Source: Leisingera sp. M658
GTDB lineage: Bacteria > Pseudomonadota > Alphaproteobacteria > Rhodobacterales > Rhodobacteraceae
Length of the DNA: 64,000 nucleotides
NCBI RefSeq assembly: GCF_025144145.1
Contig: NZ_CP083546.1
Coordinates: forward strand, 4,064,001-4,128,000
Reading direction: 5' to 3'
The first letter of the stretch is position 1. Each line of letters begins with the position of its first letter. Positions 1 through 64,000 of the stretch are shown piece after piece. The position numbers were made by a program, and so were the translations under genes. A model generated the notes under the pieces. It was not told the origin of the DNA, made no database searches, and worked only from the letters and a program-made list of their open reading frames with translations.

Positions 1-890
1 AGGAGATTGAGATTGATCAAGGGGCCTATCTGCAAGGCATGACTTTCAACGGCTCCATTCCAGGGCCGATGATGGTGGTGCACGAGGGCGATTATGTTGA
101 GCTGACCCTGATCAACCCGCCGGAAAACATGCTGCAGCATAATATCGACTTCCATGCGGCCACCGGCGCCCTGGGCGGCGGCGCGCTGACCCTGATCAAC
201 CCAGGAGAGAAGACCGTGCTGCGGTTTAAGGCCACCCGCCCCGGCACCTTTGTCTATCACTGTGCGCCGGGCGGTCCGATGATCCCATGGCACGTCGTTG
301 CAGGCATGGCCGGCTCAATCATGGTTCTGCCGCGAAACGGGCTTTCAGACCATAATGGCGATCCAGTCAGATACGACCGCGTCTACTATATTGGGGAAAA
401 CGAGTTTTACATTCCAAAGGACGATAACGGCGACTACCTGCGGTACGAGGATGTAGGCGAAAGCTACCCTGATACCCTTGAGGTCATGAACGGGCTTATC
501 CCCAGCCACGTGGTGTTCAACGGCGCAGTTGGTGCGCTGACCGGTGAAACCGCGCTGAAGGCCAAACAGGGCGAGAAAGTGCTGTTCATCCACAGCCAAG
601 CCAACCGCGACAGCCGCCCGCACCTGATCGGCGGCCACGGCGATCTGGTCTGGGAGGCCGGCAAGTTCAACAACGTGCCGGACCGCGACCTGGAAACCTG
701 GTTCATCCGCGGCGGCTCCGCCGGGGCTGCGCTCTATGAATTCCTGCAACCGGGCGTCTACGCCTATGTGAACCACAACTTGATCGAGGCGGTGAACCTT
801 GGCGCAACCGCGCACGTGGTGGTCGAAGGCGAATGGAATAACGACCTGATGGAACAGGTGGTCGCCCCGACCGAGTACTCCGGCTCCTAA
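1..890 (+). CDS. nirK: Copper-containing nitrite reductase NirK, 5' end outside window
   Basis: Periplasmic enzyme reducing nitrite to nitric oxide in denitrification. The reading frame is open from base 3, so the gene begins before the window and only the C-terminal ~295 residues are visible. Copper ligands typical of the family are in place: HNIDFH (His codons at 138 and 153), YHCAPGG (Cys codon at 261), PWHVVAGM (His at 291, Met at 306) and the late VNHN histidine (774). These are the type 1 (His-Cys-His-Met) and type 2 (three His) copper sets. A strong terminator follows and nirV lies just downstream, the usual nirK partner. Identification is secure; the N-terminus and signal peptide cannot be seen. 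Confidence 0.97.
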
Positions 891-915
891 GCTTGGGACT
901 GGTGTGACCTCTCGA

Positions 916-947
916 GGGCGGCTGCATTATGCGGCCGCCCATTTTTT
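916..947 (+). terminator. Intrinsic terminator between nirK and nirV
   Basis: A GGGCGGC...GCCGCCC stem extends inward through a G-T pair and three further pairs to a 3-base loop (916-940), followed by six T (942-947). It ends 20 bases before the nirV start, so nirV is probably reached by read-through or by its own weak promoter. Confidence 0.85.
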
Positions 948-967
948 GTTTTCTTGGGAGCATACCC

Positions 968-1759
968 ATGAAATTCGAACTCATCACCGCTGCCCTGGCC
1001 GCCGCGATCGGCATTCCCGGTCTTTGGCTTTACGCCCCGGAACCGGCGACGCAGGTCGAAACCGCCGTCATTGCCGCAGCGACAATCCGTTACCGGCCGA
1101 TCGGCAATTTCCACCAAGGTGGCAAAAGCGTGGTGCCGCCGGAACAGATGCGGCAAGTGGCAGCATTCGAGATCATGAAACATCAGGTCTCTCATGCCGA
1201 ATATGCCGCCTGCGTGGCGGACGGCGGCTGCAAGCGGGCAGATGCAAACCCGGCGGATGGCAGCCGGCCGCAAACACACGTCAGCTGGCATGACGCCACC
1301 GCCTACGCGCAATGGCATTCAAAGAAGACCGGCCAGCCGTGGCGGCTGCCGGATGAGGCGGAATGGCAGCTGGCTGCAGCTGAAATCTTTGGCGACGCTT
1401 CGGTTGAGACGGATAGCACCGACCCGGCCCAGCGTTGGCTGCGCCAATACGCCCGCGGGGTGACACTGCGCGGCCTGCCAGGGCCTGCACAGGATCCCAA
1501 AAGCGAACCCGGAACCAACAGCCACGGCCTCAGCGGTCTAGGCGGCAACATCTGGGAATGGACTGCCGGCTGCATGCAGAACGGCGAGTTGCGCAAAGAT
1601 GGCAGCCTCGCATATGGCGATCCATATTGCAGCGCACGCATTACCGGCGGCCGCCACCGGGCCGTAGTGATCGACTTCATACGCGACGCCAGTGTTGGCG
1701 GCTGCGCAGTCGGATTGCCGCCGGATTACCTGGGATTCCGGCTGGTCAAGGACGGCTGA
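968..1759 (+). CDS. nirV: NirV, formylglycine-generating-enzyme-fold protein
   Basis: 263-residue protein of the FGE-sulfatase (SUMF1) fold. It has an N-terminal hydrophobic segment (MKFELITAALAAAIGIPGLW) and the family signatures HVSWHDATAYAQW, WRLPDEAEWQLAA and GLSGLGGNIWEWTAGC, ending in GFRLVKDG. Proteins of this fold next to nirK are called NirV and are thought to help nitrite reductase function or maturation; the biochemical role is not established. The ATG at 968 was chosen because GGGAG sits just upstream and the hydrophobic leader starts there; an in-frame start at 929 would run through the terminator. Confidence 0.9.
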   Translation: MKFELITAALAAAIGIPGLWLYAPEPATQVETAVIAAATIRYRPIGNFHQGGKSVVPPEQMRQVAAFEIMKHQVSHAEYAACVADGGCKRADANPADGSRPQTHVSWHDATAYAQWHSKKTGQPWRLPDEAEWQLAAAEIFGDASVETDSTDPAQRWLRQYARGVTLRGLPGPAQDPKSEPGTNSHGLSGLGGNIWEWTAGCMQNGELRKDGSLAYGDPYCSARITGGRHRAVVIDFIRDASVGGCAVGLPPDYLGFRLVKDG

Positions 1760-2084
1760 CTGCTGAGCATAAGGGGTCCTCCCGCGCCCGCAGGTGCCCC
1801 GGCTGCACCGGAGCCCCTTGGCAGCCTTGGGCCCGGCAGCTGCGCTGCGCCTTCTGTTGCGAAACCGTTCAAGGACCAATCTGCCTTAAACGGGTTTTCC
1901 TGTTTTGATGTTCAATTCCCGCTTAAATTGAATCCGCGCCTGGGCACGGCGCATAGCCCCGGTGCCGGCAATCGAATTGCATTGATAGGAAAGGCCGCGC
2001 TGTGCCACAGCACAGCGCCATGCCCAACTGTGAGGGGCCTCTGGAAAGAGGCACCGGAACAGGCGGGAGCGCCCGGCCTTTGGA
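1760..2084. other. Non-coding gap between convergent nirV and hemN
   Basis: 325 bases between two convergent genes. I see no convincing gene. A stem-loop GCGCTGTG/CACAGCGC lies at 1997-2018. No perfect FNR box (TTGAT-N4-ATCAA) is present. Short open frames here lack a ribosome binding site or family resemblance. Confidence 0.6.
1997..2018 (-). terminator. Stem-loop downstream of hemN, possible terminator
   Basis: Perfect 8-bp stem GCGCTGTG/CACAGCGC with a 6-base loop, 67 bases past the hemN stop. On the minus strand it is followed by GGCCTTTCC rather than a clean T run, so intrinsic termination would be weak. Confidence 0.4.
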
Positions 2085-3440
2085 TCAAGAGGCCCGGCTG
2101 TAGCGCACCCCTTCAGGCACATGCGCATCAAAGCAGCTTGCGATGATCCGGGTCAGCGGCCGGCCTTGGGGCAGGATCGTCAGTGCCGCATCATCCAATT
2201 GCACCAGATCGCCGAACCGCGCCGCGATCTGTGCCAGATCCGCATCCAGCATCGCTGCAAGGCTTCCGAAACGCTGCTTCAGCTCTGCCCGGTTCAGCCG
2301 GAACTCGCACATCAGCATCTCGATAGCACGGCCGCGCAGCAAGTCTTCATCGCTCATCACATGGCCACGGGCGCCAGTCAAATGCCCTGCCTCGACCCTT
2401 TGCACATAGGCAGGCGTGGCAGCTGCGTTCTGAATAAAGCCGCCGGCAAAACGGGAAATCGACGATGCGCCGAATCCGATCAGCGTCGGGCAGGTGTCAT
2501 CGGTGTAGCCCTGAAAATTGCGGCGCAGATGTCCGGTGCGGGCTGCTGCCTCCAGCCCGTCGCCGGGCTTGGCGAAATGGTCGATGCCAATGGCGGCAAA
2601 GCCCGCCGCGGCGAATTTTTCAGCTGCCAGGCCGGCCAGATGGTACCGCGCCAGATCGTCCGGCAGCGTCTCCTCCTTGATCAGCTTCTGCCGCTTTGCA
2701 ACCCAAGGCACATGCGCATACCCAAATAACGCCAGCCGGTCGGGATTCAGGCTCAGCACTTTTTCCACCGTATCCGCCATCCGTGCCTGGGTCTGATGCG
2801 GCAGGCCGTAGACCAGATCAGCGTTCAACGAAGTGATCCCCGCCGCGCGCAGATCCTCGACACAGGCCTTGGTCACGTCAAACGGCTGTTCGCGGCCAAT
2901 TGCCTGCTGCACCAGCGGATCAAAATCCTGAATGCCGATGCTGGCGCGGTTCATGCCCTCTGCCGCCAGCGCTGCTATCTTGTCGCGGTCGACCATTGTG
3001 GGGTCGATCTCCACTGAGAACTCCCAGTCTTCGGTTTGAGGAAACACTGCCTTCACCGCTTGCGCCAGCCGATGGATCAAAACGGGCGGCAGAATGGTCG
3101 GCGTTCCGCCGCCCCAATGCATCCGCCCCATCCGCAACCCATTTGGCAGCAAAGGCGCCACCTGTTTCAGCTCTTGCTCCAGCGTGCCAATGTAGCTTTC
3201 CACCGGACTCAGCGTCTGAGTGCCTTGTGTGCGGCAGGCGCAGAACCAGCACAGACGCTCGCAAAACGGTATATGCAGATAAACGGAAACCGGCACATCC
3301 GGATCCAGCGCCTGCAATTCGCGGGCCTGATCCGCGGCGCCGACGGCTGCAGTAAACACCGGCGCGGTTGGGTAGGATGTGTAGCGGGGCACCCGGCTGT
3401 CAAACAGCCCAAGGGCTTGGAGGCGGTCAATCTGTTTCAT
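2085..3440 (-). CDS. hemN: Oxygen-independent coproporphyrinogen III oxidase HemN
   Basis: Radical-SAM enzyme that decarboxylates coproporphyrinogen III to protoporphyrinogen IX without oxygen, in heme synthesis. 451 residues, normal for HemN. The radical-SAM cluster motif PFCERLCWFC (Cys60, Cys64, Cys67) is followed by Cys69, as is typical of HemN. It is preceded by the RYTSYPTAP N-terminal signature; GGGTPT occurs at ~110. The start at 3440 (MKQIDRLQ) fits the family; the open frame runs 16 codons further upstream. Being next to nirK-nirV fits a low-oxygen gene set. An inverted repeat and a degenerate FNR-like sequence lie upstream. Confidence 0.95.
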   Translation of the reverse strand: MKQIDRLQALGLFDSRVPRYTSYPTAPVFTAAVGAADQARELQALDPDVPVSVYLHIPFCERLCWFCACRTQGTQTLSPVESYIGTLEQELKQVAPLLPNGLRMGRMHWGGGTPTILPPVLIHRLAQAVKAVFPQTEDWEFSVEIDPTMVDRDKIAALAAEGMNRASIGIQDFDPLVQQAIGREQPFDVTKACVEDLRAAGITSLNADLVYGLPHQTQARMADTVEKVLSLNPDRLALFGYAHVPWVAKRQKLIKEETLPDDLARYHLAGLAAEKFAAAGFAAIGIDHFAKPGDGLEAAARTGHLRRNFQGYTDDTCPTLIGFGASSISRFAGGFIQNAAATPAYVQRVEAGHLTGARGHVMSDEDLLRGRAIEMLMCEFRLNRAELKQRFGSLAAMLDADLAQIAARFGDLVQLDDAALTILPQGRPLTRIIASCFDAHVPEGVRYSRAS

Positions 3441-3490
3441 GACATTGCTATGCCCCTTTTCAAGCTCCCCTACTTTGCGCAGGATCAAAT

Positions 3491-3511
3491 CAGACGTCGT
3501 TTTGACGTCTG
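3491..3511. promoter_or_regulatory. Inverted repeat upstream of hemN
   Basis: CAGACGTC, a 5-base spacer, then GACGTCTG: a perfect 8+8 palindrome centred about 60 bases upstream of the hemN start. The size and spacing suit a dimeric repressor or activator. It is not an FNR consensus. The bound protein is unknown. Confidence 0.45.
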
Positions 3512-3611
3512 TTGCGGCGTCAGAGTCGCTTCTTCAACACGCTGATTTAAAACGTAAAAAATTTATAGCCCCGATTCTTTCGGAAATCCGGCATCCACGT
3601 GCATTTTCTGT

Positions 3612-3640
3612 TTGACGGCCCCAACAAACCGCCTTATACG
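3612..3640 (+). promoter_or_regulatory. Sigma-70 promoter of tRNA-Leu
   Basis: TTGACG (3612-3617), 17-base spacer, TATACG (3635-3640). The predicted transcription start is about 10 bases before the mature tRNA 5' end, as expected for a tRNA promoter. Confidence 0.8.
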
Positions 3641-3657
3641 CCGGTCTCACGACACCT

Positions 3658-3744
3658 GCCCAGGTGGCGGAATTGGTAGACGCGCTAGCTTCAGGTGCTA
3701 GTGTTCGTAAGGACGTGGAGGTTCGAGTCCTCTCCTGGGCACCA
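3658..3744 (+). tRNA. tRNA-Leu (anticodon CAG)
   Basis: 87-base tRNA with acceptor stem GCCCAGG (3658-3664) pairing CCTGGGC (3734-3740), encoded CCA at 3742-3744, T arm GGTTCGAGTCC and a long variable arm typical of leucine tRNAs. The anticodon stem CTAGC/GCTAG (3685-3701) encloses a 7-base loop with anticodon CAG at 3692-3694, reading CUG, a heavily used codon in GC-rich genomes. Confidence 0.97.
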
Positions 3745-3766
3745 CTCCCCAAAATGATGCAACACC

Positions 3767-3785
3767 CAAAACTCTTGGAGTTTTG
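3767..3785 (+). terminator. Hairpin downstream of tRNA-Leu
   Basis: CAAAACTC/GAGTTTTG, an 8-bp stem with a 3-base loop, 23 bases after the CCA end. The T-rich 3' arm makes it a plausible but not classical terminator. Confidence 0.5.
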
Positions 3786-3970
3786 CAAAGTCAGGCCGCT
3801 TTGCCAGCCGCCGAGCTGACCATCAGCATCCAGGGTTACAACCCCGGAGCACAATTAATCCAAGCACTTTGATTACGGGTTCCCCTGCGAATTGCAGTTT
3901 GCGCACCTTGCGCGAAGTCGCTCAAATCGATACACGCCTAGGCTGTTCACACACTTTTACGGAGCGCATT

Positions 3971-5452
3971 ATGGCGACACCTCAATTTGGCGGCCTCGGC
4001 GAAATGGCGGCCTATCTCACCGATGGATTCTGGCAAGACAATGGCCTTGGCCGCCGCAGTTTTGATACTTCCCAAAGCAATGTGATCACGGTCAATATCA
4101 CCGGCCTTACCACTGCGGGCAAAAAACTCGCCCGCAACGCCATGGAAGCCTGGGAAACCGTTGCTGACATCAAATTTCAGGAAACAACAGGTTCGGCGCA
4201 AATTAATTTTGACGACGAGGGCAGCGGAGCCTTCACCAGTTTCAACATGTCCGGAAACGTCATTAGTTCCGCAGCAATCAACATCGACAACAACTGGCAC
4301 GGCGGCCAGACTTGGTCCAACTCCTATACTCAGCAAACCTATATCCACGAACTGGGTCACGCCCTAGGCCTGGGCCATCAGGGAAACTACAACGGCTCAG
4401 CGGACTATACGACCGACGCCACCTTTACCAATGACAGTTGGCTGCGGTCGGTAATGTCCTATTTTGATCAGGACGAGAACCCGACAGTTGATGCCAGCAA
4501 GGCTTATGTCATCTCGGCGATGAGGGTGGACATTATCGCGATACAAGAATTGTATGGCGCCCCTGGCAGCAGCAGCGCCACTGCTGGCAATACCACTTGG
4601 GGGGTAAACTCCAACCTTGATGGTGCTCTTGGAGACCTGTTTGACAGCTGGACCGATGGATCTGACCCAAACATCGCCAACCTGCCAACTGCCTTCACAA
4701 TTTATGACAAAGACGGCAAAGACACACTGGACGTCAGCAACTTTTCCAGCGGCAGCAACATCGACATGCGCGACAGCAAGTTATCCGATGTTGGCGGGCT
4801 GTCGGGCAATATCGCAATCGCCCGCGACACTGTCCTGGAGAACCTGACCACCGGGATTGGCGACGATACCGTGACCGGCAACAGCTCTGACAACTTCATC
4901 AAAACCGGCGATGGCAAGGATTCGGCCAAGGGCGCCGACGGCGAGGATACGATTTGGGGGCTATCCGGGGAGGACACACTCTTTGGCGAAGATGGAAACG
5001 ACACGCTGAATGGCGGCAAGGGCAATGACAAATTGTACGGCGGGAAGCACAGCGATACATTGGTCGGCAGCCTCGGACACGACACAATGTTTGGCGGTAC
5101 TGGCTCCGACAATCTGCATGGAGGGTATCACCAGGATCTGCTCTACGGCGGCGGCGGCAATGATACACTAACTGGCGCCAATGGGGATGATTTCCTGAAG
5201 GGGAACTCAGGGGCCGACATTTTTGTCTTTGGCGATGGTCACGGCGATGACACCATTCGAGACTTCGACGCCACCAGCAATAGCGAACGCATTGACTTCT
5301 CCGGCCTCTCCTCGCTGAACTCCATCTCCGAAGTCCGGGCAGCGGCAACCCAAACCGGCGACGACGTGCTCCTCCAGACCGGCGACGGCAATTCAATTCT
5401 GCTGAGGGATGTGCAGTACAGCGACTTGCACAATGGCGACTTCCTTTTCTGA
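3971..5452 (+). CDS. Serralysin-type RTX metalloprotease (peptidase M10B)
   Basis: 493-residue extracellular zinc protease. The catalytic zinc motif HELGHALGLGH has ligands His126, His130 and His136, followed by the Met-turn SVMSYF. The second half carries about ten glycine/aspartate RTX nonapeptides of the GGxGxDxLx type that bind calcium. The chain ends NGDFLF, a hydrophobic C-terminus typical of type I secretion signals, and there is no N-terminal signal peptide. The start at 3971 has GGAG six bases upstream; the frame is open to 3869 but that extension is unlike the family. No HlyB/HlyD/TolC genes are in the window, so the exporter must be elsewhere. The gene is visibly less GC-rich than its neighbours and abuts a tRNA, compatible with acquisition. 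Confidence 0.93.
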   Translation: MATPQFGGLGEMAAYLTDGFWQDNGLGRRSFDTSQSNVITVNITGLTTAGKKLARNAMEAWETVADIKFQETTGSAQINFDDEGSGAFTSFNMSGNVISSAAINIDNNWHGGQTWSNSYTQQTYIHELGHALGLGHQGNYNGSADYTTDATFTNDSWLRSVMSYFDQDENPTVDASKAYVISAMRVDIIAIQELYGAPGSSSATAGNTTWGVNSNLDGALGDLFDSWTDGSDPNIANLPTAFTIYDKDGKDTLDVSNFSSGSNIDMRDSKLSDVGGLSGNIAIARDTVLENLTTGIGDDTVTGNSSDNFIKTGDGKDSAKGADGEDTIWGLSGEDTLFGEDGNDTLNGGKGNDKLYGGKHSDTLVGSLGHDTMFGGTGSDNLHGGYHQDLLYGGGGNDTLTGANGDDFLKGNSGADIFVFGDGHGDDTIRDFDATSNSERIDFSGLSSLNSISEVRAAATQTGDDVLLQTGDGNSILLRDVQYSDLHNGDFLF

Positions 5453-5611
5453 TCCTTGCGCGCCATTCGCGGGGGCTGGCTGCCCGGCCTCCGCACTTGC
5501 AGTCCAGTCACCACCGCTCCCGAATGACAGCGACCGTTGAGTTTGCACGGCAAACCACCTATTTCCCCAGTACGGCACCCTTCGGGGCAATTTGAACACA
5601 GGGGAACACCA

Positions 5612-6226
5612 GTGGCCAACCACCTTTACAAGAACGACCTGCCCGACGGGCTGGATCTCGGTTCCGTCGTCGCAATTGACTGCGAGACAATGGGGTTGAA
5701 CCCGCATCGTGACCGGCTTTGCGTGATTCAGATGTCCGGCGGCGACGGCAATGCCCATATCGTGCAGGTCGAAAAGGGCCAGACCGAAGCGCCCAACCTG
5801 TGCCGGATGCTGGAAGATGCAAATGTGTTGAAACTGTTCCATTTCGGCCGCTTCGATATTGCCGCCATGCACCACGCATTCGGCGCCCTCGCGGCCCCTG
5901 TCTATTGCACCAAGATCGCCAGCCGCCTGGTCCGCACGTACACCGACCGGCACGGGTTGAAGAACCTGACCCAGGAACTCTTGGCCATCGACATATCCAA
6001 ACAGCAGCAGATGAGCGACTGGGGCGCAGAGGAACTGACCGATGCACAGCTTGAGTATGCCGCCTCCGACGTGCTCCACCTGCACAAGCTGCGCAAGGCC
6101 CTGGACAAGCGCCTGGCCCGCGAAGGCCGCACCGGAATGGCGCAGGCCTGCTTTGACTTCCTCCCCATGCGTGCCAAGCTGGACCTGGCCGGCTGGCCCG
6201 AAATCGACATCTTTGCGCACTCATGA
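5612..6226 (+). CDS. rnd: Ribonuclease D family 3'-5' exonuclease
   Basis: 204-residue DEDDy exonuclease for trimming 3' ends of tRNA and other structured RNAs. Exo motifs are visible: I in VAIDCETMGL, II in LFHFGRFDIAAM, and III in LEYAASDVLHLHKL with the Tyr...Asp pair. It lacks the HRDC domains of E. coli RNase D, as short alphaproteobacterial forms do. I chose the GTG at 5612 (VANHLYKND) because AGGGGA lies 6-11 bases upstream; an ATG at 5537 gives a 25-residue extension without family character. The stop overlaps the kdsD start by 4 bases, so the two are translationally coupled. Confidence 0.9.
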   Translation: MANHLYKNDLPDGLDLGSVVAIDCETMGLNPHRDRLCVIQMSGGDGNAHIVQVEKGQTEAPNLCRMLEDANVLKLFHFGRFDIAAMHHAFGALAAPVYCTKIASRLVRTYTDRHGLKNLTQELLAIDISKQQQMSDWGAEELTDAQLEYAASDVLHLHKLRKALDKRLAREGRTGMAQACFDFLPMRAKLDLAGWPEIDIFAHS

Positions 6227-7191
6227 CTGATACAGAAAAACTCCTCGTCACCGCACGGCAGGTGATCACCGATGAAGCCAGGGCGCTGGACACCCTGGCC
6301 GAAAGCCTGGACGGACGCTTTGCCGAAGCGGTGCAGCTGATCCTGCAGGCCAAGGGCCGCATCATTGTCAGCGGCATCGGTAAATCCGGCCATATCGGCC
6401 ACAAGATCGCCGCCACCCTGGCCTCGACCGGCACGCCGGCCTATTTCGTGCACCCCGCAGAGGCCAGCCATGGTGATCTGGGAATGCTCTCTGAAGGCGA
6501 TGTGGTGCTGGCGATCTCCAACTCGGGCGAGGCGCCGGAACTGGCCAATCTGCTGGTTTTCACCCGCCGTTTCGGCATTCCCCTCATAGGGCTGTCGAGC
6601 AAGATGGACAGCGCCCTGATGAAGCAAGCGGATGTGCACCTGCAAATCCCCTCGCTGGGCGAGGCCTGCGGATTTGGCATGGTGCCTTCCATTTCCACCA
6701 CGCTGACACTGGCAATGGGCGATGCGCTGGCGATAGCACTGATGAAATACCGGGATTTCCGCCCGGAGAACTTCCGCGACTTCCACCCTGGCGGCAAACT
6801 GGGGGCGCAGCTCAGCAAGGTGCGCGACCTGATGCATGCTGGCGATGCCCTGCCGCTTGTCACTGAGAACACGCCGATGTCCGATGCGCTGATCGAAATC
6901 AGCCAGAAGGGATTTGGTGTGGCGGGTGTGGTTGCCGCAGACGGATCCTTGGCCGGCATCATAACAGACGGCGATTTGCGCCGCCACATGGACGGCCTGC
7001 TGGACAAGTCTTCCGCCGAAGTCATGACCGCAAGCCCCGCCTCTATCACCCCCGGCGCAATGGCCCAGGAGGCTGTCGCCGTGATGAACCAGCGCAAAAT
7101 CACTTGCCTGTTCGTGGTTGATCCGGACAATGGCGGCAAGGCCGAGGGCTTGTTGCACATCCACGATTGCCTGCGCGCAGGCCTGGGCTGA
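6223..7191 (+). CDS. kdsD: Arabinose-5-phosphate isomerase (KpsF/GutQ family)
   Basis: 322 residues. It interconverts ribulose-5-phosphate and arabinose-5-phosphate, the first committed step to Kdo. An N-terminal SIS domain contains SGIGKSGHIGHKIAATLAS and HPAEASHGDLGML; two CBS domains follow (about 205-320), with ITDGDLRRHM typical of the second part. ATGA overlap with rnd upstream; lptC follows after 23 bases, then lptA and lptB, so Kdo-sugar supply and LPS export are transcribed together. kdsB (CMP-Kdo synthesis) lies about 11 kb away in the glycan block. Confidence 0.95.
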   Translation: MTDTEKLLVTARQVITDEARALDTLAESLDGRFAEAVQLILQAKGRIIVSGIGKSGHIGHKIAATLASTGTPAYFVHPAEASHGDLGMLSEGDVVLAISNSGEAPELANLLVFTRRFGIPLIGLSSKMDSALMKQADVHLQIPSLGEACGFGMVPSISTTLTLAMGDALAIALMKYRDFRPENFRDFHPGGKLGAQLSKVRDLMHAGDALPLVTENTPMSDALIEISQKGFGVAGVVAADGSLAGIITDGDLRRHMDGLLDKSSAEVMTASPASITPGAMAQEAVAVMNQRKITCLFVVDPDNGGKAEGLLHIHDCLRAGLG

Positions 7192-7214
7192 CGCAAGCCC
7201 GGAGGAGGAAAAGC

Positions 7215-7814
7215 ATGGACAGCTACTCCAGAGCCGTTGCCTATCTTAAGGTACTGCTGCCGCTGGCCGCACTGGTTCTGATGTCCACCATGTTCCTGAT
7301 CTCCCGCGGGGTGAACACCGACGCGGTGATCCCCTTTGCCCAAAAGGAAATCGAAGACCGGATGAAAGGCCAGCAAGTCACTGCCCCTTTCTTTTCCGGC
7401 ACCACCGCACAGGGCGATGAAATTATGGTCACTGCTGCGCTCGCCCGTCCCGGCGGCGACGGCACACCCGCAGTTGCCAGCGATCTTTCCGCTGAATTCG
7501 ATCTGGCTGAGGGCGGCAGGATCACGCTTAAATCGGAAAGCGGTGCGATCCACCCTGGCCGGGACATGGCGCGCTTTACCGGTAATGTGATTATCACCTC
7601 CGCAGACGGGCTGATTGTCGAGACCGAAGAGCTGAACACAGCGCTTAGCGGGCTTGAAGCCGACAGTCCCGGCTCAGTCCGTGCGACTGGCCCGATCGGC
7701 GAGCTGACCGCCGGTAATATGCGTATCGGAGTGAAAACCGAGGGCGGACCGGTCCATATGCTGTTCAAAAACGGGGTGAAGCTGCTATATGAACCCCAGA
7801 AACCGGAAAGATAA
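7215..7814 (+). CDS. lptC: LPS export protein LptC
   Basis: 199-residue bitopic inner-membrane protein that joins the LptBFG transporter to periplasmic LptA. A single membrane segment lies at about residues 12-33 (LKVLLPLAALVLMSTMFLI). The periplasmic part has the LptC/OstA beta-jellyroll pattern, with repeats such as ARFTGNVIITSADGLIVETEEL. The ATG at 7215 follows GGAGGAGGAA closely; the longer frame from 7167 would overlap kdsD. lptA starts 3 bases after its stop. Confidence 0.88.
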   Translation: MDSYSRAVAYLKVLLPLAALVLMSTMFLISRGVNTDAVIPFAQKEIEDRMKGQQVTAPFFSGTTAQGDEIMVTAALARPGGDGTPAVASDLSAEFDLAEGGRITLKSESGAIHPGRDMARFTGNVIITSADGLIVETEELNTALSGLEADSPGSVRATGPIGELTAGNMRIGVKTEGGPVHMLFKNGVKLLYEPQKPER

Positions 7815-7817
7815 CCT

Positions 7818-8330
7818 GTGTCCTATTTGCGCGCATTGATTTTTTGCCTGCCGCTCGCGGTATTTCCCAGCCTCGCGGCGGCGCAGACGGCATCCGTCGC
7901 TTTTGGCGCCGTCAAGGCCGACCCCAGCCAGCCGGTTGAAGTCACCGCCGACAATCTGGCGGTTAACCAAGCAAATGGCTCGGCAGAGTTTACCGGCAAT
8001 GTGCTCATTATTCAGGGCATCATGCGGCTGTCCGCAGACAAGGTTCTGGTGATTTACAAAACCGCCGACGAAGCAGACGCCAAAGCGGGCATAGAACGGC
8101 TGGAAGCCACCGGCAATGTGGTTCTGGTAAGCGGCCCGGACGCCGCCGAGGCACAGCGCGCCGAATACACCATTGACCAAGGCACTATCGTGATGACTGG
8201 CAATGTGCTCCTGAACCAGAAAAGCGGTACCTTGGCTTCCAACCGGCTTGAGGTGAACCTGACTTCCGGCACTGCCAAAATGGCCGGCCGGGTGAAGACT
8301 ATCCTGAACCCGAACGGCGGCAGCAACTGA
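7818..8330 (+). CDS. lptA: LPS transport periplasmic protein LptA
   Basis: 170-residue OstA-fold protein forming the periplasmic bridge for LPS. GTG start at 7818, three bases after the lptC stop. The signal peptide is about 24 residues ([22 protein letters not shown]). The mature part carries the LptA pattern [23 protein letters not shown] and a second copy around [16 protein letters not shown]. Its stop overlaps the lptB start by one base. Confidence 0.92.
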
Positions 8331-9088
8331 TGGCGAAACCTGGTCTGACCGTCACCGAAGGCTCCTCCGGGCTGCGTATTGAAAAACTGCGCAAATCCTA
8401 CCGCAAACGGGTGGTGATCCGCGACGTGTCAATGTCGCTGAACCGCGGCGAGGTGGTGGCATTGCTGGGTCCCAACGGGTCTGGCAAGACCACCAGCTTC
8501 TACGCCATTGCAGGTCTGGTTTTCCCCGAAGCGGGCACCGTCAGCATCGACGGCCAGAACGTAACCGGCCTGCCGATGTACCGGCGCGCTCGCCTTGGCA
8601 TCGGCTATCTGCCACAGGAAATGTCGATCTTCCGCGGCCTGTCGGTGGAGGACAACATCTCCGCAGTGCTCGACATCTCGCAAAAACACGAACACAAACG
8701 CCGCGAGCGGCTGGAAGAACTGCTGTCCGATTTCTCGATCGAGCACCTGCGCCGCGCACCCGCGTTGGCGCTGTCAGGCGGTGAACGGCGCCGGGTTGAG
8801 ATTGCCCGCTGCCTGGCAGCGGACCCGAAATACCTGTTGCTCGACGAACCCTTTGCCGGCGTCGACCCGATCTCAGTCGGCGATATCCGCCATTTGGTTT
8901 CCGACCTCAAGAAACGCGGTATCGGCGTGCTGATCACAGACCACAACGTGCGCGAGACCCTGGAGATCGTGGACCGGGCCTATATCCTGCATGACGGCCA
9001 GGTGCTGATGTCCGGCAGCCCCGAGGAAGTGGTTGAAAACGAAAACGTCCGCCGGGTTTACCTCGGCGACAACTTCCGCATTTCCTGA
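8330..9088 (+). CDS. lptB: LPS export ABC transporter ATPase LptB
   Basis: 252-residue cytoplasmic ATPase that powers LPS extraction from the inner membrane with LptFG. Walker [11 protein letters not shown]-loop region [11 protein letters not shown], signature LSGGERRR, Walker [13 protein letters not shown], and switch histidine in [10 protein letters not shown]. The chain ends YLGDNFRIS, the usual LptB tail. No lptFG is in the window. The gene order kdsD-lptC-lptA-lptB is the standard proteobacterial one; hpf and ptsN follow but rpoN does not intervene. Confidence 0.97.
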
Positions 9089-9301
9089 CTTCCGCAGTCA
9101 AAGCCGGACAACCGAAAATATGCCCGAAACCTGTGTTTCTTTTTCCGGGTTATCCATTGACTCTCCCGCTGTCTTGCCGTCGAATTGACCCATGGCATAC
9201 GCGCAGACCGATGCAATCCGCTTAGCAGCCTTGGCGACAAGGCCCGGACGGATGCAACCGGATGCCTGGCCTGCCCCCCGGTTCCAGACCTGACGTGACA
9301 G

Positions 9302-9321
9302 CGCCAAGGATTGCCTTGGCG
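9302..9321 (+). promoter_or_regulatory. Hairpin in the hpf leader
   Basis: Perfect 8-bp stem CGCCAAGG/CCTTGGCG with loop ATTG, ending 38 bases before the hpf start. No T run follows, so it is more likely an mRNA-stabilising or regulatory hairpin than a terminator. The CCTTGGCGAC segment occurs a second time about 85 bases upstream. Confidence 0.5.
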
Positions 9322-9358
9322 ACGGGTTTGGGCCGCAATAATTCGTAAAGGAGATCAC

Positions 9359-9919
9359 ATGCGTTACAAAATAAGCGGTAAACAGATCGACATCGGCGAA
9401 GCTCTGCAAACCCATGTGCAGAACGAGCTGGGTTCGGCCGTTCAGAAATATGCAGAACGGCCGACCGACGCGACAGTGGTCTTTTCCCGTTCGGCGCATG
9501 AATATGTGTGTGAAGCCACCGTCCATCTGTCGACCGGGCTGAGCGCTCAGGCCAAGGCGCACGAAACCGAAATCTACGCCGCATTCGACTCTTGCTGCGA
9601 AAAGATGGAAAAACAGCTGCGCCGTTACAAACGCCGCTTAAAAGACCACCACAAGGATCGCAGCGAACCGGTTGAACATTTGGGCGCCAATTCGTATATC
9701 CTCGCCTCTGAGGAAGCGGAAACAACCGAGCCGGACTCGCTGCAGCCGATCATCGTCGCCGAAATGGAGACTCGCATACCGTCCCTGTCTGTCGGGGAAG
9801 CGGTGATGCAGATGGAAATTGCAGGTGCACCGGTTCTGGTCTTCCGCAAAGAAGGCAAAGACGGGTTGAATGTGGTCTACCGCCGCGAAGACGGCAACAT
9901 CGGCTGGATCGATCCGTAA
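9359..9919 (+). CDS. hpf: Long-form ribosome hibernation promoting factor
   Basis: 186-residue long HPF that binds the 30S A/P sites and dimerises 70S ribosomes in stationary phase. The N-terminal S30AE domain (about 1-105) starts RYKISGKQIDIGEALQTHV; the C-terminal dimerisation domain (about 125-186) has LSVGEAVMQMEIAG and VVYRREDGNIGWIDP. Start at 9359 with AAAGGAG upstream; the open frame extends 16 codons further but lacks family similarity. The leader is 270 bases long and contains a hairpin. ptsN lies 56 bases downstream, the conserved neighbour. Confidence 0.95.
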   Translation: MRYKISGKQIDIGEALQTHVQNELGSAVQKYAERPTDATVVFSRSAHEYVCEATVHLSTGLSAQAKAHETEIYAAFDSCCEKMEKQLRRYKRRLKDHHKDRSEPVEHLGANSYILASEEAETTEPDSLQPIIVAEMETRIPSLSVGEAVMQMEIAGAPVLVFRKEGKDGLNVVYRREDGNIGWIDP

Positions 9920-9934
9920 TCACATCTAAGGCAT

Positions 9935-9960
9935 CGGCGCCCCTCAACAACGGGGCGCCG
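9935..9960 (+). promoter_or_regulatory. Intercistronic hairpin hpf-ptsN
   Basis: 9-bp perfect stem CGGCGCCCC/GGGGCGCCG with an 8-base loop, 15 bases before the ptsN start and with no T run. It probably protects or segments the hpf-ptsN mRNA rather than terminating it. Confidence 0.5.
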
Positions 9961-9975
9961 GAACGGAGCAGACAC

Positions 9976-10440
9976 ATGCAGATTTCCAGCATCCTCAAGC
10001 CAGAGGCCGTCCGGGTGATCGGTGCGGCCTCAAGCAAGAAGCGCTTGTTTCAGGAAATTGCAGACATTGCTCAATTTGCATACGGGCTGGACGCCCAGGC
10101 AACGGTCGAGGCTTTGCTGGACCGCGAAAGCCTGGGCCCCACTGGGGTTGGCCATGGCGTCGCCCTGCCGCATGCCAGGCTGGACACTGTCAGCGAAGTC
10201 CGCGGCATCTTCCTGATCCTGGAGAAGCCGCTGGACTTCGGAGCGGTGGACCGCCAGCCAGTGGATATTGCCTTTGCCCTGTTTGCTCCGGAAGATGCCG
10301 GCGTCGAGCATTTGAAAGCGCTGGCGCTGGTGTCACGCACCCTGCGCGAACAAAGCTTCTGCACCAAACTGCGCGCCAACCACGACCCGGCAACGCTTTA
10401 TACCATCCTGACCGAAGATCAGTCCGTCCAAGCGGCGTGA
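9976..10440 (+). CDS. ptsN: Nitrogen regulatory IIA protein PtsN (EIIA-Ntr)
   Basis: 154-residue phosphoacceptor of the nitrogen PTS, which tunes potassium, nitrogen and envelope-linked regulation rather than sugar uptake. The phosphorylated histidine lies in GVGHGVALPHARLD (about residue 65). EIIA-fold signatures include SKKRLFQEIADIA and LFAPEDAGVEHLKALA. Start follows GGAGCAGACAC. Position after hpf is conserved in proteobacteria. No downstream gene on this strand; a 229-base gap with no recognisable gene precedes the convergent sulfotransferase. Confidence 0.95.
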   Translation: MQISSILKPEAVRVIGAASSKKRLFQEIADIAQFAYGLDAQATVEALLDRESLGPTGVGHGVALPHARLDTVSEVRGIFLILEKPLDFGAVDRQPVDIAFALFAPEDAGVEHLKALALVSRTLREQSFCTKLRANHDPATLYTILTEDQSVQAA

Positions 10441-10669
10441 TCTCGGGGCCGCGTCTGCCCGCACCTGATTTTCCCGGTTTTTCTGCGCGTTTGCTTGCGG
10501 CCAGGAATTACTATTCCGCCGCTTCTTTCCCGCAAGCTCTCTCGTCCGTCATCAGCCGCCATCCCGCGGAACTCTTCCCGTTGGACCAGGCCCACGACCG
10601 CCCCGGAGGTTTACCTCAGCCAAATCTCCGGCGGCACGGTAACACTGCGCCTGCATTCATGCTGCCGGA

Positions 10670-12106
10670 TCAGCCTGCACGCCAGGGACCAAAGCCAAAC
10701 GCCAGATAGTCGCGCTGGTAAACAGAGGCAATCAGCGCCTCCAGATCCGCGTCGTAAATATCATCCAATGCAAAGGGCACCTGCGGCGCAGCGGCCGGCA
10801 CCGTTCCCGGCTCCATCCGACCCTGCCTGCGAGCCAGTGCAGGCAGATCCTCACTCATCTCCGCCTCGCGGATCAGCAAATCCGGAGGCCCAAGTTCAGC
10901 AAACCCGGCCAGTACCTGGCTTTGGCTGACCCATTCCGCATCCGCCCGGATCGACGTCTGCCCTGACAGATTGGCCCGGACAAAATTCAGAAAACCGGCA
11001 AAAGCGTCCCGGTGCTGCGCACGGGTATACCCGTCGTCCGGCCCTTCCTCTGGCAAAACCAGCCCGAACTGCCGCCGCAGGGTATTGCGAATGGCCCGGA
11101 AGCTGCCCTCGCCGGCATTCAGGATCCGGTGGCAGAACACCGCATGCGCCCGCGCCGCAGGGTGGCGAAGAATGGTAAAGCTGCGGAACCCCTTATTGCC
11201 GCGTTTCCACTGGCGCAGCTGTTTCTGGTTCATGCCCTGGATCAACCCGTCTGGCGCCACGTGATCCAGCCCAGCCATCCATTGCACGACTTCGCGCTCT
11301 GGTCCGCCCTTGAGCGGCAAGTATAACAGCGGCGTCACCACCCCTGCCACATACCCAGGCACCGCCGGGCCGCGGCGCGGCTCGAAATTCGGAGTGCGGG
11401 TCAAGTTGAAGCGGTCCATGCCTGACAGTGCCTCTTGCATTGCGTCAGGGTTTGCCACCTTAGCCAGAACCGGCGCCGGGTTCTGTCGCTTGAGGCTCTC
11501 ATCCAGCGCCTCAAGCCGCTGGGACACTCCCAGCCAGCGTGCCAGCCCGTTCATCACCTCAACGCTTTGCAGATCCTCATAGGCTACGTAGAACGCCGTC
11601 TGGCCCAGCGACTGCAGCCGGTTCAGCAACGTGACCTGGAAATCTTGCAACGCCCCTACATGGGCGGAAAATTCCGCTGCATCAAACCGCGCTTTGGCTT
11701 CCTTGCGGCGCTTTACATCGGTCAGCTTCCACTGCCCGGTGGCCTTGGCAATCTTCCAGGACACATAACTGTCCAGCGGGTTGCGGGTTAGGATGATCTT
11801 GGCACAGCGCGGATCCTCCAGCATCAGGTCCAGCACCCGCGGATCATGGTCATGGAAGTAGCGGCAGCCGCCCAGCGCCTTTGGATCTGCCTTGATCTGC
11901 TGGATCAGCCGGGCTGGATCCGCTTCCCGCATAGCCTGAGTCACCCCCAGAATATCGCTCTTGTTCGGATAGCCGATGAAATGCGGATTGAAGGCTTCGC
12001 CGTGGCAGGCAAGCCCGTCAAAAGCATTCAGATTGGTCTCCAGAAAGTTGGAGCCCGTCCGCATTTCAGCAAAGACAACAAAATAGTCGAATGAGGAATC
12101 AGACAT
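10670..12106 (-). CDS. NodH-like sulfotransferase, possibly with a second degenerate lobe
   Basis: 478 residues. The N-terminal ~260 residues resemble NodH-type PAPS-dependent sulfotransferases: 5'-phosphosulfate loop EMRTGSNFLETNL (about 14-26) and 3'-phosphate motif ILTRNPLDSYVSWK (about 104-117). The C-terminal half contains a second sulfotransferase-like 3'-phosphate motif, FTILRHPAARAHAVFCH, but no clear matching 5' loop, so it may be a degenerate second domain. The start is 6 bases after the GT14-like gene stop, making it the last gene of the glycan operon. The acceptor is unknown; the context points to a surface polysaccharide or glycolipid. cysQ at the head of the block would dispose of its PAP product. 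Confidence 0.8.
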   Translation of the reverse strand: MSDSSFDYFVVFAEMRTGSNFLETNLNAFDGLACHGEAFNPHFIGYPNKSDILGVTQAMREADPARLIQQIKADPKALGGCRYFHDHDPRVLDLMLEDPRCAKIILTRNPLDSYVSWKIAKATGQWKLTDVKRRKEAKARFDAAEFSAHVGALQDFQVTLLNRLQSLGQTAFYVAYEDLQSVEVMNGLARWLGVSQRLEALDESLKRQNPAPVLAKVANPDAMQEALSGMDRFNLTRTPNFEPRRGPAVPGYVAGVVTPLLYLPLKGGPEREVVQWMAGLDHVAPDGLIQGMNQKQLRQWKRGNKGFRSFTILRHPAARAHAVFCHRILNAGEGSFRAIRNTLRRQFGLVLPEEGPDDGYTRAQHRDAFAGFLNFVRANLSGQTSIRADAEWVSQSQVLAGFAELGPPDLLIREAEMSEDLPALARRQGRMEPGTVPAAAPQVPFALDDIYDADLEALIASVYQRDYLAFGFGPWRAG

Positions 12107-12112
12107 CAGAAT

Positions 12113-13813
12113 TTATCGTACCAGATAGGGTTTGCGTTGCGGCTTGGAGAGGCTGACAGGGCTTTGCTCAACCGGGAAATCCCCCATCAAATAGGGATGC
12201 ATGCCCTGGTTCTTCAGATTCTGCAAAAACTGCCCAAAGCCCTCAAGGTCCGTCATTTTGGGAGCCTCGCTCAGATGACGCGCCGCAAGAGGACCGATTT
12301 CGTCAATGATCGTCTGCAATGGCTCCATTGGCGCCTCTACGAACTCTGCCATACTCCAGATCCGGACCCTTGCCTTGGTCCATTGCGAGCGCAGGATCTG
12401 CAATTGCTCAGCCTCGGTCTGCTGCAGCTTTGCCGCTTCCTGCCGGAGTTCCGTGAAGTTGCGGTTGGATTTGAACAGCGGCACTGCCCAGGCACCGCTG
12501 ATGACGGAAATCTGCACATTTGCATCCCGTGCCAGCAGCCAGTTCACTGCCTGGTTGTCCCCTGGCCCGAACTGAAAGCACTGCCGTTCGCCGCGGGTGT
12601 TCCAAATCAGGCTGGTGAGAAAGCTTTCGGGATTGTAGTCACGGATCCTGGCATGGCCGTTGAGGCAGCCATTGACCAGTCTCTGCCCTTCGGAGAACGC
12701 CGCCCCTTCCGGTGCAAATATGTGCCCATGAACACGCGCCCCGGTGGTTCGAGCCAGCCAGGTTTCAAAATCGTCGAACAGTTCGGTAAAGCCCTGAAAC
12801 ACTGAATAGGGGCTGGAAGTGATGCCATTCTCCGAGCCTTGGCCGGGAAACCGGCTTTGCATGTATAAACCGGGTCTGCCGCGGGTGCGCCGCTCTACCG
12901 CCTTGGCAAAGATCCGGTCGATTTTGCCCGGGTTCGGCTCGGTCCGCTTCATTGCGCCGGCAGAGTCGGTCAGGAACGCCTGATACAGACGTTCTGCATG
13001 TGGCCAGATCTTGCGGGCAACAAAACAGTCTGACCGGCGCAGAAGCTGCAAATGATCATCGTAGAAGATATGCGGCTTACCCTGGAAATCGAATTTCGAC
13101 AGCGTCAGCGAGCGGCTTTCGATATTGCTGGAATACTGCCGCACCAAAGTCTGGAAATAGCTCTCATCCGGAATCCAGACCTTGCGGAAATAGGTATCAT
13201 AAACCGGACGTTCAGGATCCTCCAGGATCGCCGACAGGGTTTGCCGGGTCAGGCACCACCACTGGCTCCCCATATGCGGCACCAGCCCGGGGGGAACCCG
13301 GCGCCTGATGCGCAACTTGCGCTGCAAATCCACGTAGCGGTCGAACAGATAGCGGTGTTTCTTCCAGGAAAACGGGAACCGCAAAGTGAACCGCTCGTGG
13401 CTGAGCCCGCCGACAATCCATGGCACATCCGCAGTGGTGGCGCTTTCGATGAAATCGGTGCGCGGGCGGGCTGCCAGGTAATCGATCAGCTCCTGCACCG
13501 GCCGGAGCGGCAGGCACGACCCGGAGGCCAGATAGACATGGCGCACTAACGGAAACTCCGCCAGCATCACCTCGGACGCCGATTGCGACGCCGCAACAAT
13601 CCCCCAAGTGCCCCATTCGCACCGGTGGCGGGCGGAAAACCGGACCAGCGGATCATCCGCCAGCACGTCTTTGAAACGGGTGAACGCCTGATGCCCGACG
13701 TTGCGGTCCACATGCAGCACCACCGGGCAACCGCTGGCGGTCCAGTGCCGCACCACCTGCGCTGCCCGATCCAGCGCGGTATGCACAAGCATGACGACCC
13801 CAACCGCGCTCAT
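12113..13813 (-). CDS. GT14-like (Core-2/I-branching type) glycosyltransferase with C-terminal extension
   Basis: 566 residues. The first ~290 residues match the Branch family (beta-1,6-N-acetylglucosaminyltransferase-like): VVMLVHTALDRAAQVVRHW, LHVDRNVGHQAF, HVYLASGSCLPLRP, HMGSQWWCLTRQTL and a WIPDESYFQTLVRQ motif. The remaining ~270 residues form a separate domain I know only as a family-specific extension in Rhodobacteraceae (DUF5928-like). It has an aspartate-rich stretch, then a helical run around residues 460-490. Starts by a 4-base ATGA overlap with the upstream GT2 gene. Substrate not predictable from sequence. Confidence 0.8.
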   Translation of the reverse strand: MSAVGVVMLVHTALDRAAQVVRHWTASGCPVVLHVDRNVGHQAFTRFKDVLADDPLVRFSARHRCEWGTWGIVAASQSASEVMLAEFPLVRHVYLASGSCLPLRPVQELIDYLAARPRTDFIESATTADVPWIVGGLSHERFTLRFPFSWKKHRYLFDRYVDLQRKLRIRRRVPPGLVPHMGSQWWCLTRQTLSAILEDPERPVYDTYFRKVWIPDESYFQTLVRQYSSNIESRSLTLSKFDFQGKPHIFYDDHLQLLRRSDCFVARKIWPHAERLYQAFLTDSAGAMKRTEPNPGKIDRIFAKAVERRTRGRPGLYMQSRFPGQGSENGITSSPYSVFQGFTELFDDFETWLARTTGARVHGHIFAPEGAAFSEGQRLVNGCLNGHARIRDYNPESFLTSLIWNTRGERQCFQFGPGDNQAVNWLLARDANVQISVISGAWAVPLFKSNRNFTELRQEAAKLQQTEAEQLQILRSQWTKARVRIWSMAEFVEAPMEPLQTIIDEIGPLAARHLSEAPKMTDLEGFGQFLQNLKNQGMHPYLMGDFPVEQSPVSLSKPQRKPYLVR

Positions 13814-14856
13814 GCCCAGTTTCCTTTGGACATCATCCCCAAAATTTCAAGCTGGCGCCAGTTGATGTATTTTTCACTCCATTTGCACCACAGCTCCGGC
13901 TGCTCCGCCAGTTTGCCTGCATAAGCCTTATACTCTGTGGAGCTGGCATAATGCTGCCCGCGGACCAGCTCCTCCTGCGCCTTTACGGTAAAGGTATCGA
14001 GGAACTTGGTATGCAGCAGCGCCCCGCTTGCCTTCTCACCGCCATCAGTCTCATAGACCTGGTTCAATCCGCGCGGCAGCAGCGCGTGGGTAGAGCTGGC
14101 ATAGGCATAGCGGCGGTGCCATTTGACGAGCGGTATCTTGTTCAGCGCCGGCGCCCGTTGGGGCTGATCTGCAAAGAACACCCGCGACCGCGGCCCGCCC
14201 TGAATCCACAAATTGCCGTATTCCGGGTTGCGGCTGATTGTATAGTTGCCGCTGTCAAACCAATGGGCAATCTCCAAAGGATTCTGCCCCGTCTGATACG
14301 GTACCTCGCCAATCCTGCCCTTGGGATAGACATCAATCAGCATAGCCGAAAAACTGCGGATCGCGGAATTGTCCAGCCAGTCAGTCAATGCGCGGATCGG
14401 CCGGGTGTCGCAAAACGGGTAGATAAAAAACTCATCCGGATCGACCACCAGAACCCAATGCCCATGCGCATACTTGCGTTTCAGGCCGTTCATCCAGTCG
14501 ATGCCGAAACCTGAACGCTTGTAGCTCGCCGTAGTGTGCCACAGCGAAACATCGTCCGTGCCGCGTAAATAGTCGGCGCTGCCGTCGGTGGAACCATTGT
14601 CGACAAACAGGAAATGGTTGATCCCCATGCCGCGGTAATACTGCAAGAAGTAGGGCAGCCGGATCTGCTCGTTGCGCATGGTGCAGACCAGCAGGATATC
14701 CCCTGGCCGGATAGCTTTGGTGTTGTCCTGCACAACGGTCAGCTCACTGGATTTGCGCACCGCACGGACCAGACGCCGCTTGCGCCGCAACCGCATCCGG
14801 TAAGAATCCCAAAGCCCCACGTTCACTCCAAACCAATATCCAGGGAGCGCACTCAC
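13810..14856 (-). CDS. Glycosyltransferase family 2 protein (copy B)
   Basis: 348 residues, cytoplasmic GT-A fold. The nucleotide-sugar core is visible as LLVCTMRNEQIRLPYFLQYY, HFLFVDNGSTDGSADYL and the metal-binding VLVVDPDEFFIYPF. It is clearly paralogous to the next gene upstream (14990-16030): both share RLPxFLQ, DNGSxDGSA, the DxDE block and a WHRRYAYASSTHALLP-like block. It overlaps the GT14-like gene by 4 bases. The two paralogs probably add successive or alternative sugars to the same glycan. Confidence 0.88.
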   Translation of the reverse strand: MSALPGYWFGVNVGLWDSYRMRLRRKRRLVRAVRKSSELTVVQDNTKAIRPGDILLVCTMRNEQIRLPYFLQYYRGMGINHFLFVDNGSTDGSADYLRGTDDVSLWHTTASYKRSGFGIDWMNGLKRKYAHGHWVLVVDPDEFFIYPFCDTRPIRALTDWLDNSAIRSFSAMLIDVYPKGRIGEVPYQTGQNPLEIAHWFDSGNYTISRNPEYGNLWIQGGPRSRVFFADQPQRAPALNKIPLVKWHRRYAYASSTHALLPRGLNQVYETDGGEKASGALLHTKFLDTFTVKAQEELVRGQHYASSTEYKAYAGKLAEQPELWCKWSEKYINWRQLEILGMMSKGNWA

Positions 14857-14989
14857 CCGTTCAGGCCTAACAGGACCTGCCTCAAGTTTCCGCGCAATAT
14901 GTCACGGGAACATTGTATTAACAACGAATTTAGAAACAGTTACGCATCCGCACGGCCTGGCTGCAACAGTTCAGTGGCCGTTCGGTAAT

Positions 14990-16030
14990 TCACCAGTTGA
15001 TCGGTGTCATCAACCCAAGCGCTGCCAGCTGCTCCGGATCTTGGTACCGAACCGATCCAGAATGCCACAAATCCGGAGTTCCCGAGATCCCATCGTAGTA
15101 GCCGTCAAACTGTTGCGGTGTGTGAAAGTGCTGCTGCCGCTGTTTTTCTGTTGCTGACTTGGAAACAATCTCGGGCAGGAACTTGGTGTGCAGCAGAATT
15201 CCTGAGGGTTCCGCCCCTCCTGGCCCGTCATAGAGCGCGTTCATCAGCGGCGGCAGCAGCGAATGGGTTGAGTTCATATAGGCATAGCGGCGGTTCCAGC
15301 GGATCAGAGGCAGCTTGTTCAGCGTCGGAGACCGTTCCGGCTGCTCTTGAAAAAACATTCTCTCGCGGGCGCCGCCCTGAACCCAAAGGTTGCCCATCGG
15401 CTGCTGCCGAACGGCCCGGTACGGCCCCGCATCAAACCATTGCATCACGTCACAAGGGTTCTGGCCGGGCACATAGCTTTGCCCGCCCAGCGGTCCCTTG
15501 GGGTAGAGATCAAGCATCAGTGCGCCAAAGCCCTGGCGCCCTTGCTGTTCCAGGTTTTGCGTCAGGTCGTCCAGCCCGTGTTCTTCCATACCGGAATAGA
15601 CCAACAGCTCATCCGCATCGACTGTCAGGCACCAACGGCCATGGCCGTAGCGGATCAGAAGCCAGCCCAACCAGTCCAGGCCAAAGCGCGCTTCCCGGTA
15701 GCTGGCAGCTGTCTGCCACACAGAGACATCCGGCTGCGCCGCCAGCAGCTCGGCGCTGCCGTCATCGCTGCCATTGTCGACAACCAGGAAATGCGCGGCA
15801 CCCAGGCGCCGGTAAAACTGCAGAAAAAAAGGCAGGCGGCTGATCTCGTTACGTAAAACGATAAAGACCAGAACCCCGTTTGCGGGGATCTGGTCTGTAC
15901 GGTCAGCCATTTTGCGCATCTGGCGCCGGGCACGCAATGCCCGCCACAGCATCCGCCGCCGTTTCCACCGCATCCGGTAGGCCCCAGCGAGGCCCAGGGG
16001 CGGCATGTCAGCGGCAGCGGAGCGCGTCAT
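14990..16030 (-). CDS. Glycosyltransferase family 2 protein (copy A)
   Basis: 346 residues from the ATG at 16030, which lies 7 bases after the galE stop; a frame extension to 16078 would overlap galE by 41 bases and is less likely. Motifs parallel copy B: VFIVLRNEISRLPFFLQFYR, HFLVVDNGSDDGSAELL, CLTVDADELLVYSG and WNRRYAYMNSTHSLLP. A basic N-terminal segment (RMRWKRRRMLWRALRARRQ) could associate with the membrane surface. A 133-base gap separates it from copy B, unlike the tight spacing elsewhere in the operon. Confidence 0.87.
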   Translation of the reverse strand: MTRSAAADMPPLGLAGAYRMRWKRRRMLWRALRARRQMRKMADRTDQIPANGVLVFIVLRNEISRLPFFLQFYRRLGAAHFLVVDNGSDDGSAELLAAQPDVSVWQTAASYREARFGLDWLGWLLIRYGHGRWCLTVDADELLVYSGMEEHGLDDLTQNLEQQGRQGFGALMLDLYPKGPLGGQSYVPGQNPCDVMQWFDAGPYRAVRQQPMGNLWVQGGARERMFFQEQPERSPTLNKLPLIRWNRRYAYMNSTHSLLPPLMNALYDGPGGAEPSGILLHTKFLPEIVSKSATEKQRQQHFHTPQQFDGYYDGISGTPDLWHSGSVRYQDPEQLAALGLMTPINW

Positions 16031-16037
16031 GTTATGA

Positions 16038-17021
16038 TCAGGCCTCGTAGTGGCCTGTCTTATGCCACTCCCAGGCATCGGCGATCATCACCTCCAGGGT
16101 TGAGCGGCGCGGCTCCCACCCCAGATCGGTGACCGCCCGGGTCGAGCCCGACACCAGCTTGGTGCAGTCTCCCGCCCGGCGCTCACCTGTGTTGCACGGT
16201 ACCTTATGACCGGTCACCGCCTCGGCCTTGTCCATCACTTCGCGCACAGAAAAGCCAGAACCGGTGCCAAGGTTGAACACCTGGCTTCCCTTACCTGCTT
16301 CCAGCCACTTCAACCCCAGCACATGCGCGTCCACCAGATCGCAGACATGCACATAGTCGCGGATGCAGGTGCCATCCGGGGTATCGTAATCGGTGCCAAA
16401 GATGGTCAGCGCATCGCGCTTGCCTGCAACAGCATCCAGCACCAGCGGCACCAGATGGGTTTCGGGGCGGTGGAACTCGCCCACCTCTGCCTCTGGATCA
16501 GCACCCGCCACATTGAAATAGCGGAAAATAACCGACCGCAACCCGTTCGCAGCCCCAAAATCTTTGAGGATATCCTCCACCGCGCGCTTGGAGGCGCCAT
16601 AGGCATTCAGTGGCAGCTGCGGCGTGTTCTCGTCCAGCACCACATTGTCATGCTCGCCATATGTGGCGCAGGTCGAGGAGAACACGAAATCCATACAACC
16701 TGCCGCCACTGCGGCCTCGATCAGGTTCAGCGACCCGCCTGTGTTGTTGGCCCAGTAGCGGCCCGGCTCGCTCATCGCTTCGCCAACCTGGCTGAGCGCT
16801 GCAAAATGCATCACAGCAGCAGGATTGTACTTGGCAAAGACCTCATCCAGCCGCGCCCGGTCATTCAAGTCGCCCCGCTCAAACGGGCCGAACTTCACCG
16901 CGCCCTGCCAGCCGGTCACCAGGTTGTCGTAGGTTACAGGGGTGTAGCCCGCCGCTTTCAGCGCCTTGCAGGCATGCGAACCAATATAGCCGGCACCGCC
17001 GGTCACCAGGATATGTGTCAC
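16038..17021 (-). CDS. galE: UDP-glucose 4-epimerase
   Basis: 327-residue SDR-family enzyme interconverting UDP-glucose and UDP-galactose. NAD-binding GGAGYIGSHA (8-17), the SST catalytic region (115-117) and YGASK with Tyr141 and Lys145. Lies 45 bases downstream of galU, giving a compact UDP-glucose to UDP-galactose supply for the glycosyltransferases that follow. Confidence 0.95.
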   Translation of the reverse strand: MTHILVTGGAGYIGSHACKALKAAGYTPVTYDNLVTGWQGAVKFGPFERGDLNDRARLDEVFAKYNPAAVMHFAALSQVGEAMSEPGRYWANNTGGSLNLIEAAVAAGCMDFVFSSTCATYGEHDNVVLDENTPQLPLNAYGASKRAVEDILKDFGAANGLRSVIFRYFNVAGADPEAEVGEFHRPETHLVPLVLDAVAGKRDALTIFGTDYDTPDGTCIRDYVHVCDLVDAHVLGLKWLEAGKGSQVFNLGTGSGFSVREVMDKAEAVTGHKVPCNTGERRAGDCTKLVSGSTRAVTDLGWEPRRSTLEVMIADAWEWHKTGHYEA

Positions 17022-17066
17022 TGTCTCTGCCCCATGCAGGGCCGCCCCGAAAGGCGGCCAGAGTGG

Positions 17067-17960
17067 TTATTGCGCGGCTTTGCCAACCTGCGCGATTTCG
17101 GAAATGTAGTTCATCAGATCATCCCGCAACTCTTCACGTGCCAGCGCAAAAGCGACAGTGGCCTGCAAAAAGCCGGCCTTGGAACCGCAATCAAACCGCT
17201 GGCCGCGGAACCGGTAGCCGTAAACCGGCACGTCCTGCGCTATGTCTTCGGCAATGGCGTCGGTCAGCTGGATCTCGCCGCCCGCACCCGACTTCATCTT
17301 GTTGAGGTTCTTCAATACAGAAGGCGACAGGATATAACGGCCGATCACAGCCAGGTTCGAAGGCGCCTCGCCTGCACTTGGCTTCTCTACCATCCCATTG
17401 GCCGCAACCACCTGACCCATGTCGTCCTTCACGTCAAGAACACCGTAAGACGAGGTTTTTTCAGGCGGAACCTCCATCGCAGCCACCATGTTGCCGCCGG
17501 TTTCCTCGTAGGCTTCGACCATCTGTTGCAGGCAGGGTTTTTCTGCCGCGATCACATCATCCGGCAGAATCACCGCAAAGGGTTCATTGGCGATCAGCCG
17601 GCGGGCACACCAGACCGCATGGCCCAGGCCCAGCGCCTTGTGCTGGCGGATATAGGCGATGGCACCGGATTCCATATTGGTGTCTTGCAGCAAATCCAGC
17701 AGATCCTGCTTACCCTTTTTACGCAGTTCCTGCTCCAGAACCGGTGAATGGTCAAAATAATCTTCGAGCGCACCTTTGCCGCGCGACGTGACAAAGATGA
17801 ATTCCTTGATTCCAGCAGCGCGCGCCTCGTCGATGGCGTATTGCACCAGTGGCCGGTCGACCAATGTCATGATTTCTTTCGGAACGGATTTGGTTGCGGG
17901 AAGGAACCGCGTTCCCATGCCCGCAACGGGAAAAATAGCTTTAGTTACCTTTTTACGCAT
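17067..17960 (-). CDS. galU: UTP-glucose-1-phosphate uridylyltransferase
   Basis: 297-residue nucleotidyltransferase making UDP-glucose. The N-terminal PVAGMGTRFLPATKSVPKEI is the GalU signature; VEKPSAGEAPSNLAVIGRYIL and GGEIQLTDAI follow in the expected order. A 177-base gap upstream (to kdsB) contains a CTCCcCGC/GCGaGGAG imperfect hairpin and may hold its own promoter, although I see no clear sigma-70 hexamers. Confidence 0.96.
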   Translation of the reverse strand: MRKKVTKAIFPVAGMGTRFLPATKSVPKEIMTLVDRPLVQYAIDEARAAGIKEFIFVTSRGKGALEDYFDHSPVLEQELRKKGKQDLLDLLQDTNMESGAIAYIRQHKALGLGHAVWCARRLIANEPFAVILPDDVIAAEKPCLQQMVEAYEETGGNMVAAMEVPPEKTSSYGVLDVKDDMGQVVAANGMVEKPSAGEAPSNLAVIGRYILSPSVLKNLNKMKSGAGGEIQLTDAIAEDIAQDVPVYGYRFRGQRFDCGSKAGFLQATVAFALAREELRDDLMNYISEIAQVGKAAQ

Positions 17961-18137
17961 GGCGCTCTCTCAATACTAAAATTCCAGGCCGGATACCGCC
18001 CTCCCCGCAAGCGAGGAGAGGTAAAGCTCCGCTAGACCTGGCTGTCCCCAACAATTCGCGATGCGGCTGCCAGCGGTCCCGGGCTGCATCCCATCAGTGT
18101 GCTTCTGCCTGTGTCAGTACTTTTTACCATTCTTCGC

Positions 18138-18938
18138 CTACTCGTGACCCATCTTCTTCATCATCGTCTCCAGCCGCGGCACATCTTCCGGGTTATTCAG
18201 CTCCCAAAACTCGCGCCCTCGGGCTTCGACTTCGACACACAGAACTTTGCGGCCGTTCTCCAGGAAGCGCAGCTGTTCCAGCCCTTCCAGTTTCTCCAGC
18301 GGCCCCGCCGTCCAGCCAGAATACGCCGCCAAGGCGTCCGGGCGGTAGGCATAGACGCCGACATGGTGAAAGACCGGCGTATTTTCGCCATCACCAAAGG
18401 TCTGCGCGCAGTACGGGACCACTTCCTTAGTGAAATAGAGCGCACTGCGGTCTTCGGCAAATACTGCGGTGGTGCCGCCAACCCGGCCGGCCTTGCGATC
18501 GGCCAGAAGACTGTTCAGCGTCTCGCCATTGCAGCGCAGCACCGGTGTCGCCAGCCCCATGCCGGGCGCTGCACGCAGCCCCGCCACCAGATCTTCGACA
18601 AACCAGTGCGGCGTCAGCGGAGCGTCGCCCTGCAGGTTCACCACAATCTCATAACCGCCGCCCAGCGCTGCATGCGCCTCGGCGCAGCGTTCAGTGCCAT
18701 TGCCGCAGGTCTCCGAAGTCATCACCACTTCGGCACCAAAGGCTTCGGCTGCCTGCCTGATGCGATCATCATCAGTCGCCACCACCACCCTGTCCACGCC
18801 TTGTACCGAGCAGGCCGCCCGCCAGGAGCGTTCCACCAGCGTGCGGGCCTCACCGGTGGCACCAGTCAGCGGCACCAGCGGCTTGCCGGGATAGCGGGTC
18901 GAGGCGTATCGGGCGGGGATGACGATCAGGACAGACAT
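18138..18938 (-). CDS. kdsB: 3-deoxy-manno-octulosonate cytidylyltransferase
   Basis: 266 residues. Activates Kdo to CMP-Kdo, used for lipid A core and for Kdo-linked capsules. IPARYASTRYPGKPL (7-21), the NLQGDAPL block and ATPVLRC region are family hallmarks. It starts one base into the cysQ stop (TGATG), so the two are coupled. Together with kdsD at 6.2 kb it completes part of the Kdo route. Confidence 0.95.
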   Translation of the reverse strand: MSVLIVIPARYASTRYPGKPLVPLTGATGEARTLVERSWRAACSVQGVDRVVVATDDDRIRQAAEAFGAEVVMTSETCGNGTERCAEAHAALGGGYEIVVNLQGDAPLTPHWFVEDLVAGLRAAPGMGLATPVLRCNGETLNSLLADRKAGRVGGTTAVFAEDRSALYFTKEVVPYCAQTFGDGENTPVFHHVGVYAYRPDALAAYSGWTAGPLEKLEGLEQLRFLENGRKVLCVEVEARGREFWELNNPEDVPRLETMMKKMGHE

Positions 18939-19735
18939 CAGGCTTTCTTCAGCTCCACAGCCGGCGCATAGGCAATGAAAAACGGGTTCGCATAACCTTC
19001 CTTGCCGTAAACAAGCGGGGAGTGATCGTCAAAACGCACCACTTTGCCGCCAGCACCGGCAAGCACCGCGTGACCGGCAGCTGTGTCCCACTCCATAGTG
19101 CGGCCGACACGCGGATACAGATCCGCCTCACCAGTGGCCACCAGGCAGAACTTCAGCGAAGAGCCGGCGCTTTTGCTGTCCTTCACATTGTACTTGCCGA
19201 TATAATCGTCGGTTGCCTGGTCGCGGTGCGATTTCGACGCCACCACCATCAGCGCAGCGTTATCGCTGCCGGCGACCCGGATCGGCGTTGTTGCACCGAT
19301 AGTTTCTGGATCGAACGCGCCGGTTTCCTCAACCGCGCTGCCATCCGCCAGGGTAAAGAACATCCGTTCTTTGGCCGGTGCATAGACCACGCCGCGGGTC
19401 GGCACGCCTTTTTCCACCAGTGCAATGTTCACAGTGAAATCGCCGCGGCGGTGAATAAATTCCTTGGTGCCGTCCAGCGGGTCGACAATCAGAAAGGTAT
19501 CGCCGCGCTCTTTGTGCGAGTCAGACTGCTCTTCGGTGACCAGCATCATATCCGGGAAGGCCGCCCGCAGCCCGGCCGAGATCAACGCATCAGCAGCCTC
19601 ATCCGCAGCTGTTACCGGGCTATCGTCGGATTTCACCTTCACGTCGAAATCGTCAGAATTATAGATCTCCATGATCTTTACGCCGGCTTCAATTGCCAGT
19701 CGGCGGATCACGGGCACCAGGTCTTCATACGTCAC
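18938..19735 (-). CDS. cysQ: 3'(2'),5'-bisphosphate nucleotidase CysQ
   Basis: 265-residue Li-sensitive, Mg-dependent phosphatase of the inositol monophosphatase fold. It hydrolyses PAP, the inhibitory by-product of PAPS-using reactions. Metal-binding motifs: TEEQ (67-70), VDPLDGTKEF (84-93, Asp85 and Asp88) and EWDTAAGHAVL near residue 210. As the first gene of a minus-strand run ending in a PAPS-type sulfotransferase, it probably supports sulfation as well as sulfate assimilation. Confidence 0.94.
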   Translation of the reverse strand: MTYEDLVPVIRRLAIEAGVKIMEIYNSDDFDVKVKSDDSPVTAADEAADALISAGLRAAFPDMMLVTEEQSDSHKERGDTFLIVDPLDGTKEFIHRRGDFTVNIALVEKGVPTRGVVYAPAKERMFFTLADGSAVEETGAFDPETIGATTPIRVAGSDNAALMVVASKSHRDQATDDYIGKYNVKDSKSAGSSLKFCLVATGEADLYPRVGRTMEWDTAAGHAVLAGAGGKVVRFDDHSPLVYGKEGYANPFFIAYAPAVELKKA

Positions 19736-19760
19736 GCAGATCTCCCTAACATGGGTTTAA

Positions 19761-19789
19761 TTGAAAATTTGCCTCTTGCCCCTTATGAT
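19761..19789 (+). promoter_or_regulatory. Sigma-70 promoter of the ABC permease gene
   Basis: TTGAAA (19761-19766), 17-base spacer, TATGAT (19784-19789). Transcription would start near 19796, about 50 bases before the gene, in the 112-base divergent gap with cysQ. Confidence 0.7.
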
Positions 19790-19847
19790 GCGCAGATAGA
19801 GGAACGGCAAGCAGCCGCATCAAAATCGAGCAGAGAATACAGGACAC

Positions 19848-20669
19848 ATGTTTCAGCAGCGCACGCAGCAATCCTCATTGTCCGGGTTCCTCACGCTTGG
19901 CGAGGTGGTATTCCATTCGGTCGTGCGCAGCGTCCGATCCAAACACAACAATGCCTTTGCAGCCCTGGCGCTGAACATCTTGCAAGCCGTCCTCTTCGTC
20001 GGGGCGTTTTTTGCCATGTTCGCGTTGCTCGGCCTGCGCGGATCAGCCATTCGCGGCGATTTCCTGCTCTATGTTATGTCCGGTGTGTTTCTGTTCATGG
20101 TCCACACCAAAACCGTCGGTGCCGTTGCCGGTGCTGAGGGACCCAGCAGCCCGATGATGCAGCATGCGCCGATGAACACCATGGTGGCCATTCTATCTGC
20201 CGCAATCGGCGCGCTGTACATCCAAGTGCTGTCACTGTTCATCATCCTGTTTGTCTACCACGTCGCATTCACACCGGTGCATATCGAAGAGCCCATACCC
20301 GCCTTTGGCATGATTTTGCTGGCCTGGACCACCGGCGCATCTGTCGGGCTGGTGTTTCTGGTGCTGAAACCCTGGGCACCTGGGCTGGTGAGTATTCTGA
20401 CGATGATCTACCAGCGCGCTAATATGATCGCGTCGGGCAAGATGTTCCTGGCCAACACGCTGCCCAGTTTCATGCTTGCCATGTTCGACTGGAACCCTCT
20501 GTTCCACTGCATCGACCAGGCCCGCGGCTTTGTCTTTATCAACTACAACCCGCATTTCAGTTCCTGGCAGTATGCTGCATGGGTCGCGCTGGTGCTGATC
20601 GTGATCGGCCTGATGGGCGAATTTTACACCCGCCGTCAGGTTTCCATCAGTTGGAGCGCACGGCGCTAG
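19848..20669 (+). CDS. KpsM-like ABC-2 permease for polysaccharide export
   Basis: 273-residue inner-membrane protein with about six hydrophobic spans, ABC-2 type. The N-terminal GEVVFHSVVRSVRSKHNNAF cytoplasmic segment and HPHFSSW-like C-terminal region resemble capsule or O-polysaccharide exporter permeases of the KpsM/RkpT type. No matching ATPase (KpsT) or KpsE/KpsD gene is adjacent, so partners must be elsewhere. It is divergent from the cysQ-kdsB-galU-galE-glycosyltransferase block, which fits export of that glycan; the family assignment is good, the substrate inferred. Confidence 0.8.
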   Translation: MFQQRTQQSSLSGFLTLGEVVFHSVVRSVRSKHNNAFAALALNILQAVLFVGAFFAMFALLGLRGSAIRGDFLLYVMSGVFLFMVHTKTVGAVAGAEGPSSPMMQHAPMNTMVAILSAAIGALYIQVLSLFIILFVYHVAFTPVHIEEPIPAFGMILLAWTTGASVGLVFLVLKPWAPGLVSILTMIYQRANMIASGKMFLANTLPSFMLAMFDWNPLFHCIDQARGFVFINYNPHFSSWQYAAWVALVLIVIGLMGEFYTRRQVSISWSARR

Positions 20670-20683
20670 CCGCAGAACCCGGA

Positions 20684-20732
20684 CCAAGACTTTTCAAAAA
20701 GTCTTGGCAAAAGTTTTCCTTAAAACTTTTGC
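20684..20732. terminator. Double hairpin, bidirectional terminator
   Basis: Two adjacent stems: CCAAGACTTTT/AAAAGTCTTGG (20684-20707) and GCAAAAGTTTT/AAAACTTTTGC with loop CCTT (20707-20732). Both carry A/T runs at the stem inner ends so either strand can terminate. Lies between the convergent ABC permease and alkB genes. Confidence 0.75.
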
Positions 20733-20744
20733 GCCCTGCCGGCG

Positions 20745-21347
20745 TCACGCAACCATTCTGAGCGTCAGATTGATCCGGCCGCCCTTGGGCAGCAGCCGCG
20801 AAGACTTGAACCGGATCCGGTCCACCCCGTGATATGTCAGCCGCGCATCACCACCCATCACCACCGCATCGCCAGAGTTGAGCCAGACAGATTCCGTCTT
20901 GCCGCCACGGCTGCGGTTGCCGATCCGGAACAGCGCGTCATCGCCCAGGCTGATGGATACCACGGGGTAAGAGAAATCCGCCTCATCCTTGTCCTGATGC
21001 AGCCCCATCCGCGCTCCCTCTCCGTAGTAATTCAGCAAGCAGCATTCCGGTGCCCGCTCCAGCCCGGTCAATTGCCGCCAGATCTCCAATACTGCCTCCG
21101 GGATATCCGGCCAGTTCCGCCCTGAGGGGTGCTGCTCTGCATAGCGGTAGCCTGAGGCGTCAGAATACCAGCCGAATTGCCCCGCCGATGTCATCCGCAC
21201 CGACATCTGCCCGCCCCCCGGCACCTTGGGTGAGAACAGCGGCGCCGCTTTCAGCACCGGCCGCAACGCGTCTATCAACGCTGCTTGCCGGGCCGGTTCA
21301 AGAAACCCCTTGTAGACATCAAATCCGCGCACACGCAGCAAGGTCAT
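20745..21347 (-). CDS. alkB: AlkB-like 2-oxoglutarate/Fe(II) dioxygenase
   Basis: 200 residues, normal AlkB length. Iron ligands are visible in [10 protein letters not shown] (His and Asp) and TYHGVDRI (second His); the 2-oxoglutarate-binding arginine is probably in the C-terminal [20 protein letters not shown] and [15 protein letters not shown] match the substrate and core regions. Directly reverses 1-methyladenine and 3-methylcytosine damage in the characterised family. Monocistronic between a bidirectional terminator and the divergent dnaK promoter region. Confidence 0.88.
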
Positions 21348-21421
21348 TGCCGTTCATCCATCCTTAACCATGACCCTTGCAAAAAAGCGCATTGATTCAC
21401 GCATCAACGCGTGTCTGAGCG

Positions 21422-21450
21422 CTTGCAGGGGCGTTTTCTGCTCCCTATAT
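21422..21450 (+). promoter_or_regulatory. Heat-shock (RpoH-type) promoter of dnaK
   Basis: CTTGCAG (21422-21428) and CCCTATAT (21443-21450), with 17 bases between CTTG and the CCCTATAT element, agree with the alphaproteobacterial sigma-32 pattern. The resulting dnaK leader would be about 105 bases long. No CIRCE inverted repeat was found. Confidence 0.7.
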
Positions 21451-21561
21451 ACGCCGGGACGCGGCAAGGTGCAGACCAAACCGCAACTTCCATCGGGGCC
21501 AGGATGCCGCAACGGGTTCAGGCCTCGGGTAATCGCCTTGAGTAGTAAAAAGGGATCGCAA

Positions 21562-23484
21562 ATGAGCAAAGTTATCGGCATTGACCTAGGCACCACCAAC
21601 TCCTGCGTGGCCATCATGGATGGCTCTCAGCCCCGCGTGATTGAAAACGCCGAGGGTGCACGCACAACCCCGTCGATTGTTGCCTTTACCGACAATGAGC
21701 GCCTGGTCGGCCAGCCGGCTAAACGCCAGGCCGTCACCAACCCCGACAACACCGTGTTTGGCGTTAAGCGCCTGATCGGCCGCCGGTTCGACGACGCCGC
21801 AGTCGCCAAAGACAAAAAGATGGTGCCGTTTTCCATCGTCAACGGCGGCAACGGCGACGCATGGGTCGAAGCCAAGGGTGAGAAATACTCCCCGTCGCAA
21901 ATCTCTGCCTTCACCCTGGGGAAGATGAAAGAGACCGCGGAATCCTACCTGGGCGAGGAAGTCACCCAGGCGGTGATCACCGTTCCGGCCTACTTCAACG
22001 ACGCACAGCGCCAGGCCACCAAAGACGCCGGTAAGATTGCGGGCCTCGAAGTGCTGCGCATCATCAACGAGCCGACCGCGGCTGCGCTGGCTTATGGCCT
22101 CGACAAGGAAGAAACCCAAACCATCGCGGTTTATGACCTCGGCGGCGGCACCTTTGATGTGACCATCCTGGAAATCGACGACGGCCTGTTCGAAGTGAAG
22201 TCGACCAACGGCGACACATTCCTGGGCGGCGAAGACTTTGACATGCGTATCGTCAATTATCTGGCGGACCAGTTCAAAAAGGAAAACGGTGTCGATCTGT
22301 CCAAGGACAAGATGGCCCTGCAGCGCCTGAAAGAGGCCGCAGAGAAAGCCAAGATCGAGCTGTCCTCCACCTCGCAGACCGAGATCAACCAGCCGTTCAT
22401 CTCGATGGACCCGTCTTCGGGCCAGCCGCTGCACATGGTGATGAAACTGACCCGCGCCAAGCTGGAAAGCCTGGTCAGCGACCTGATCAAACGCTCGATG
22501 GATCCTTGCAAGGCAGCCCTCAAAGACGCAGGCCTGTCGGCAAGCGACATTGACGAGGTTGTTCTGGTCGGCGGTATGACCCGCATGCCGCGCGTCATTG
22601 AAGAAGTCACCAAGTTCTTCGGCAAAGAACCGCACAAGGGCGTGAACCCGGACGAGGTGGTTGCCATGGGTGCGGCCATCCAGGCCGGCGTTCTGCAGGG
22701 CGACGTCAAAGACGTGGTGCTGCTCGACGTGACCCCCCTGTCCCTGGGTATCGAAACCCTGGGCGGTGTCTTCACCCGTCTGATCGACCGTAACACCACC
22801 ATCCCGACCAAGAAGTCCCAGGTGTTCTCGACCGCGGAAGACAACCAGAACGCCGTGACCATCCGCTGCTTCCAGGGTGAGCGTGAAATGGCCGCCGACA
22901 ACAAGATGCTCGGCCAGTTCAACCTCGAGGAAATCCCGCCGGCGCCCCGTGGCCTGCCGCAGATCGAAGTGACCTTTGACATCGACGCCAACGGCATCGT
23001 GTCTGTCGGCGCCAAGGACAAGGCGACCGGCAAGGAACAGCAGATCACCATCCAGGCATCGGGCGGCCTCTCGGACGACGACATCGAAAAGATGGTTAAG
23101 GACGCTGAGGAGAACGCCGAAGCCGATAAGGAACGCCGCGAGCTGATCGAAGCCCGGAACCAGGCCGAAAGCCTGATCCACTCGACCGAAAAAGCCGTGG
23201 AAGAGCACACTGATAAGGTCGATCCGTCGACCGTCGAGGTGATCGAACTGGCCATCGCCGCGCTGAAGGATGATCTGGAGAACGAGAAATCGACTGCCGA
23301 GAAAATCAAAGCGGGTATCCAGAACGTCACCGAGTCCGCCATGAAGCTGGGTGAAGCAATCTACAAGGCTCAGGCCGAAGCGGACAGCGAAGAAGAGCCG
23401 GCCGCCGCGGATGAGGCCGCAAGCCCTGCGAATGACGACATCGTTGACGCGGAATTCGAAGACCTGGACAACGACAAGCGCTAA
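21562..23484 (+). CDS. dnaK: Molecular chaperone DnaK (Hsp70)
   Basis: 640 residues, the standard length. ATPase domain 1-385 with [47 protein letters not shown] and [12 protein letters not shown]; linker [14 protein letters not shown]; substrate domain and lid to ~605; acidic tail ending [15 protein letters not shown]. The start at 21562 gives [10 protein letters not shown]; an in-frame ATG 64 codons earlier is upstream leader, not protein. A terminator-like hairpin separates it from dnaJ 78 bases downstream. Confidence 0.99.
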
Positions 23485-23506
23485 CGCCTGATACGCAGGC
23501 CATAGC

Positions 23507-23538
23507 GGGCCGGTCCGGACCCCGGACCGGCCCATTTT
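23507..23538 (+). terminator. Terminator/attenuator between dnaK and dnaJ
   Basis: Perfect 12-bp stem GGGCCGGTCCGG/CCGGACCGGCCC with a 3-base loop, then ATTTT. It likely reduces dnaJ relative to dnaK mRNA. dnaJ starts 24 bases after the T run. Confidence 0.8.
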
Positions 23539-23562
23539 CGTTGAGGCAGATGGGGTTATCCG

Positions 23563-24723
23563 ATGTCAAAACGCGACTATTACGACGTTCTGGGCGTGGC
23601 CAAGGGCGCCACCGCAGACGAAATCAAAAAGGGCTTTCGCAAGAAGGCCAAAGAACTGCACCCCGACCGGAATTCCGACAATCCGGACGCCGAATCGCAG
23701 TTCAAGGAAGCCAACGAGGCTTATGACGTCCTGAAGGACGCCGAAAAAAAGGCCGCCTATGACCGCTTTGGCCATGCGGCATTTGAAAACGGCATGGGTG
23801 GCGGCCAGCGTGGCGGCCAGGGCCAGGGCTTTGGCGGCGGTGATTTCTCCTCCGCCTTCTCCGACGTCTTTGACGATCTGTTCGGCGATTTCATGGGCGG
23901 CCAGCGCGGCGGCGGCGGCGGACGGCAGCGGGCTTCCCGCGGTGCCGATCTGCGGTACAATCTGCGGGTCTCGCTCGAGGACGCTTTTGGCGGTCTGCAC
24001 AAGACCATCAAGGTTCCGACCTCGGTCTCCTGTACCTCTTGCGAAGGCACCGGGGCTGAGGGCGGCGTGGAACCCACCACCTGCCCGACCTGCTCCGGCA
24101 TGGGTAAAGTCCGCGCGCAGCAGGGTTTCTTCACCGTTGAACGCACCTGTCCGACCTGTTCGGGCCTAGGTCAAATCATCAAGAACCCGTGCAAATCCTG
24201 CCATGGCCACGGCAGGGTGGAAAAAGACCGCTCATTGTCGGTGAACATCCCGGCAGGCGTTGAAACTGGCACCCGCATCCGTCTGGCAGGCGAAGGCGAA
24301 GCAGGCCTGCGCGGCGGCCCTCCCGGTGATCTCTACATCTTTGTCGAGGTTGCTCCGCACGCCCTGTTCGAACGCGACGGCAACAATCTTTACTGCCGGG
24401 TGCCAGTCAGCATGGCCAAGGCAGCCCTTGGCGGCTCCATCGAGGTGCCGACCATCGACGGCGGCCGCGGCCGGGTCCAGATCCCCGAAGGCAGCCAGTC
24501 CGGCCGCCAGATGCGTCTGCGCAGCAAGGGTATGCCAGCCCTGCGCGGCGGTGCCACCGGCGACATGTTCATCGAACTGGCGGTGGAAACCCCGGTCAAC
24601 CTCACTGCCCGCCAGAAAGAGCTTCTGCGCGAGTTTGAGGAAATGTCCGAGGACAACACCAACCCCGAATCCCGCAGCTTCTTTTCTTCGGTGAAGAGCT
24701 TTTGGGATGGCATGAAGGGGTGA
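23563..24723 (+). CDS. dnaJ: Co-chaperone DnaJ (Hsp40)
   Basis: 386 residues. J domain 1-70 with the HPD motif (LHPDRN), Gly/Phe-rich linker (about 78-125, strongly Gly), zinc region with four CxxCxGxG repeats ([32 protein letters not shown]), then the C-terminal substrate-binding domains. Stimulates DnaK ATPase and delivers clients. Transcribed with dnaK through an attenuating hairpin. Confidence 0.98.
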
Positions 24724-24735
24724 GCAAGCTCCCTG

Positions 24736-24758
24736 GAAACGCTCCGGGGGAGCGTTTC
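24736..24758 (+). promoter_or_regulatory. Stem-loop after dnaJ
   Basis: Perfect 10-bp stem GAAACGCTCC/GGAGCGTTTC with loop GGG, 12 bases after the dnaJ stop and lacking a T run; GCAAGC/GCTTGC flank it and extend the helix. Probably protects the mRNA 3' end ahead of the true terminator. Confidence 0.5.
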
Positions 24759-24807
24759 GCTTGCGAACGGGCGGAGCCCCGGCGCATTCCCGCAAACGTC
24801 ACAGAAG

Positions 24808-24839
24808 AAAGCGCCCCTGCCCGGGGGCGCTTTTCTTTT
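24808..24839 (+). terminator. Terminator of the dnaK-dnaJ operon
   Basis: AAAGCGCCCC/GGGGCGCTTT with a 6-base loop, followed by TTTTCTTTT. Classical intrinsic terminator. Confidence 0.9.
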
Positions 24840-24974
24840 ATCCTCGCTCTGCAGCCCTCTCCCCATGCCGCACCGCGGCGGTGTACAGGGGGTGCACGCC
24901 TTTCCCACCCAGTTGCCGCTCCTCTGCGGCGCCCCTTAACACTTCCTCAACCATGATGACGGCACCATGGCGCC

Positions 24975-25739
24975 ATGGCACAGGACCCCTCATTCCAGGA
25001 CGTCTCCCTGCCGCTGTTCCCCGGCAGCGACGAAACCCCTGCGGCCCCCCTGCCCCAAGGCCGCCTGCCCTCCTACATCAAGGACCACCGCTCCCGCCTA
25101 CGCGAGCGATTCCTGCAGGGCGGTGCTGCCGCAATGCCGGACTACGAGCTTCTGGAGCTGGTCCTGTTCCGCTCCATTCCGCGCCGCGACGTCAAACCTT
25201 TGGCCCGGCAACTGCTTGACACTTTTGGGGATTTCAACCGCGTTGTAACGGCCGCTCCGGAACGGCTGGCCCAGGTCAGGGGCATCGGCGATGCGGTGAT
25301 CACCGACCTTAAGGTGCTGGAGGCCGCAGCCCACCGCATGGCCCGCGCCCGGGTGATGCAGCGCCAGGTGATCTCCAGCTGGGACGCGCTTCTGGACTAC
25401 TGCCATACCACCATGGCGCACCGCGAAACCGAACAATTCCGTATCCTGTTCCTGGATCGCAAAAACGTGCTGATCGCCGACGAAGAACAGGCGCGAGGCA
25501 CCGTCGACCATGTCCCGGTTTACCCCCGGGAAGTCGCCAAGCGGGCTCTCGAGATCAACGCTAGTGCTTTGATTTTAGTTCATAACCACCCATCCGGCGA
25601 CCCAACGCCTTCGGACAGCGACCTCAGCATGACTGATCAGATCCAGGCCGCCCTGACCGCCCTTGGCATAACCCTGCACGACCACTTGATTATCGGAAAA
25701 TCCACTGAACTCAGCTTCCGCGCCCGCGGACTTCTCTAG
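24975..25739 (+). CDS. radC: RadC family protein (JAB/MPN metalloprotease fold)
   Basis: 254 residues. N-terminal helix-hairpin-helix-like region (VRGIGDAVITDLK) and C-terminal MPN domain with the JAMM zinc motif, visible as E...HNHPSGDPTPSDSD. Although named for DNA repair, the RadC function is unresolved. It follows the dnaJ terminator by 135 bases, so it is probably transcribed separately. Confidence 0.93.
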   Translation: MAQDPSFQDVSLPLFPGSDETPAAPLPQGRLPSYIKDHRSRLRERFLQGGAAAMPDYELLELVLFRSIPRRDVKPLARQLLDTFGDFNRVVTAAPERLAQVRGIGDAVITDLKVLEAAAHRMARARVMQRQVISSWDALLDYCHTTMAHRETEQFRILFLDRKNVLIADEEQARGTVDHVPVYPREVAKRALEINASALILVHNHPSGDPTPSDSDLSMTDQIQAALTALGITLHDHLIIGKSTELSFRARGLL

Positions 25740-25840
25740 CACTGCCGCAGCGCGCGCCAGCGCGGTGCCCGGCCCAAGGATTTACAGGGCATCTCTGAGG
25801 CCGTGTCAAATGCACGGGAGCCCGCCCGCCGCCCCGGCAC

Positions 25841-27394
25841 TTAGCGCACCCAGACCTCAACCCGGCGGTTGATCTGCCGCCCCCATTCGCTGTCGTCACA
25901 GGCCATCGGCAAGGCCTCGCCGAAGCCATGTGTGCTGATCTGCACCCGGGTTGCATCTGCCGTCTCTGCTGCTTTGATCACCGCATCCCGAACCGCACCT
26001 GCCCGCTTCAAAGCAATCCGCCGATTGCCTTCAGATGGCCCGACCCCATCGGAAAACCCAGCAAAAACAATTTCTTTTCCGTCGAACTCTCCTGCCTCCA
26101 GCGCGCGGGCCAGCTGCTCGACGTTGCTGCGGGACTGCGCATCAGGGCGCGCCGACCCAGGTTCGAACCGGAACGAGATGGTCAACCGCCGCATGTCGCC
26201 CAACAGGGTCACCAGCCGCTGAAGTTCCTCCAGTCCGGATTTTTCCTTTGAAGCCAGAATCGCATTTGCCAGGCGGCGGCCCTGGCGGCTGACCGGGATC
26301 CGTTCCGGCGCCTGATCGACAAATCCTGCCCGGCGAATAACTGCCTGCGCCGCAGGCCCCCGCACATAAACCAGGAAATCCCGCGCAATTTTGGGCAGGC
26401 GGCGGGCCGGCAGGTAAAGGAACATGGGAACCGTCAGCGGGTAGTCTTCAGTCTTTACTGCCCGGCGGCTGGCCTGCAAAGAGAACCCGCAAGGGCCCGT
26501 CAATGTCAGCACACGCGCCGCGCCTTTCTCGGCAAAGCTGGCGATACCTATGGCAAAGGGATCGACGAGAACCCGGCGGGCAACTGTACTGCTGCGGTCA
26601 TGGCGCCGGATTCGTGTTGAGAACCCAGCCCCAAAAGGCACCATCAGTCGATCCTCCACCGCCTGGGCGAGGCCGGAACCGGAAACCGGCATATGCAGCG
26701 AAATCGGGGCATCAGGACCGCCAATCGTTTGCCAGTTAGTGATCTGACCGGAAAATATCCCAGCAAGCTGCGGCAAGGAAATCTCGCGCACCGGGTTGCT
26801 GGGCGCCACCACCGGCACAAAGGCGTCCAACGCGAGAACACGGCTACGGCCCGGCCCGGTCAGATCACCCAGTCCTGCGGCACGGGCGGCCTTTTGTTCA
26901 AGCGGACGGATCTCCCGCAGTGCCATCGTCACATCCGCCTCATCCGCAATAAGAGCCGCAAACCCGCCATCCGTATTGCTTGCCAGGAAAGTGAAGCGTG
27001 CGGCCGGCTTTTGCCCGCGCAGCAGGACATGGCTGAAATTCCCGTCGGGCAATGCCTCCAAGTGAGTCTGATAGCCATTACGCAGGGCAAAGCCTTCAAT
27101 CAGCGCAGGCATCAGAACTTCAGACATGGCTGAAGAACCAGCCAAAGTGATCTCCGAAACAAATCCGGACAGACTGGGGCAGCCTGGCCCATCGCACGCA
27201 ACGCCTGAACCATCGACGGTGAGTTCGCCGAACTGCGTCTGTACCCGATAAAACTCGCCGTCGAATCCCAGCAGCGTGCCAGTGATTTCAACTGCGCCAT
27301 CCGGGGAAGACAGGGTGACGTCCTGAGCAGCAAGGCCGCGCGCAAAGACTGCCAGAAAAAGTGCGGCGCAAATGGCCGCACGAAAGAAGGTCAT
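25841..27394 (-). CDS. PstS-like phosphate-binding / OmpA C-domain fusion, exported
   Basis: 517 residues. Signal peptide about 1-23 (ALFLAVFARGLAAQ). An N-terminal ~70-residue segment contains a Cys pair (GVACDGPGCPS). A PBP-like domain follows (about 80-345) with ITLAGSSAMSEVLMPAL, VVAPSNPVREISLPQLAGIFSGQITNW and VSGSGLAQAVEDRL, resembling PstS. The C-terminus (about 400-517) is an OmpA-like peptidoglycan-binding domain: FRFEPGSARPDAQSRSNVEQLA, FAGFSDGVGPSEGNRRIALKRA and INRRVEVWVR. A binding protein tethered to the wall is unusual; there are no PstCAB genes nearby, so ligand sensing is as likely as uptake. It lies 24 bases after the exported partner gene. Confidence 0.85.
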   Translation of the reverse strand: MTFFRAAICAALFLAVFARGLAAQDVTLSSPDGAVEITGTLLGFDGEFYRVQTQFGELTVDGSGVACDGPGCPSLSGFVSEITLAGSSAMSEVLMPALIEGFALRNGYQTHLEALPDGNFSHVLLRGQKPAARFTFLASNTDGGFAALIADEADVTMALREIRPLEQKAARAAGLGDLTGPGRSRVLALDAFVPVVAPSNPVREISLPQLAGIFSGQITNWQTIGGPDAPISLHMPVSGSGLAQAVEDRLMVPFGAGFSTRIRRHDRSSTVARRVLVDPFAIGIASFAEKGAARVLTLTGPCGFSLQASRRAVKTEDYPLTVPMFLYLPARRLPKIARDFLVYVRGPAAQAVIRRAGFVDQAPERIPVSRQGRRLANAILASKEKSGLEELQRLVTLLGDMRRLTISFRFEPGSARPDAQSRSNVEQLARALEAGEFDGKEIVFAGFSDGVGPSEGNRRIALKRAGAVRDAVIKAAETADATRVQISTHGFGEALPMACDDSEWGRQINRRVEVWVR

Positions 27395-27418
27395 ATGGAT
27401 ACCTGAAGTTACCGCAAA

Positions 27419-28321
27419 TCAGTTGGATGCGATTTTCAAGTCTTCTACCAGATTATTCAACACCAGAAAGCTGCCTGTTGCATCGCAATCCGGCATTGCC
27501 ATCACCAAATCCCGGCTTGTGAGCTGTCCACCGCGCAATTGCAGCGCCTGGGCGGAAACATCCCTGCCGCAATTGCCGGCCGTCACTTCGGCCTCAGCAG
27601 TCAGGGACACGGTACCGGACTCGCTTGTGTCACTTGGCAGGCTGTAAACCTCGGCAATGCGCGGTGCCAATTGGCTGTCATCACCCAATCGCACGACCTG
27701 CCCAGCCCCGGCCGCGCCGTGCCAGACATGGCCAGCGCTGCCATAAGCGGCGCCGAACTCGCGGGCATGGATTTCGAAGCCGCTGTTACCGGTCCATTGA
27801 AGAACAATCCGCTCAACAGTTTCAAGGCCGTCTACCTCCGCGACGGCGACAGCTCCGCTGCCGCCTGAAGTCTCTGCGATGAAGACCGCTGTTCGGGTCA
27901 ATGCCGGCACCAATGTGCTGAACCGTCCTGAGTGGTCCAGCGCAGCCGTAAAGGTCATGCCGCTGTGATGCACAGTTAAGCGCTCGTTTGGCCTGCAGGT
28001 TGCCTCAACAAAGAGATTAACCATCGCCATCGGGGCAGCTTCAGCCTTGGCCGTCATCTGGCAGGACGCTCTGTAATCGGGTTCTGCTGGCTCGCTGCCC
28101 GCTTTCAACGCAATTGCAGCAGGCGGCGCTGACGTCAGGGTGATCTTTTCGATCTGCAGCTGAGCAGCTTCGGGTTCCCCTGGCAATTCGGGATCAGCCG
28201 CCGCAGTCCGGCCGGCCATGCCGATCACCAAGCCCGGGCCAGACGCCTGCATATAGAATCCGATGCCCAAGGCACAAGCCAGCGTCATCGCGCTTGTCAG
28301 CATCACCTGTTTGCTTAGCAT
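27419..28321 (-). CDS. Exported protein of unknown function
   Basis: 300 residues from the ATG at 28321, which follows GGAGG by 5 bases; the open frame extends 85 codons further upstream without a ribosome site. The first ~24 residues form a hydrophobic membrane anchor or signal (KQVMLTSAMTLACALGIGFYM). The mature part has four cysteines in the pattern C...C...C...C (SCQM, TCRP, NCGR, DCDA), likely two disulfides, and is rich in Ala, Thr and Ser. I do not recognise a named domain. It is operonic with the PstS-OmpA fusion, so a shared envelope role is likely. Confidence 0.7.
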   Translation of the reverse strand: MLSKQVMLTSAMTLACALGIGFYMQASGPGLVIGMAGRTAAADPELPGEPEAAQLQIEKITLTSAPPAAIALKAGSEPAEPDYRASCQMTAKAEAAPMAMVNLFVEATCRPNERLTVHHSGMTFTAALDHSGRFSTLVPALTRTAVFIAETSGGSGAVAVAEVDGLETVERIVLQWTGNSGFEIHAREFGAAYGSAGHVWHGAAGAGQVVRLGDDSQLAPRIAEVYSLPSDTSESGTVSLTAEAEVTAGNCGRDVSAQALQLRGGQLTSRDLVMAMPDCDATGSFLVLNNLVEDLKIASN

Positions 28322-28629
28322 TGGATCCTCCAGAACCAGTTTGGTTAAGGAAGCATGTCTGCAAATGCCGGCCAGTTTGTGGCCCCCAGCAGGAGAGATT
28401 CCGGCAAATACGGCAATCACGCCATCTTTGTTGCGTGTCCGGAAACAAATCCGATTATACGCCCCGTGCCCTGGAAGCTCCAAAGGCCCTTGGCGGCCTA
28501 GCGCGCTGCGCACTGCGCCACGCCCAACGGAAGCAGTCTTTGCCAAAAGACCGGCGACGGGCGGGAGATCATCCACGCACCGCCGGACGCAAGGTTGGAA
28601 AACTGGATCCTGCGTGCTTCTTCCGGATA
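28322..28629. other. Gap between the exported-protein gene and secA
   Basis: 308 bases between two minus-strand genes. It must contain the promoter of the downstream pair and the 3' end of secA, but I see no clear hexamers and no clean terminator. A GC-rich stretch at about 28480-28540 (CCCTTGGCGGCCTAGCGCG and following) resembles one after nirV near 1815-1850. No gene is supported here. Confidence 0.5.
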
Positions 28630-31332
28630 TCAGGTAAGGCTGCCGTGGCAGTGCTTGAACTTCTTACCCGACCCGCAAGGGCATTTGTCATTGCGTGAGG
28701 GGTTGCCCCAGGTCGCCGGATCCTCCTCCACGAAACCCGGTGCCGGGGCTTCTGCCGGAGCTTCGGCAGCGGTCGGCTGCGGGACTGCCATTTGCTGCAT
28801 TGCAGCCTGGCGGGCAGCCATTTCCTTCAGCATCTGCTGCTGCTCATCCTCAGTCATTGGACGCACGCGGCCAAGCTGCTGGGACACTTCTTCACGCAAG
28901 GAATCGAGCATGCTTTCAAACAACTGAAAGCTTTCGTTCTTGTATTCATTGAGCGGATCACGCTGCGCATAGCCGCGGAAACCCACCACCGAGCGCAGAT
29001 GCTCCAGCGTCAGCAGATGCTCGCGCCAATTCTTGTCTATGGTCTGCAGCAGAACCTGTTTTTCGATGTTGCGCATGTTTTCCGGGCCAAAGGCCGCGGC
29101 TTTTTCCGCCATCATCTCATCAGAAGCCTGGACCAGACGTTCCCGGATCTGCTCGTCATCGACGCCTTCCTCGGCGGCCCACTCCGCCACCGGCGCGTCA
29201 ATGCTCAGCATCTCGCGGACCTGCTCCTGCAGGCCTGCTGTGTCCCACTGATCGGCGTAGGTCTTGGGCGGCATGTGGGTGTCGAGCAGATCGTCGATCA
29301 CCTCGTGGCGCATATCATCGACAATCTCGGACAGATCCTCGGCGGCCATAATTTCGCGGCGCTGATTGAAGATCACCTTGCGCTGATCGTTCATCACATC
29401 GTCGAACTTCAGAACGTTTTTGCGCATGTCGAAGTTGCGGCCTTCGACCTTGGCCTGCGCGCGTTCCAGCGATTTATTCACCCAAGGGTGAATGATCGCT
29501 TCGCCTTCCTTCATGCCCAGCGATGACAGCAGTTTGTCCAGCCGCTCCGAGCCGAAAATGCGCATCAGGTCGTCTTCAAGGCTGAGATAGAACCGGGTCC
29601 GGCCCGGATCGCCCTGACGGCCAGAACGGCCGCGCAGCTGGTTGTCGATGCGGCGGCTTTCGTGGCGTTCGGAAGCCATCACAAACAACCCGCCTGCGTC
29701 CAGCACCTTCTGCTTTTCCTCGGCGTGTTTGGCTTCTTCGGCGGCACGCAATTCTGCGGGATCAGCCTCCGGATTTTGCTCCAGCACTTCCAGCACTTTC
29801 ATCTCGACGTTGCCGCCGAGCTGAATATCGGTGCCGCGGCCGGCCATGTTGGTGGCAATGGTCACCGCGCCATAACGGCCGGCATCAGCAACGATCTGCG
29901 CTTCCTGCTCATGGTGGCGGGCGTTCAGAACGTTGTGCGGGATGCTGTCCTGCTGCAGCATCTGGCTCAGCAGTTCGGATTTCTCGATCGAGGTCGTTCC
30001 CAGCAGAACCGGCTGGCCCTTTGCGTGCGCGACCTTGGCTTCCTTGATCATCGCCTCATATTTTTCACGGGCAGTGCGGTAAACCTGATCGTCCTCATCC
30101 ACCCGCGCAATCGGGCGGTTGGTCGGCACTTCAACCACACCCAGGCTGTAGATCTCGGCGAACTCATCAGCCTCGGTCATCGCGGTGCCGGTCATGCCCG
30201 AGAGCTTGTCATAAAGCCGGAAGTAATTTTGGAAAGTCACCGAGGCCAGGGTGGTATTCTCCGGCTCGATGTTGACCTCTTCCTTGGCCTCAATGGCCTG
30301 GTGCAATCCTTCGGACAGGCGGCGGCCCGGCATCATACGGCCAGTGAATTCATCGATCAGAACAACTTCGCCATTGCGGACGATATAATCCTTGTCCCGC
30401 TGGAACAGCTTGTGCGCACGCAGGGCCTGGTTCACGTGGTGGACAACAGTGGTGCTTTCCGGATCGTAGAGCGAGGCATCCTCTTCCAGCAGACCGTGCT
30501 CACGCAGCGTCTGCTCCAGGTATTCATTGCCGTCCTCAGTAAAAGTCACACCACGGGTTTTCTCGTCGATCTCATAGTGTTCTTCCGACAATAGCGGGAT
30601 CACTTTGTCGATAGTCGAATAGAGTTCGGACCTGTCCTCGGCCGGGCCGGAGATGATCAGCGGGGTACGGGCCTCGTCGATCAGGATCGAGTCAACCTCA
30701 TCGACGATGGCAAAATTGTGCTGCTTCTGGAACACTTGGTCCAGAGACGGTTTCATGTTGTCGCGCAGATAGTCGAAACCCAGTTCGTTGTTGGTGGTAT
30801 AGGTGACGTCGCTGTCATAGGCGGCCATCTTCTCGGCGTCGGCTTGCCCCGACCAGATCACGCCGGTGGTCATGCCCAGCTGGGCAAACACCTTGCCCAT
30901 CCATTCACTATCCCGCGTGGCCAGGTATTCGTTCACCGTTACCACATGCACGCCCTTGCCGGTCAGCGCATTCAGATAAGCCGGAAAGGTCGCCACCAGG
31001 GTTTTGCCCTCGCCGGTCTTCATCTCGGAAATGTTACCCTGATGCAGGAAAATACCGCCCATCAGCTGGGTATCAAAAGCCCGCAGACCCAGCGCCCGTT
31101 TGGCCGCTTCACGCACGTTGGCAAAAGCTTCGGGCAGCAGCGCATCCAGGCTTTCACCGCCCAATGCGCGCTTGCGCAGCTCCTCAGTCTTGTCCTTCAG
31201 CCCGTCATCGCTAAGCTTCGCGAACATATCCTCCAGCGCGTTGATCTGTGCAATCAGCGGCCGTGTCGCCTTGATTTTACGGTCATTCGGCGTGCCGAAA
31301 ACCTTTTTGGCGAGTGTTCCGAAACCCAGCAT
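28630..31332 (-). CDS. secA: Preprotein translocase ATPase SecA
   Basis: 900 residues, standard. Motor that drives unfolded preproteins through SecYEG. Walker [13 protein letters not shown]-type box [24 protein letters not shown] (first half), preprotein cross-linking domain, second helicase lobe with [13 protein letters not shown] and [13 protein letters not shown], and the C-terminal zinc tail [14 protein letters not shown] (Cys884, Cys886, Cys895, His896). Start at 31332 preceded by GGAGA; the frame is open 21 codons upstream but [13 protein letters not shown] is the family start. Divergent from the parvulin gene. Confidence 0.99.
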
Positions 31333-31509
31333 GTCTTCTCCAGCGATCCTATGTCCGGCCTTTGCATCGGGCAGGCTTGCCCGCCGTGTCCGCAACCCAT
31401 AAACAATGGTGGAAAGACGGTCCTGCCAATGGCCTCAAGGCGATGTAAGCGGCAGGGTATAGAGTGTCAACGGCAGGCCCCTATGCGGCCTAGGAATAGG
31501 AAGGTTTCA

Positions 31510-32361
31510 ATGCGTAAAGGTCTCACTTTTCTGCGTGGCGTGGCGGTGGCAGCCTGTGCTGCGCTGCCGCTGACCGCAGCTGCTGCGCCTCATGCCAACA
31601 CGGTTGTTGCCTCGGTCAATGGTGAAGAAATCACCATCGGCCATATGGTCATGGCCCGCGAAAACTTGCCCGACCAGTACAAACAGCTGCCTGATGACGT
31701 GCTCTACAATGCCATCCTGGATCAGCTGGTTCAGCAAACTGCACTGAAACAGCAGTTGCACGGCGAAGTGCCTCGCTACGTGCAGCTGTCCGTTGAAAAC
31801 GAAGAGCGCGCCATGCTGGCCGCAAACGTGATCGATATGATCATGGAAAAGGCCAGCGGCGAGGATGCGCTGCGCGCCGCCTATGACGGAAAGTATTCTT
31901 CCGGTGACGGCGGAGACGAGTTTCATGCCGCCCATATCCTCGTCGAAAGTGAAGAGGACGCACAGGACGTCAAAAAGGAGCTGGACGCCGGCGCCGATTT
32001 CGCCACGCTTGCCAAGGAAAAGTCCACCGGCCCCTCCGGTCCCAGCGGCGGCGATCTGGGCTGGTTCACCACAGGCCGCATGGTGCCGGAGTTCGAAGAT
32101 GCTGTTCTGAAGCTTCATTCGGGCGAAATTTCAGGACCCGTGAAAACCCAGTTCGGCTGGCATGTGATCCTGCTGCGCGAGCGCCGCAAGACCGAAGCCC
32201 CCGAGTTTGAAGAAGTGCGGGCACAGCTGGCCGAGGAATTGCGCCAAAAGGCAGTGGAAGAGAGCGTGAATGAACTGACCGCGTCCGCCGAAATCGAACG
32301 GTCCGAGATTGAGGATCTGAATCCGGCAATTCTCAAAGACCTTAGCCTGGTAAGGAACTGA
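31510..32361 (+). CDS. Periplasmic parvulin-type peptidyl-prolyl isomerase
   Basis: 283 residues. Signal peptide about 1-26 (GVAVAACAALPLTAAAAP), SurA-like N-domain with VVASVNGEEITIGHMVMARE, then a PpiC domain (about 135-230) with HAAHILVESEEDAQDVKKEL, GPSGPSGGDLGWFTTGRMVPEFE and FGWHVILLRERR. Assists folding of exported proteins. The ATG at 31510 follows GGAAGG; a long upstream open frame is antisense to secA. argJ starts two bases after its stop. Confidence 0.92.
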   Translation: MRKGLTFLRGVAVAACAALPLTAAAAPHANTVVASVNGEEITIGHMVMARENLPDQYKQLPDDVLYNAILDQLVQQTALKQQLHGEVPRYVQLSVENEERAMLAANVIDMIMEKASGEDALRAAYDGKYSSGDGGDEFHAAHILVESEEDAQDVKKELDAGADFATLAKEKSTGPSGPSGGDLGWFTTGRMVPEFEDAVLKLHSGEISGPVKTQFGWHVILLRERRKTEAPEFEEVRAQLAEELRQKAVEESVNELTASAEIERSEIEDLNPAILKDLSLVRN

Positions 32362-32363
32362 TC

Positions 32364-33590
32364 ATGGCTGCCCCCATGCCTGTCTCGCCGCTGGCACCTG
32401 CCAGCTTCCCCGATCTTCCGGTGATCAAGGGCGTGCGTTTTGCATCAGCCGCGGCCGGGGTCAAGTATCAGGGCCGGACCGATGTGATGCTGGCAGTGAT
32501 GGACCCGGGCACTGCGGTTGCTGGGGTTTTCACCCGCTCCAAGACCCGTTCTGCCCCGGTTCTGGACTGCCAAGCCAAGCTGGGAAGCAATGCTGATGCC
32601 GGTGCGGCAATACTGGTGAACTCCGGCAATTCCAATGCCTTCACCGGTCATTTCGGGCAAAGCTCGGTTGCGGAAATCACCACTGCAGTTGCGAAGGCAA
32701 CCGGCCTGCCTTCCACGCGTGTTTTTACTGCCTCCACCGGCGTCATTGGCGAGCCGCTGCCGCATGACCGGATTGTCGCGAAAGTCAGCGAACTGAACGA
32801 TGCCTTGGATGAAGGCTCGCTGGAAGGTGCCGCCCAGGCGATCATGACCACCGACACCTTTGCCAAAGGCGCCAGCGCCACGGTGGGGATCGGAGGCAAG
32901 ACAGTCAAGATCGCCGGCATCGCCAAGGGTTCAGGCATGATTGCGCCGGATATGGCAACCATGCTGGTCTACATCTTCACCGATGCGAAAGTCGGGCAAG
33001 CTGACTTGCAGGAACAGCTGGCCGGTATTTGCGACCGGACTTTCAACTGCATCACCGTGGACAGCGACACCTCGACTTCCGACAGCCTGATGCTGTGCGC
33101 CACCGGCGCTTCGGGCGTCGACGCGACTGGAAACGCGGAGTTTGCGGCAGGCCTGGAGCGGGTAATGCTTGACCTGTCACACCAGGTGGTGCGCGATGGC
33201 GAGGGCGCGACCAAATTTGTGGAAATCCAGGTGACGGGCGCGGCTTCGGATGCGGATGCAAAGGTGCATGGTCTAGCTATCGCCAACTCGCCGCTGGTGA
33301 AAACCGCAATTGCGGGCGAGGACCCGAACTGGGGCCGCGTGGTAATGGCGATCGGTAAATCCGGCGCGGCTGCCGACCGGGACTTGCTGTCGATCTCATT
33401 TGGCAATGTGCTAGTGGCCGAAAAGGGCTGGGTCGCACCGGACTACAAAGAAGATCTGGGCGCTGCAGAGATGAAGAAACAAGAGATCACCATCAAAGTA
33501 GGCTTGGGACTGGGCGCGGGCAAAGCCACGGTTTGGACCTGTGATCTGACCCATCAGTATATCTCGATCAACGCGGATTACCGGTCATGA
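32364..33590 (+). CDS. argJ: Bifunctional glutamate N-acetyltransferase / amino-acid acetyltransferase ArgJ
   Basis: 408 residues, standard. Recycles the acetyl group between ornithine and glutamate in arginine synthesis. The self-cleavage site is in KGSGMIAPDMATMLVYIFTD, splitting before the Thr of ATM; other signatures are NSGNSNAFTG, VFTASTGVIGEPLP and GEDPNWGRVVMA. Overlaps the NUDIX gene by 4 bases (ATGA) and follows the parvulin gene by 2. Confidence 0.98.
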   Translation: MAAPMPVSPLAPASFPDLPVIKGVRFASAAAGVKYQGRTDVMLAVMDPGTAVAGVFTRSKTRSAPVLDCQAKLGSNADAGAAILVNSGNSNAFTGHFGQSSVAEITTAVAKATGLPSTRVFTASTGVIGEPLPHDRIVAKVSELNDALDEGSLEGAAQAIMTTDTFAKGASATVGIGGKTVKIAGIAKGSGMIAPDMATMLVYIFTDAKVGQADLQEQLAGICDRTFNCITVDSDTSTSDSLMLCATGASGVDATGNAEFAAGLERVMLDLSHQVVRDGEGATKFVEIQVTGAASDADAKVHGLAIANSPLVKTAIAGEDPNWGRVVMAIGKSGAAADRDLLSISFGNVLVAEKGWVAPDYKEDLGAAEMKKQEITIKVGLGLGAGKATVWTCDLTHQYISINADYRS

Positions 33591-33985
33591 AGGTGATCCT
33601 TGTTTCCGCAGTTGCGCTGATCGACGTGGATGGGCGCGTGCTGCTGGCGCAGCGCCCCGAAGGTAAATCCATGGCCGGCCTGTGGGAGTTCCCTGGCGGC
33701 AAGATCGAACCAGGCGAAACACCCGAGGCAGCATTGATCCGTGAGTTACAGGAGGAGCTAGGCATTGACACCTGGGCGTCCTGCCTGGCACCGCTGACCT
33801 TCGCCAGCCACTCCTACGAGGATTTCCACCTGCTGATGCCGCTTTTTGCCTGCCGTAAGTGGGAGGGCGTCCCGCAGGCCAATGAGGGGCAAACCCTGAA
33901 ATGGGTGCGGCCGCAGGATTTGCGGGACTATCCAATGCCGCCCGCCGATATCCCGCTAATCCCGATTCTGCGGGACTGGCTGTAA
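33587..33985 (+). CDS. mutT: MutT-type NUDIX hydrolase (8-oxo-dGTP pyrophosphatase)
   Basis: 132 residues. NUDIX box: GGKIEPGETPEAALIRELQEELGI (positions about 37-60; G-x5-E-x7-REUxEE pattern intact). The N-terminal VSAVALIDVDGRVLLAQRPEGKSM and MAGLWEFPGG are typical of MutT, which removes oxidised dGTP. Translationally coupled to argJ. Confidence 0.92.
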   Translation: MKVILVSAVALIDVDGRVLLAQRPEGKSMAGLWEFPGGKIEPGETPEAALIRELQEELGIDTWASCLAPLTFASHSYEDFHLLMPLFACRKWEGVPQANEGQTLKWVRPQDLRDYPMPPADIPLIPILRDWL

Positions 33986-34046
33986 TGTACATGGAGCCGC
34001 AATGCAGCGGTTTCATGCTTTCCCAATGGTGAATTTTGCCGTTTTA

Positions 34047-34066
34047 CCGGGGCTTTAGCTCCCCGG
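34047..34066 (+). terminator. Weak hairpin after mutT
   Basis: CCGGGG/CCCCGG with an 8-base loop, about 60 bases past the stop; no T run. May be the 3' boundary of the operon. Confidence 0.3.
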
Positions 34067-34160
34067 ACCGGTGCCTGTGAACCCTTTGTTAATCATTCTC
34101 TATAAGCATCAGGTACGAAGAATTTGACTACCCGAAGTTCCAATTGGGCAGGAGAAGACC

Positions 34161-34295
34161 ATGCTAAGGACAATCACAGTTGGCAGTTTTTCGCTGGTTC
34201 AGGGCATTTTCATAAGGACACTCCCTGACGGGAAAATCGCGGTGCGGGTTGGTAAAAGAACCTATGAAGGCCGCCCGGTGCCGCCTGTTGCCTGA
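34161..34295 (+). CDS. Small protein of 44 residues
   Basis: ATG at 34161 preceded by a strong AGGAGA site at a 6-base distance, ending TGA at 34293, then a terminator at 34327. The predicted product begins MLRTITVGSFSLVQGIFIRT and ends GKRTYEGRPVPPVA: basic, no membrane segment, with a beta-rich look (DGKIAVRVG). It has good Shine-Dalgarno spacing and its own terminator, so it looks like a real monocistronic small gene. I recall similar small proteins in other Rhodobacteraceae but cannot confirm. Function unknown. Confidence 0.65.
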   Translation: MLRTITVGSFSLVQGIFIRTLPDGKIAVRVGKRTYEGRPVPPVA

Positions 34296-34326
34296 ACCAT
34301 CACTCATTACGCATGTCAGGCAAGAA

Positions 34327-34357
34327 ATGGGGTTGCAGACAACACTGCCCCATTTTT
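34327..34357 (+). terminator. Terminator of the small ORF
   Basis: ATGGG paired with CCCAT and GCAG with CTGC, a 3-base bulge between them and a 6-base loop, followed by a TTTTT run. It lies 31 bases after the small ORF stop. Confidence 0.7.
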
Positions 34358-34570
34358 GGACCCGTAAGGCCGAGGCAAATTGACAAAATTTTGCTTTGCG
34401 GGCTGGTCTGTCCCATTTCCACTCTGTCGTTCCGCCAATTCGCCATCTGTTTTGCGCCCTCAGCACATTCAGAATGAACCTCGTGGACGGCGCATTCAGC
34501 ATCAACGACAGGGTCGCTTTCAATTGCGCTTTGGCCCTTGCGGCACGTGACAATGGAACCGCCCAAAGAA

Positions 34571-34606
34571 ACAGGCCCCGGCAATGGTGCCAGGGCCCGC
34601 TTTTCA
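34571..34606 (-). terminator. Terminator of the rimP-nusA-infB operon
   Basis: GGCCCCGGCA/TGCCAGGGCC, 10-bp stem with one mismatch and a 4-base loop, ending about 20 bases past the infB stop. The minus-strand 3' side reads TGTTTCTTTG. Confidence 0.7.
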
Positions 34607-34624
34607 ATTTAGATTTAGCAACGA

Positions 34625-37117
34625 TCAATCAAGGGTCCGGGTGACTTCTTCGCGTTCGAAGATCTCAATCACGTCGTTCGGACGGACATCATCGTAGTTT
34701 TCAAACGCCATACCGCATTCCTGACCAGACTGAACTTCGGACACTTCGTCCTTGAAACGCTTCAGTGTCTTCAGCGTGCCTTCGTGGATTACCACGTTGT
34801 CGCGCAGCAGGCGGACACCTGCCGAACGGCGGGCAATGCCTTCGGTGACCAGACAGCCGGCAACCTTGCCAACACCGGTAACCTTGAAGACTTCCTTGAT
34901 CTGCGCATAGCCGATGAAGTTTTCGCGGATCTCGGCAGACAGCAGGCCGGAGGCCGCCGCTTTCACGTCATCCACCAAGTCGTAGATCACTGAATAATAC
35001 CGGATCTCGACGCTCTTCTGATTGGCGGTGTTGCGGGCGGAAGCATTGGCACGGACGTTGAAGCCCATGATCGGCGCACCGGAGGCTTCGGCGAGGCCGA
35101 CATCAGTTTCGGTGATCGCACCGACGCCCGAGTGCAGCACGCGCACGCGCACCTCGTCGTTGCCGATCTTTTCCATCGCCTGAACGATGGCTTCGGCGGA
35201 ACCTTGCACGTCAGCTTTGACCAGGATCGGCAGCTCGGAGACATTTTCGTCGTCCTTGGCCTTCTGCATCAGCTGTTCCAGCGTGGTCGCAGCACCGGCA
35301 GCGGCGCGCTTATCCTTGGCGGCCTGCTCACGGTATTCTGCGATCTCGCGCGCCTGTGCTTCGGTGTCTGTCACGTTCAGCACGTCGCCTGCTTCCGGGG
35401 TGCCGTTGAGGCCAAGAACCTCGACAGGAACCGAAGGACCGGCTTCCTGAACGCGCTCGCCCTTGTCGTTGATCAACGCACGGACCTTGCCGTATTGCTC
35501 ACCCACAACAAAGATGTCGCCCTGGCGCAGGGTCCCGGTCTGAACCAGAACAGTTGCCACGGGCCCGCGGCCCACATCCAGCTGTGCCTCGATCACGGCA
35601 CCCTGGGCGGCGCGGTCGGGGTTGGCCTTAAGTTCCAGAATTTCCGATTGCAGTGCAATGGCTTCCAGCAGCTCGTCCAAGCCCTGGCCGGTTACCGCGG
35701 AAACTTCAACGTCTTGCACGTCGCCGGACATCGCTTCCACAACCACTTCGTGCTGCAGCAAGTCGGTACGGACCTTTGTCGGGTCAGCGGCCGGTTTGTC
35801 GATCTTGTTGATCGCCACGATCATCGGAACCTGCGCCGCCTTGGCGTGGTTGATGGCTTCGATGGTCTGCGGCATCACCGCGTCATCTGCAGCAACAACC
35901 AGAACCACGATATCCGTCACCTGAGCGCCGCGCGAACGCATCGAGGTAAAGGCCGCATGGCCAGGCGTATCCAGGAAGCTCAGCACGGTGCCGCTTTCGG
36001 TTTTCACCTGATACGCGCCGATGTGCTGGGTAATGCCGCCGGCTTCGCCAGCCACAACACGGGCATCCCGGATGGCATCAAGCAGCGAAGTTTTCCCGTG
36101 GTCAACGTGGCCCATGATTGTGATGACCGGCGGACGCGGTTTCAGATCGTCGTCCTTGTCCTCGATCTCTTTGATCACGTCTTCGACGTCAGAGGCGGAC
36201 ACCCGGACCACTTTATGGCCGAATTCTTCGATGATCAGTTCAGCGGTATCGCCGTCGATGGTCTGGTTCTGCGTGACCATCATGCCCATGTTCATCAGCG
36301 ATTTGACAACTTCGCCAACGCGCTCCGCCATCCGGTTGGCCAGTTCCGAAACCACAATCGCTTCAGGCAGCTGAACGTCGCGGATGACCTTTTCACGCTC
36401 GACCTGGCCGCCCATGGCTTTTTGCCGGGCACGCTCTTGCTTACGCTTCATCGACGCCATCGACCGGTGGCGATTGCCGCCGCCGCCAGTGGCCTGGCCC
36501 AATGTCAGCTTGCCCGAGCGGCGGCCATCATCCTGGCCCTTGCCGCGGTTCTGACGCTGTTCGCGTTCACGGTCTGCTTTACGCGGGGCGGCAGCAGGTG
36601 CGGGTTTGTTCGGCGCCGGGCGGGCCGCTCTGGGCGTATCCGCAGCAGGAGCGGGAGCAGCGGCTGCAGCAGCGGCGCGTTCTTTTGCCACTTCAGCTTC
36701 ACGCTTCTTGCGCTCTTCTTCTTCTTGCTTGGCCTTGGCACGTTCTTCGGCTTCCCGCTGCTCGCGCTCCTTGGCTTCCGCTTCGGCGCGGCGGCGGTTG
36801 CGATCTTCTTCGCGCGCTTTTTCGTCCGCGGCCCGGGCGGCCGCTTCTTCGACCTCGCGCGCTTTGGCAGCCTGCAGCGCCTTCAGGCGGCGCTCCATCT
36901 CAGCGTCACTGATGCCGGCAGGCCGGCGCGATCCGGATGTGGAAGGCGCAGCGCCGCCGCCGCCCTTGGCCGCACCCGGCTTGGGAACCACAACGCGCTT
37001 GCGCTTGGTTTCCACTACGACATTCTTGGTCCGTCCATGGCTGAAACTCTGTTTCACGTTCCCCGGACGGGAACCCCCACGCAGACCCAGTGTCTTTTTG
37101 CCGTCACTATCGCTCAT
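34625..37117 (-). CDS. infB: Translation initiation factor IF-2
   Basis: 830 residues. The N-terminal IF2_N-type region is long, with a charged Lys/Glu/Arg/Ala coiled-coil (about 70-150) and an Ala/Pro-rich linker to ~200. The GTPase core has [30 protein letters not shown], then the beta-barrel and C1/C2 domains. Delivers fMet-tRNA to the ribosome. Last gene of the operon, 8 bases after the YlxR-family gene. The start [20 protein letters not shown] is the alphaproteobacterial IF-2 N-terminus. Confidence 0.99.
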
Positions 37118-37125
37118 AAAGCTTC

Positions 37126-37746
37126 TTATCCTTCCGTGCGGCCGTCGCCGCCCACCATTTCGCGCAAACCTTGCAGTCGTTGCGCCTCATCTACAACACG
37201 TTTGCTGAGTCCGCCAGAGGCGAGGGCGGCATGTATTGCAGTTTGGCGCCCAAATGCCATTCCCAGCTCGTCCGCCGTGAGGCAGCCGATGAATTTGCCC
37301 TTGTAGGGGGTGCTCAGCTTCGACTTTCCGCGGCCAGACCCGTCGGACGCCTGGATCAGCACCCGGGCATCCTCTTTGTAAAGCCAGTCTTTCACCCGCT
37401 CAAAACCGGACACCGCATCACCCGATTTACGCGCCAGGCTGATCAGTTCAATAAGCCGGCGGACAACCTGCCGCTCAACTTCCTGAACCAATTCGTCCGG
37501 CACCTGGACCTGGGCCTTGAAGCCGCGGGCAAACAGCTTCTTCTTGACCGCGGTTTCCAATGCGGCCCGGCTGGAGGCCACATAGACACCACGGCCGGGC
37601 AGTTTGCCCATCACATCAGGCACAACTTGCCCGTCAGGACCCATCACAAAACGGATGAGGCCCTGTTTGGGCTGGATCTCGCCGGTTGCGATGCATTTAC
37701 GCTCGCTATCGTCGGTCCGGTCTTTTGTGGCGCCGCCGCGTGTCAT
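37126..37746 (-). CDS. YlxR-family RNA-binding protein (DUF448), long form
   Basis: 206 residues. The N-terminal ~85 residues carry the YlxR pattern [19 protein letters not shown] and [20 protein letters not shown]; the C-terminal half has an L7Ae-like RNA-binding region ([23 protein letters not shown]). In this position between nusA and infB it is a conserved alphaproteobacterial fusion. Probably RNA-binding in transcription-translation coupling; not biochemically defined. Confidence 0.85.
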
Positions 37747-37772
37747 GCAGTTCTCCTCTGCAAAGCCTGAAT

Positions 37773-39389
37773 TCAGGCTTCGCCTTCCTCTTCGCCAGTG
37801 TCTTCGTCTTCTGCCGCGTCTTCTTCCAGTTCAGCCGGATCAACCCAGCCCAGCATGATGCGGGCAGTCATCACCATGTCCTGCGCCTGTTCGAGCGTCA
37901 TACCGAAAGGTTCCAGGATACCATCATCCTTGACCCGTTCGCCGCCATCGTTGGTCCAGCCGCCGGCCAGTTCCCAGTCCGCACAAGTGGCGAAATCTTC
38001 CAGCGACTTTACGTCGTCCTTGGCCAGTGCCTCTACCATCTGCGGGGTCAGGCCCTCGAACTGAATCAGGCTGTCTTCGGCGCCCAGTTCGCGAGCCGCA
38101 TCCAAGGCCGCCTTGGCCTTGGCCTCCAGGTAGTCGCGGGCACGGGCCTGCAATTCCCCGGCGGTGCTTTCGTCAACACCGTCGATGACCAGCAGCTCGT
38201 CGAGCTCGACATAGGCGACTTCTTCGAGATTGGTAAAGCCCTCGGAAACCAGCAGCTGGGCAAAGAACTCATCCAGATCCAAGGTTTCCATGAACAGCTT
38301 GGTGCGCGCCTCGAATTCCTTCTGGCGGCGGGCCGATTCTTCTTCCTCGGTCATGATATCGATGTCGAGGTTGGTCAGCTGCGACGCAAGGCGCACGTTC
38401 TGGCCGCGGCGGCCAATGGCCAGGCTCAGCTGTTCTTCAGGCACGACAACTTCGATCTTGCCGGCTTCTTCATCCAGCACAACCTTGGTCACTTCGGCCG
38501 GCTGCAGCGCGTTCACCAGGAAGGTCGGCTGGTCTTCGTTCCACGGGATGATGTCGATTTTCTCGCCCTGCAGCTCGTTCACCACGGCCTGCACGCGGGA
38601 GCCGCGCATACCAACACAGGCACCGACCGGGTCGATCGAATTGTCATAAGAGATAACCGCGATCTTGGCGCGCGAACCGGGATCACGGGCAACCGCCTTG
38701 ATATCGATGATGCCGTCATAGATTTCCGGCACTTCCATCTTGAACAGCTCGGCCATGAATTCCGGCGCGGTGCGTGACAGGAAAATCTGCGGGCCGCGCG
38801 GCTCGCGGCGCACGTCCTTGATGTAGCAGCGCACACGGTCGTTCGGGCGATAGCTTTCGCGGCCGATTTTTTCATTGCGGCGCAGGATTGCTTCGCCAGC
38901 GCCCACATCGACGATGACGTTGCCGTATTCCTCGCGCTTGACCAGACCGTTGATGATGGTGCCGGCGCGGTCTTTGAATTCTTCGAACTGGCGGTCACGC
39001 TCTGCTTCGCGGACCTTCTGCAGAATCACCTGCTTGGCGGACTGGGCGGCGATCCGGCCCATTTCAACCGGCGGCACTTCCTCGACATAGGTCTGGCCCA
39101 CTTCAGGATTCGCCATGTACTGGCGGGCCTGGTCGACGGTCAGCTCAGCCTGATAGTTTTCCAGCTCTTCATCCGCCACGACAGTGCGCACGCGGGTGAA
39201 TTTCGCCCGGCCGGTCTTGCGGTCAATCGATACGCGAATGTCCATTTCGGCGCCGTAGCGGCTTTTGGCCGCACGGGCGAGGCTCTCTTCCATCGCCTCG
39301 ATGACCAGACCGGGGTCGATCATCTTTTCGCGCGCCACGGCCTCGGCGGTTTGCAACAGCTCCAGCTGGTTTGCAGAGGTGATAGCCAT
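37773..39389 (-). CDS. nusA: Transcription termination/antitermination factor NusA
   Basis: 538 residues. N-terminal RNAP-binding domain (1-125), S1 domain (about 130-200), KH1 and KH2 (GACVGMRGSRVQAVVNELQGEKIDI and AIGRRGQNVRLASQLT), then two acidic helix-hairpin C-terminal repeats (about 345-500) and a strongly acidic tail (EEDAAEDEDTGEEEGEA). Overlaps the rimP stop by one base. Controls pausing, termination and antitermination. Confidence 0.98.
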   Translation of the reverse strand: MAITSANQLELLQTAEAVAREKMIDPGLVIEAMEESLARAAKSRYGAEMDIRVSIDRKTGRAKFTRVRTVVADEELENYQAELTVDQARQYMANPEVGQTYVEEVPPVEMGRIAAQSAKQVILQKVREAERDRQFEEFKDRAGTIINGLVKREEYGNVIVDVGAGEAILRRNEKIGRESYRPNDRVRCYIKDVRREPRGPQIFLSRTAPEFMAELFKMEVPEIYDGIIDIKAVARDPGSRAKIAVISYDNSIDPVGACVGMRGSRVQAVVNELQGEKIDIIPWNEDQPTFLVNALQPAEVTKVVLDEEAGKIEVVVPEEQLSLAIGRRGQNVRLASQLTNLDIDIMTEEEESARRQKEFEARTKLFMETLDLDEFFAQLLVSEGFTNLEEVAYVELDELLVIDGVDESTAGELQARARDYLEAKAKAALDAARELGAEDSLIQFEGLTPQMVEALAKDDVKSLEDFATCADWELAGGWTNDGGERVKDDGILEPFGMTLEQAQDMVMTARIMLGWVDPAELEEDAAEDEDTGEEEGEA

Positions 39390-39979
39390 TACTTGTTCTC
39401 CTCTTCGGACTCTTCGGTCTCGATTTCGTCGAATGCGTCTTCGTTGAGCGTGCCGGCCTCTTTGCGCTGGCGCAGCATTTCCTTGATCAGATCATCGGTC
39501 AGAACCAGCTTGGCATCGCTCAGCCAGTCAAATTTCAAACCAATGGTCATGGTTTCGCCCTGATCTTCAATGTTGATCAGGACTTCGTCTTCCTCGGTGC
39601 CCGCCAGCTCGCCCTTAAAGCGGCGGCGGCCGCCGACCAGCTCGTCGGTTTCGAGCTTGGCCTCATAGCCCTCGAACATATCAAAATCTTTCAGCCGGGT
39701 CAGCGGCCGGTCGATGCCGGGGCTCGACACTTCCAGCGCATAGGCGTCGAGGATCGGATCCTCAACGTCCAGTGCCGCGCTGACCGCATTCGAGATCACG
39801 GCGCAATCATCCACCTCGATGCCGCCATCCGGCTTGTCAGCCATGATTTGCAATGTGGTCGCCTTACCAGACATCAGCCGGATCCGCACCAGCTCATAAC
39901 CCAGATCCTCAATCACCGGGATGATGATCTCGGCCAGACGCCGGTCGATGGCAGCTTTGGCAATCAGGTCGTTGGTCAT
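39389..39979 (-). CDS. rimP: Ribosome maturation factor RimP
   Basis: 196 residues from the ATG at 39979, with GGAGG 6 bases upstream; the open frame extends 14 codons further into the leader. N-terminal domain [17 protein letters not shown] and the [20 protein letters not shown] signature, with a C-terminal SH3-like part and an acidic tail. Assists 30S maturation. First gene of the rimP-nusA-ylxR-infB operon, downstream of an attenuator-like leader. Confidence 0.95.
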
Positions 39980-40021
39980 CAGACCTCCACTTGGGGCTTG
40001 CAGGCGATGGCCTGCGGGCAC

Positions 40022-40044
40022 AAAAAAACGGGCGCGCGGCCCGT
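40022..40044 (-). terminator. Intrinsic terminator inside the rimP leader
   Basis: On the minus strand ACGGGC/GCCCGT with a 5-base loop followed by TTTTTTT, ending about 43 bases before the rimP ATG. It lies downstream of the predicted promoter (40101-40129), so it should attenuate the operon. CGTTGAA at 40042-40048 can pair instead with TTCAACG at 40076-40082, destroying the terminator stem. Confidence 0.75.
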
Positions 40045-40100
40045 TGAAATTCCCGGTGGAGCCTTAAACCAGAGGTTCAACGCGCCGCTGTTGTCAAAGG

Positions 40101-40129
40101 CATATAGGACGGTTCTGGCGAAACTGCAA
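40101..40129 (-). promoter_or_regulatory. Promoter of the rimP-nusA-infB operon
   Basis: On the minus strand TTGCAG (40129-40124), 17-base spacer, TATATG (40106-40101). The same bases read CTTGCAG...CCTATATG, close to the heat-shock pattern seen at dnaK, so it could serve either sigma factor. The leader to the rimP start would be about 115 bases. Confidence 0.65.
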
Positions 40130-40169
40130 GAGGGTCGTGCAGCGCGCAGAGTTTCTGACCGCCGGACCG

Positions 40170-40919
40170 CTACCCCAGCTTGCCTTGAAGATCCGCGGCA
40201 ACCCCATCCACAAAGCTCTGATCCTGACCGCCAATCACCAGATAACCGATGCCATCACTGACCCATGAGGCAGCGGCCATGCCAGCCAAAACCTCGCTTT
40301 GCATCGCCTTATCGGCGCCAGAGGACCGAATGATACAGAAGGCCACCGGCACGCCGTCCGGACCAAGATAAGCCATTTGCAATAGGGGCTTGCCTTTGAA
40401 GCCAAGCAACTGGGCGCGTTTGAATTCCAGCCCTTCGACAGTTTGAGCAGGAGACAAGTCCACGCCCTGGCGGCTGCTGAATCCATCCAGAACTTCGGCT
40501 GTCACTTCGGCCGGCTGACTGCCATTCGCCACTGTGTCGGTGATATAGAGCGACTGATAAGATGCCACGACCGCCTTCCATCCCGGCGCCGTTTGCGGCT
40601 GGGGCCCCGGCTGCAGCATATAGGTGGAAAGAACACCTAGGCCAAAAGCCATCGCCATTCCGGCAACCAGCCGCAGCGGCGCACGGGCGGGGCGGGATGC
40701 GGGAATCAGCCCTTCCGGCATCTGCGGGGCACCCAGCGCCGCGGCAGAAAAGACATCCCGCAACGCAGCCACCGGCAGATCCAACGTCTGCAGACGCTGC
40801 GCCAAAGCCGCATCCGTAGTCAGCACAAGCTCGACCCGGCTGCGCAGTTCCGCGTCTGCCTCGCCATCCAGGTAGGCAGTCAGCTCTTCATCGGTGAATG
40901 CCGCTTGCGCTTCATTCAT
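40170..40919 (-). CDS. Anti-sigma factor, membrane anchored
   Basis: 249 residues. The N-terminal cytoplasmic sigma-binding part begins FTDEELTAYLDGEADAEL, typical of ECF anti-sigma factors, without a zinc HxxxCxxC motif. One membrane span (about 83-101, LRLVAGMAMAFGLGVLSTYML) and a ~145-residue periplasmic domain. The coding region overlaps the ECF sigma gene by 4 bases, so the pair is coupled. The periplasmic part presumably senses an envelope or redox signal; the signal is unknown. Confidence 0.85.
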   Translation of the reverse strand: MNEAQAAFTDEELTAYLDGEADAELRSRVELVLTTDAALAQRLQTLDLPVAALRDVFSAAALGAPQMPEGLIPASRPARAPLRLVAGMAMAFGLGVLSTYMLQPGPQPQTAPGWKAVVASYQSLYITDTVANGSQPAEVTAEVLDGFSSRQGVDLSPAQTVEGLEFKRAQLLGFKGKPLLQMAYLGPDGVPVAFCIIRSSGADKAMQSEVLAGMAAASWVSDGIGYLVIGGQDQSFVDGVAADLQGKLG

Positions 40920-41443
40920 GTTCCCGTCTCCGTTTCCGCCAACTCTCCCGCAATCTTCTTGCGGGCTGCCGCCAGTCTGCTCATCACCGTGCCGATGGGG
41001 ATATTCAGGATTTCCGCTGCCTCCTTGTAGGCAAAGCCTTCGACATAGACGAGCAGAACCGTGACCCTTTGGCTTTCAGGCAGCTCCCCTACCTTTGAAA
41101 ACACCTGACGGGCAAAAATATTCGTTTCCGTGTTTACCCGCTGATCCGGAATCTCGGTTTCTTCCAGCGCCACCAGCCCGCCGCCTGTGCGCACGGCCGT
41201 TGCCCGCAACTCATTCAGCCACAGCCGGTGCGCGATCCGGAACAGCCAACGGTCCAGATGCGTGCCGGGCTGATACCCTGCGTGTTTTTCCAACGCCCGC
41301 AGGCAAGTCATTTGCGCCAGATCGTCCGCCCGGTCACGCCGCCCGGTCTGCATCAAGCAAAAGCGCCACAACCGGGGGTAGAGGGGACTTATCCCCTCCC
41401 TGACCTCTTCCTCAGCCGCCTTTTTGCCAAACCAGCGAATAAT
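40916..41443 (-). CDS. ECF RNA polymerase sigma factor, apparent AUU start
   Basis: 175 residues if translation starts at ATT (41443-41441). Region 2 runs from ISPLYPRLWRFCLMQTGRRDRADDLAQMTCLRAL, with the -10-recognition part at LDRWLFRIAHRLWLNELR; region 4 has LPESQRVTVLLVYVEGFAYKEAAEIL and IPIGTVMSRLAAARKKI. The upstream frame is open to a TAA at 41464-41462 but contains no ATG, GTG or TTG. The first standard start (TTG, 41371) would cut off the start of region 2.1. AGGAG lies 5 bases before the first ATT. The start is therefore probably non-standard, or a base has changed. Coupled to the anti-sigma gene downstream. Confidence 0.85.
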   Translation of the reverse strand: MIRWFGKKAAEEEVREGISPLYPRLWRFCLMQTGRRDRADDLAQMTCLRALEKHAGYQPGTHLDRWLFRIAHRLWLNELRATAVRTGGGLVALEETEIPDQRVNTETNIFARQVFSKVGELPESQRVTVLLVYVEGFAYKEAAEILNIPIGTVMSRLAAARKKIAGELAETETGT

Positions 41444-41448
41444 CCGCG

Positions 41449-41453
41449 CTCCT
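41449..41453 (-). promoter_or_regulatory. Shine-Dalgarno site that sets the ECF sigma start
   Basis: On the minus strand AGGAG, with 5 bases to the first ATT and 8 to the second. It is the only good ribosome site in the region upstream of the sigma gene and supports initiation at one of these codons rather than at the internal TTG 78 bases away. Confidence 0.6.
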
Positions 41454-41523
41454 GCCGTGTTTTAATCTCAAGGCCGGTCAAGACGCCGTGCCGCAAGAAC
41501 ATTGATAATAGGAAGGACATAGG

Positions 41524-42462
41524 ATGCTCAACTCACTGTTTCGTGGCGTTTCTGTTGCAGCGCTGATTTTTGCGGGTCAAGCCGCGCTGTCGGCAGACTG
41601 GGTGCTGGACGGCGCAAGCTCCAAGCTCGCCTTTGGCTCAGTTAAAAAAGACACGGTGGGCGAGGTGCACAGCTTTGAAGAGCTGACCGGCAGCGTAAGC
41701 AAGGACGGCACTGTCACTGTGGCAATTTCGCTGCCATCGGTGGAGACCTTCATTGATATCCGCAATGAACGGATGATTGATCTTGTGTTCAATGGCGAGG
41801 CTCAGGCAACGCTAACGGCCAAGGTCGACATCGCTGCGCTGGAGGCGCTGCCAGCGGGTGGTACAATGGTTTCGGATGTGGAAGGCAAGCTGAGCCTGCT
41901 GGGGCGCGATATTCCTGTGGAAACGGAAATGTTTGTGGCCCGCCTGTCTGACCGGAAGGTCATGGTCACCACCAATGATCTGCTGTTTCTGGGTGTCGAG
42001 GACGCGGGCCTGACCAAAGGCGTTGATATCCTGCAAGAGCTTGCGAAACTCTCCGGCATTACCCGCACCGTCCCGGTTACCGCCCGGTTTGTGTTTGAAG
42101 CTGGTAGCGACACCGCCCAGGCGTCCCCTGCAGCACAGGAGACAGAGGTGGCGCTGTCAGGCGATCCGGCCAAAGGCAAGAAAGTCTTCCGCAAGTGCCA
42201 GGCCTGCCACAGCTTTGAAGAAGGTAAAAACGGCACCGGCCCCAGCCTGCACGGTATCATCGGTGCTGGTTCCGCCGCGGCCGATGGCTTTAAATACTCA
42301 GGCGCCTTTCAGGACGCCAACCTGACCTGGAGCGAAGACCAGCTCGCGGCTTTTCTTTCAGATCCCAAGAGTGTGGTGCCCGGCAACCGCATGGGGTTCA
42401 AAGGTTTGAAGAAAGATGACGATGTCCAGAACGTTATAGCCTACATCCGTCAGGAAAGCTGA
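41524..42462 (+). CDS. YceI-cytochrome c fusion protein, periplasmic
   Basis: 312 residues. Signal peptide about 1-23 (SVAALIFAGQAALSAD). A YceI-like lipocalin domain (about 24-195), with SFEELTGSVSKDGTV and SKLAFGSVKKDTVGEVHSF, is followed by an Ala-rich linker and a c-type cytochrome (about 212-312). Heme site CQACH, CXXCH type, and a probable Met ligand in NRMGFKG. YceI proteins bind isoprenoid lipids such as ubiquinone analogues, so quinol-to-heme electron transfer is plausible. Divergent from the ECF sigma gene, suggesting it may be part of that regulon. Confidence 0.88.
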   Translation: MLNSLFRGVSVAALIFAGQAALSADWVLDGASSKLAFGSVKKDTVGEVHSFEELTGSVSKDGTVTVAISLPSVETFIDIRNERMIDLVFNGEAQATLTAKVDIAALEALPAGGTMVSDVEGKLSLLGRDIPVETEMFVARLSDRKVMVTTNDLLFLGVEDAGLTKGVDILQELAKLSGITRTVPVTARFVFEAGSDTAQASPAAQETEVALSGDPAKGKKVFRKCQACHSFEEGKNGTGPSLHGIIGAGSAAADGFKYSGAFQDANLTWSEDQLAAFLSDPKSVVPGNRMGFKGLKKDDDVQNVIAYIRQES

Positions 42463-42486
42463 AGCGTCAAAACCGGGGATGGCCGC

Positions 42487-43332
42487 TCAGGCCATCCACC
42501 AGCGCTCGGCGATGCGGCCATCGTCAAGCGGTGAGCGCTGACCCACTTTCCGCGGAATGCCGACATTGTGGCGGGCGGCCAAAGCCATATTGCTGGAAGA
42601 CGGATGATACAGGAATTCCCCGCGCTTCAGCAGGCCGCGCGGTTCCGGCAATGCCGCGACATCAACGTACCCGTCCCGCAAAGCTTCGGCACGGACTGCG
42701 GCGTCAGGGATCACAATAATCTCTACTGTCTCAGCCCAGCCCGCGATGCCGGATTTGTAATGTTTTGAAACTCGGGACGCGCGGAAATGGCGGCCTTCCC
42801 GGGCTCGTTCCACCTTGTAGCACCCCGTGCCAATCGCAGCCGACAGCGGTGCTGGCAGTTCACCAGCGGGTGCAATCATCAGATCGGCACCAGCCAAAAG
42901 GTAGGGCAAATGCGGATTGGGCTGCGCCAATTCCACCAGCAATTGCAGGTTGCCCAGCGCAGTGACCGCGCGTACTTCAGCCCCGGTAATGCCCTGCGCC
43001 GAAAGCGACGCGGCTGCATCCTCTGCTGTCAGCAGTGAGCCGTCATGAAAATCCACGCCTGCACGCAAATCAAAGGTCCAGGTTTTGGCGTCCGGCGTCG
43101 AATGCCAGCCTGTAGCCAATTCTCCGCGCAGCAAACCCTCAGGCGCAATTTCTGTCAGCGTGTCATAGACCGCGTAACGTGCGGCCTGTTCCAAAAGCCC
43201 GCCGTCGCGGGGAACCGCAAGACGCAGCGCGCCACCGGCCTTGGGCGATGCATTTACGGCTCCGCCAGCCGCCGCCAGCAGGGCTGCAGCAGCACCCGAG
43301 GTGAACAGCGCGCGGCGGTCAATGCGCGTCAT
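42487..43332 (-). CDS. Short peptide/nickel-type ABC solute-binding protein
   Basis: 281 residues from the ATG at 43332, overlapping the pip stop by 4 bases. Tat-like signal [23 protein letters not shown]. The solute-binding family 5 pattern is present (GLLRGELATGWHSTPDAKTW and FDLRAGVDFHDGSLLTAEDA), but the family is normally ~500 residues and the last C-lobe part is missing. It ends SPLDDGRIAERWWMA. There is no permease or ATPase gene nearby. Either a stand-alone short form or a decayed gene; since the start and stop are intact and it is coupled to pip, I favour a functional short form. Confidence 0.78.
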   Translation of the reverse strand: MTRIDRRALFTSGAAAALLAAAGGAVNASPKAGGALRLAVPRDGGLLEQAARYAVYDTLTEIAPEGLLRGELATGWHSTPDAKTWTFDLRAGVDFHDGSLLTAEDAAASLSAQGITGAEVRAVTALGNLQLLVELAQPNPHLPYLLAGADLMIAPAGELPAPLSAAIGTGCYKVERAREGRHFRASRVSKHYKSGIAGWAETVEIIVIPDAAVRAEALRDGYVDVAALPEPRGLLKRGEFLYHPSSSNMALAARHNVGIPRKVGQRSPLDDGRIAERWWMA

Positions 43333-44309
43333 GGCACAAGCTCTCCTGCAATCCGGTCCATCGCCCGCACCAGCTCTGCGCTGATTCCCGGCTCCGACAA
43401 AGCATGGCCGGCATTGCGCACCATCTTCAACTCCGCATTTGGCCACAGCTCATTCAAGCGCCAAGCCGAAGACGGCGGGCAAATCATATCGTAACGCCCC
43501 TGCACAATAACGCCGGGGATATGAGAGATCCGGTCCATATTGGCGAGGATCTGGCCGTCGTAATCGAGGAAACCGCTATTGATGAAATAGTGGTTCTCCA
43601 ACCGGGCAAAGGCACGTGCATAATCGCCCGGGCTTTCGCCGCTCTGGCCGTTGGAATGCACCGACGCCAGCGCATTTTCCCAGGCGGACCAGGCCCGGCC
43701 ATAGCGTACTTCTTCATCCAGATCGCCGGAAAACAGCCGCTTGTGATAGGCGGCGATCATGTCGCTGCGCTCCGCATCGGGGATCAGCGAGACAAATTTG
43801 ACCCAGGTTTCGGGCCAGAACTTGCCGGCACCGCCGCCATAGAACCAATCCAGCTCAGCCTTGGTCATCAGGAACACGCCGCGCAGGATAATCTGCTGGA
43901 CCCGGCTGGGGTGGGTCTGGGCGTAAATCAACGCCAGTGTCGCTCCCCAGCTGCCGCCGAACAGAATCCAGGACTCGATGCCCAGCTGGCGACGAATCAG
44001 TTCCATATCGGCAACCAGATGCCAGGTGGTGTTGTCCTCGCAGGACGCATAGGGGCGCGAGCGGCCGCAGCCGCGCTGATCGAACAGGATGATTCGATAC
44101 ACATGCGGATCGAAATACCGCCGCATCGCCGGACTGCTGCCGCCGCCGGGGCCGCCATGGCACACAATCACGGGAATGCCATTGGGATTGCCGCTTTGTT
44201 CAGCATATATATTGTGGCCCTGGCCTGCGTCGATCATGCGCTGGTCAAAAGGCTCGACCGGCGGATAAAGATAATGCACAGCGCGCTTTTGGTCCGGGTA
44301 TCTATCCAT
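43329..44309 (-). CDS. pip: Proline iminopeptidase
   Basis: 326 residues, alpha/beta hydrolase of the S33 family removing N-terminal proline from peptides. Nucleophile in [28 protein letters not shown] oxyanion region, DQRGCGRS; His of the triad in [10 protein letters not shown]. Head-to-head with ubiG; coupled to the short solute-binding protein. Confidence 0.95.
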
Positions 44310-44359
44310 TACTGACCTTAGTGAAACGTCAGACTACAAAAGAGCACACGGAGACAGGA

Positions 44360-45106
44360 ATGCAAGCGCCTCAATCCACGGTCGACCCTGCGGAAATTGC
44401 CAAATTCGAAGCAATGGCGGCGGAGTGGTGGGATCCGAACGGCAAGTTCAAGCCTTTACACATGCTGAACCCGTGCCGGCTGGACTATATTACCCGTCAG
44501 ATCGCCGGGGAATTTGGCCGCGACCTGACGTCACAGTACCCTTTCAAAGGGCTGCGGCTGCTGGATATCGGCTGCGGCGGCGGACTGCTGAGCGAGCCGA
44601 TGGCGCGGTTGGGTGCAACAGTTGTGGGCGCCGATGCGGCAGAAGGCAACCTGCCGGTTGCCCGCATTCATGCCGAACAATCGGGCTTGGAAATCGACTA
44701 CCGCCACACCACCGCCGAGGCACTGGCTGCTGCCGGTGAACAATTCGACGTTGTGCTGAACATGGAAGTGGTCGAGCATGTGGCCGATCCGCAAAGCTAC
44801 CTCACCGCTACCCGTACACTGCTGAAGCCCGGCGGGCTGGAAATATGCTCCACCATCAACCGCAACCCAAAAAGCTTTGCAATGGCGATTGTCGGAGCCG
44901 AGGTGATCATGCGCTGGCTGCCGCGCGGCACTCATGAGTGGTCCAAGTTCATAACCCCGGATGAACTCTACGAACTGCTGCGTAATGCCGGTCTGAAGCC
45001 TGTTGACCGTAAGGGGTTCGTATTCAATCCGATCACCTGGAACTGGTCCGTATCCGAACGGGATCTGTCGGTAAACTATGTGACCGCCAGCATAAAACCT
45101 GGCTAA
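44360..45106 (+). CDS. ubiG: Ubiquinone biosynthesis O-methyltransferase UbiG
   Basis: 248 residues from the ATG at 44360 (GGAG 6 bases upstream); the open frame begins at 44321. SAM-binding [20 protein letters not shown], with the UbiG start [27 protein letters not shown] and [19 protein letters not shown]. Methylates ring hydroxyls in ubiquinone synthesis. Confidence 0.96.
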
Positions 45107-45408
45107 GAGTGCCTCGCCGGCCAGTTTTTTCTGCCGCCTATCCTAAAGGATAGGTAGTAATCCTTATGCACTCTTTGGCCACCGCGTCCCGCTTGCTATC
45201 TTTAACAAGCGGGGTTGGAGTATTTTTTCAAGCCGCGATTGGGCGCAAGCTAAGTACCAAGTAACTGCTTGCCATTGTGACTGGGGGGTCTGCCCAATGG
45301 TTAAACGATCGCCGTTCACGGCATGATGGGGACTGATGGGGAAGAGGGGCGCCTGCTTGCAGGCGTCCCTTTATTAACCCGAGCAGATGACTGTTTGAGT
45401 CCAGCCGC
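45107..45408. other. Structured gap between convergent ubiG and marR
   Basis: 302 bases with several strong stems: CCTATCCT/AGGATAGG (45137-45154), CCCGCTTG/CAAGCGGG (45188-45213) followed nearby by TTTTTT, CCATTG/CAATGG (in 45270-45300), and a terminator (45346-45369 with TTTATT). No protein gene is supported. This amount of structure is unusual for a plain convergent gap; a small RNA is possible. Confidence 0.5.
45345..45375 (+). terminator. Terminator in the ubiG-marR gap
   Basis: GGGGCGCCTGC/GCAGGCGTCCC with a 2-base loop (one G-T pair), followed by TTTATT. It is 239 bases after ubiG, long for a simple operon end, so it may serve a transcript starting inside the gap. Confidence 0.75.
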
Positions 45409-45849
45409 TCAGCCGCTCTCTTCCAGTTTACCGCGCAGCTCGCGCAGAATAGGCAAGGTCGCCCGGACCCGATCGCTGCCCAATTCACCCACAACCTCTG
45501 AAATCACCGGAATGATTCCGGCCAGTGCCGCATCCCGGGCCTGTTTGCCGGCCGGGCTGATCGCCACCATCTTGCGCCGCGCATCGTCCCAATCCGGGCG
45601 GACATGGATGTATCCGGCAACTTCCAGCTTGCCCAGGGTGTTGGTCATAGCCCCGCGGGTTACGTGAAACGCCTTGGCCAGCTGCGCGGGCGAGCGTTCC
45701 AGCCCGGCTCGGGCCAGGTGGTTCAGCACCGAGAAATGCGACAGCTCCATCCCTTTGGGCAGCACTTTGCTGAGACGTGACCGGGCCAGCTGGTCAGCCA
45801 TCAGAATCTCGCTGAACAGCGATACCGCCAGGGAATGTGTCTCATCCAT
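45409..45849 (-). CDS. MarR-family transcriptional regulator
   Basis: 146 residues, winged helix. ELSHFSVLNHLARAG, QLAKAFHVTRGAMTNTLGKLEVAGYIHVRPDWDDARRKMVAISPAG are the MarR DNA-binding core and wing. Starts where the upstream nitrilase gene ends (shared base at 45849). The target operon is unknown; self-regulation is common in the family. Confidence 0.9.
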   Translation of the reverse strand: MDETHSLAVSLFSEILMADQLARSRLSKVLPKGMELSHFSVLNHLARAGLERSPAQLAKAFHVTRGAMTNTLGKLEVAGYIHVRPDWDDARRKMVAISPAGKQARDAALAGIIPVISEVVGELGSDRVRATLPILRELRGKLEESG

Positions 45850-46679
45850 CAGGGTCCGTCAAACTCCCGGTCGTGGGTCAGGGAAGGCACGCGTTTGCGC
45901 GCTTCTGCCACTGTTTCGAGGTCGAGATCAACGTAAGTCACGCCTGGTTCCTGACCGGCATCGGCCAGCACCTCGCCCCAGGGGGCTACGGCCAGAGAAT
46001 GGCCAAAGGTTTTGCGGCTGGGCCCGCGGGAGGCCGGGTGTTTGCCAGTCTGCGCAGGCGCCAGCACAAAGCAGCCGGTTTCAATTGCACGGGCGCGCAG
46101 CAGCGAATGCCAATGTGCGGCGCCGGTGACATAAGAAAACGCCGCCGGCGCAGTGATGATCTGCGCCCCGCCTTTGGCCAGTGCCCGGTGCAAATGCGGA
46201 AAACGCACATCATAACAGATGGTCATGCCGATACTGGCAAAAGGCGTCTCTGCCACAACCGCCTGGGTGCCCGGGCGGTAGCCATCGGACTCGCGGTAGG
46301 TTTCCTCGGGTGTGACCTCGACATCGAACATGTGGATCTTGTCGTAGCGCGCCTTGATTTCACCCTGCGGGCTGATCAGGAACTGCCGGTTGGCAAAGCG
46401 CCCGTCACCGTCGTGGGTCTTGATGCCCAGCGACCCCAGCAGCACCCAAATGCCGTGTTTTGCCGCCTCGTCACGCAGGGCGGCCAGCGTCGGGTCATCC
46501 TCTTCGTGACACAAGACACCGTTCTGATGGGTCCGGCTGCCGGAGAGGCAATTGGTAACTTCGGGCGTCAGCACAAAGCCCGCCCCGCCGCGCACAGCCT
46601 CCGCCATCATCGCCTTCACGGTCTCCAGGTTTTCAGCCGGGATGTCGGTGGATGTCATCTGAAGCAGAGCTGTGCGCAT
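45849..46679 (-). CDS. Carbon-nitrogen hydrolase (nitrilase superfamily)
   Basis: 276 residues. The Glu-Lys-Cys catalytic triad is visible: LTPEVTNCL (Glu), RYDKIHMFDVE (Lys) and GMTICYDVRFPHLHRAL (Cys). Closest to the Nit1/NIT2-like amidases that repair deaminated glutathione; the grxC neighbour supports that, but substrate is inference. 15 bases downstream of grxC, coupled to marR. Confidence 0.88.
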   Translation of the reverse strand: MRTALLQMTSTDIPAENLETVKAMMAEAVRGGAGFVLTPEVTNCLSGSRTHQNGVLCHEEDDPTLAALRDEAAKHGIWVLLGSLGIKTHDGDGRFANRQFLISPQGEIKARYDKIHMFDVEVTPEETYRESDGYRPGTQAVVAETPFASIGMTICYDVRFPHLHRALAKGGAQIITAPAAFSYVTGAAHWHSLLRARAIETGCFVLAPAQTGKHPASRGPSRKTFGHSLAVAPWGEVLADAGQEPGVTYVDLDLETVAEARKRVPSLTHDREFDGP

Positions 46680-46694
46680 TTTATCTCTCCGGAT

Positions 46695-46952
46695 TCAGGC
46701 CGCCAGCAGCGGGTCCAGTTTGCCCGCCTGTTCCAGCGCAAAAAGATCGTCACAGCCGCCGACATGGGTTTCGCCGATAAAGATCTGCGGCACCGTGCGG
46801 CCGCCATTGGCGCGCTGGATCATCTCTGCCTTGCGATCCGGCTGCGCCAGCACGTTGATTTCCGAAAAGGTAACACCCTTCTGATTCAGCAGACGCTTGG
46901 CGGCGTGGCAGTATCCGCACAGAGGCGAGGTGTAGATTTCAACGGTTTTCAT
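46695..46952 (-). CDS. grxC: Glutaredoxin 3
   Basis: 85 residues. Active site SPLCGYCHAAKRLL, i.e. CxxC as CGYC rather than the classical CPYC; cis-Pro region GGRTVPQIFIGETHVGGCDDL. Reduces disulfides with glutathione. In an operon comF-grxC-nitrilase-marR that is common in roseobacters as far as I recall. Confidence 0.93.
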   Translation of the reverse strand: MKTVEIYTSPLCGYCHAAKRLLNQKGVTFSEINVLAQPDRKAEMIQRANGGRTVPQIFIGETHVGGCDDLFALEQAGKLDPLLAA

Positions 46953-47034
46953 TCAGGACCCCATAGTCTGGTTTCGAAGGTTGTGGATGAATTGGGGGTT
47001 CAATGCAACAATTGCCAGAGGCCCGCGAGCAGCC

Positions 47035-47763
47035 TCACGCTTGCGTGACCCGGGCCAGCACCGCCACCCGCACCTCCGCCGCACCGGCCTGCAGGCAGGC
47101 ATCAGTGCAAGCGCTGAGAGTGGCACCGGAGGTCATCACGTCATCCACGATCAGAACCGTGCGCCCTTTGATCCGCCCCTCCCGGCCCGGGTGGGTTGCA
47201 ATTGCTGCACCCAAATGCTGAAAACGCTGGTCCCGTGTCTTGCCTTCCAGTGCGGGGGTCCGCCGGAATCTGCGCAGCAGATCCGGGCAATGCTCCAGGC
47301 CAATCCGGGCCGCCACTGCTTCAGCTAGCAAGGCGGATTGATTATACTTACGCTTCAGCAGCCGGGTCCAATGCAGCGGCACCGGGCATATCAGAGGATT
47401 CTCTGCCAGCATCGGCTGCACGGCCCGCTCCAGCCATCCAGAGGCCATATGTGCAATTTCCGTCCGGTCCCCGTGTTTCAAAGCCAGAACCAGCTTGCGG
47501 CCCCGCCCCTCATAGAGCAGCGCAGATCGCCCTTGGCTCCAAGGACGCGGATGGCGCAGGCAGCTGTCGCATTCCAGCCGAAAGCCATCCGCCTCCCCCG
47601 GCAGCGGAGCGCCGCAGCCCTCGCAGACCGTGCCGCTGATGAAATGCATTTCGGCCCAGCAAGAACCGCACAGGCCAAAGTCGCTGCCAACCAGCCCCCC
47701 GCAGCCCATGCATTGCGACGGATAGATCAGCGAAACAGCAGTTTGAATCCTGGTCAGCAGCAT
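47035..47763 (-). CDS. comF: ComF family phosphoribosyltransferase-like protein
   Basis: 242 residues. N-terminal zinc-binding Cys cluster (CMGCGG, CGSCW, CEGCGAPLP, CDSC), then the PRTase domain with the PRPP loop VLIVDDVMTSGATLSAC. Required for DNA uptake in competent species, role in others unclear. Divergent from the methyltransferase gene, with a 13-base gap between the two start codons. Confidence 0.9.
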   Translation of the reverse strand: MLLTRIQTAVSLIYPSQCMGCGGLVGSDFGLCGSCWAEMHFISGTVCEGCGAPLPGEADGFRLECDSCLRHPRPWSQGRSALLYEGRGRKLVLALKHGDRTEIAHMASGWLERAVQPMLAENPLICPVPLHWTRLLKRKYNQSALLAEAVAARIGLEHCPDLLRRFRRTPALEGKTRDQRFQHLGAAIATHPGREGRIKGRTVLIVDDVMTSGATLSACTDACLQAGAAEVRVAVLARVTQA

Positions 47764-47776
47764 CTAAACAGCCCTC

Positions 47777-48598
47777 ATGACACAAGCACCCGCACAGCTT
47801 TTTGACCGCCGCACCCTGGCAGCCCGCCGCGCACGCCGGCGCGCGGATGCGTTGTTCCTGCACCAAATGGCGCGGGATGAGGCCGAGGATCGCCTGAATC
47901 TGGTTAACAGATCCTTTACCACGCCCGCTATTGTCTGCCCTTTCCCGGAAGTCTGGGAGGGGTTTCTGCCTGGCGCAGCTGTGGTGCCGGATGACGATGT
48001 CCTGGCTTTGGAAGAAGGTGCGCATGATGTGGTGATCCACGCCATGTGCCTGCATTGGGCCAATGACCCGGTTGGCCAGCTGATCCAATGCCGCCGTGCC
48101 CTGAAGGAAGACGGGCTTCTGCTGGTCATCCTGCTGGGCGGCCAAACCCTGCACGAACTGCGCGCCGCCATGGCTGAAGCCGAAACCATGGTGTTGGGCG
48201 GGCTGTCGCCCCGCGTCGCGCCCATGGGGGAAATCCGCGACCTGGGCGGTTTGCTGCAGCGGGCAGGTTTTGCCCTGCCGGTAGCGGACTTGGTACCGCT
48301 GACTGCCGAATACCGTGATCTGACCCACCTGATCCACGATCTGCGCGGCATGGGAGAGACCAACGCCCTCGCCCAGCGCCTGAAGCACCCGGCTCCGCGA
48401 ACCCTGTTCCAGCTGGCCGATCACATCTACCGCGAGCATTTCGCAACTGCTGACGGCCGGCTGCCAGCGACATTTGAGCTGGTCTGCCTTACCGGCTGGT
48501 CGCCGTCGGACAGCCAGCAGAAACCCTTGCGCCCCGGCTCCGCTCGGATGCGCCTGGCCGATGCGCTGAAGGTGCCGGAATCCAAGTTCAAACCCTGA
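47777..48598 (+). CDS. SAM-dependent methyltransferase (NDUFAF5/BioC-like)
   Basis: 273 residues. The class I methyltransferase core is recognisable at ALEEGAHDVVIHAMCLHWANDPVGQL, the typical motif III/IV region of NDUFAF5-type proteins. N-terminal FDRRTLAARRARRRADALFLHQMARDEAEDRL (first part) is the family start. Motif I is not a clean GxGxG, as in NDUFAF5, which modifies a complex I subunit. Followed by hemH. Confidence 0.82.
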   Translation: MTQAPAQLFDRRTLAARRARRRADALFLHQMARDEAEDRLNLVNRSFTTPAIVCPFPEVWEGFLPGAAVVPDDDVLALEEGAHDVVIHAMCLHWANDPVGQLIQCRRALKEDGLLLVILLGGQTLHELRAAMAEAETMVLGGLSPRVAPMGEIRDLGGLLQRAGFALPVADLVPLTAEYRDLTHLIHDLRGMGETNALAQRLKHPAPRTLFQLADHIYREHFATADGRLPATFELVCLTGWSPSDSQQKPLRPGSARMRLADALKVPESKFKP

Positions 48599-48703
48599 TA
48601 AATTTCCGTTATGGCTGCGCCAATGTGATCCAATTGGCCTTCTGCGCGCAAAGACAGTAACGTCCCGCCAACAACTGAATTCCAAGCCCCACAGGACCTG
48701 CCC

Positions 48704-49765
48704 ATGCTGGACGCCGCCCGGACCGCCAAATGCCCTGCCCACGCCCCTGCCGATCACCCAAAGATCCCGGCAGAGAAAGCCGGCATCCTGCTGGCCAACC
48801 TCGGCACGCCGGATGATTATTCGTACTGGCCGATGCGCCGTTACTTGAACGAATTCCTGTCTGACAAGCGGGTGATCGACTACCCATCGTGGAAGTGGCA
48901 GCCGCTTTTGCAGTTGATCATCCTGGCCAAACGCCCGTTCTCTTCGGGCGCCGCTTACAAATCGATCTGGAACCACGACAAGGGTGAAAGCCCTTTGATG
49001 ACCATCACCAAGGACCAGACAACCAAGATGGCGGCGGCGATGAAGGCACGCTATGGCGATCAGGTGATGGTCGATTTCTGCATGCGTTATGGCAATCCCT
49101 CGACCAAATCCAAGGTGCGGGAAATGGTTGCGGCCGGCTGCCGGAAAATCCTGTTTGTGCCGCTGTATCCGCAATACGCCGGCGCCACCTCAGGCACCGC
49201 CAACGACCAGTTCTTCCGTGCGCTGATGGACGAACCCTGGCAGCCCGCCGCCCGCACGATCGAACCCTATTTCGACCAGCCCGCCTATATCGACGCTTTG
49301 GCGCGATCGGTGGAAGAGGCCTATGCCAAAGCTGAAAAGCGCCCGGATATCCTGGTGGTCTCCTATCATGGCATGCCGAAGCGCTACCTGATGCAAGGCG
49401 ACCCGTACCACTGCCAGTGCCAAAAAACGACACGCCTGCTGAAAGAGCGGCTGGGCTGGGACGACACCCGGATCACAACCACTTTCCAATCTGTGTTTGG
49501 ACCCGAGGAATGGCTGAAACCTTACACGGTGGATCACGTCGCAACGCTTGCCAAAGAAGGCAAAAAGAACATCGCGGTGATCGCACCGGCCTTCTCGGCG
49601 GACTGCATCGAGACGCTGGAAGAGATCAACGAAGAGATCCGTGAGAGCTTTGAGCACGCGGGCGGCGAGGACTTCCTTTATATCCCTTGCCTCAACGATG
49701 ATGACGATCACGTTGCGGCACTGGCCGGTGTGATTGAGCAGAATCTGCAAGGCTGGCTGGACTAA
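48704..49765 (+). CDS. hemH: Ferrochelatase
   Basis: 353 residues. Inserts iron into protoporphyrin IX, the last heme step. KAGILLANLGTPD, FDQPAYIDALA, SYHGMPKRYLMQGDPYHCQCQKTTRLL (first part) with the active-site His, TTFQSVFGPEEWLKPYT and APAFSADCIETLEEI. Starts after a 105-base gap; a structured element (49769-49832) begins 4 bases after its stop and may also terminate it. Confidence 0.97.
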   Translation: MLDAARTAKCPAHAPADHPKIPAEKAGILLANLGTPDDYSYWPMRRYLNEFLSDKRVIDYPSWKWQPLLQLIILAKRPFSSGAAYKSIWNHDKGESPLMTITKDQTTKMAAAMKARYGDQVMVDFCMRYGNPSTKSKVREMVAAGCRKILFVPLYPQYAGATSGTANDQFFRALMDEPWQPAARTIEPYFDQPAYIDALARSVEEAYAKAEKRPDILVVSYHGMPKRYLMQGDPYHCQCQKTTRLLKERLGWDDTRITTTFQSVFGPEEWLKPYTVDHVATLAKEGKKNIAVIAPAFSADCIETLEEINEEIRESFEHAGGEDFLYIPCLNDDDDHVAALAGVIEQNLQGWLD

Positions 49766-49768
49766 AGC

Positions 49769-49832
49769 ACTCTCCCGGTTCAAATAGGATCCAAAATTGG
49801 ATCGCCGTGCAGACCGGCAAACCGGGGAGAGT
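49769..49832 (+). promoter_or_regulatory. Three-way-junction leader holding the Shine-Dalgarno site of the fusion gene
   Basis: P1: ACTCTCCCGGTT (49769-49780) pairs with AACCGGGGAGAGT (49820-49832), 12 bp with one bulged G. P2: GATCCAA/TTGGATC (49788-49803). P3: GCCG/CGGC (49804-49818). P2 and P3 follow each other directly, giving a compact three-way junction. The ribosome site GGGGAG is in the 3' strand of P1, 8 bases before the ATG at 49838, so it is hidden when P1 forms. TTTT follows P1, so the element could also terminate hemH. No known riboswitch family recognised. Confidence 0.6.
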
Positions 49833-49837
49833 TTTGG

Positions 49838-52800
49838 ATGACGCTTGCGCATTGGGCAGCAGCCCTGAAACAGCATTGGGGCATCGAGGCGGAATTGAGC
49901 CGCCTGGATGGAGAATATGACCTGAACTTTCTGGCCAAAGGTGCCGATGACCAGGGCTATATTCTTAAGGCGATGCGCCCCGGCTGCGAATCCTGGCTGG
50001 TCGACATGCAGGTAAAGGCGTTTGAGCATATCGCCGCGCGCCAACCGGATCTGCCCTGCCCGCGGGTGATCGCCGCTGCGGATGGCCGATCGCTGCTGAC
50101 ACTCCCGGATGAAAAAGGGCAAAACCGGCTGGTCTGGCTGCTGAACCAACTGCCCGGGCGGTGCTATGCCAAGGCAGAACCCAAAAGCGATGCGCTGATC
50201 CATGAGATTGGTCAGGTTCTTGGCGGCTCGGCCAAGGCGCTGGCCGATTTCCGGCACGATGGGCTGGAACGTGATTTCAAATGGGACCTGATGCGCGCGG
50301 GCTGGATCAAGGATCAGCTGTTGTGCATCACCGATCCAGCACGCCGTGCGATCCTTGAAGGAATTTTTGCAGATTTCGCGAAGTTAGAGCCTGTTTTAGC
50401 GAAACTTCCCAAGCAGGCCGTCCACAATGACGCCAATGACTACAACATCATGGTGGCGGGAGAACTGGGTGAAACCCGCAGGGTGTCAGGCCTCATCGAC
50501 CTAGGCGACATGTGCGCCGCACCGCGGATCTGCGACCTGGCAATTGCTGCGGCTTACATCATGTTGGACCACCCGGCGCCGGAGGCAGCAATGGCCGCAC
50601 TGATTGCGGGGTATCACGAGGCTTATCCGCTGACGCCTGCCGAGGTAGACATGGCCTGGCCGCTGCTGCGCGCACGGCTGGCGGTGAGTGTTGTCAATTC
50701 CACCATGATGGCAGCGGACAATCCGGATGATCCCTATGTGACGATCTCGCAGGCTCCGGCCTGGCGATTCCTGGAGGGAAACACACTGCACGGCGGGCTG
50801 CTGACTGCCCGGCTGCGCGCGGCCTGCGGGTTGCCGGTTGTTGATGGTGCAGAGCGGGTGATGGATTGGCTAGCACAGAATCGCGGCAAATTCGCCCCGC
50901 TGATGGGCCAGGACCTGGCAGATGCGCCGATGGGATCACTGTCGGTGGAACACTCCACCTGGCCGCAGAACCCATTTCACATGCCGCTGGAAGAAGCCGC
51001 CCGCGTGGGCGAGGAATACGAGAACCAGGGCCGCATCTGGCTCGGTTACTATCACGAACCGCGGCTGATCTATGCGGAACCGGCTTTCCGCAAAGGCCCT
51101 TGGAAAGCCAGCGACCGCCGCACTGTGCATTTGGCGGTGGATGCCTTTGCTGGCGCTGGCACGCCGGTATTTGCCCCCATGCATGGTGAAGTCTTTGCGG
51201 CAGAGTACCGGGACGGGCATCTGGACTACGGAGGGGTGATCATCCTGCGTCATGAAACGCCTATGGGCGATCCGTTCTTTACCCTTTACGGCCACTTGGA
51301 CCCGGAATTCCTGAGCCGTCTGAAACCGGGTGATATGGTGGAAAAGGGCGAGGAATTCTGCCGCCTGGGTGACCCCCGCCAGAACGGCGGCTGGGCACCG
51401 CATGTGCATTTCCAGCTGGCCCTGACCACCGAAGGGATTGAGGCCGTCTGGCCCGGCGCAGGCGACCCGGATGAGATGTACCTGTGGCGCGCAATCTGCC
51501 CCAACCCCGCGGCCCTGCTCAACCTGCCGGATGAAAAGGTCCGTTATCACCCAACCGACAAAGGTGAGGTTCTGGCCGGTCGCCGCACCCATTTTGGCGG
51601 CAACCTCAGCCTCACCTACAATGACCCGGTGATGCTGGTGCGCGGCTGGAAGCACCACTTGTTTGACGAATGGGGGCGGCCCTATCTGGACGCTTACAAC
51701 AACGTGCCGCATGTGGGCCACGCCCATCCGCGCATCCAGGCCGTGGCAGCGGATCAGTTGAAGCGGATGAATTCGAACACCCGCTATCTGCATCCGGCAC
51801 AAACCGCCTTTGCAGACAAGGTGCTGTCCAAGCTGCCAGGTCCTTTTGAAGTCTGCTTTTTCGTAAACTCGGGCACCGAGGCCAATGAGCTGGCCCTGCG
51901 CCTCGCCCGCGCTCATACCGGCGCCAAAGGCATGGTGACGCCCGATCACGGCTATCATGGCAATACCACAGGCGCGATCGACATCTCCGCTTACAAGTTC
52001 AACAAGCCCGGCGGAGCAGGCCAGGCAGACTGGGTGGAGTTGGTGGAAGTTGCAGACGACTACCGCGGTTCATTCCGCCGCGGTGATCCAAAGCGCGCGC
52101 AAAAGTTCGCGGATCTGGTCGATCCGGCAATCAAGAACCTGCAAGGCAAGGGCCACGGCATCGCTGGCTTCATCGCTGAAACATTCCCCTCGGTCGGTGG
52201 CCAGATTATCCCGCCGAAGGGATATCTGCCTGCAGTTTACGAAAAGATCCGCGCGGCAGGAGGTGTCTGTATCGCCGACGAAGTGCAAACCGGGCTGGGC
52301 CGTCTAGGCGAATACTACTTCGGCTTCGAACACCAGGGCGCAGTTCCCGACATCGTGGTGATGGGCAAGCCGGTTGGCAACGGCCACCCGCTGGGCGTGC
52401 TTGTCACGACCAAGGCGATTGCCAAAAGCTTTGACAACGGGATCGAGTTTTTCTCGACCTTTGGCGGGTCTACCCTGTCTTGCCGGACCGGCAAAGAGGT
52501 GCTGGATATCATTGACGATGAGGGCCTGCAGGACAATGCCCGGGTGATAGGCGCCCGGCTGATCGAAGGGCTGCAGGGATTGGAGCAAAAATACGCCTGC
52601 GTCGGAGATGTCCGCGGTATGGGGTTGTTTCTGGGGTTGGAACTGATCAATCCGGATGGCTCTGAGGCCACCGGAATCTGTTCCTACGTCAAAAACAGGA
52701 TGCGTGATCACCGGATCCTGATCGGCAGCGAAGGCCCCAAGGACAACATTCTGAAGATCCGCCCGCCGCTGACAATAGATGCAGAAGACGCAGACATGAT

Positions 52801-52846
52801 CCTCTATGTCTTGGATAGTATCCTGCGCGAAGTGGAGGCGGCCTGA
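49838..52846 (+). CDS. Kinase - M23 peptidase - class-III PLP enzyme fusion
   Basis: 1002 residues, three domains. (1) APH-type small-molecule kinase (about 20-300) with the catalytic loop HNDANDYN (His196, Asp198) and a DFG-like LIDLGD. (2) An M23/LytM-type zinc peptidase (about 420-535): HLAVD (His431, Asp435) and HVHF (His522, His524), ligands intact. (3) A class-III aminotransferase-fold enzyme (about 575-1002) with PLP lysine in VMGKPVGNGHPLG (Lys844), NSGTEANELALRLAR and DEVQTGLGR. The kinase and PLP domains match the human hydroxylysine kinase / phosphohydroxylysine phospho-lyase pair; fused forms occur in bacteria. The chain could phosphorylate an amino alcohol and then eliminate the phosphate. 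The M23 domain suggests a link to peptidoglycan, but no signal peptide is present. Substrate unknown. Confidence 0.88.
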   Translation: MTLAHWAAALKQHWGIEAELSRLDGEYDLNFLAKGADDQGYILKAMRPGCESWLVDMQVKAFEHIAARQPDLPCPRVIAAADGRSLLTLPDEKGQNRLVWLLNQLPGRCYAKAEPKSDALIHEIGQVLGGSAKALADFRHDGLERDFKWDLMRAGWIKDQLLCITDPARRAILEGIFADFAKLEPVLAKLPKQAVHNDANDYNIMVAGELGETRRVSGLIDLGDMCAAPRICDLAIAAAYIMLDHPAPEAAMAALIAGYHEAYPLTPAEVDMAWPLLRARLAVSVVNSTMMAADNPDDPYVTISQAPAWRFLEGNTLHGGLLTARLRAACGLPVVDGAERVMDWLAQNRGKFAPLMGQDLADAPMGSLSVEHSTWPQNPFHMPLEEAARVGEEYENQGRIWLGYYHEPRLIYAEPAFRKGPWKASDRRTVHLAVDAFAGAGTPVFAPMHGEVFAAEYRDGHLDYGGVIILRHETPMGDPFFTLYGHLDPEFLSRLKPGDMVEKGEEFCRLGDPRQNGGWAPHVHFQLALTTEGIEAVWPGAGDPDEMYLWRAICPNPAALLNLPDEKVRYHPTDKGEVLAGRRTHFGGNLSLTYNDPVMLVRGWKHHLFDEWGRPYLDAYNNVPHVGHAHPRIQAVAADQLKRMNSNTRYLHPAQTAFADKVLSKLPGPFEVCFFVNSGTEANELALRLARAHTGAKGMVTPDHGYHGNTTGAIDISAYKFNKPGGAGQADWVELVEVADDYRGSFRRGDPKRAQKFADLVDPAIKNLQGKGHGIAGFIAETFPSVGGQIIPPKGYLPAVYEKIRAAGGVCIADEVQTGLGRLGEYYFGFEHQGAVPDIVVMGKPVGNGHPLGVLVTTKAIAKSFDNGIEFFSTFGGSTLSCRTGKEVLDIIDDEGLQDNARVIGARLIEGLQGLEQKYACVGDVRGMGLFLGLELINPDGSEATGICSYVKNRMRDHRILIGSEGPKDNILKIRPPLTIDAEDADMILYVLDSILREVEAA

Positions 52847-52876
52847 CAGCCCCTCCTGACCCGCAGATCAGGCAAC

Positions 52877-52905
52877 AAAAAAGGCGGTGGAAAACCACCG
52901 CCCTT
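52877..52905 (-). terminator. Terminator of the small membrane protein gene
   Basis: GGCGGTGG/CCACCGCC, 8-bp stem, 4-base loop, followed on the minus strand by TTTTTT. It ends the 60-residue gene and also lies 30 bases after the fusion gene on the other strand. Confidence 0.9.
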
Positions 52906-52925
52906 TCCGTAACCGTGTACCGAAC

Positions 52926-53108
52926 TTAGTTCGATGCAACAGCTGCGCCGACCAAAACCAGCAGCAGCAGCGGCAGCAGAATGCCGCTGGAAGAACCCTG
53001 AGCTTCTTCCACGATGACCGGCGGTTCTACAACCGGCTCGGACAGGTTGCCAGCAGTGGCAGTCGAAGCAGCAGCAGTCAGCGCAGCAGCGATAACGAGT
53101 TTTTTCAT
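52926..53108 (-). CDS. Small exported/membrane protein, 60 residues
   Basis: From the ATG at 53108, six bases after a strong GGAGG; a 7-codon in-frame extension is less likely. Signal peptide about 1-19 (KKLVIAAALTAAASTATAG), a short acidic/Pro segment (EPVVEPPVIVEE) and a C-terminal hydrophobic stretch (GILLPLLLLVLVGAAVASN). It probably ends in the inner membrane. Short proteins of this sort are common in Rhodobacteraceae; function unknown. It has its own terminator. Confidence 0.78.
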   Translation of the reverse strand: MKKLVIAAALTAAASTATAGNLSEPVVEPPVIVEEAQGSSSGILLPLLLLVLVGAAVASN

Positions 53109-53246
53109 GTTAACCTCCAGAATTCGCACGGATCATACAACTGAACCACGCACCCAAGACTTATCTCGTATTTTTTTCTAACCAGCAAAACCGCGGGAAT
53201 GCAATTGCTTGTTATAGTTAACAGCTTAGCGCCCCGCCAGGTGTCG

Positions 53247-53864
53247 TCAAATAAGCAACACCTGGGTGCCGACTTTGGTCAGACTGAACAAATCGGCGAT
53301 ATGTTCATTGTAAAGCCCGATGCAGCCGTTGGACGATTTGCGGCCGATTTTCCGCGTATCGTGGGTTCCATGGATGCGGTAATACTTCCAGCTAAGATAC
53401 AGCGCATGGGTGCCAAGCGGGTTATCCGGCCCCGGCGGAATGAACGCAGGCCATTCCGGGTTGCGCTTGCGCATATTCGGGGTTGGAGCCCAGCCTGGGC
53501 CGTCAACTTTGCGAACAATCTTGGTCCGGCCGCGGCGGGTCAGATCGTCGGACAGCGGCACAGAAGACGGGAAAAGTTTGTAAACGCTTTCATCCTGGGA
53601 CCAATAGTGCAGAGCCCGGCTGTCGATATCGACCAGAATCGCCCCGTTCCGCAGGTTATCAAAATATGGTCTCCAGGATTTGGCCCGGAATGCAGAGATG
53701 TTGCGCTGGACAGCCGGTTCCGGCTCTGGCGGCGGGCGCAACGGATCAAAGGCCTGCTGCGCCTCGTCGCCGGTTTCTTGCGCAAAAGATGGCGACGAGA
53801 TCAAAGCAGCGCTGCCGGCAAGAAAATGCCGCCTGCTGAAGGTATCAAAGGGGTTTTGGGGCAT
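53247..53864 (-). CDS. L,D-transpeptidase (YkuD family), Tat-like signal
   Basis: 205 residues from the ATG at 53864. Signal SRRHFLAGSAALISSPSFAQ resembles Tat. YkuD domain: catalytic HGTHDTRKIGRKSSNGCIGL, with SNGC the Cys motif; LYLSWKYYRIHGT precedes it. Makes 3-3 cross-links or attaches lipoproteins to peptidoglycan. A second L,D-transpeptidase is 0.7 kb away. Seven codons of in-frame extension exist upstream but lack a better ribosome site. Confidence 0.92.
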   Translation of the reverse strand: MPQNPFDTFSRRHFLAGSAALISSPSFAQETGDEAQQAFDPLRPPPEPEPAVQRNISAFRAKSWRPYFDNLRNGAILVDIDSRALHYWSQDESVYKLFPSSVPLSDDLTRRGRTKIVRKVDGPGWAPTPNMRKRNPEWPAFIPPGPDNPLGTHALYLSWKYYRIHGTHDTRKIGRKSSNGCIGLYNEHIADLFSLTKVGTQVLLI

Positions 53865-54034
53865 CACTCTTTCCAACTTGCGCAATCAGGATCAATGGCT
53901 GCGCCATTTTATGACCGGAAAGCCGCAGTCGCAAATCAATCCGACCGGCAAGTCTGCATATTTCTGCCGGTCCATTTGCACCTCTGCAACAGGAAGGATA
54001 AGTGCATCAGCAACCGACGGAGCGAGAGAGCAAT

Positions 54035-54517
54035 ATGAAACGTGTTTTTCTGCTGATGGCTGCTGCCTTTGTAACTGTTGCGGCAGCATGTACGCCCGCA
54101 ACAGAATCCGGCAGCACCTACCGTATTAGAAATGCAGACAAAGTGCAGATCCGGATGCTTGATTCAGTCAATGCGCTGCGTCAGGCGGCTGGTGCGCAAG
54201 CTGTCCAGCTGAATGCCGAGCTGACTGCGGCCGCTGCGACCCATTCCCGGGATATGTCAGTGCAAAACCGGCCCTGGCATTTCGGATCCGACGGCTCCTC
54301 GCCGCTGGACCGGGTGTCGCGTGCAGGTTACACCGGCTCGCTTCTGGGGGAGAACATCTCCGAAACCTACGAGAATGAGCAGCAAACCCTGTCTGCGTGG
54401 CTGGAACGCCCGGCCACACGCGCAGTGATTCTCGATCCAAAAGCCGTGAATATGGGGTTCTCCTGGTTCCAGGAGCCGAACGGCAAAATCTGGTGGACGA
54501 TGGTTATGGGCAGCTGA
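54035..54517 (+). CDS. CAP-domain (SCP/PR1-like) lipoprotein
   Basis: 160 residues from the ATG at 54035. Lipoprotein signal: FLLMAAAFVTVAAACTPA with lipobox VAAAC. The CAP domain spans about 45-160: LDSVNALRQAAGAQAVQLNAEL, AAATHSRDMSVQNRPWHFGSDG, GYTGSLLGENISETYEN and a C-terminal NMGFSW...WWTMVMG. Bacterial CAP proteins are found in envelope and sporulation contexts; activity unclear. Lies between two convergent L,D-transpeptidase genes. Confidence 0.85.
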   Translation: MKRVFLLMAAAFVTVAAACTPATESGSTYRIRNADKVQIRMLDSVNALRQAAGAQAVQLNAELTAAAATHSRDMSVQNRPWHFGSDGSSPLDRVSRAGYTGSLLGENISETYENEQQTLSAWLERPATRAVILDPKAVNMGFSWFQEPNGKIWWTMVMGS

Positions 54518-54581
54518 GCCGCCACGCTGTACTGATGCACGGTGCCGCCGCATCTGCAGACGCGGCGGTCCTGGCAGATAT

Positions 54582-55109
54582 TCAGGGCCGCAAAGCGATG
54601 GCCGTGCCGTCCTGCACCATGGCATAGATTTCTTCGATTTCTTCATTTGACACCGCGATACAACCGGCGGTCCAGTCGTTAACCCGGGCTGCGCGTTTGC
54701 GCTCCTTGCCGTTGTTCGGCTCTCCGTGGATAAAAATCTCACCGCCCGGACGCTTGCCTTGAGCATGCGCATTTGCCCGGTCCTGCCCGTTTGGATAAGA
54801 GATTCCGACCGACAGATGATAGCGGCTGTTGGGATTGCGCCGGTCAATCACATATGTGCCCTCAGGTGTCTTTCCGTCACCCTCAAACGCCTTGTGCCCC
54901 AATGGTGCGAACCCCAGGTCGACTTCATACTCGCGCAGGATATCTTCGTTGTGCATCAGGTAAAGCTTACGCGCACCCTTGTTGATCACGATCGAAGTCA
55001 CTTGCGGTCCGTCATATGAGTGAAACCGGCTCACTGCGCTGCCGGAGGTGCTGCAACCAGCCAGCGCAAGGCTCGCGGCCGCACCGAAACCAAATGCCCG
55101 TCTGTCCAT
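54582..55109 (-). CDS. L,D-transpeptidase (YkuD family), lipoprotein
   Basis: 175 residues from the ATG at 55109; a TTG two codons earlier is in frame. Signal DRRAFGFGAAASLALAGC with lipobox LAGC. YkuD core: TSIVINKGARKLYLMHNEDI, GISYPNGQDRANAHAQG, HGEPNNGKERKRAARVNDWTAGCIAVSNEEI, with the catalytic TAGC and a histidine upstream. Different in length and anchoring from the 53247-53864 enzyme, so not a recent duplicate. Confidence 0.92.
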   Translation of the reverse strand: MDRRAFGFGAAASLALAGCSTSGSAVSRFHSYDGPQVTSIVINKGARKLYLMHNEDILREYEVDLGFAPLGHKAFEGDGKTPEGTYVIDRRNPNSRYHLSVGISYPNGQDRANAHAQGKRPGGEIFIHGEPNNGKERKRAARVNDWTAGCIAVSNEEIEEIYAMVQDGTAIALRP

Positions 55110-55176
55110 TCTCAATGCCTGTATTTCTTTTTTTGCCTCTATTCAGCCTTTACCGCGAATTGCCTGTTAAGGAAAT

Positions 55177-55986
55177 TCACAATTTCCTGTCCGGGGCCGA
55201 TTGACTGCTTAGTCTCTGTTCTATTGCCTCCAGGCGGCTCAGCACTTCGTCCCTATAGGCATCGGTGCGTTCCACCTCTTCTTCGCCATGGGCATCCTGC
55301 ATGGAGTTCACGATCAGACCGACAAGAAGGTTCACCACGGCAAAGGTCGTCACCATGATGAACGGCACAAAGAACGCCCAGGCGTGCGGATGCACTTCCA
55401 TCACCGGCCGCACGATCCCCATCGACCAGCTTTCCAGCGTCATGATCTGGAACAGCGAATAGGCGCTGCGGCCCAGATCGCCGAACCATTCCGGGAAGTC
55501 CTGGCCGAACAGCTTGGTCGCGATCACGGACCCGATGTAGAAAATAATCGCCATCAGCAGGAAAACCGATCCCATCCCCGGCAGCGCGGTGATGAACCCC
55601 TCGACCACCCGGCGCAAGCGCGGTGCAACGGAAATAACCCGCAGCACCCGCAAAATACGCAGCGCTCGCAGCACTGACAGCCCCTGTGTCCCCGGCGCCA
55701 GCGCAATGCCGACGATCACGAAATCGAACACATTCCAGCCGCTCAGGAAAAACCGCAACCTGCGCACAAAGATTTTGGCCAGTATCTCCACCACGAAAAT
55801 GGACAAGCAAATGTTGTCGATCAGGTGAATCAGACCGCCAATCTTAGCCATGACAGATGGGGCGGTCTCCAGCCCCAGGGTGACTGCATTGACCAGGATG
55901 ACAGCGGTAATAAACCGGCCGAACCGGTCACTGTCCAGAATAGCTGCCAGGCGGCGGATCGGGGTGGACGCTTGGGTATCAGTCAT
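55177..55986 (-). CDS. Bacterial voltage-gated sodium channel (NaChBac/NavAb type)
   Basis: 269 residues, six membrane spans of the tetrameric 6TM channel. The S4 voltage sensor SVLRALRILRVLRVISVAPRLRRV (104-127) shows the R-every-third-residue pattern; the selectivity filter is TLESWSMG (183-190), identical to BacNav sodium channels such as NavAb and those of Silicibacter. A C-terminal helical bundle of about 45 residues follows. The start is 1 base before the TrmA-family gene stop region. Probably motility or pH/sodium sensing; the role is not shown here. Confidence 0.95.
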   Translation of the reverse strand: MTDTQASTPIRRLAAILDSDRFGRFITAVILVNAVTLGLETAPSVMAKIGGLIHLIDNICLSIFVVEILAKIFVRRLRFFLSGWNVFDFVIVGIALAPGTQGLSVLRALRILRVLRVISVAPRLRRVVEGFITALPGMGSVFLLMAIIFYIGSVIATKLFGQDFPEWFGDLGRSAYSLFQIMTLESWSMGIVRPVMEVHPHAWAFFVPFIMVTTFAVVNLLVGLIVNSMQDAHGEEEVERTDAYRDEVLSRLEAIEQRLSSQSAPDRKL

Positions 55987-55987
55987 C

Positions 55988-57235
55988 TCAGTCTTTCACA
56001 GTAAATCGCGCAACCAGCTCGGTATGGGCGGACCAGCGGAACTGATCAACAACCTGCACCCAGTCAAGGCTGTAACCCGCCGTAACCAGCACTTTGGCAT
56101 CGCGGGCAAAGCTCACCGGATTGCAGGAGACATAGGCAATCACAGGTGTTCGGGCTTTGGCCAGCTGGGCAGTCTGCGTCTCAGCGCCTGCGCGCGGCGG
56201 ATCAATCACAGCAGCTTCAAAAGCTGCACCAAACGGGTTCAAATCCTCGGGCAGCAACGGATTGCGGAACAGGTCGCGGACCTCGGTGGTGACTTTCTTC
56301 AGCCCTGCCGCCCTGCGCCAGCCTGCATCCAACGCTTCCAGCATTGAATGTTCACCCTCCACCGCATGCACTTCGGCGGTCTGGGCCAAAGGCAGGGTGA
56401 AGGTACCGCAGCCTGCAAACAAATCGACGATCCGCTTGGCTCCGCTTGTTATTTCCTGAACCGCCGCCAGCAACGCCGCCTCACCATCCCGGGTGGCTTG
56501 CAGGAAAGCCCCCGGCGGCGGGCAAACGCGCGCCGCGCCAAAGGGTTGCACCGGCGGCTGCTCCATCGCAACCGGTTCATCGTCCCACGTCAACCGGGCA
56601 ATCCGGTTCTGGTCTGCCAGCTGCGCCAGTTTGATCCGCAATGGCCCGTCCAGCGGCTTGCCGTTCCTGACCAGTATGTCCAACCCAGCGTCTGAGGTGG
56701 TAACCGTCACCGCCAACGGTGTCTTCCGGCTTGCCCCGGCCATCGCCAGCGCCTCTGCAACGGGAATCGCGGCCTTTAACGCAGGTTCCACCAGCTGGCA
56801 GTCGGGAATTTCAGTGATCACATCCGACGCCTGACCATGAAATCCGGCCAACGCACCCTTTTTGGTACGCCGTACTGCCAGCGTCGCACGGCGGCGGGAG
56901 CCGGGCGGCGAAGTGTGGATCGGGCGAAACTCAGTCTCCAGCTCTTGTGCCGTCAACGCGGTACGCACGACGTCCGTTTTCCACTCAGCCACAAATCCGT
57001 CACTTGCGTGCTGCAGCTGGCAACCGCCGCAGGATTTGTAGTGGCGGCAGGGTGGCTGCACCCGGTGCTCGGACGGGGTCTCGATCCGGATACTGGTCAG
57101 ACGGCTGTTCTCTGCGAAACCTGAAACGGTTTCTCCCGGCAGTGTGCGCGGGGCAAACAAGGGTCCATCGGCCACGCCATCGCCTTGATGGCCTAGCCGG
57201 CTGATCGTTGCTGTAGTTCTGGCTGCGTCAGTCAT
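55988..57235 (-). CDS. TrmA/RlmCD-family RNA uridine-5-methyltransferase
   Basis: 415 residues. Iron-sulfur ligand pattern PPCRHYKSCGGCQLQHA near the N-terminus after a TRAM domain (GHQGDGVADGPLF, FAPRTLPGETV); SAM-binding DLFAGCGTFTLPLAQTA; catalytic AYVSCNPVSFARDAKVL with the nucleophilic Cys and DPPRAGAE. Methylates U in rRNA or tRNA; the exact site cannot be read from sequence. Followed by the sodium channel gene, one base apart. Confidence 0.9.
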   Translation of the reverse strand: MTDAARTTATISRLGHQGDGVADGPLFAPRTLPGETVSGFAENSRLTSIRIETPSEHRVQPPCRHYKSCGGCQLQHASDGFVAEWKTDVVRTALTAQELETEFRPIHTSPPGSRRRATLAVRRTKKGALAGFHGQASDVITEIPDCQLVEPALKAAIPVAEALAMAGASRKTPLAVTVTTSDAGLDILVRNGKPLDGPLRIKLAQLADQNRIARLTWDDEPVAMEQPPVQPFGAARVCPPPGAFLQATRDGEAALLAAVQEITSGAKRIVDLFAGCGTFTLPLAQTAEVHAVEGEHSMLEALDAGWRRAAGLKKVTTEVRDLFRNPLLPEDLNPFGAAFEAAVIDPPRAGAETQTAQLAKARTPVIAYVSCNPVSFARDAKVLVTAGYSLDWVQVVDQFRWSAHTELVARFTVKD

Positions 57236-57289
57236 GGCCGCTCATTACAGCGGCAAGCCGGTCAGCAAAAGCAAAATGCGCCGGAATTT

Positions 57290-59134
57290 TTATTCAGCCG
57301 CCGCCTTGTTCTCATCCGTGCAGATAAACCCACCGGACTGGCGCGCCCAGAAAGCAGCATAGAGCCCCGCCTTGGCCAGCAGCTCTTCATGGCTGCCGCT
57401 TTCAGCGATCCGTCCTTTATCCATCACGATAATCCGGTCCATCTCGCTAAGTGTCGACAACCGGTGGGCGATCGCCAATACCGTCTTGCCCTCCATTACC
57501 CGGTGCAAGGCGGCCTGAATGGCGGCCTCAACCTCGGAATCCAGCGCCGAGGTTGCCTCGTCCAAAACCAAAATGGGCGCGTCCTTCAGGATAGCCCGGG
57601 CCAGAGCAATCCGCTGCCGCTGACCGCCTGAAAGCTTCACACCGCGCTCACCCAGAAAAGCGTCATAGCCATTGTTGCCCTGCCCATCTTCCAGCTCGGT
57701 GATGAATTCATGCGCCTCAGCTTTCTTCGCAGCGGCGATCAATTCTTCCTCCGGCGCATCCGGCCGTCCATACAAGATATTGTCCCTGGCCGAGCGGTTG
57801 AACATGGCGGTTTCCTGGGTAACCATGCCGATCTGGCTGCGCAGCGAATTCTGGGTTACACCGGAAATATCCTGTCCGTCGATCAGAATACGCCCGTTTT
57901 CTCCATCATAGAGCCGGAGAAGAAGTGAAACGAGCGTTGACTTGCCTGCCCCGGAAGCACCGACAATCCCCAGCTTCTCACCTGGTTTGATGTTCAGGCT
58001 GATGCCCTGCACCCCGCCCACGTCGCGGCCATAGGCGAATTCCACCTGATCAAACTCGATGCCGCCTTTGCTGACAACCAGCGGTTCAGCACCGGATGTA
58101 TCCTCAACTCTTTCGCGTGCCGAGAGGGTCTTCATTCCGTTTTCGATCTCACCAATGTTGGAATAGATCGCCATCAGCGTGAAGCTGACCCAGCCTGTCA
58201 TCTGCGCAATCCGGATCGAGACTGCGCCAGCGGCCACGATATCGCCTTCGGTTGCGCTGCCCGCCTGCCATAAAAACAGCGTCGCGCCGATCAGCAGCAC
58301 CGGCAGGATGCCGGCCAGGCACATCAAGCAGAACCGGAAGCTGGCCGAGAGATAGCCGAATTGCAGCGACTTTTCACGGTAGCTGACCATAGCATCCTGG
58401 GCAGTGCGTTCTTCGTGATCAGCATGTGCAAACAATTTGACCGTCTTGATGTTAGTAATGGAATCCACCACTTGCCCGGTTACCATCGCCCGCGCCCCTG
58501 CCCGTGTGCCAGAGCGCTTGCGGATACGCGGCAGGAACCAATGGATCAGCCCGAAGTAGCCAACCAGCCAGACCAGAAACACGCCAGTAATGCGCCAATC
58601 AATAGAGCCTAACAAGGCCAATGACCCCGCAAGAGATGCCAGAGCAAACGCAACAACACTGATCATCTCGGTAGTGACCGAGGTGACAGCCGCCGCCGTT
58701 TGCATCTGTTTCTGAGCGATCCGGCCGGCAAAATCATCGTCGAAGAACCGCACCGACTGTCCCAGCGTCCAGCGGTTCAGCCGCGACAGCACCAGCGGGT
58801 TCACGTTGGGCTGGACAATTATTGCATTAGAGGCTGCAGACAATCCGAACAGCACCGGCCGCACAAACAGGAAAAATCCCAATGCCAGTGCGATCACCGC
58901 CACATTGCCGGCCGAGAAGAACTGCTCAGGTCCGCTGGTTATTGCGGTGTCGATCACAATTCCCAGAATATAGGCCGTGCCAGCCTCCATCGCGCCGGCC
59001 AGCGCCGAGAATGCCGCCGCCAGCAGCAACATTGGCCAGGCCCCGGTCAAGCACCAGTGCAGAAAAGCCCCCAGCCGCTGCGGCGGCGGGCCATCGGCCG
59101 GGCGAAAGGCGTCGATCAGATTGCCAATCTTCAT
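57290..59134 (-). CDS. ABC exporter, fused permease-ATPase (second of a pair)
   Basis: 614 residues. Six-span TMD (about 25-325) and NBD with Walker A GASGAGKST, signature LSGGQRQR, Walker B ILVLDEATSAL, and switch His in AHRLSTL. Starts by an ATGA overlap with the partner gene, so a heterodimer is likely. Closest to the multidrug/lipid exporter (MsbA/MdlB) class. Substrate unknown. ends DENKAAAE. Confidence 0.9.
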   Translation of the reverse strand: MKIGNLIDAFRPADGPPPQRLGAFLHWCLTGAWPMLLLAAAFSALAGAMEAGTAYILGIVIDTAITSGPEQFFSAGNVAVIALALGFFLFVRPVLFGLSAASNAIIVQPNVNPLVLSRLNRWTLGQSVRFFDDDFAGRIAQKQMQTAAAVTSVTTEMISVVAFALASLAGSLALLGSIDWRITGVFLVWLVGYFGLIHWFLPRIRKRSGTRAGARAMVTGQVVDSITNIKTVKLFAHADHEERTAQDAMVSYREKSLQFGYLSASFRFCLMCLAGILPVLLIGATLFLWQAGSATEGDIVAAGAVSIRIAQMTGWVSFTLMAIYSNIGEIENGMKTLSARERVEDTSGAEPLVVSKGGIEFDQVEFAYGRDVGGVQGISLNIKPGEKLGIVGASGAGKSTLVSLLLRLYDGENGRILIDGQDISGVTQNSLRSQIGMVTQETAMFNRSARDNILYGRPDAPEEELIAAAKKAEAHEFITELEDGQGNNGYDAFLGERGVKLSGGQRQRIALARAILKDAPILVLDEATSALDSEVEAAIQAALHRVMEGKTVLAIAHRLSTLSEMDRIIVMDKGRIAESGSHEELLAKAGLYAAFWARQSGGFICTDENKAAAE

Positions 59135-60969
59135 TCTGCTGCCTCGATGTTCAAGAAGCCTCCGGACTGGCGCGCCCAGAGCTGTGCATAAAGTCCCTGT
59201 GCCTGCAAAAGCGTCTCATGCGAGCCTTCTTCAACAATACGGCCCTGATCCATCACAAGGATACGGTCCATCTGCGCGATGGTGGACAGCCTATGTGCGA
59301 TGGCGATCACCGTCTTGCCTTGCATCATGCCGTAAAGCGTTTCCTGAATCGCCGCCTCGACTTCGGAATCCAGCGCCGAGGTGGCCTCGTCCAGAATCAG
59401 GATCGGCGCGTCCTTCAGGATCACCCGGGCCAGTGTCACGCGCTGGCGCTGGCCGCCCGACAATTTCACCCCGCGCTCACCCACATGGGCGTTATACCCC
59501 TTGCGGCCCTGAGGGTCTTCCAAATCCAGGATGAACTCATGCGCCTGCGCCTGTTTGGCGGCGGCTATCATCTGTTCTTCGGTGGCGTCCGGACGGCCGT
59601 AAAGCAGATTGTCCCGCACCGAACGGTGCATCAGCGCGCTGTCCTGCTGGACCATACCGATGCGGCTTCGCAACGAGGCCTGCGTCACCGCGCGGATGTC
59701 CTGACTGTCGATCAGGATCTGGCCGCTTTCGGCATCATAAAACCGCAAAAGCAGCTTCACCAGTGTCGACTTGCCGGCACCAGAGCGACCAATCAGGCCG
59801 ATCTTCTCGCCCGGCTGGATTGTCAGGCTGATCTTGTCGAGCCCGCCGGCCTCGCGCCCGTAATGGTGCGACAGGCTTCGCAGTTCGATCTCACCCTTGG
59901 TCAGCTGCAACGGATCCGCATTGGCCGCATCCACCAGATCGATTGGGTGGGCTATGGTCTCCATCCCCTCAGCCACAACACCCAGCTGACGGAAGAACGA
60001 GGTCAGTGCCCACATGATCCAGCCGGTCATCGCGTTGAGCCGCAGGGTCAGCGCCGTGGCCGCCGCCACCAGACCCACCGAGGCAGTCCCTTGCGACCAC
60101 AGCATAATTGCCCAACCGACCACGCCAACAATCAGCAGCCCGTTCAGCGTAACCAGTGCGGCATCCATAACGGTGAAGATACGCATCTCTGCCTGGAAGG
60201 TTTTGCGGGTGTTCTCGATCGCCTCACGGGCATAGGTCAGTTCGTTGTCGTGATGCGCGAACATCTTGACCGAGTGAATATTGGAGTAACTGTCAACTAC
60301 CCGCCCCGTCACGGTAGAGCGCGCATCAGATGACGCCTGGCTGGCCGGGCCGACCCGCTTGACCGTCCACATCACCAACAAAGCGTAAAGCGCAAACCAG
60401 ATCCCCAACGGCAGCATCAGCCTAACGTCTGCTACCCAAAGCAGCACCGCAGCGCCTGCCAGATAGGCCAGCGAAAAAGTGATTGCGTCAAAGACTTGAA
60501 ATATCACCTCCCCCGCGGCCGGCGGGGTTTGCATGATCCGGTTGGCAATCCGGCCTGCAAAGTCGTTCTCGAACCAGCCCACCGATTGGCGCAGCACATG
60601 TTTATGCGCCCGCCAGCGGATCAACGTGCCAAAGTTCGGCAGGATCGCATTGTTCAGCAACACCACATCCAGCAGCTGGATCAATGGCCGCAGCAACAGG
60701 ATGAACAATGCAACCAGGATCAGCTCGGTTCCATGCGCCTCCCAGACCTGCTCGGGCCTGCCGGACATCAGGTCGACAATCCTGCCCATGTAGTAGATCA
60801 GCCCGACCTCGATCGCGGCAACAATGACCGACATCAGCGCGGTCAGGATAAAGACTGTTTTAAACGGCGTTGAATAGTCGCGCAGGAACGGCCACAGCCG
60901 CGTTGGCGGCGTGTTGGTCTCAGGGTGGGCGCAATATGGGTCAATGAGGTTTTCAAAGAAGCGAAACAT
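59131..60969 (-). CDS. ABC exporter, fused permease-ATPase (first of a pair)
   Basis: 612 residues. N-terminal MFRFFENLIDPYCAHPETNTPPTRLWPF and six spans to about 330; Walker A GRSGAGKST, LSGGQRQR, ILILDEATSAL, AHRLSTI. About 45% identical by eye to the downstream copy in the NBD but divergent in the membrane part, as expected for a heterodimeric half-transporter. Followed by ATGA overlap. Upstream 217 bases contain a perfect palindrome TGCGTACGCA at 61125-61134. Confidence 0.9.
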   Translation of the reverse strand: MFRFFENLIDPYCAHPETNTPPTRLWPFLRDYSTPFKTVFILTALMSVIVAAIEVGLIYYMGRIVDLMSGRPEQVWEAHGTELILVALFILLLRPLIQLLDVVLLNNAILPNFGTLIRWRAHKHVLRQSVGWFENDFAGRIANRIMQTPPAAGEVIFQVFDAITFSLAYLAGAAVLLWVADVRLMLPLGIWFALYALLVMWTVKRVGPASQASSDARSTVTGRVVDSYSNIHSVKMFAHHDNELTYAREAIENTRKTFQAEMRIFTVMDAALVTLNGLLIVGVVGWAIMLWSQGTASVGLVAAATALTLRLNAMTGWIMWALTSFFRQLGVVAEGMETIAHPIDLVDAANADPLQLTKGEIELRSLSHHYGREAGGLDKISLTIQPGEKIGLIGRSGAGKSTLVKLLLRFYDAESGQILIDSQDIRAVTQASLRSRIGMVQQDSALMHRSVRDNLLYGRPDATEEQMIAAAKQAQAHEFILDLEDPQGRKGYNAHVGERGVKLSGGQRQRVTLARVILKDAPILILDEATSALDSEVEAAIQETLYGMMQGKTVIAIAHRLSTIAQMDRILVMDQGRIVEEGSHETLLQAQGLYAQLWARQSGGFLNIEAAE

Positions 60970-61124
60970 GCGGGTGCTCCAAGTGTTCGAGCATTGATTT
61001 GGAATACAGATGAAGACAGCGGGCCGCCTATGGCTCCCATGTCAAACGGGGCAAGGTCTCAGGCGTTAAGGAAACCAGATCCCAGAATACATCAGCATTC
61101 CTCCGTCATGTGGTGGCTGCCCTA

Positions 61125-61134
61125 TGCGTACGCA
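61125..61134. promoter_or_regulatory. Palindrome upstream of the ABC pair
   Basis: TGCGTACGCA, self-complementary, 155 bases upstream of the ABC gene start and between it and the cca stop. Could be an operator half-site; no known regulator inferred. Confidence 0.3.
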
Positions 61135-61186
61135 AGATATTTTTTCTTGTCACCCCTAAAGGTTCTGACGCTGCTGACACCCTATG

Positions 61187-62338
61187 TCAGTGGAAGGAGT
61201 CCAGCAGCTGTTCCCGGCTGAGCAAGAAGCCTGAAGCAATCCAGTCCGCCTCCAGCTTCCGCAGCTTCGCTCCCAGTTCCGGGCCTTTGCAGTCCGGCAG
61301 CAGATCCCGGGCTTTCACCGGAAAAACAGCCTTTGCGCCCAGCGCGATATCGCTTTCCAAATCGGGCAAAACCGGCTGTTCCAGCAATGCAGACCGCAAC
61401 AGCAGCGCATCCAACGCCTGTTCCGCACCCAATCGGTAGCCCAACTCCCCTGCCCCGGCCATGCCGGCCGCAGCTTCGCGGACCGCCTGCAGATGAGATG
61501 TCTGCGCTTTGCTGAGCCGCAAGGCCTCCTGAAGGCCCTCCCCCCCGAGCGCGGCAAGCCGCCGGATGCTGGATGCAGCTCGCCCGGCCTCAAGGTGAAT
61601 CAGCGGCGCTAGGGCGCGGTCATCGGCGCCAGGCAAAATCTGTGCCAGAACACCAGCCTGCCGCATAGCCGCAGCCGAGGGCGCAGGATCAGGTGCCGCC
61701 AGCAGTTTCAGCATCTCAGACCCGACACGTTCCTTGGAGAGCGTGGCCAGCCCCTCCAGACAAGCTGCAATCGCTGCCAGCGCATCCGGGTCAAAGCCCA
61801 GCGCGTGATCGCCGTACCAAGCGTGAAAGCGAAAATAGCGCAAGGACCGCAAGTAGTCTTCGCGTATGCGATTCTCTGCTGTGCCGATGAACCGGATACG
61901 GCGCCTCTGCAAATCTGCCATGCCGTCCAAAGGGTCGACAATCTCGCCATCCGGACGTGCATAAATCGCGTTCATTGTGAAATCGCGGCGGCGGGCGTCC
62001 TCAGTGATATCTGTTGAAAATGCGACAATTGCCCGGCGGCCATCAGTCGCAACATCCCTGCGGAATGTTGTTATTTCATGCGGGATGCCGTTCTTGATCA
62101 GCGTCACGGTACCATGATCAATACCGGTGGGAACCACCTTGATCCCGGCTCGACCCGCCAGCGCCACCACCTGGTCCGGCAGTGCATCGGTGGCGATATC
62201 CATGTCGGAGACCGCCTCCCCCAGCAGCGCATTGCGTACGCAGCCGCCGACAAACAATACCTGCGCACCATCTGCATTGACCGCCTTGCAAACAGCCTGG
62301 GTTGCAGGATCCTTCAACCAGGGTTGGTCAATCCGCAT
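61187..62338 (-). CDS. cca: CCA tRNA nucleotidyltransferase
   Basis: 383 residues. Class II nucleotidyltransferase: FVGGCVRNALLGE, then DMDIATDALPDQVV, RDFTMNAIYA and FIGTAENRIREDYLRSLRYFRFHAWYG. Adds or repairs the tRNA CCA end. It starts by a one-base TAATG overlap after the NUDIX gene; the open frame runs 18 codons further. A small stem CTGACA/TGTCAG spans its stop. Confidence 0.95.
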   Translation of the reverse strand: MRIDQPWLKDPATQAVCKAVNADGAQVLFVGGCVRNALLGEAVSDMDIATDALPDQVVALAGRAGIKVVPTGIDHGTVTLIKNGIPHEITTFRRDVATDGRRAIVAFSTDITEDARRRDFTMNAIYARPDGEIVDPLDGMADLQRRRIRFIGTAENRIREDYLRSLRYFRFHAWYGDHALGFDPDALAAIAACLEGLATLSKERVGSEMLKLLAAPDPAPSAAAMRQAGVLAQILPGADDRALAPLIHLEAGRAASSIRRLAALGGEGLQEALRLSKAQTSHLQAVREAAAGMAGAGELGYRLGAEQALDALLLRSALLEQPVLPDLESDIALGAKAVFPVKARDLLPDCKGPELGAKLRKLEADWIASGFLLSREQLLDSFH

Positions 62339-62946
62339 TACATCTCCATCCGTGCCGCAAAACCGCGCAGCATCCGCGCTGTGGCCCCCCATATGTAATA
62401 GGAGCCGTAGGGAACGGTATAGTAGCGGCGGCGGGTGCCGCGCCAGCGGCGGGATTCAATGATGTATTTTTTTGGATCCAGCACATGGGCCAGCGGGACG
62501 GAAAATACCTCGGCCACCTCCCCCGCTTCTGGACGCACGGTGAATTCCTCCTGGATCAGTGCCACAACCGGCGTCACCGAAAATCCGGTCACCGTCTCAT
62601 GCTCCGGCAGGCAGCCGATAATCTTCGGCAGCTCCTGCGGCAGCCCGATTTCCTCCCAGGCTTCGCGCAGTGCCGCGGCGCAGGCATCCGTGTCGCCGGC
62701 ATCCACCTTGCCGCCGGGAAAAGCGATCTGGCCCGGATGATGCTTCAGCGCCGATGAGCGTTTGGTCAAAATAAGCCGCGGCGTATTTCCGGCGACAGAA
62801 ATGGGCACCAGCACCCCGGCCGGCCGCAGCTTGCGCCCTTCTGGCAGCTCGGTCCCGGGGTTGAGATCAAAGTCGGAAGAGCCGCCGCCCTGGTGTTTCA
62901 GGGCGGCGGAAATTCTGTTGGCGAGGTTCTGCGCGGCCTCACTCAC
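62338..62946 (-). CDS. CoA pyrophosphatase-type NUDIX hydrolase
   Basis: 202 residues from a GTG at 62946 that overlaps the hslO stop by 8 bases; the frame is open to 63036 but that part is inside hslO. NUDIX box GGKVDAGDTDACAAALREAWEEIGL (about residues 80-104), preceded by LTKRSSALKHHPGQIAFPGG, the NudL/CoA pyrophosphatase pattern. Overlaps at both ends with hslO and cca. Hydrolyses CoA or related nucleotides. Confidence 0.88.
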   Translation of the reverse strand: MSEAAQNLANRISAALKHQGGGSSDFDLNPGTELPEGRKLRPAGVLVPISVAGNTPRLILTKRSSALKHHPGQIAFPGGKVDAGDTDACAAALREAWEEIGLPQELPKIIGCLPEHETVTGFSVTPVVALIQEEFTVRPEAGEVAEVFSVPLAHVLDPKKYIIESRRWRGTRRRYYTVPYGSYYIWGATARMLRGFAARMEM

Positions 62947-63925
62947 CGGACGGGGTTTCCGCTTCAAACCCCACGCTTGCCGGGTCCAAATCGTAATGCG
63001 CGCTGCAGAACTGGCAATCCGCCGTAACCCGGCCATCTTCGTTTGTCATGGTGCCAATGTCCTTGGCCGAATAGATCGACAGGCTTTGGCGTACTCGGTC
63101 TTCGGAGCAGGTGCAGCCGAAACGGACCGCCTGGACATCAAAGACCCGCGGTTGTTCCTCGTGAAACAATCGGATCAACAGATCAGCCGGGGACACAGAC
63201 GGTCCGATCAGCTCCAATGCCTCCACGGTATTCAACAGGATAGTGGCCCGATTCCAGTTTTCCTCCTGATCACCGGACACCAGATCGCTGGCCTGTAAAA
63301 CTTCACCTGACCCTTCGCTTTGCGCAGCAAAGGGGGACGCTTTGGGCATGCTCTGCAGCATGATGCCCCCCGCGCGCCAATGCTCGTCAACTCCAGGCTC
63401 GGATGATTTTCCAAAGCTCATCTTGAACATGGTCGGCAGCTGTTCGGATTGCGCAAAATAAGCCTCGGCACAGGCGCGCAGCGATCCGCCGGACAATGGT
63501 GTGATGCCCTGGTACGGCTTGGTACCCTGGCCTTGGTCGATCATGATAGCAAAGTACCCTTCGCCAACCTGATCAAAGGGGTTGCTATCGGTAATCCGGT
63601 CCCGGTCGAAGCTTGCATAGGCACGGATCCGGCCGATTTCGCCTTCTTTTTGCGGTGCGTAATAGTCGGTCGCGATCATCCGCACAGCGCCCTTTGACTG
63701 CACCTGCAACGACAGCTTCCAGCGCAGGGAAATCGTCTGCCCGATCAGTGCCGTCAACAGCGCCATTTCAGCGACCAGCGCCTCAACCACCGGCGGGTAA
63801 TCATGCTGTTTCAGGATGCCATCCAGCACGCCGTCCAGCCGCGCAACGCGGCCGCGCATGTCCGATGCATCAAGCTGGAAGGGCAGGACGGTGTCGTCCC
63901 ACGCGATTTTCGAACCAAGTGTCAT
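62939..63925 (-). CDS. hslO: Redox-regulated chaperone Hsp33
   Basis: 328 residues, standard. Oxidation-activated holdase. The redox zinc centre CTC...CQFC uses Cys271, Cys273, Cys304 and Cys307. FQLDASDMRGRVARLDGVLD at the start and VGEGYFAIMIDQGQGTKPYQGITPL are family features. First gene of the tight run hslO-NUDIX-cca. 75 bases remain to the window end; nothing supported there. Confidence 0.96.
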   Translation of the reverse strand: MTLGSKIAWDDTVLPFQLDASDMRGRVARLDGVLDGILKQHDYPPVVEALVAEMALLTALIGQTISLRWKLSLQVQSKGAVRMIATDYYAPQKEGEIGRIRAYASFDRDRITDSNPFDQVGEGYFAIMIDQGQGTKPYQGITPLSGGSLRACAEAYFAQSEQLPTMFKMSFGKSSEPGVDEHWRAGGIMLQSMPKASPFAAQSEGSGEVLQASDLVSGDQEENWNRATILLNTVEALELIGPSVSPADLLIRLFHEEQPRVFDVQAVRFGCTCSEDRVRQSLSIYSAKDIGTMTNEDGRVTADCQFCSAHYDLDPASVGFEAETPSGE

Positions 63926-64000
63926 GGGGTTTCCTTACGCGCCGGGGATTGGCATACCGGGGCTATATAGGAGAATTGATACTGGAGTGAAGGGGCCGGC

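Follow-up and report, generated by a model that had tools for sequence, protein, structure and literature searches.

The window analysed here is a stretch of 64,000 nucleotides from Leisingera sp. M658 (contig NZ_CP083546.1, positions 4,064,001 to 4,128,000). It contains the ferrochelatase gene hemH, followed on the same strand by a gene that fuses an APH-type kinase, M23 and a class-III aminotransferase (Table 1). The NCBIfam model matched by the fusion protein carries the name "hypothetical protein", and the enzyme may act on amino alcohols, which is plausible from related enzymes. The gap between the hemH stop and the fusion start is 72 nt. A preliminary description made from the letters alone had presented this gap as an mRNA leader of three adjacent helices, P1 to P3, hiding the Shine-Dalgarno (SD) sequence of the fusion gene.

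Table 1. Features at the hemH-fusion junction and behind the fusion gene (window coordinates).
Feature	Position	Strand	Basis
hemH (ferrochelatase), first gene of the pair	48704..49765	+	Pfam PF00762, E 9.5e-109; TIGR00109
End of hemH (final two codons and stop), CTG GAC TAA	49757..49765	+	Fixed in 30/30 leader loci
UGGAC, proposed 5' arm of P0 (partner 49778-49782)	49758..49762	+	Complementarity to GUYCA
P1 5' strand (anti-SD), 4-15 nt after hemH stop	49769..49780	+	Predicted fold and alignment
Conserved block GTTCAAATAGGATCCAAAATT (family form GTYCARAWAGKATCCAAWNTT)	49778..49798	+	Pairwise identity versus hemH 4-fold sites
P2 hairpin, 6 bp (49788-49793/49798-49803), 4-nt loop	49788..49803	+	MFE; helix not conserved
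P3 hairpin, 4 bp (49804-49807/49815-49818)	49804..49818	+	MFE; double changes in relatives
P1 3' strand with SD (GGGGAG)	49820..49832	+	Predicted fold; core pairs across relatives
P4 3' arm over start codon (5' arm 49789-49797; 9 bp including one G-U)	49831..49839	+	Predicted fold
Fusion gene: APH-type kinase + M23 + class-III aminotransferase	49838..52846	+	PRK06148
Terminator-like hairpin GGCGGTGG-AAAA-CCACCGCC followed by CTTT, behind fusion gene	52883..52906	+	AAA(A)GGCGG counts

Operon setting and occurrence of the leader

From the hemH sample (190 of 198 family genomes with hemH), the best 30 loci were fetched; the fusion gene lies behind hemH in 3 of them and is absent from 27. Nineteen of these 27 hemH genes have the sequence AAA(A)GGCGG, which is the start of an A-rich GGCGG hairpin, no more than 160 nt beyond their stop, and an L,D-transpeptidase neighbour, as in the window, lies within the fetched flank of 23. 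In the same range behind the fusion stop, this sequence was found at 17 of 19 hemH-adjacent loci, versus 1 of 61 fusion genes elsewhere. Of the two exceptions, L026 misses it by one extra G and L032 has none in range. These counts suggest that the hairpin behind the fusion gene is probably the old hemH terminator and that insertion of the fusion gene probably separated hemH from it, which would make the leader intercistronic. The position of the terminator also points to cotranscription of the two genes, and a scan for the sigma-70 consensus found no such promoter in 48550-49900.

A genome-collection scan returned 186 relatives of the fusion, of which the best 80 were kept. In 19 of these 80 the fusion gene lies behind hemH. 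Conservation of the leader together with the fusion gene, on which the preliminary description had staked its claim, was borne out in 16 of these 19 loci, by an exact block in 15 and by a block with three mismatches in L038. It failed in the other three, L026, L034 and L037, where the best match has 8 mismatches. In the 400 nt before the start of the other 61 fusion genes, no block match at two or fewer mismatches was found. At three mismatches the same regions gave four matches, versus 0.17 expected from shuffles on both strands: L025, L030 and L043 on the gene strand and L065 on the other strand. Upstream genes seem to extend over the matches of L043 and L065. L025 and L030 belong to Aliiroseovarius, their fusion genes are not behind hemH, and both carry TGCAAATTGGATCCAAAAAT 78-80 nt before the fusion start. 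The 23 fusion loci of the family sample that are not behind hemH gave two three-mismatch matches, L175 and L185, which repeat the sequences of L043 and L065.

All 21 Leisingera genomes carry the leader once, at the hemH-fusion junction, and BLAST of the leader against its own genome returned no extra copy. In a wider family sample (394 genomes, 393 genera), a pattern scan allowing one mismatch matched 8 genomes, 4 of them at the hemH-fusion junction; the flanks fetched for the other 4 matches contain neither gene, and these matches do not exceed the reversed control (6 genomes). A covariance-model scan matched 23 of the 394 genomes at E ≤ 0.1, and the 20 loci fetched comprised 5 hemH-fusion junctions and 15 loci with neither gene; one divergent junction, G095, was gained over the pattern scan. 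The fusion protein itself was found in 39 of the 394 genomes at E ≤ 1e-100. Among 30 loci fetched from these, 7 lie behind hemH, two of them from Leisingera. The full block is present in 4 of the 7, its first half in L184, GGTCCAA only in L186, and none of it in L176. Every full leader found lies at a junction where hemH is directly followed by the fusion gene, in Leisingera and a few related genera. A search of the open literature returned no paper on a Leisingera riboswitch or on this hemH-fusion pair; a description elsewhere is possible.

Conservation of the block, the end of hemH and the helices

In the alignment the strongest conservation of the leader lies in the sequence block GTYCARAWAGKATCCAAWNTT. 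Its mean pairwise identity over 25 distinct leaders (columns 16-36) was 0.885, versus 0.558 at 108 four-fold sites of hemH from the same loci, and none of 20,000 resamples of the hemH sites reached the block value. Fourteen of the 21 block columns are invariant, versus 2 of the 108 hemH sites. Identity was 0.65 in the P2 3' strand and 0.60 in the spacer and P1 5' strand, both near neutral.

In all 30 loci the block starts 12 or 13 nt beyond the hemH stop (23 and 7 loci, respectively), and the leaders that bear it range from 57 to 79 nt. A coding explanation, by a leader peptide or by ribosomes reading through the hemH stop, was considered and rejected, since by eye the block frame differs between the 12-nt and 13-nt spacings and most leader lengths are not multiples of three. 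The hemH end of the junction is also fixed. All 29 full-length hemH sequences of leader loci share the codons CTG GAC; in this set an invariant codon was found at 6 of 215 conserved-residue positions (Met and Trp excluded), two of them being this CTG and GAC; the pattern was spotted post hoc. Among the 27 hemH genes without the fusion, 3 end in CTGGACTAA, and their stops are TAA (12), TGA (11) and TAG (4). Shared ancestry contributes to the block, codon and stop counts alike. The block-less junctions L026 and L034 also end in CTGGACTAA, so this ending is not exclusive to leader loci; L037 ends in at least GACTAA. In all 30 loci, UGGAC at the end of hemH is complementary to GUYCA at the start of the block, with a duplex energy of −5.4 kcal/mol for GUCCA or −2.5 kcal/mol for GUUCA. 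The UGGAC arm of this putative helix, P0, is invariant, so it can give no covariation signal.

The helices were compared across 25 aligned leaders. MAFFT had split the P1 3' strand into two registers, and the P1 counts refer to a registration by hand, which sets aside L112, L011, L038, L184 and L186. P3 was paired in 96% of cells, with double changes at 4 of 5 pairs; 10 of the 11 double-changed cells of pair 43-57 come from a group of daeponensis-like leaders. By eye, P3 is missing in L011, L038 and L112. P2 was paired in 77% of cells without any double change, and it is broken in 10 of the 25 leaders, all daeponensis-like. P1 is mostly lost in the same 10 leaders. Its core of four pairs with the SD GGGG was paired in 96 of 100 cells (60/60 in the main group, 36/40 in the daeponensis-like group), again without double changes. 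The four anti-SD columns hold a pyrimidine in 24-25 of 25 leaders, and columns 9 and 10 are as pyrimidine-rich. In L184 an outer P1 pair has, by eye, apparently changed on both sides, from U-A to G-C.

Joint covariation of P2 and P3 was 0.213, versus 0.104 in shuffles, and none of 500 shuffles was as high. R-scape-like tree-based tests under both registrations gave no significant pair, at the low power of 25 related sequences; the best helix pair was 43-57 of P3, with E values of 1.7 (MAFFT) and 0.35 (hand), and the P1 pairs scored zero on the hand registration. The covariation anticipated for P1 to P3 was thus seen as compensatory changes at P3, but not in P1 or P2 and at no significant pair. 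A conserved aptamer fold with covariation support does not appear in these alignments.

Predicted folding and access to the start site

The segment 49769-49838 has a minimum free energy (MFE) structure of −29.4 kcal/mol (z −3.31), and 1 of 200 dinucleotide shuffles folded as well. P1 has 12 bp with one bulged G and P3 has 4 bp, as first described, but P2 has 6 bp and not 7. The SD-like GGGGAG was correctly placed in the 3' strand of P1, upstream of the fusion ATG at 49838. No Rfam 15 family matches the leader at the gathering threshold, and a permissive search of 49700-49900 (up to E 10) gave six sub-threshold matches, none usable (best E 1.2). The view of the leader as an unclassified RNA able to hide the SD agrees with the predicted fold and these Rfam searches.

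The 70 nt before the fusion start had a median z of −2.72 in 17 leader loci, versus +0.44 in 60 orthologous fusion genes elsewhere, and a z of −2.5 was reached by 10 of the 17 and by none of the 60 (80 of 81 loci used; L059 was left out for its N's). The three hemH-adjacent loci without the block had z values of −2.59, −2.49 and −0.97. In Mann-Whitney tests of the 17 block loci against all 63 others, z gave p 1.4e-7 and accessibility of the start region gave p 0.005; both values are indicative, since the loci are related. Five daeponensis-like leaders in this set (z −1.34 to +0.46) were not unusually structured. Because of the contrast between leader loci and orthologous starts elsewhere, the fold is more than chance, and we take the predicted structure of 49769-49838 as real, with P1, P2 and P3 forming and the SD held in P1.

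Two predicted ways of hiding the start site were distinguished. In 18 P1-type leaders, the median probability that the SD is unpaired was 0.09. In the 10 daeponensis-like leaders it was 0.61, and there the AUG had an unpaired probability of only 0.05-0.23. In these P4-type leaders, in which P2 is broken, the P2 strand is predicted to reach the start codon instead, with UAUCCAAUAU of the block and AUAUUGGAUG forming a 10-bp helix across it. The window and L083 have a P4 of 9 bp with different letters (AUCCAAAAU/GUUUUGGAU), and in the other 13 leaders P4 has 3-7 bp.

The footprint of a ribosome at the hemH stop was represented by masking the nucleotides after the stop. Among the 18 P1-type leaders, a 12-nt mask raised the median SD accessibility from 0.09 to 0.43; the SD opened in 16 leaders and closed in L087 and L088. 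With 15 nt masked the median was 0.37, and the SD opened in 14 of 18, was unchanged in L002 and was lower in L038, L087 and L088. AUG accessibility dropped under the mask in several P1-type leaders (e.g., L088 and L090). In the 10 P4-type leaders the mask opened neither the SD (rise never above 0.02) nor the AUG, and the coupling step considered below therefore fails in silico in these leaders.

Proposed mode of action and rival explanations

Taken together, the leader is a real, lineage-restricted cis element and most likely an intercistronic RNA that occludes the start site. Our preferred reading, which we hold tentatively and at close to even chances, is that this RNA is a gate opened by ribosomes finishing hemH, i.e., translational coupling. 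The gate would act in cis on the hemH-fusion mRNA. When no ribosome is at the end of hemH, the pyrimidines after the hemH stop would pair with the fusion SD in P1, with P3 beside it, and in one clade the block strand would instead pair across the start codon in P4; either state would hide initiation. A ribosome ending hemH would cover the P1 5' strand, along with the weak UGGAC/GUYCA helix if that is formed, and free the start site, so that fusion output would be tied to hemH translation by RNA unfolding.

Restriction to the junction, compensation in P3, retained anti-SD pairing and the fixed distance from the hemH stop emerge directly from the comparison of sequences. Occlusion of the SD or AUG is suggested by the predicted folding. 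Opening by the hemH ribosome, and the reading of the conserved block by some factor, are further steps that the leader may involve. The UGGAC/GUYCA helix may hold the anti-SD in its loop and so form an H-type pseudoknot with the SD. Several observations stand against the gate: the 72-nt gap is long, an occluding hairpin would not need so strongly conserved a block, the anti-SD pyrimidines are not special, Aliiroseovarius has a related sequence without hemH, and three hemH-fusion loci lack the leader.

Judging from the available part of PMC12548453, coupling weakens with distance, and coupling by RNA unfolding across +52 nt is documented for E. coli rpmI-rplT. This pair and the engineered spacings of phage f1 genes VII-IX are the closest systems given there (PMC12548453). 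As in such systems, the downstream start would be folded away between the cistrons, with the anti-SD strand near the upstream stop, and the start site lies beyond the stretch blocked by a terminating ribosome. Unlike them, as far as that part of the source describes them, the leader has a gap of +72 nt, a conserved block at a fixed distance from the stop, and one clade in which the AUG is hidden.

The strongest rival, which we still consider unlikely, is transcriptional control of the fusion gene by a DNA operator of the MocR/GntR type (an inverted TGGAC and direct (G/A)TCCAA boxes 11 bp apart) or by a promoter element, in which case the RNA folds would be secondary. In its favour, conservation of the block goes beyond any helix and persists where P1 and P2 fail, and the distance from TGGAC to GTYCA is about two DNA turns. 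In the portion of PMC5320631 available, the commonest structure of MocR motifs is two direct boxes and one inverted repeat, with the direct repeats two or three turns apart, and the box letters and spacing found here resemble such sites. Among these operators, that of TauR (CTGGACYTAA direct repeats; PMC5320631) shares the TGGAC / TCCA letters and the one-to-two-turn spacing. In contrast to the operators as presented there, the block lies inside an apparent operon, has no promoter found, occurs at one site per genome and is accompanied by a compensating RNA helix.

The presence of TGCAAATTGGATCCAAAAAT before the Aliiroseovarius fusion genes of L025 and L030 led us to weight the operator up and the gate and a riboswitch down. 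A site similar to the block lies before an amino-acid ABC transporter in G414 (L122), but it is weak evidence because about one chance match per genome is estimated at two mismatches. In the window's own genome, an idealised direct-repeat pattern (≤3 mismatches) matched one other place and missed the window's own site. The pattern CTGGACTAA-N12-GTYCAA (≤3 mismatches) matched 106 places versus 280 for the reversed control and therefore carries no signal beyond the exact site. Several points stand against an operator. The promoter search, limited to the sigma-70 consensus, found none nearby; L011 and L038 leave only 39 nt from block start to start codon, SD included; and L184 keeps only the first box. 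The block occurs once per genome, and Pfam found no DNA-binding family in hemH, the fusion, the methyltransferase before hemH or ten further neighbours, two of which had no match at all. The Y in GTYCA preserves RNA pairing as G-C or G-U, and the compensation in P3 is an RNA signature.

A bolder version of the coupling idea, which we also consider unlikely, is a stop-codon-anchored switch of a new class. Here CTGGACTAA, the fixed gap of 12-13 nt holding the anti-SD, and the block would together make up a gate resembling a pseudoknot (UGGAC/GUYCA plus anti-SD/SD). This gate would sense whether a ribosome is at the hemH stop, the block strands alternatively pairing in P2 or with the start codon.

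Another candidate, which we rate as rather improbable, is a factor acting in trans, either an RNA-binding protein or a small RNA, that would read the block to open or close the start site. Such a reader would suit the finding that the strongest constraint falls on the block, which is largely single-stranded and lies in the P1 loop, where it remains when P3 is deleted, but it would not by itself explain the fixed spacing to the hemH stop. The pattern scans used here cannot detect seed-length complements.

A small-molecule riboswitch of a new class gating the fusion gene, as the preliminary description had favoured, is very unlikely. The compact junction with the SD in P1, the conserved unpaired block and the alternative helices P2 and P4 fit it, and translational riboswitches likewise hold the SD in a stem under a small junction. 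However, its aptamer would need to survive the deletion of P3 in two lineages (L011 and L038), the loss of P2 and most of P1 in the 10 leaders of one clade, and the loss of half the block in L184. Unlike such riboswitches, the leader has no aptamer-like conserved fold or known ligand; it serves one gene pair in few genera and has no Rfam match.

Least probable of all is that the hairpin terminates hemH transcription or stabilises the end of its mRNA, or that it acts as an RNA thermometer. In the window, the TTTT behind the GC-rich P1, a short way past the hemH stop, had suggested hemH termination, but the U-run varies between loci and a terminator of the hemH type follows the fusion gene; the terminator scan (loops of 3-8 nt) was blind to P1 as a stem with a large loop and is no evidence either way. 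ROSE and fourU thermometers, looked for here via Rfam, have weak, heat-labile SD pairing; the SD of P1-type leaders is paired largely to C's, which would make it a poor heat sensor, and the thermosensor proposed earlier is unlikely.

If the translational-coupling gate is correct, the junction would be a compact natural case of coupling over a 70-nt gap in which even the final hemH codons are under sequence constraint. It would also offer a regulatory handle on an uncharacterised kinase-M23-aminotransferase fusion and connect the output of this fusion with heme synthesis. The clade with the AUG hidden instead of the SD would then represent a natural experiment on the evolution of such gates.

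Terminator downstream of hemH

Among hemH loci L198-L227, those where hemH is not followed by the kinase-M23-aminotransferase fusion gene often have, 3' of hemH, a terminator of the A-rich GGCGG type and a gene for an L,D-transpeptidase. The window carries a counterpart of this terminator (Table); the apparent insertion point of the fusion gene is between hemH and the terminator.

Contig JAHVJD010000003.1, one of the relatives, is titled Nocardioides marinus and encodes a hemH 91.5% identical to that of the window; the label is probably wrong.

Fusion genes in other settings

Zongyanglinia (L026, L034) retains the hemH-fusion pair without the conserved leader block. The gap between the two genes there contains a 10-bp hairpin, CCGATTGGCA/TGCCGATTGG, unrelated and located 5' of the start, which is possibly an independent gate. 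Within Leisingera, one genome (G017) has a second fusion-gene copy, 62-63% identical, at locus L103, where the fetched flank contains no hemH.

Block-like sites and other RNA

In two Aliiroseovarius loci (L025 and L030), where the fusion gene is not behind hemH, the sequence TGCAAATTGGATCCAAAAAT, matching the leader block with three mismatches, was found 78-80 nt 5' of the fusion start, a position that probably corresponds to the promoter region of the gene. Another leader-block-like sequence, GGTCCAATAGGGATCCAATATT, lies immediately 5' of an operon for an amino-acid ABC transporter in genome G414, which also has the leader; by our estimate, about one such match per genome is expected by chance. 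The window additionally contains an Rfam match to RF02645 (Ruegeria cis2 sRNA; E 6.1e-19).

Table. Coordinates of the terminator counterpart, block-like site and sRNA match
Feature	Sequence	Position	Strand
A-rich GGCGG terminator counterpart	Window	52883-52906	
GGTCCAATAGGGATCCAATATT site	L122 (G414)	1501-1520	
RF02645 match	Window	20412-20561	-
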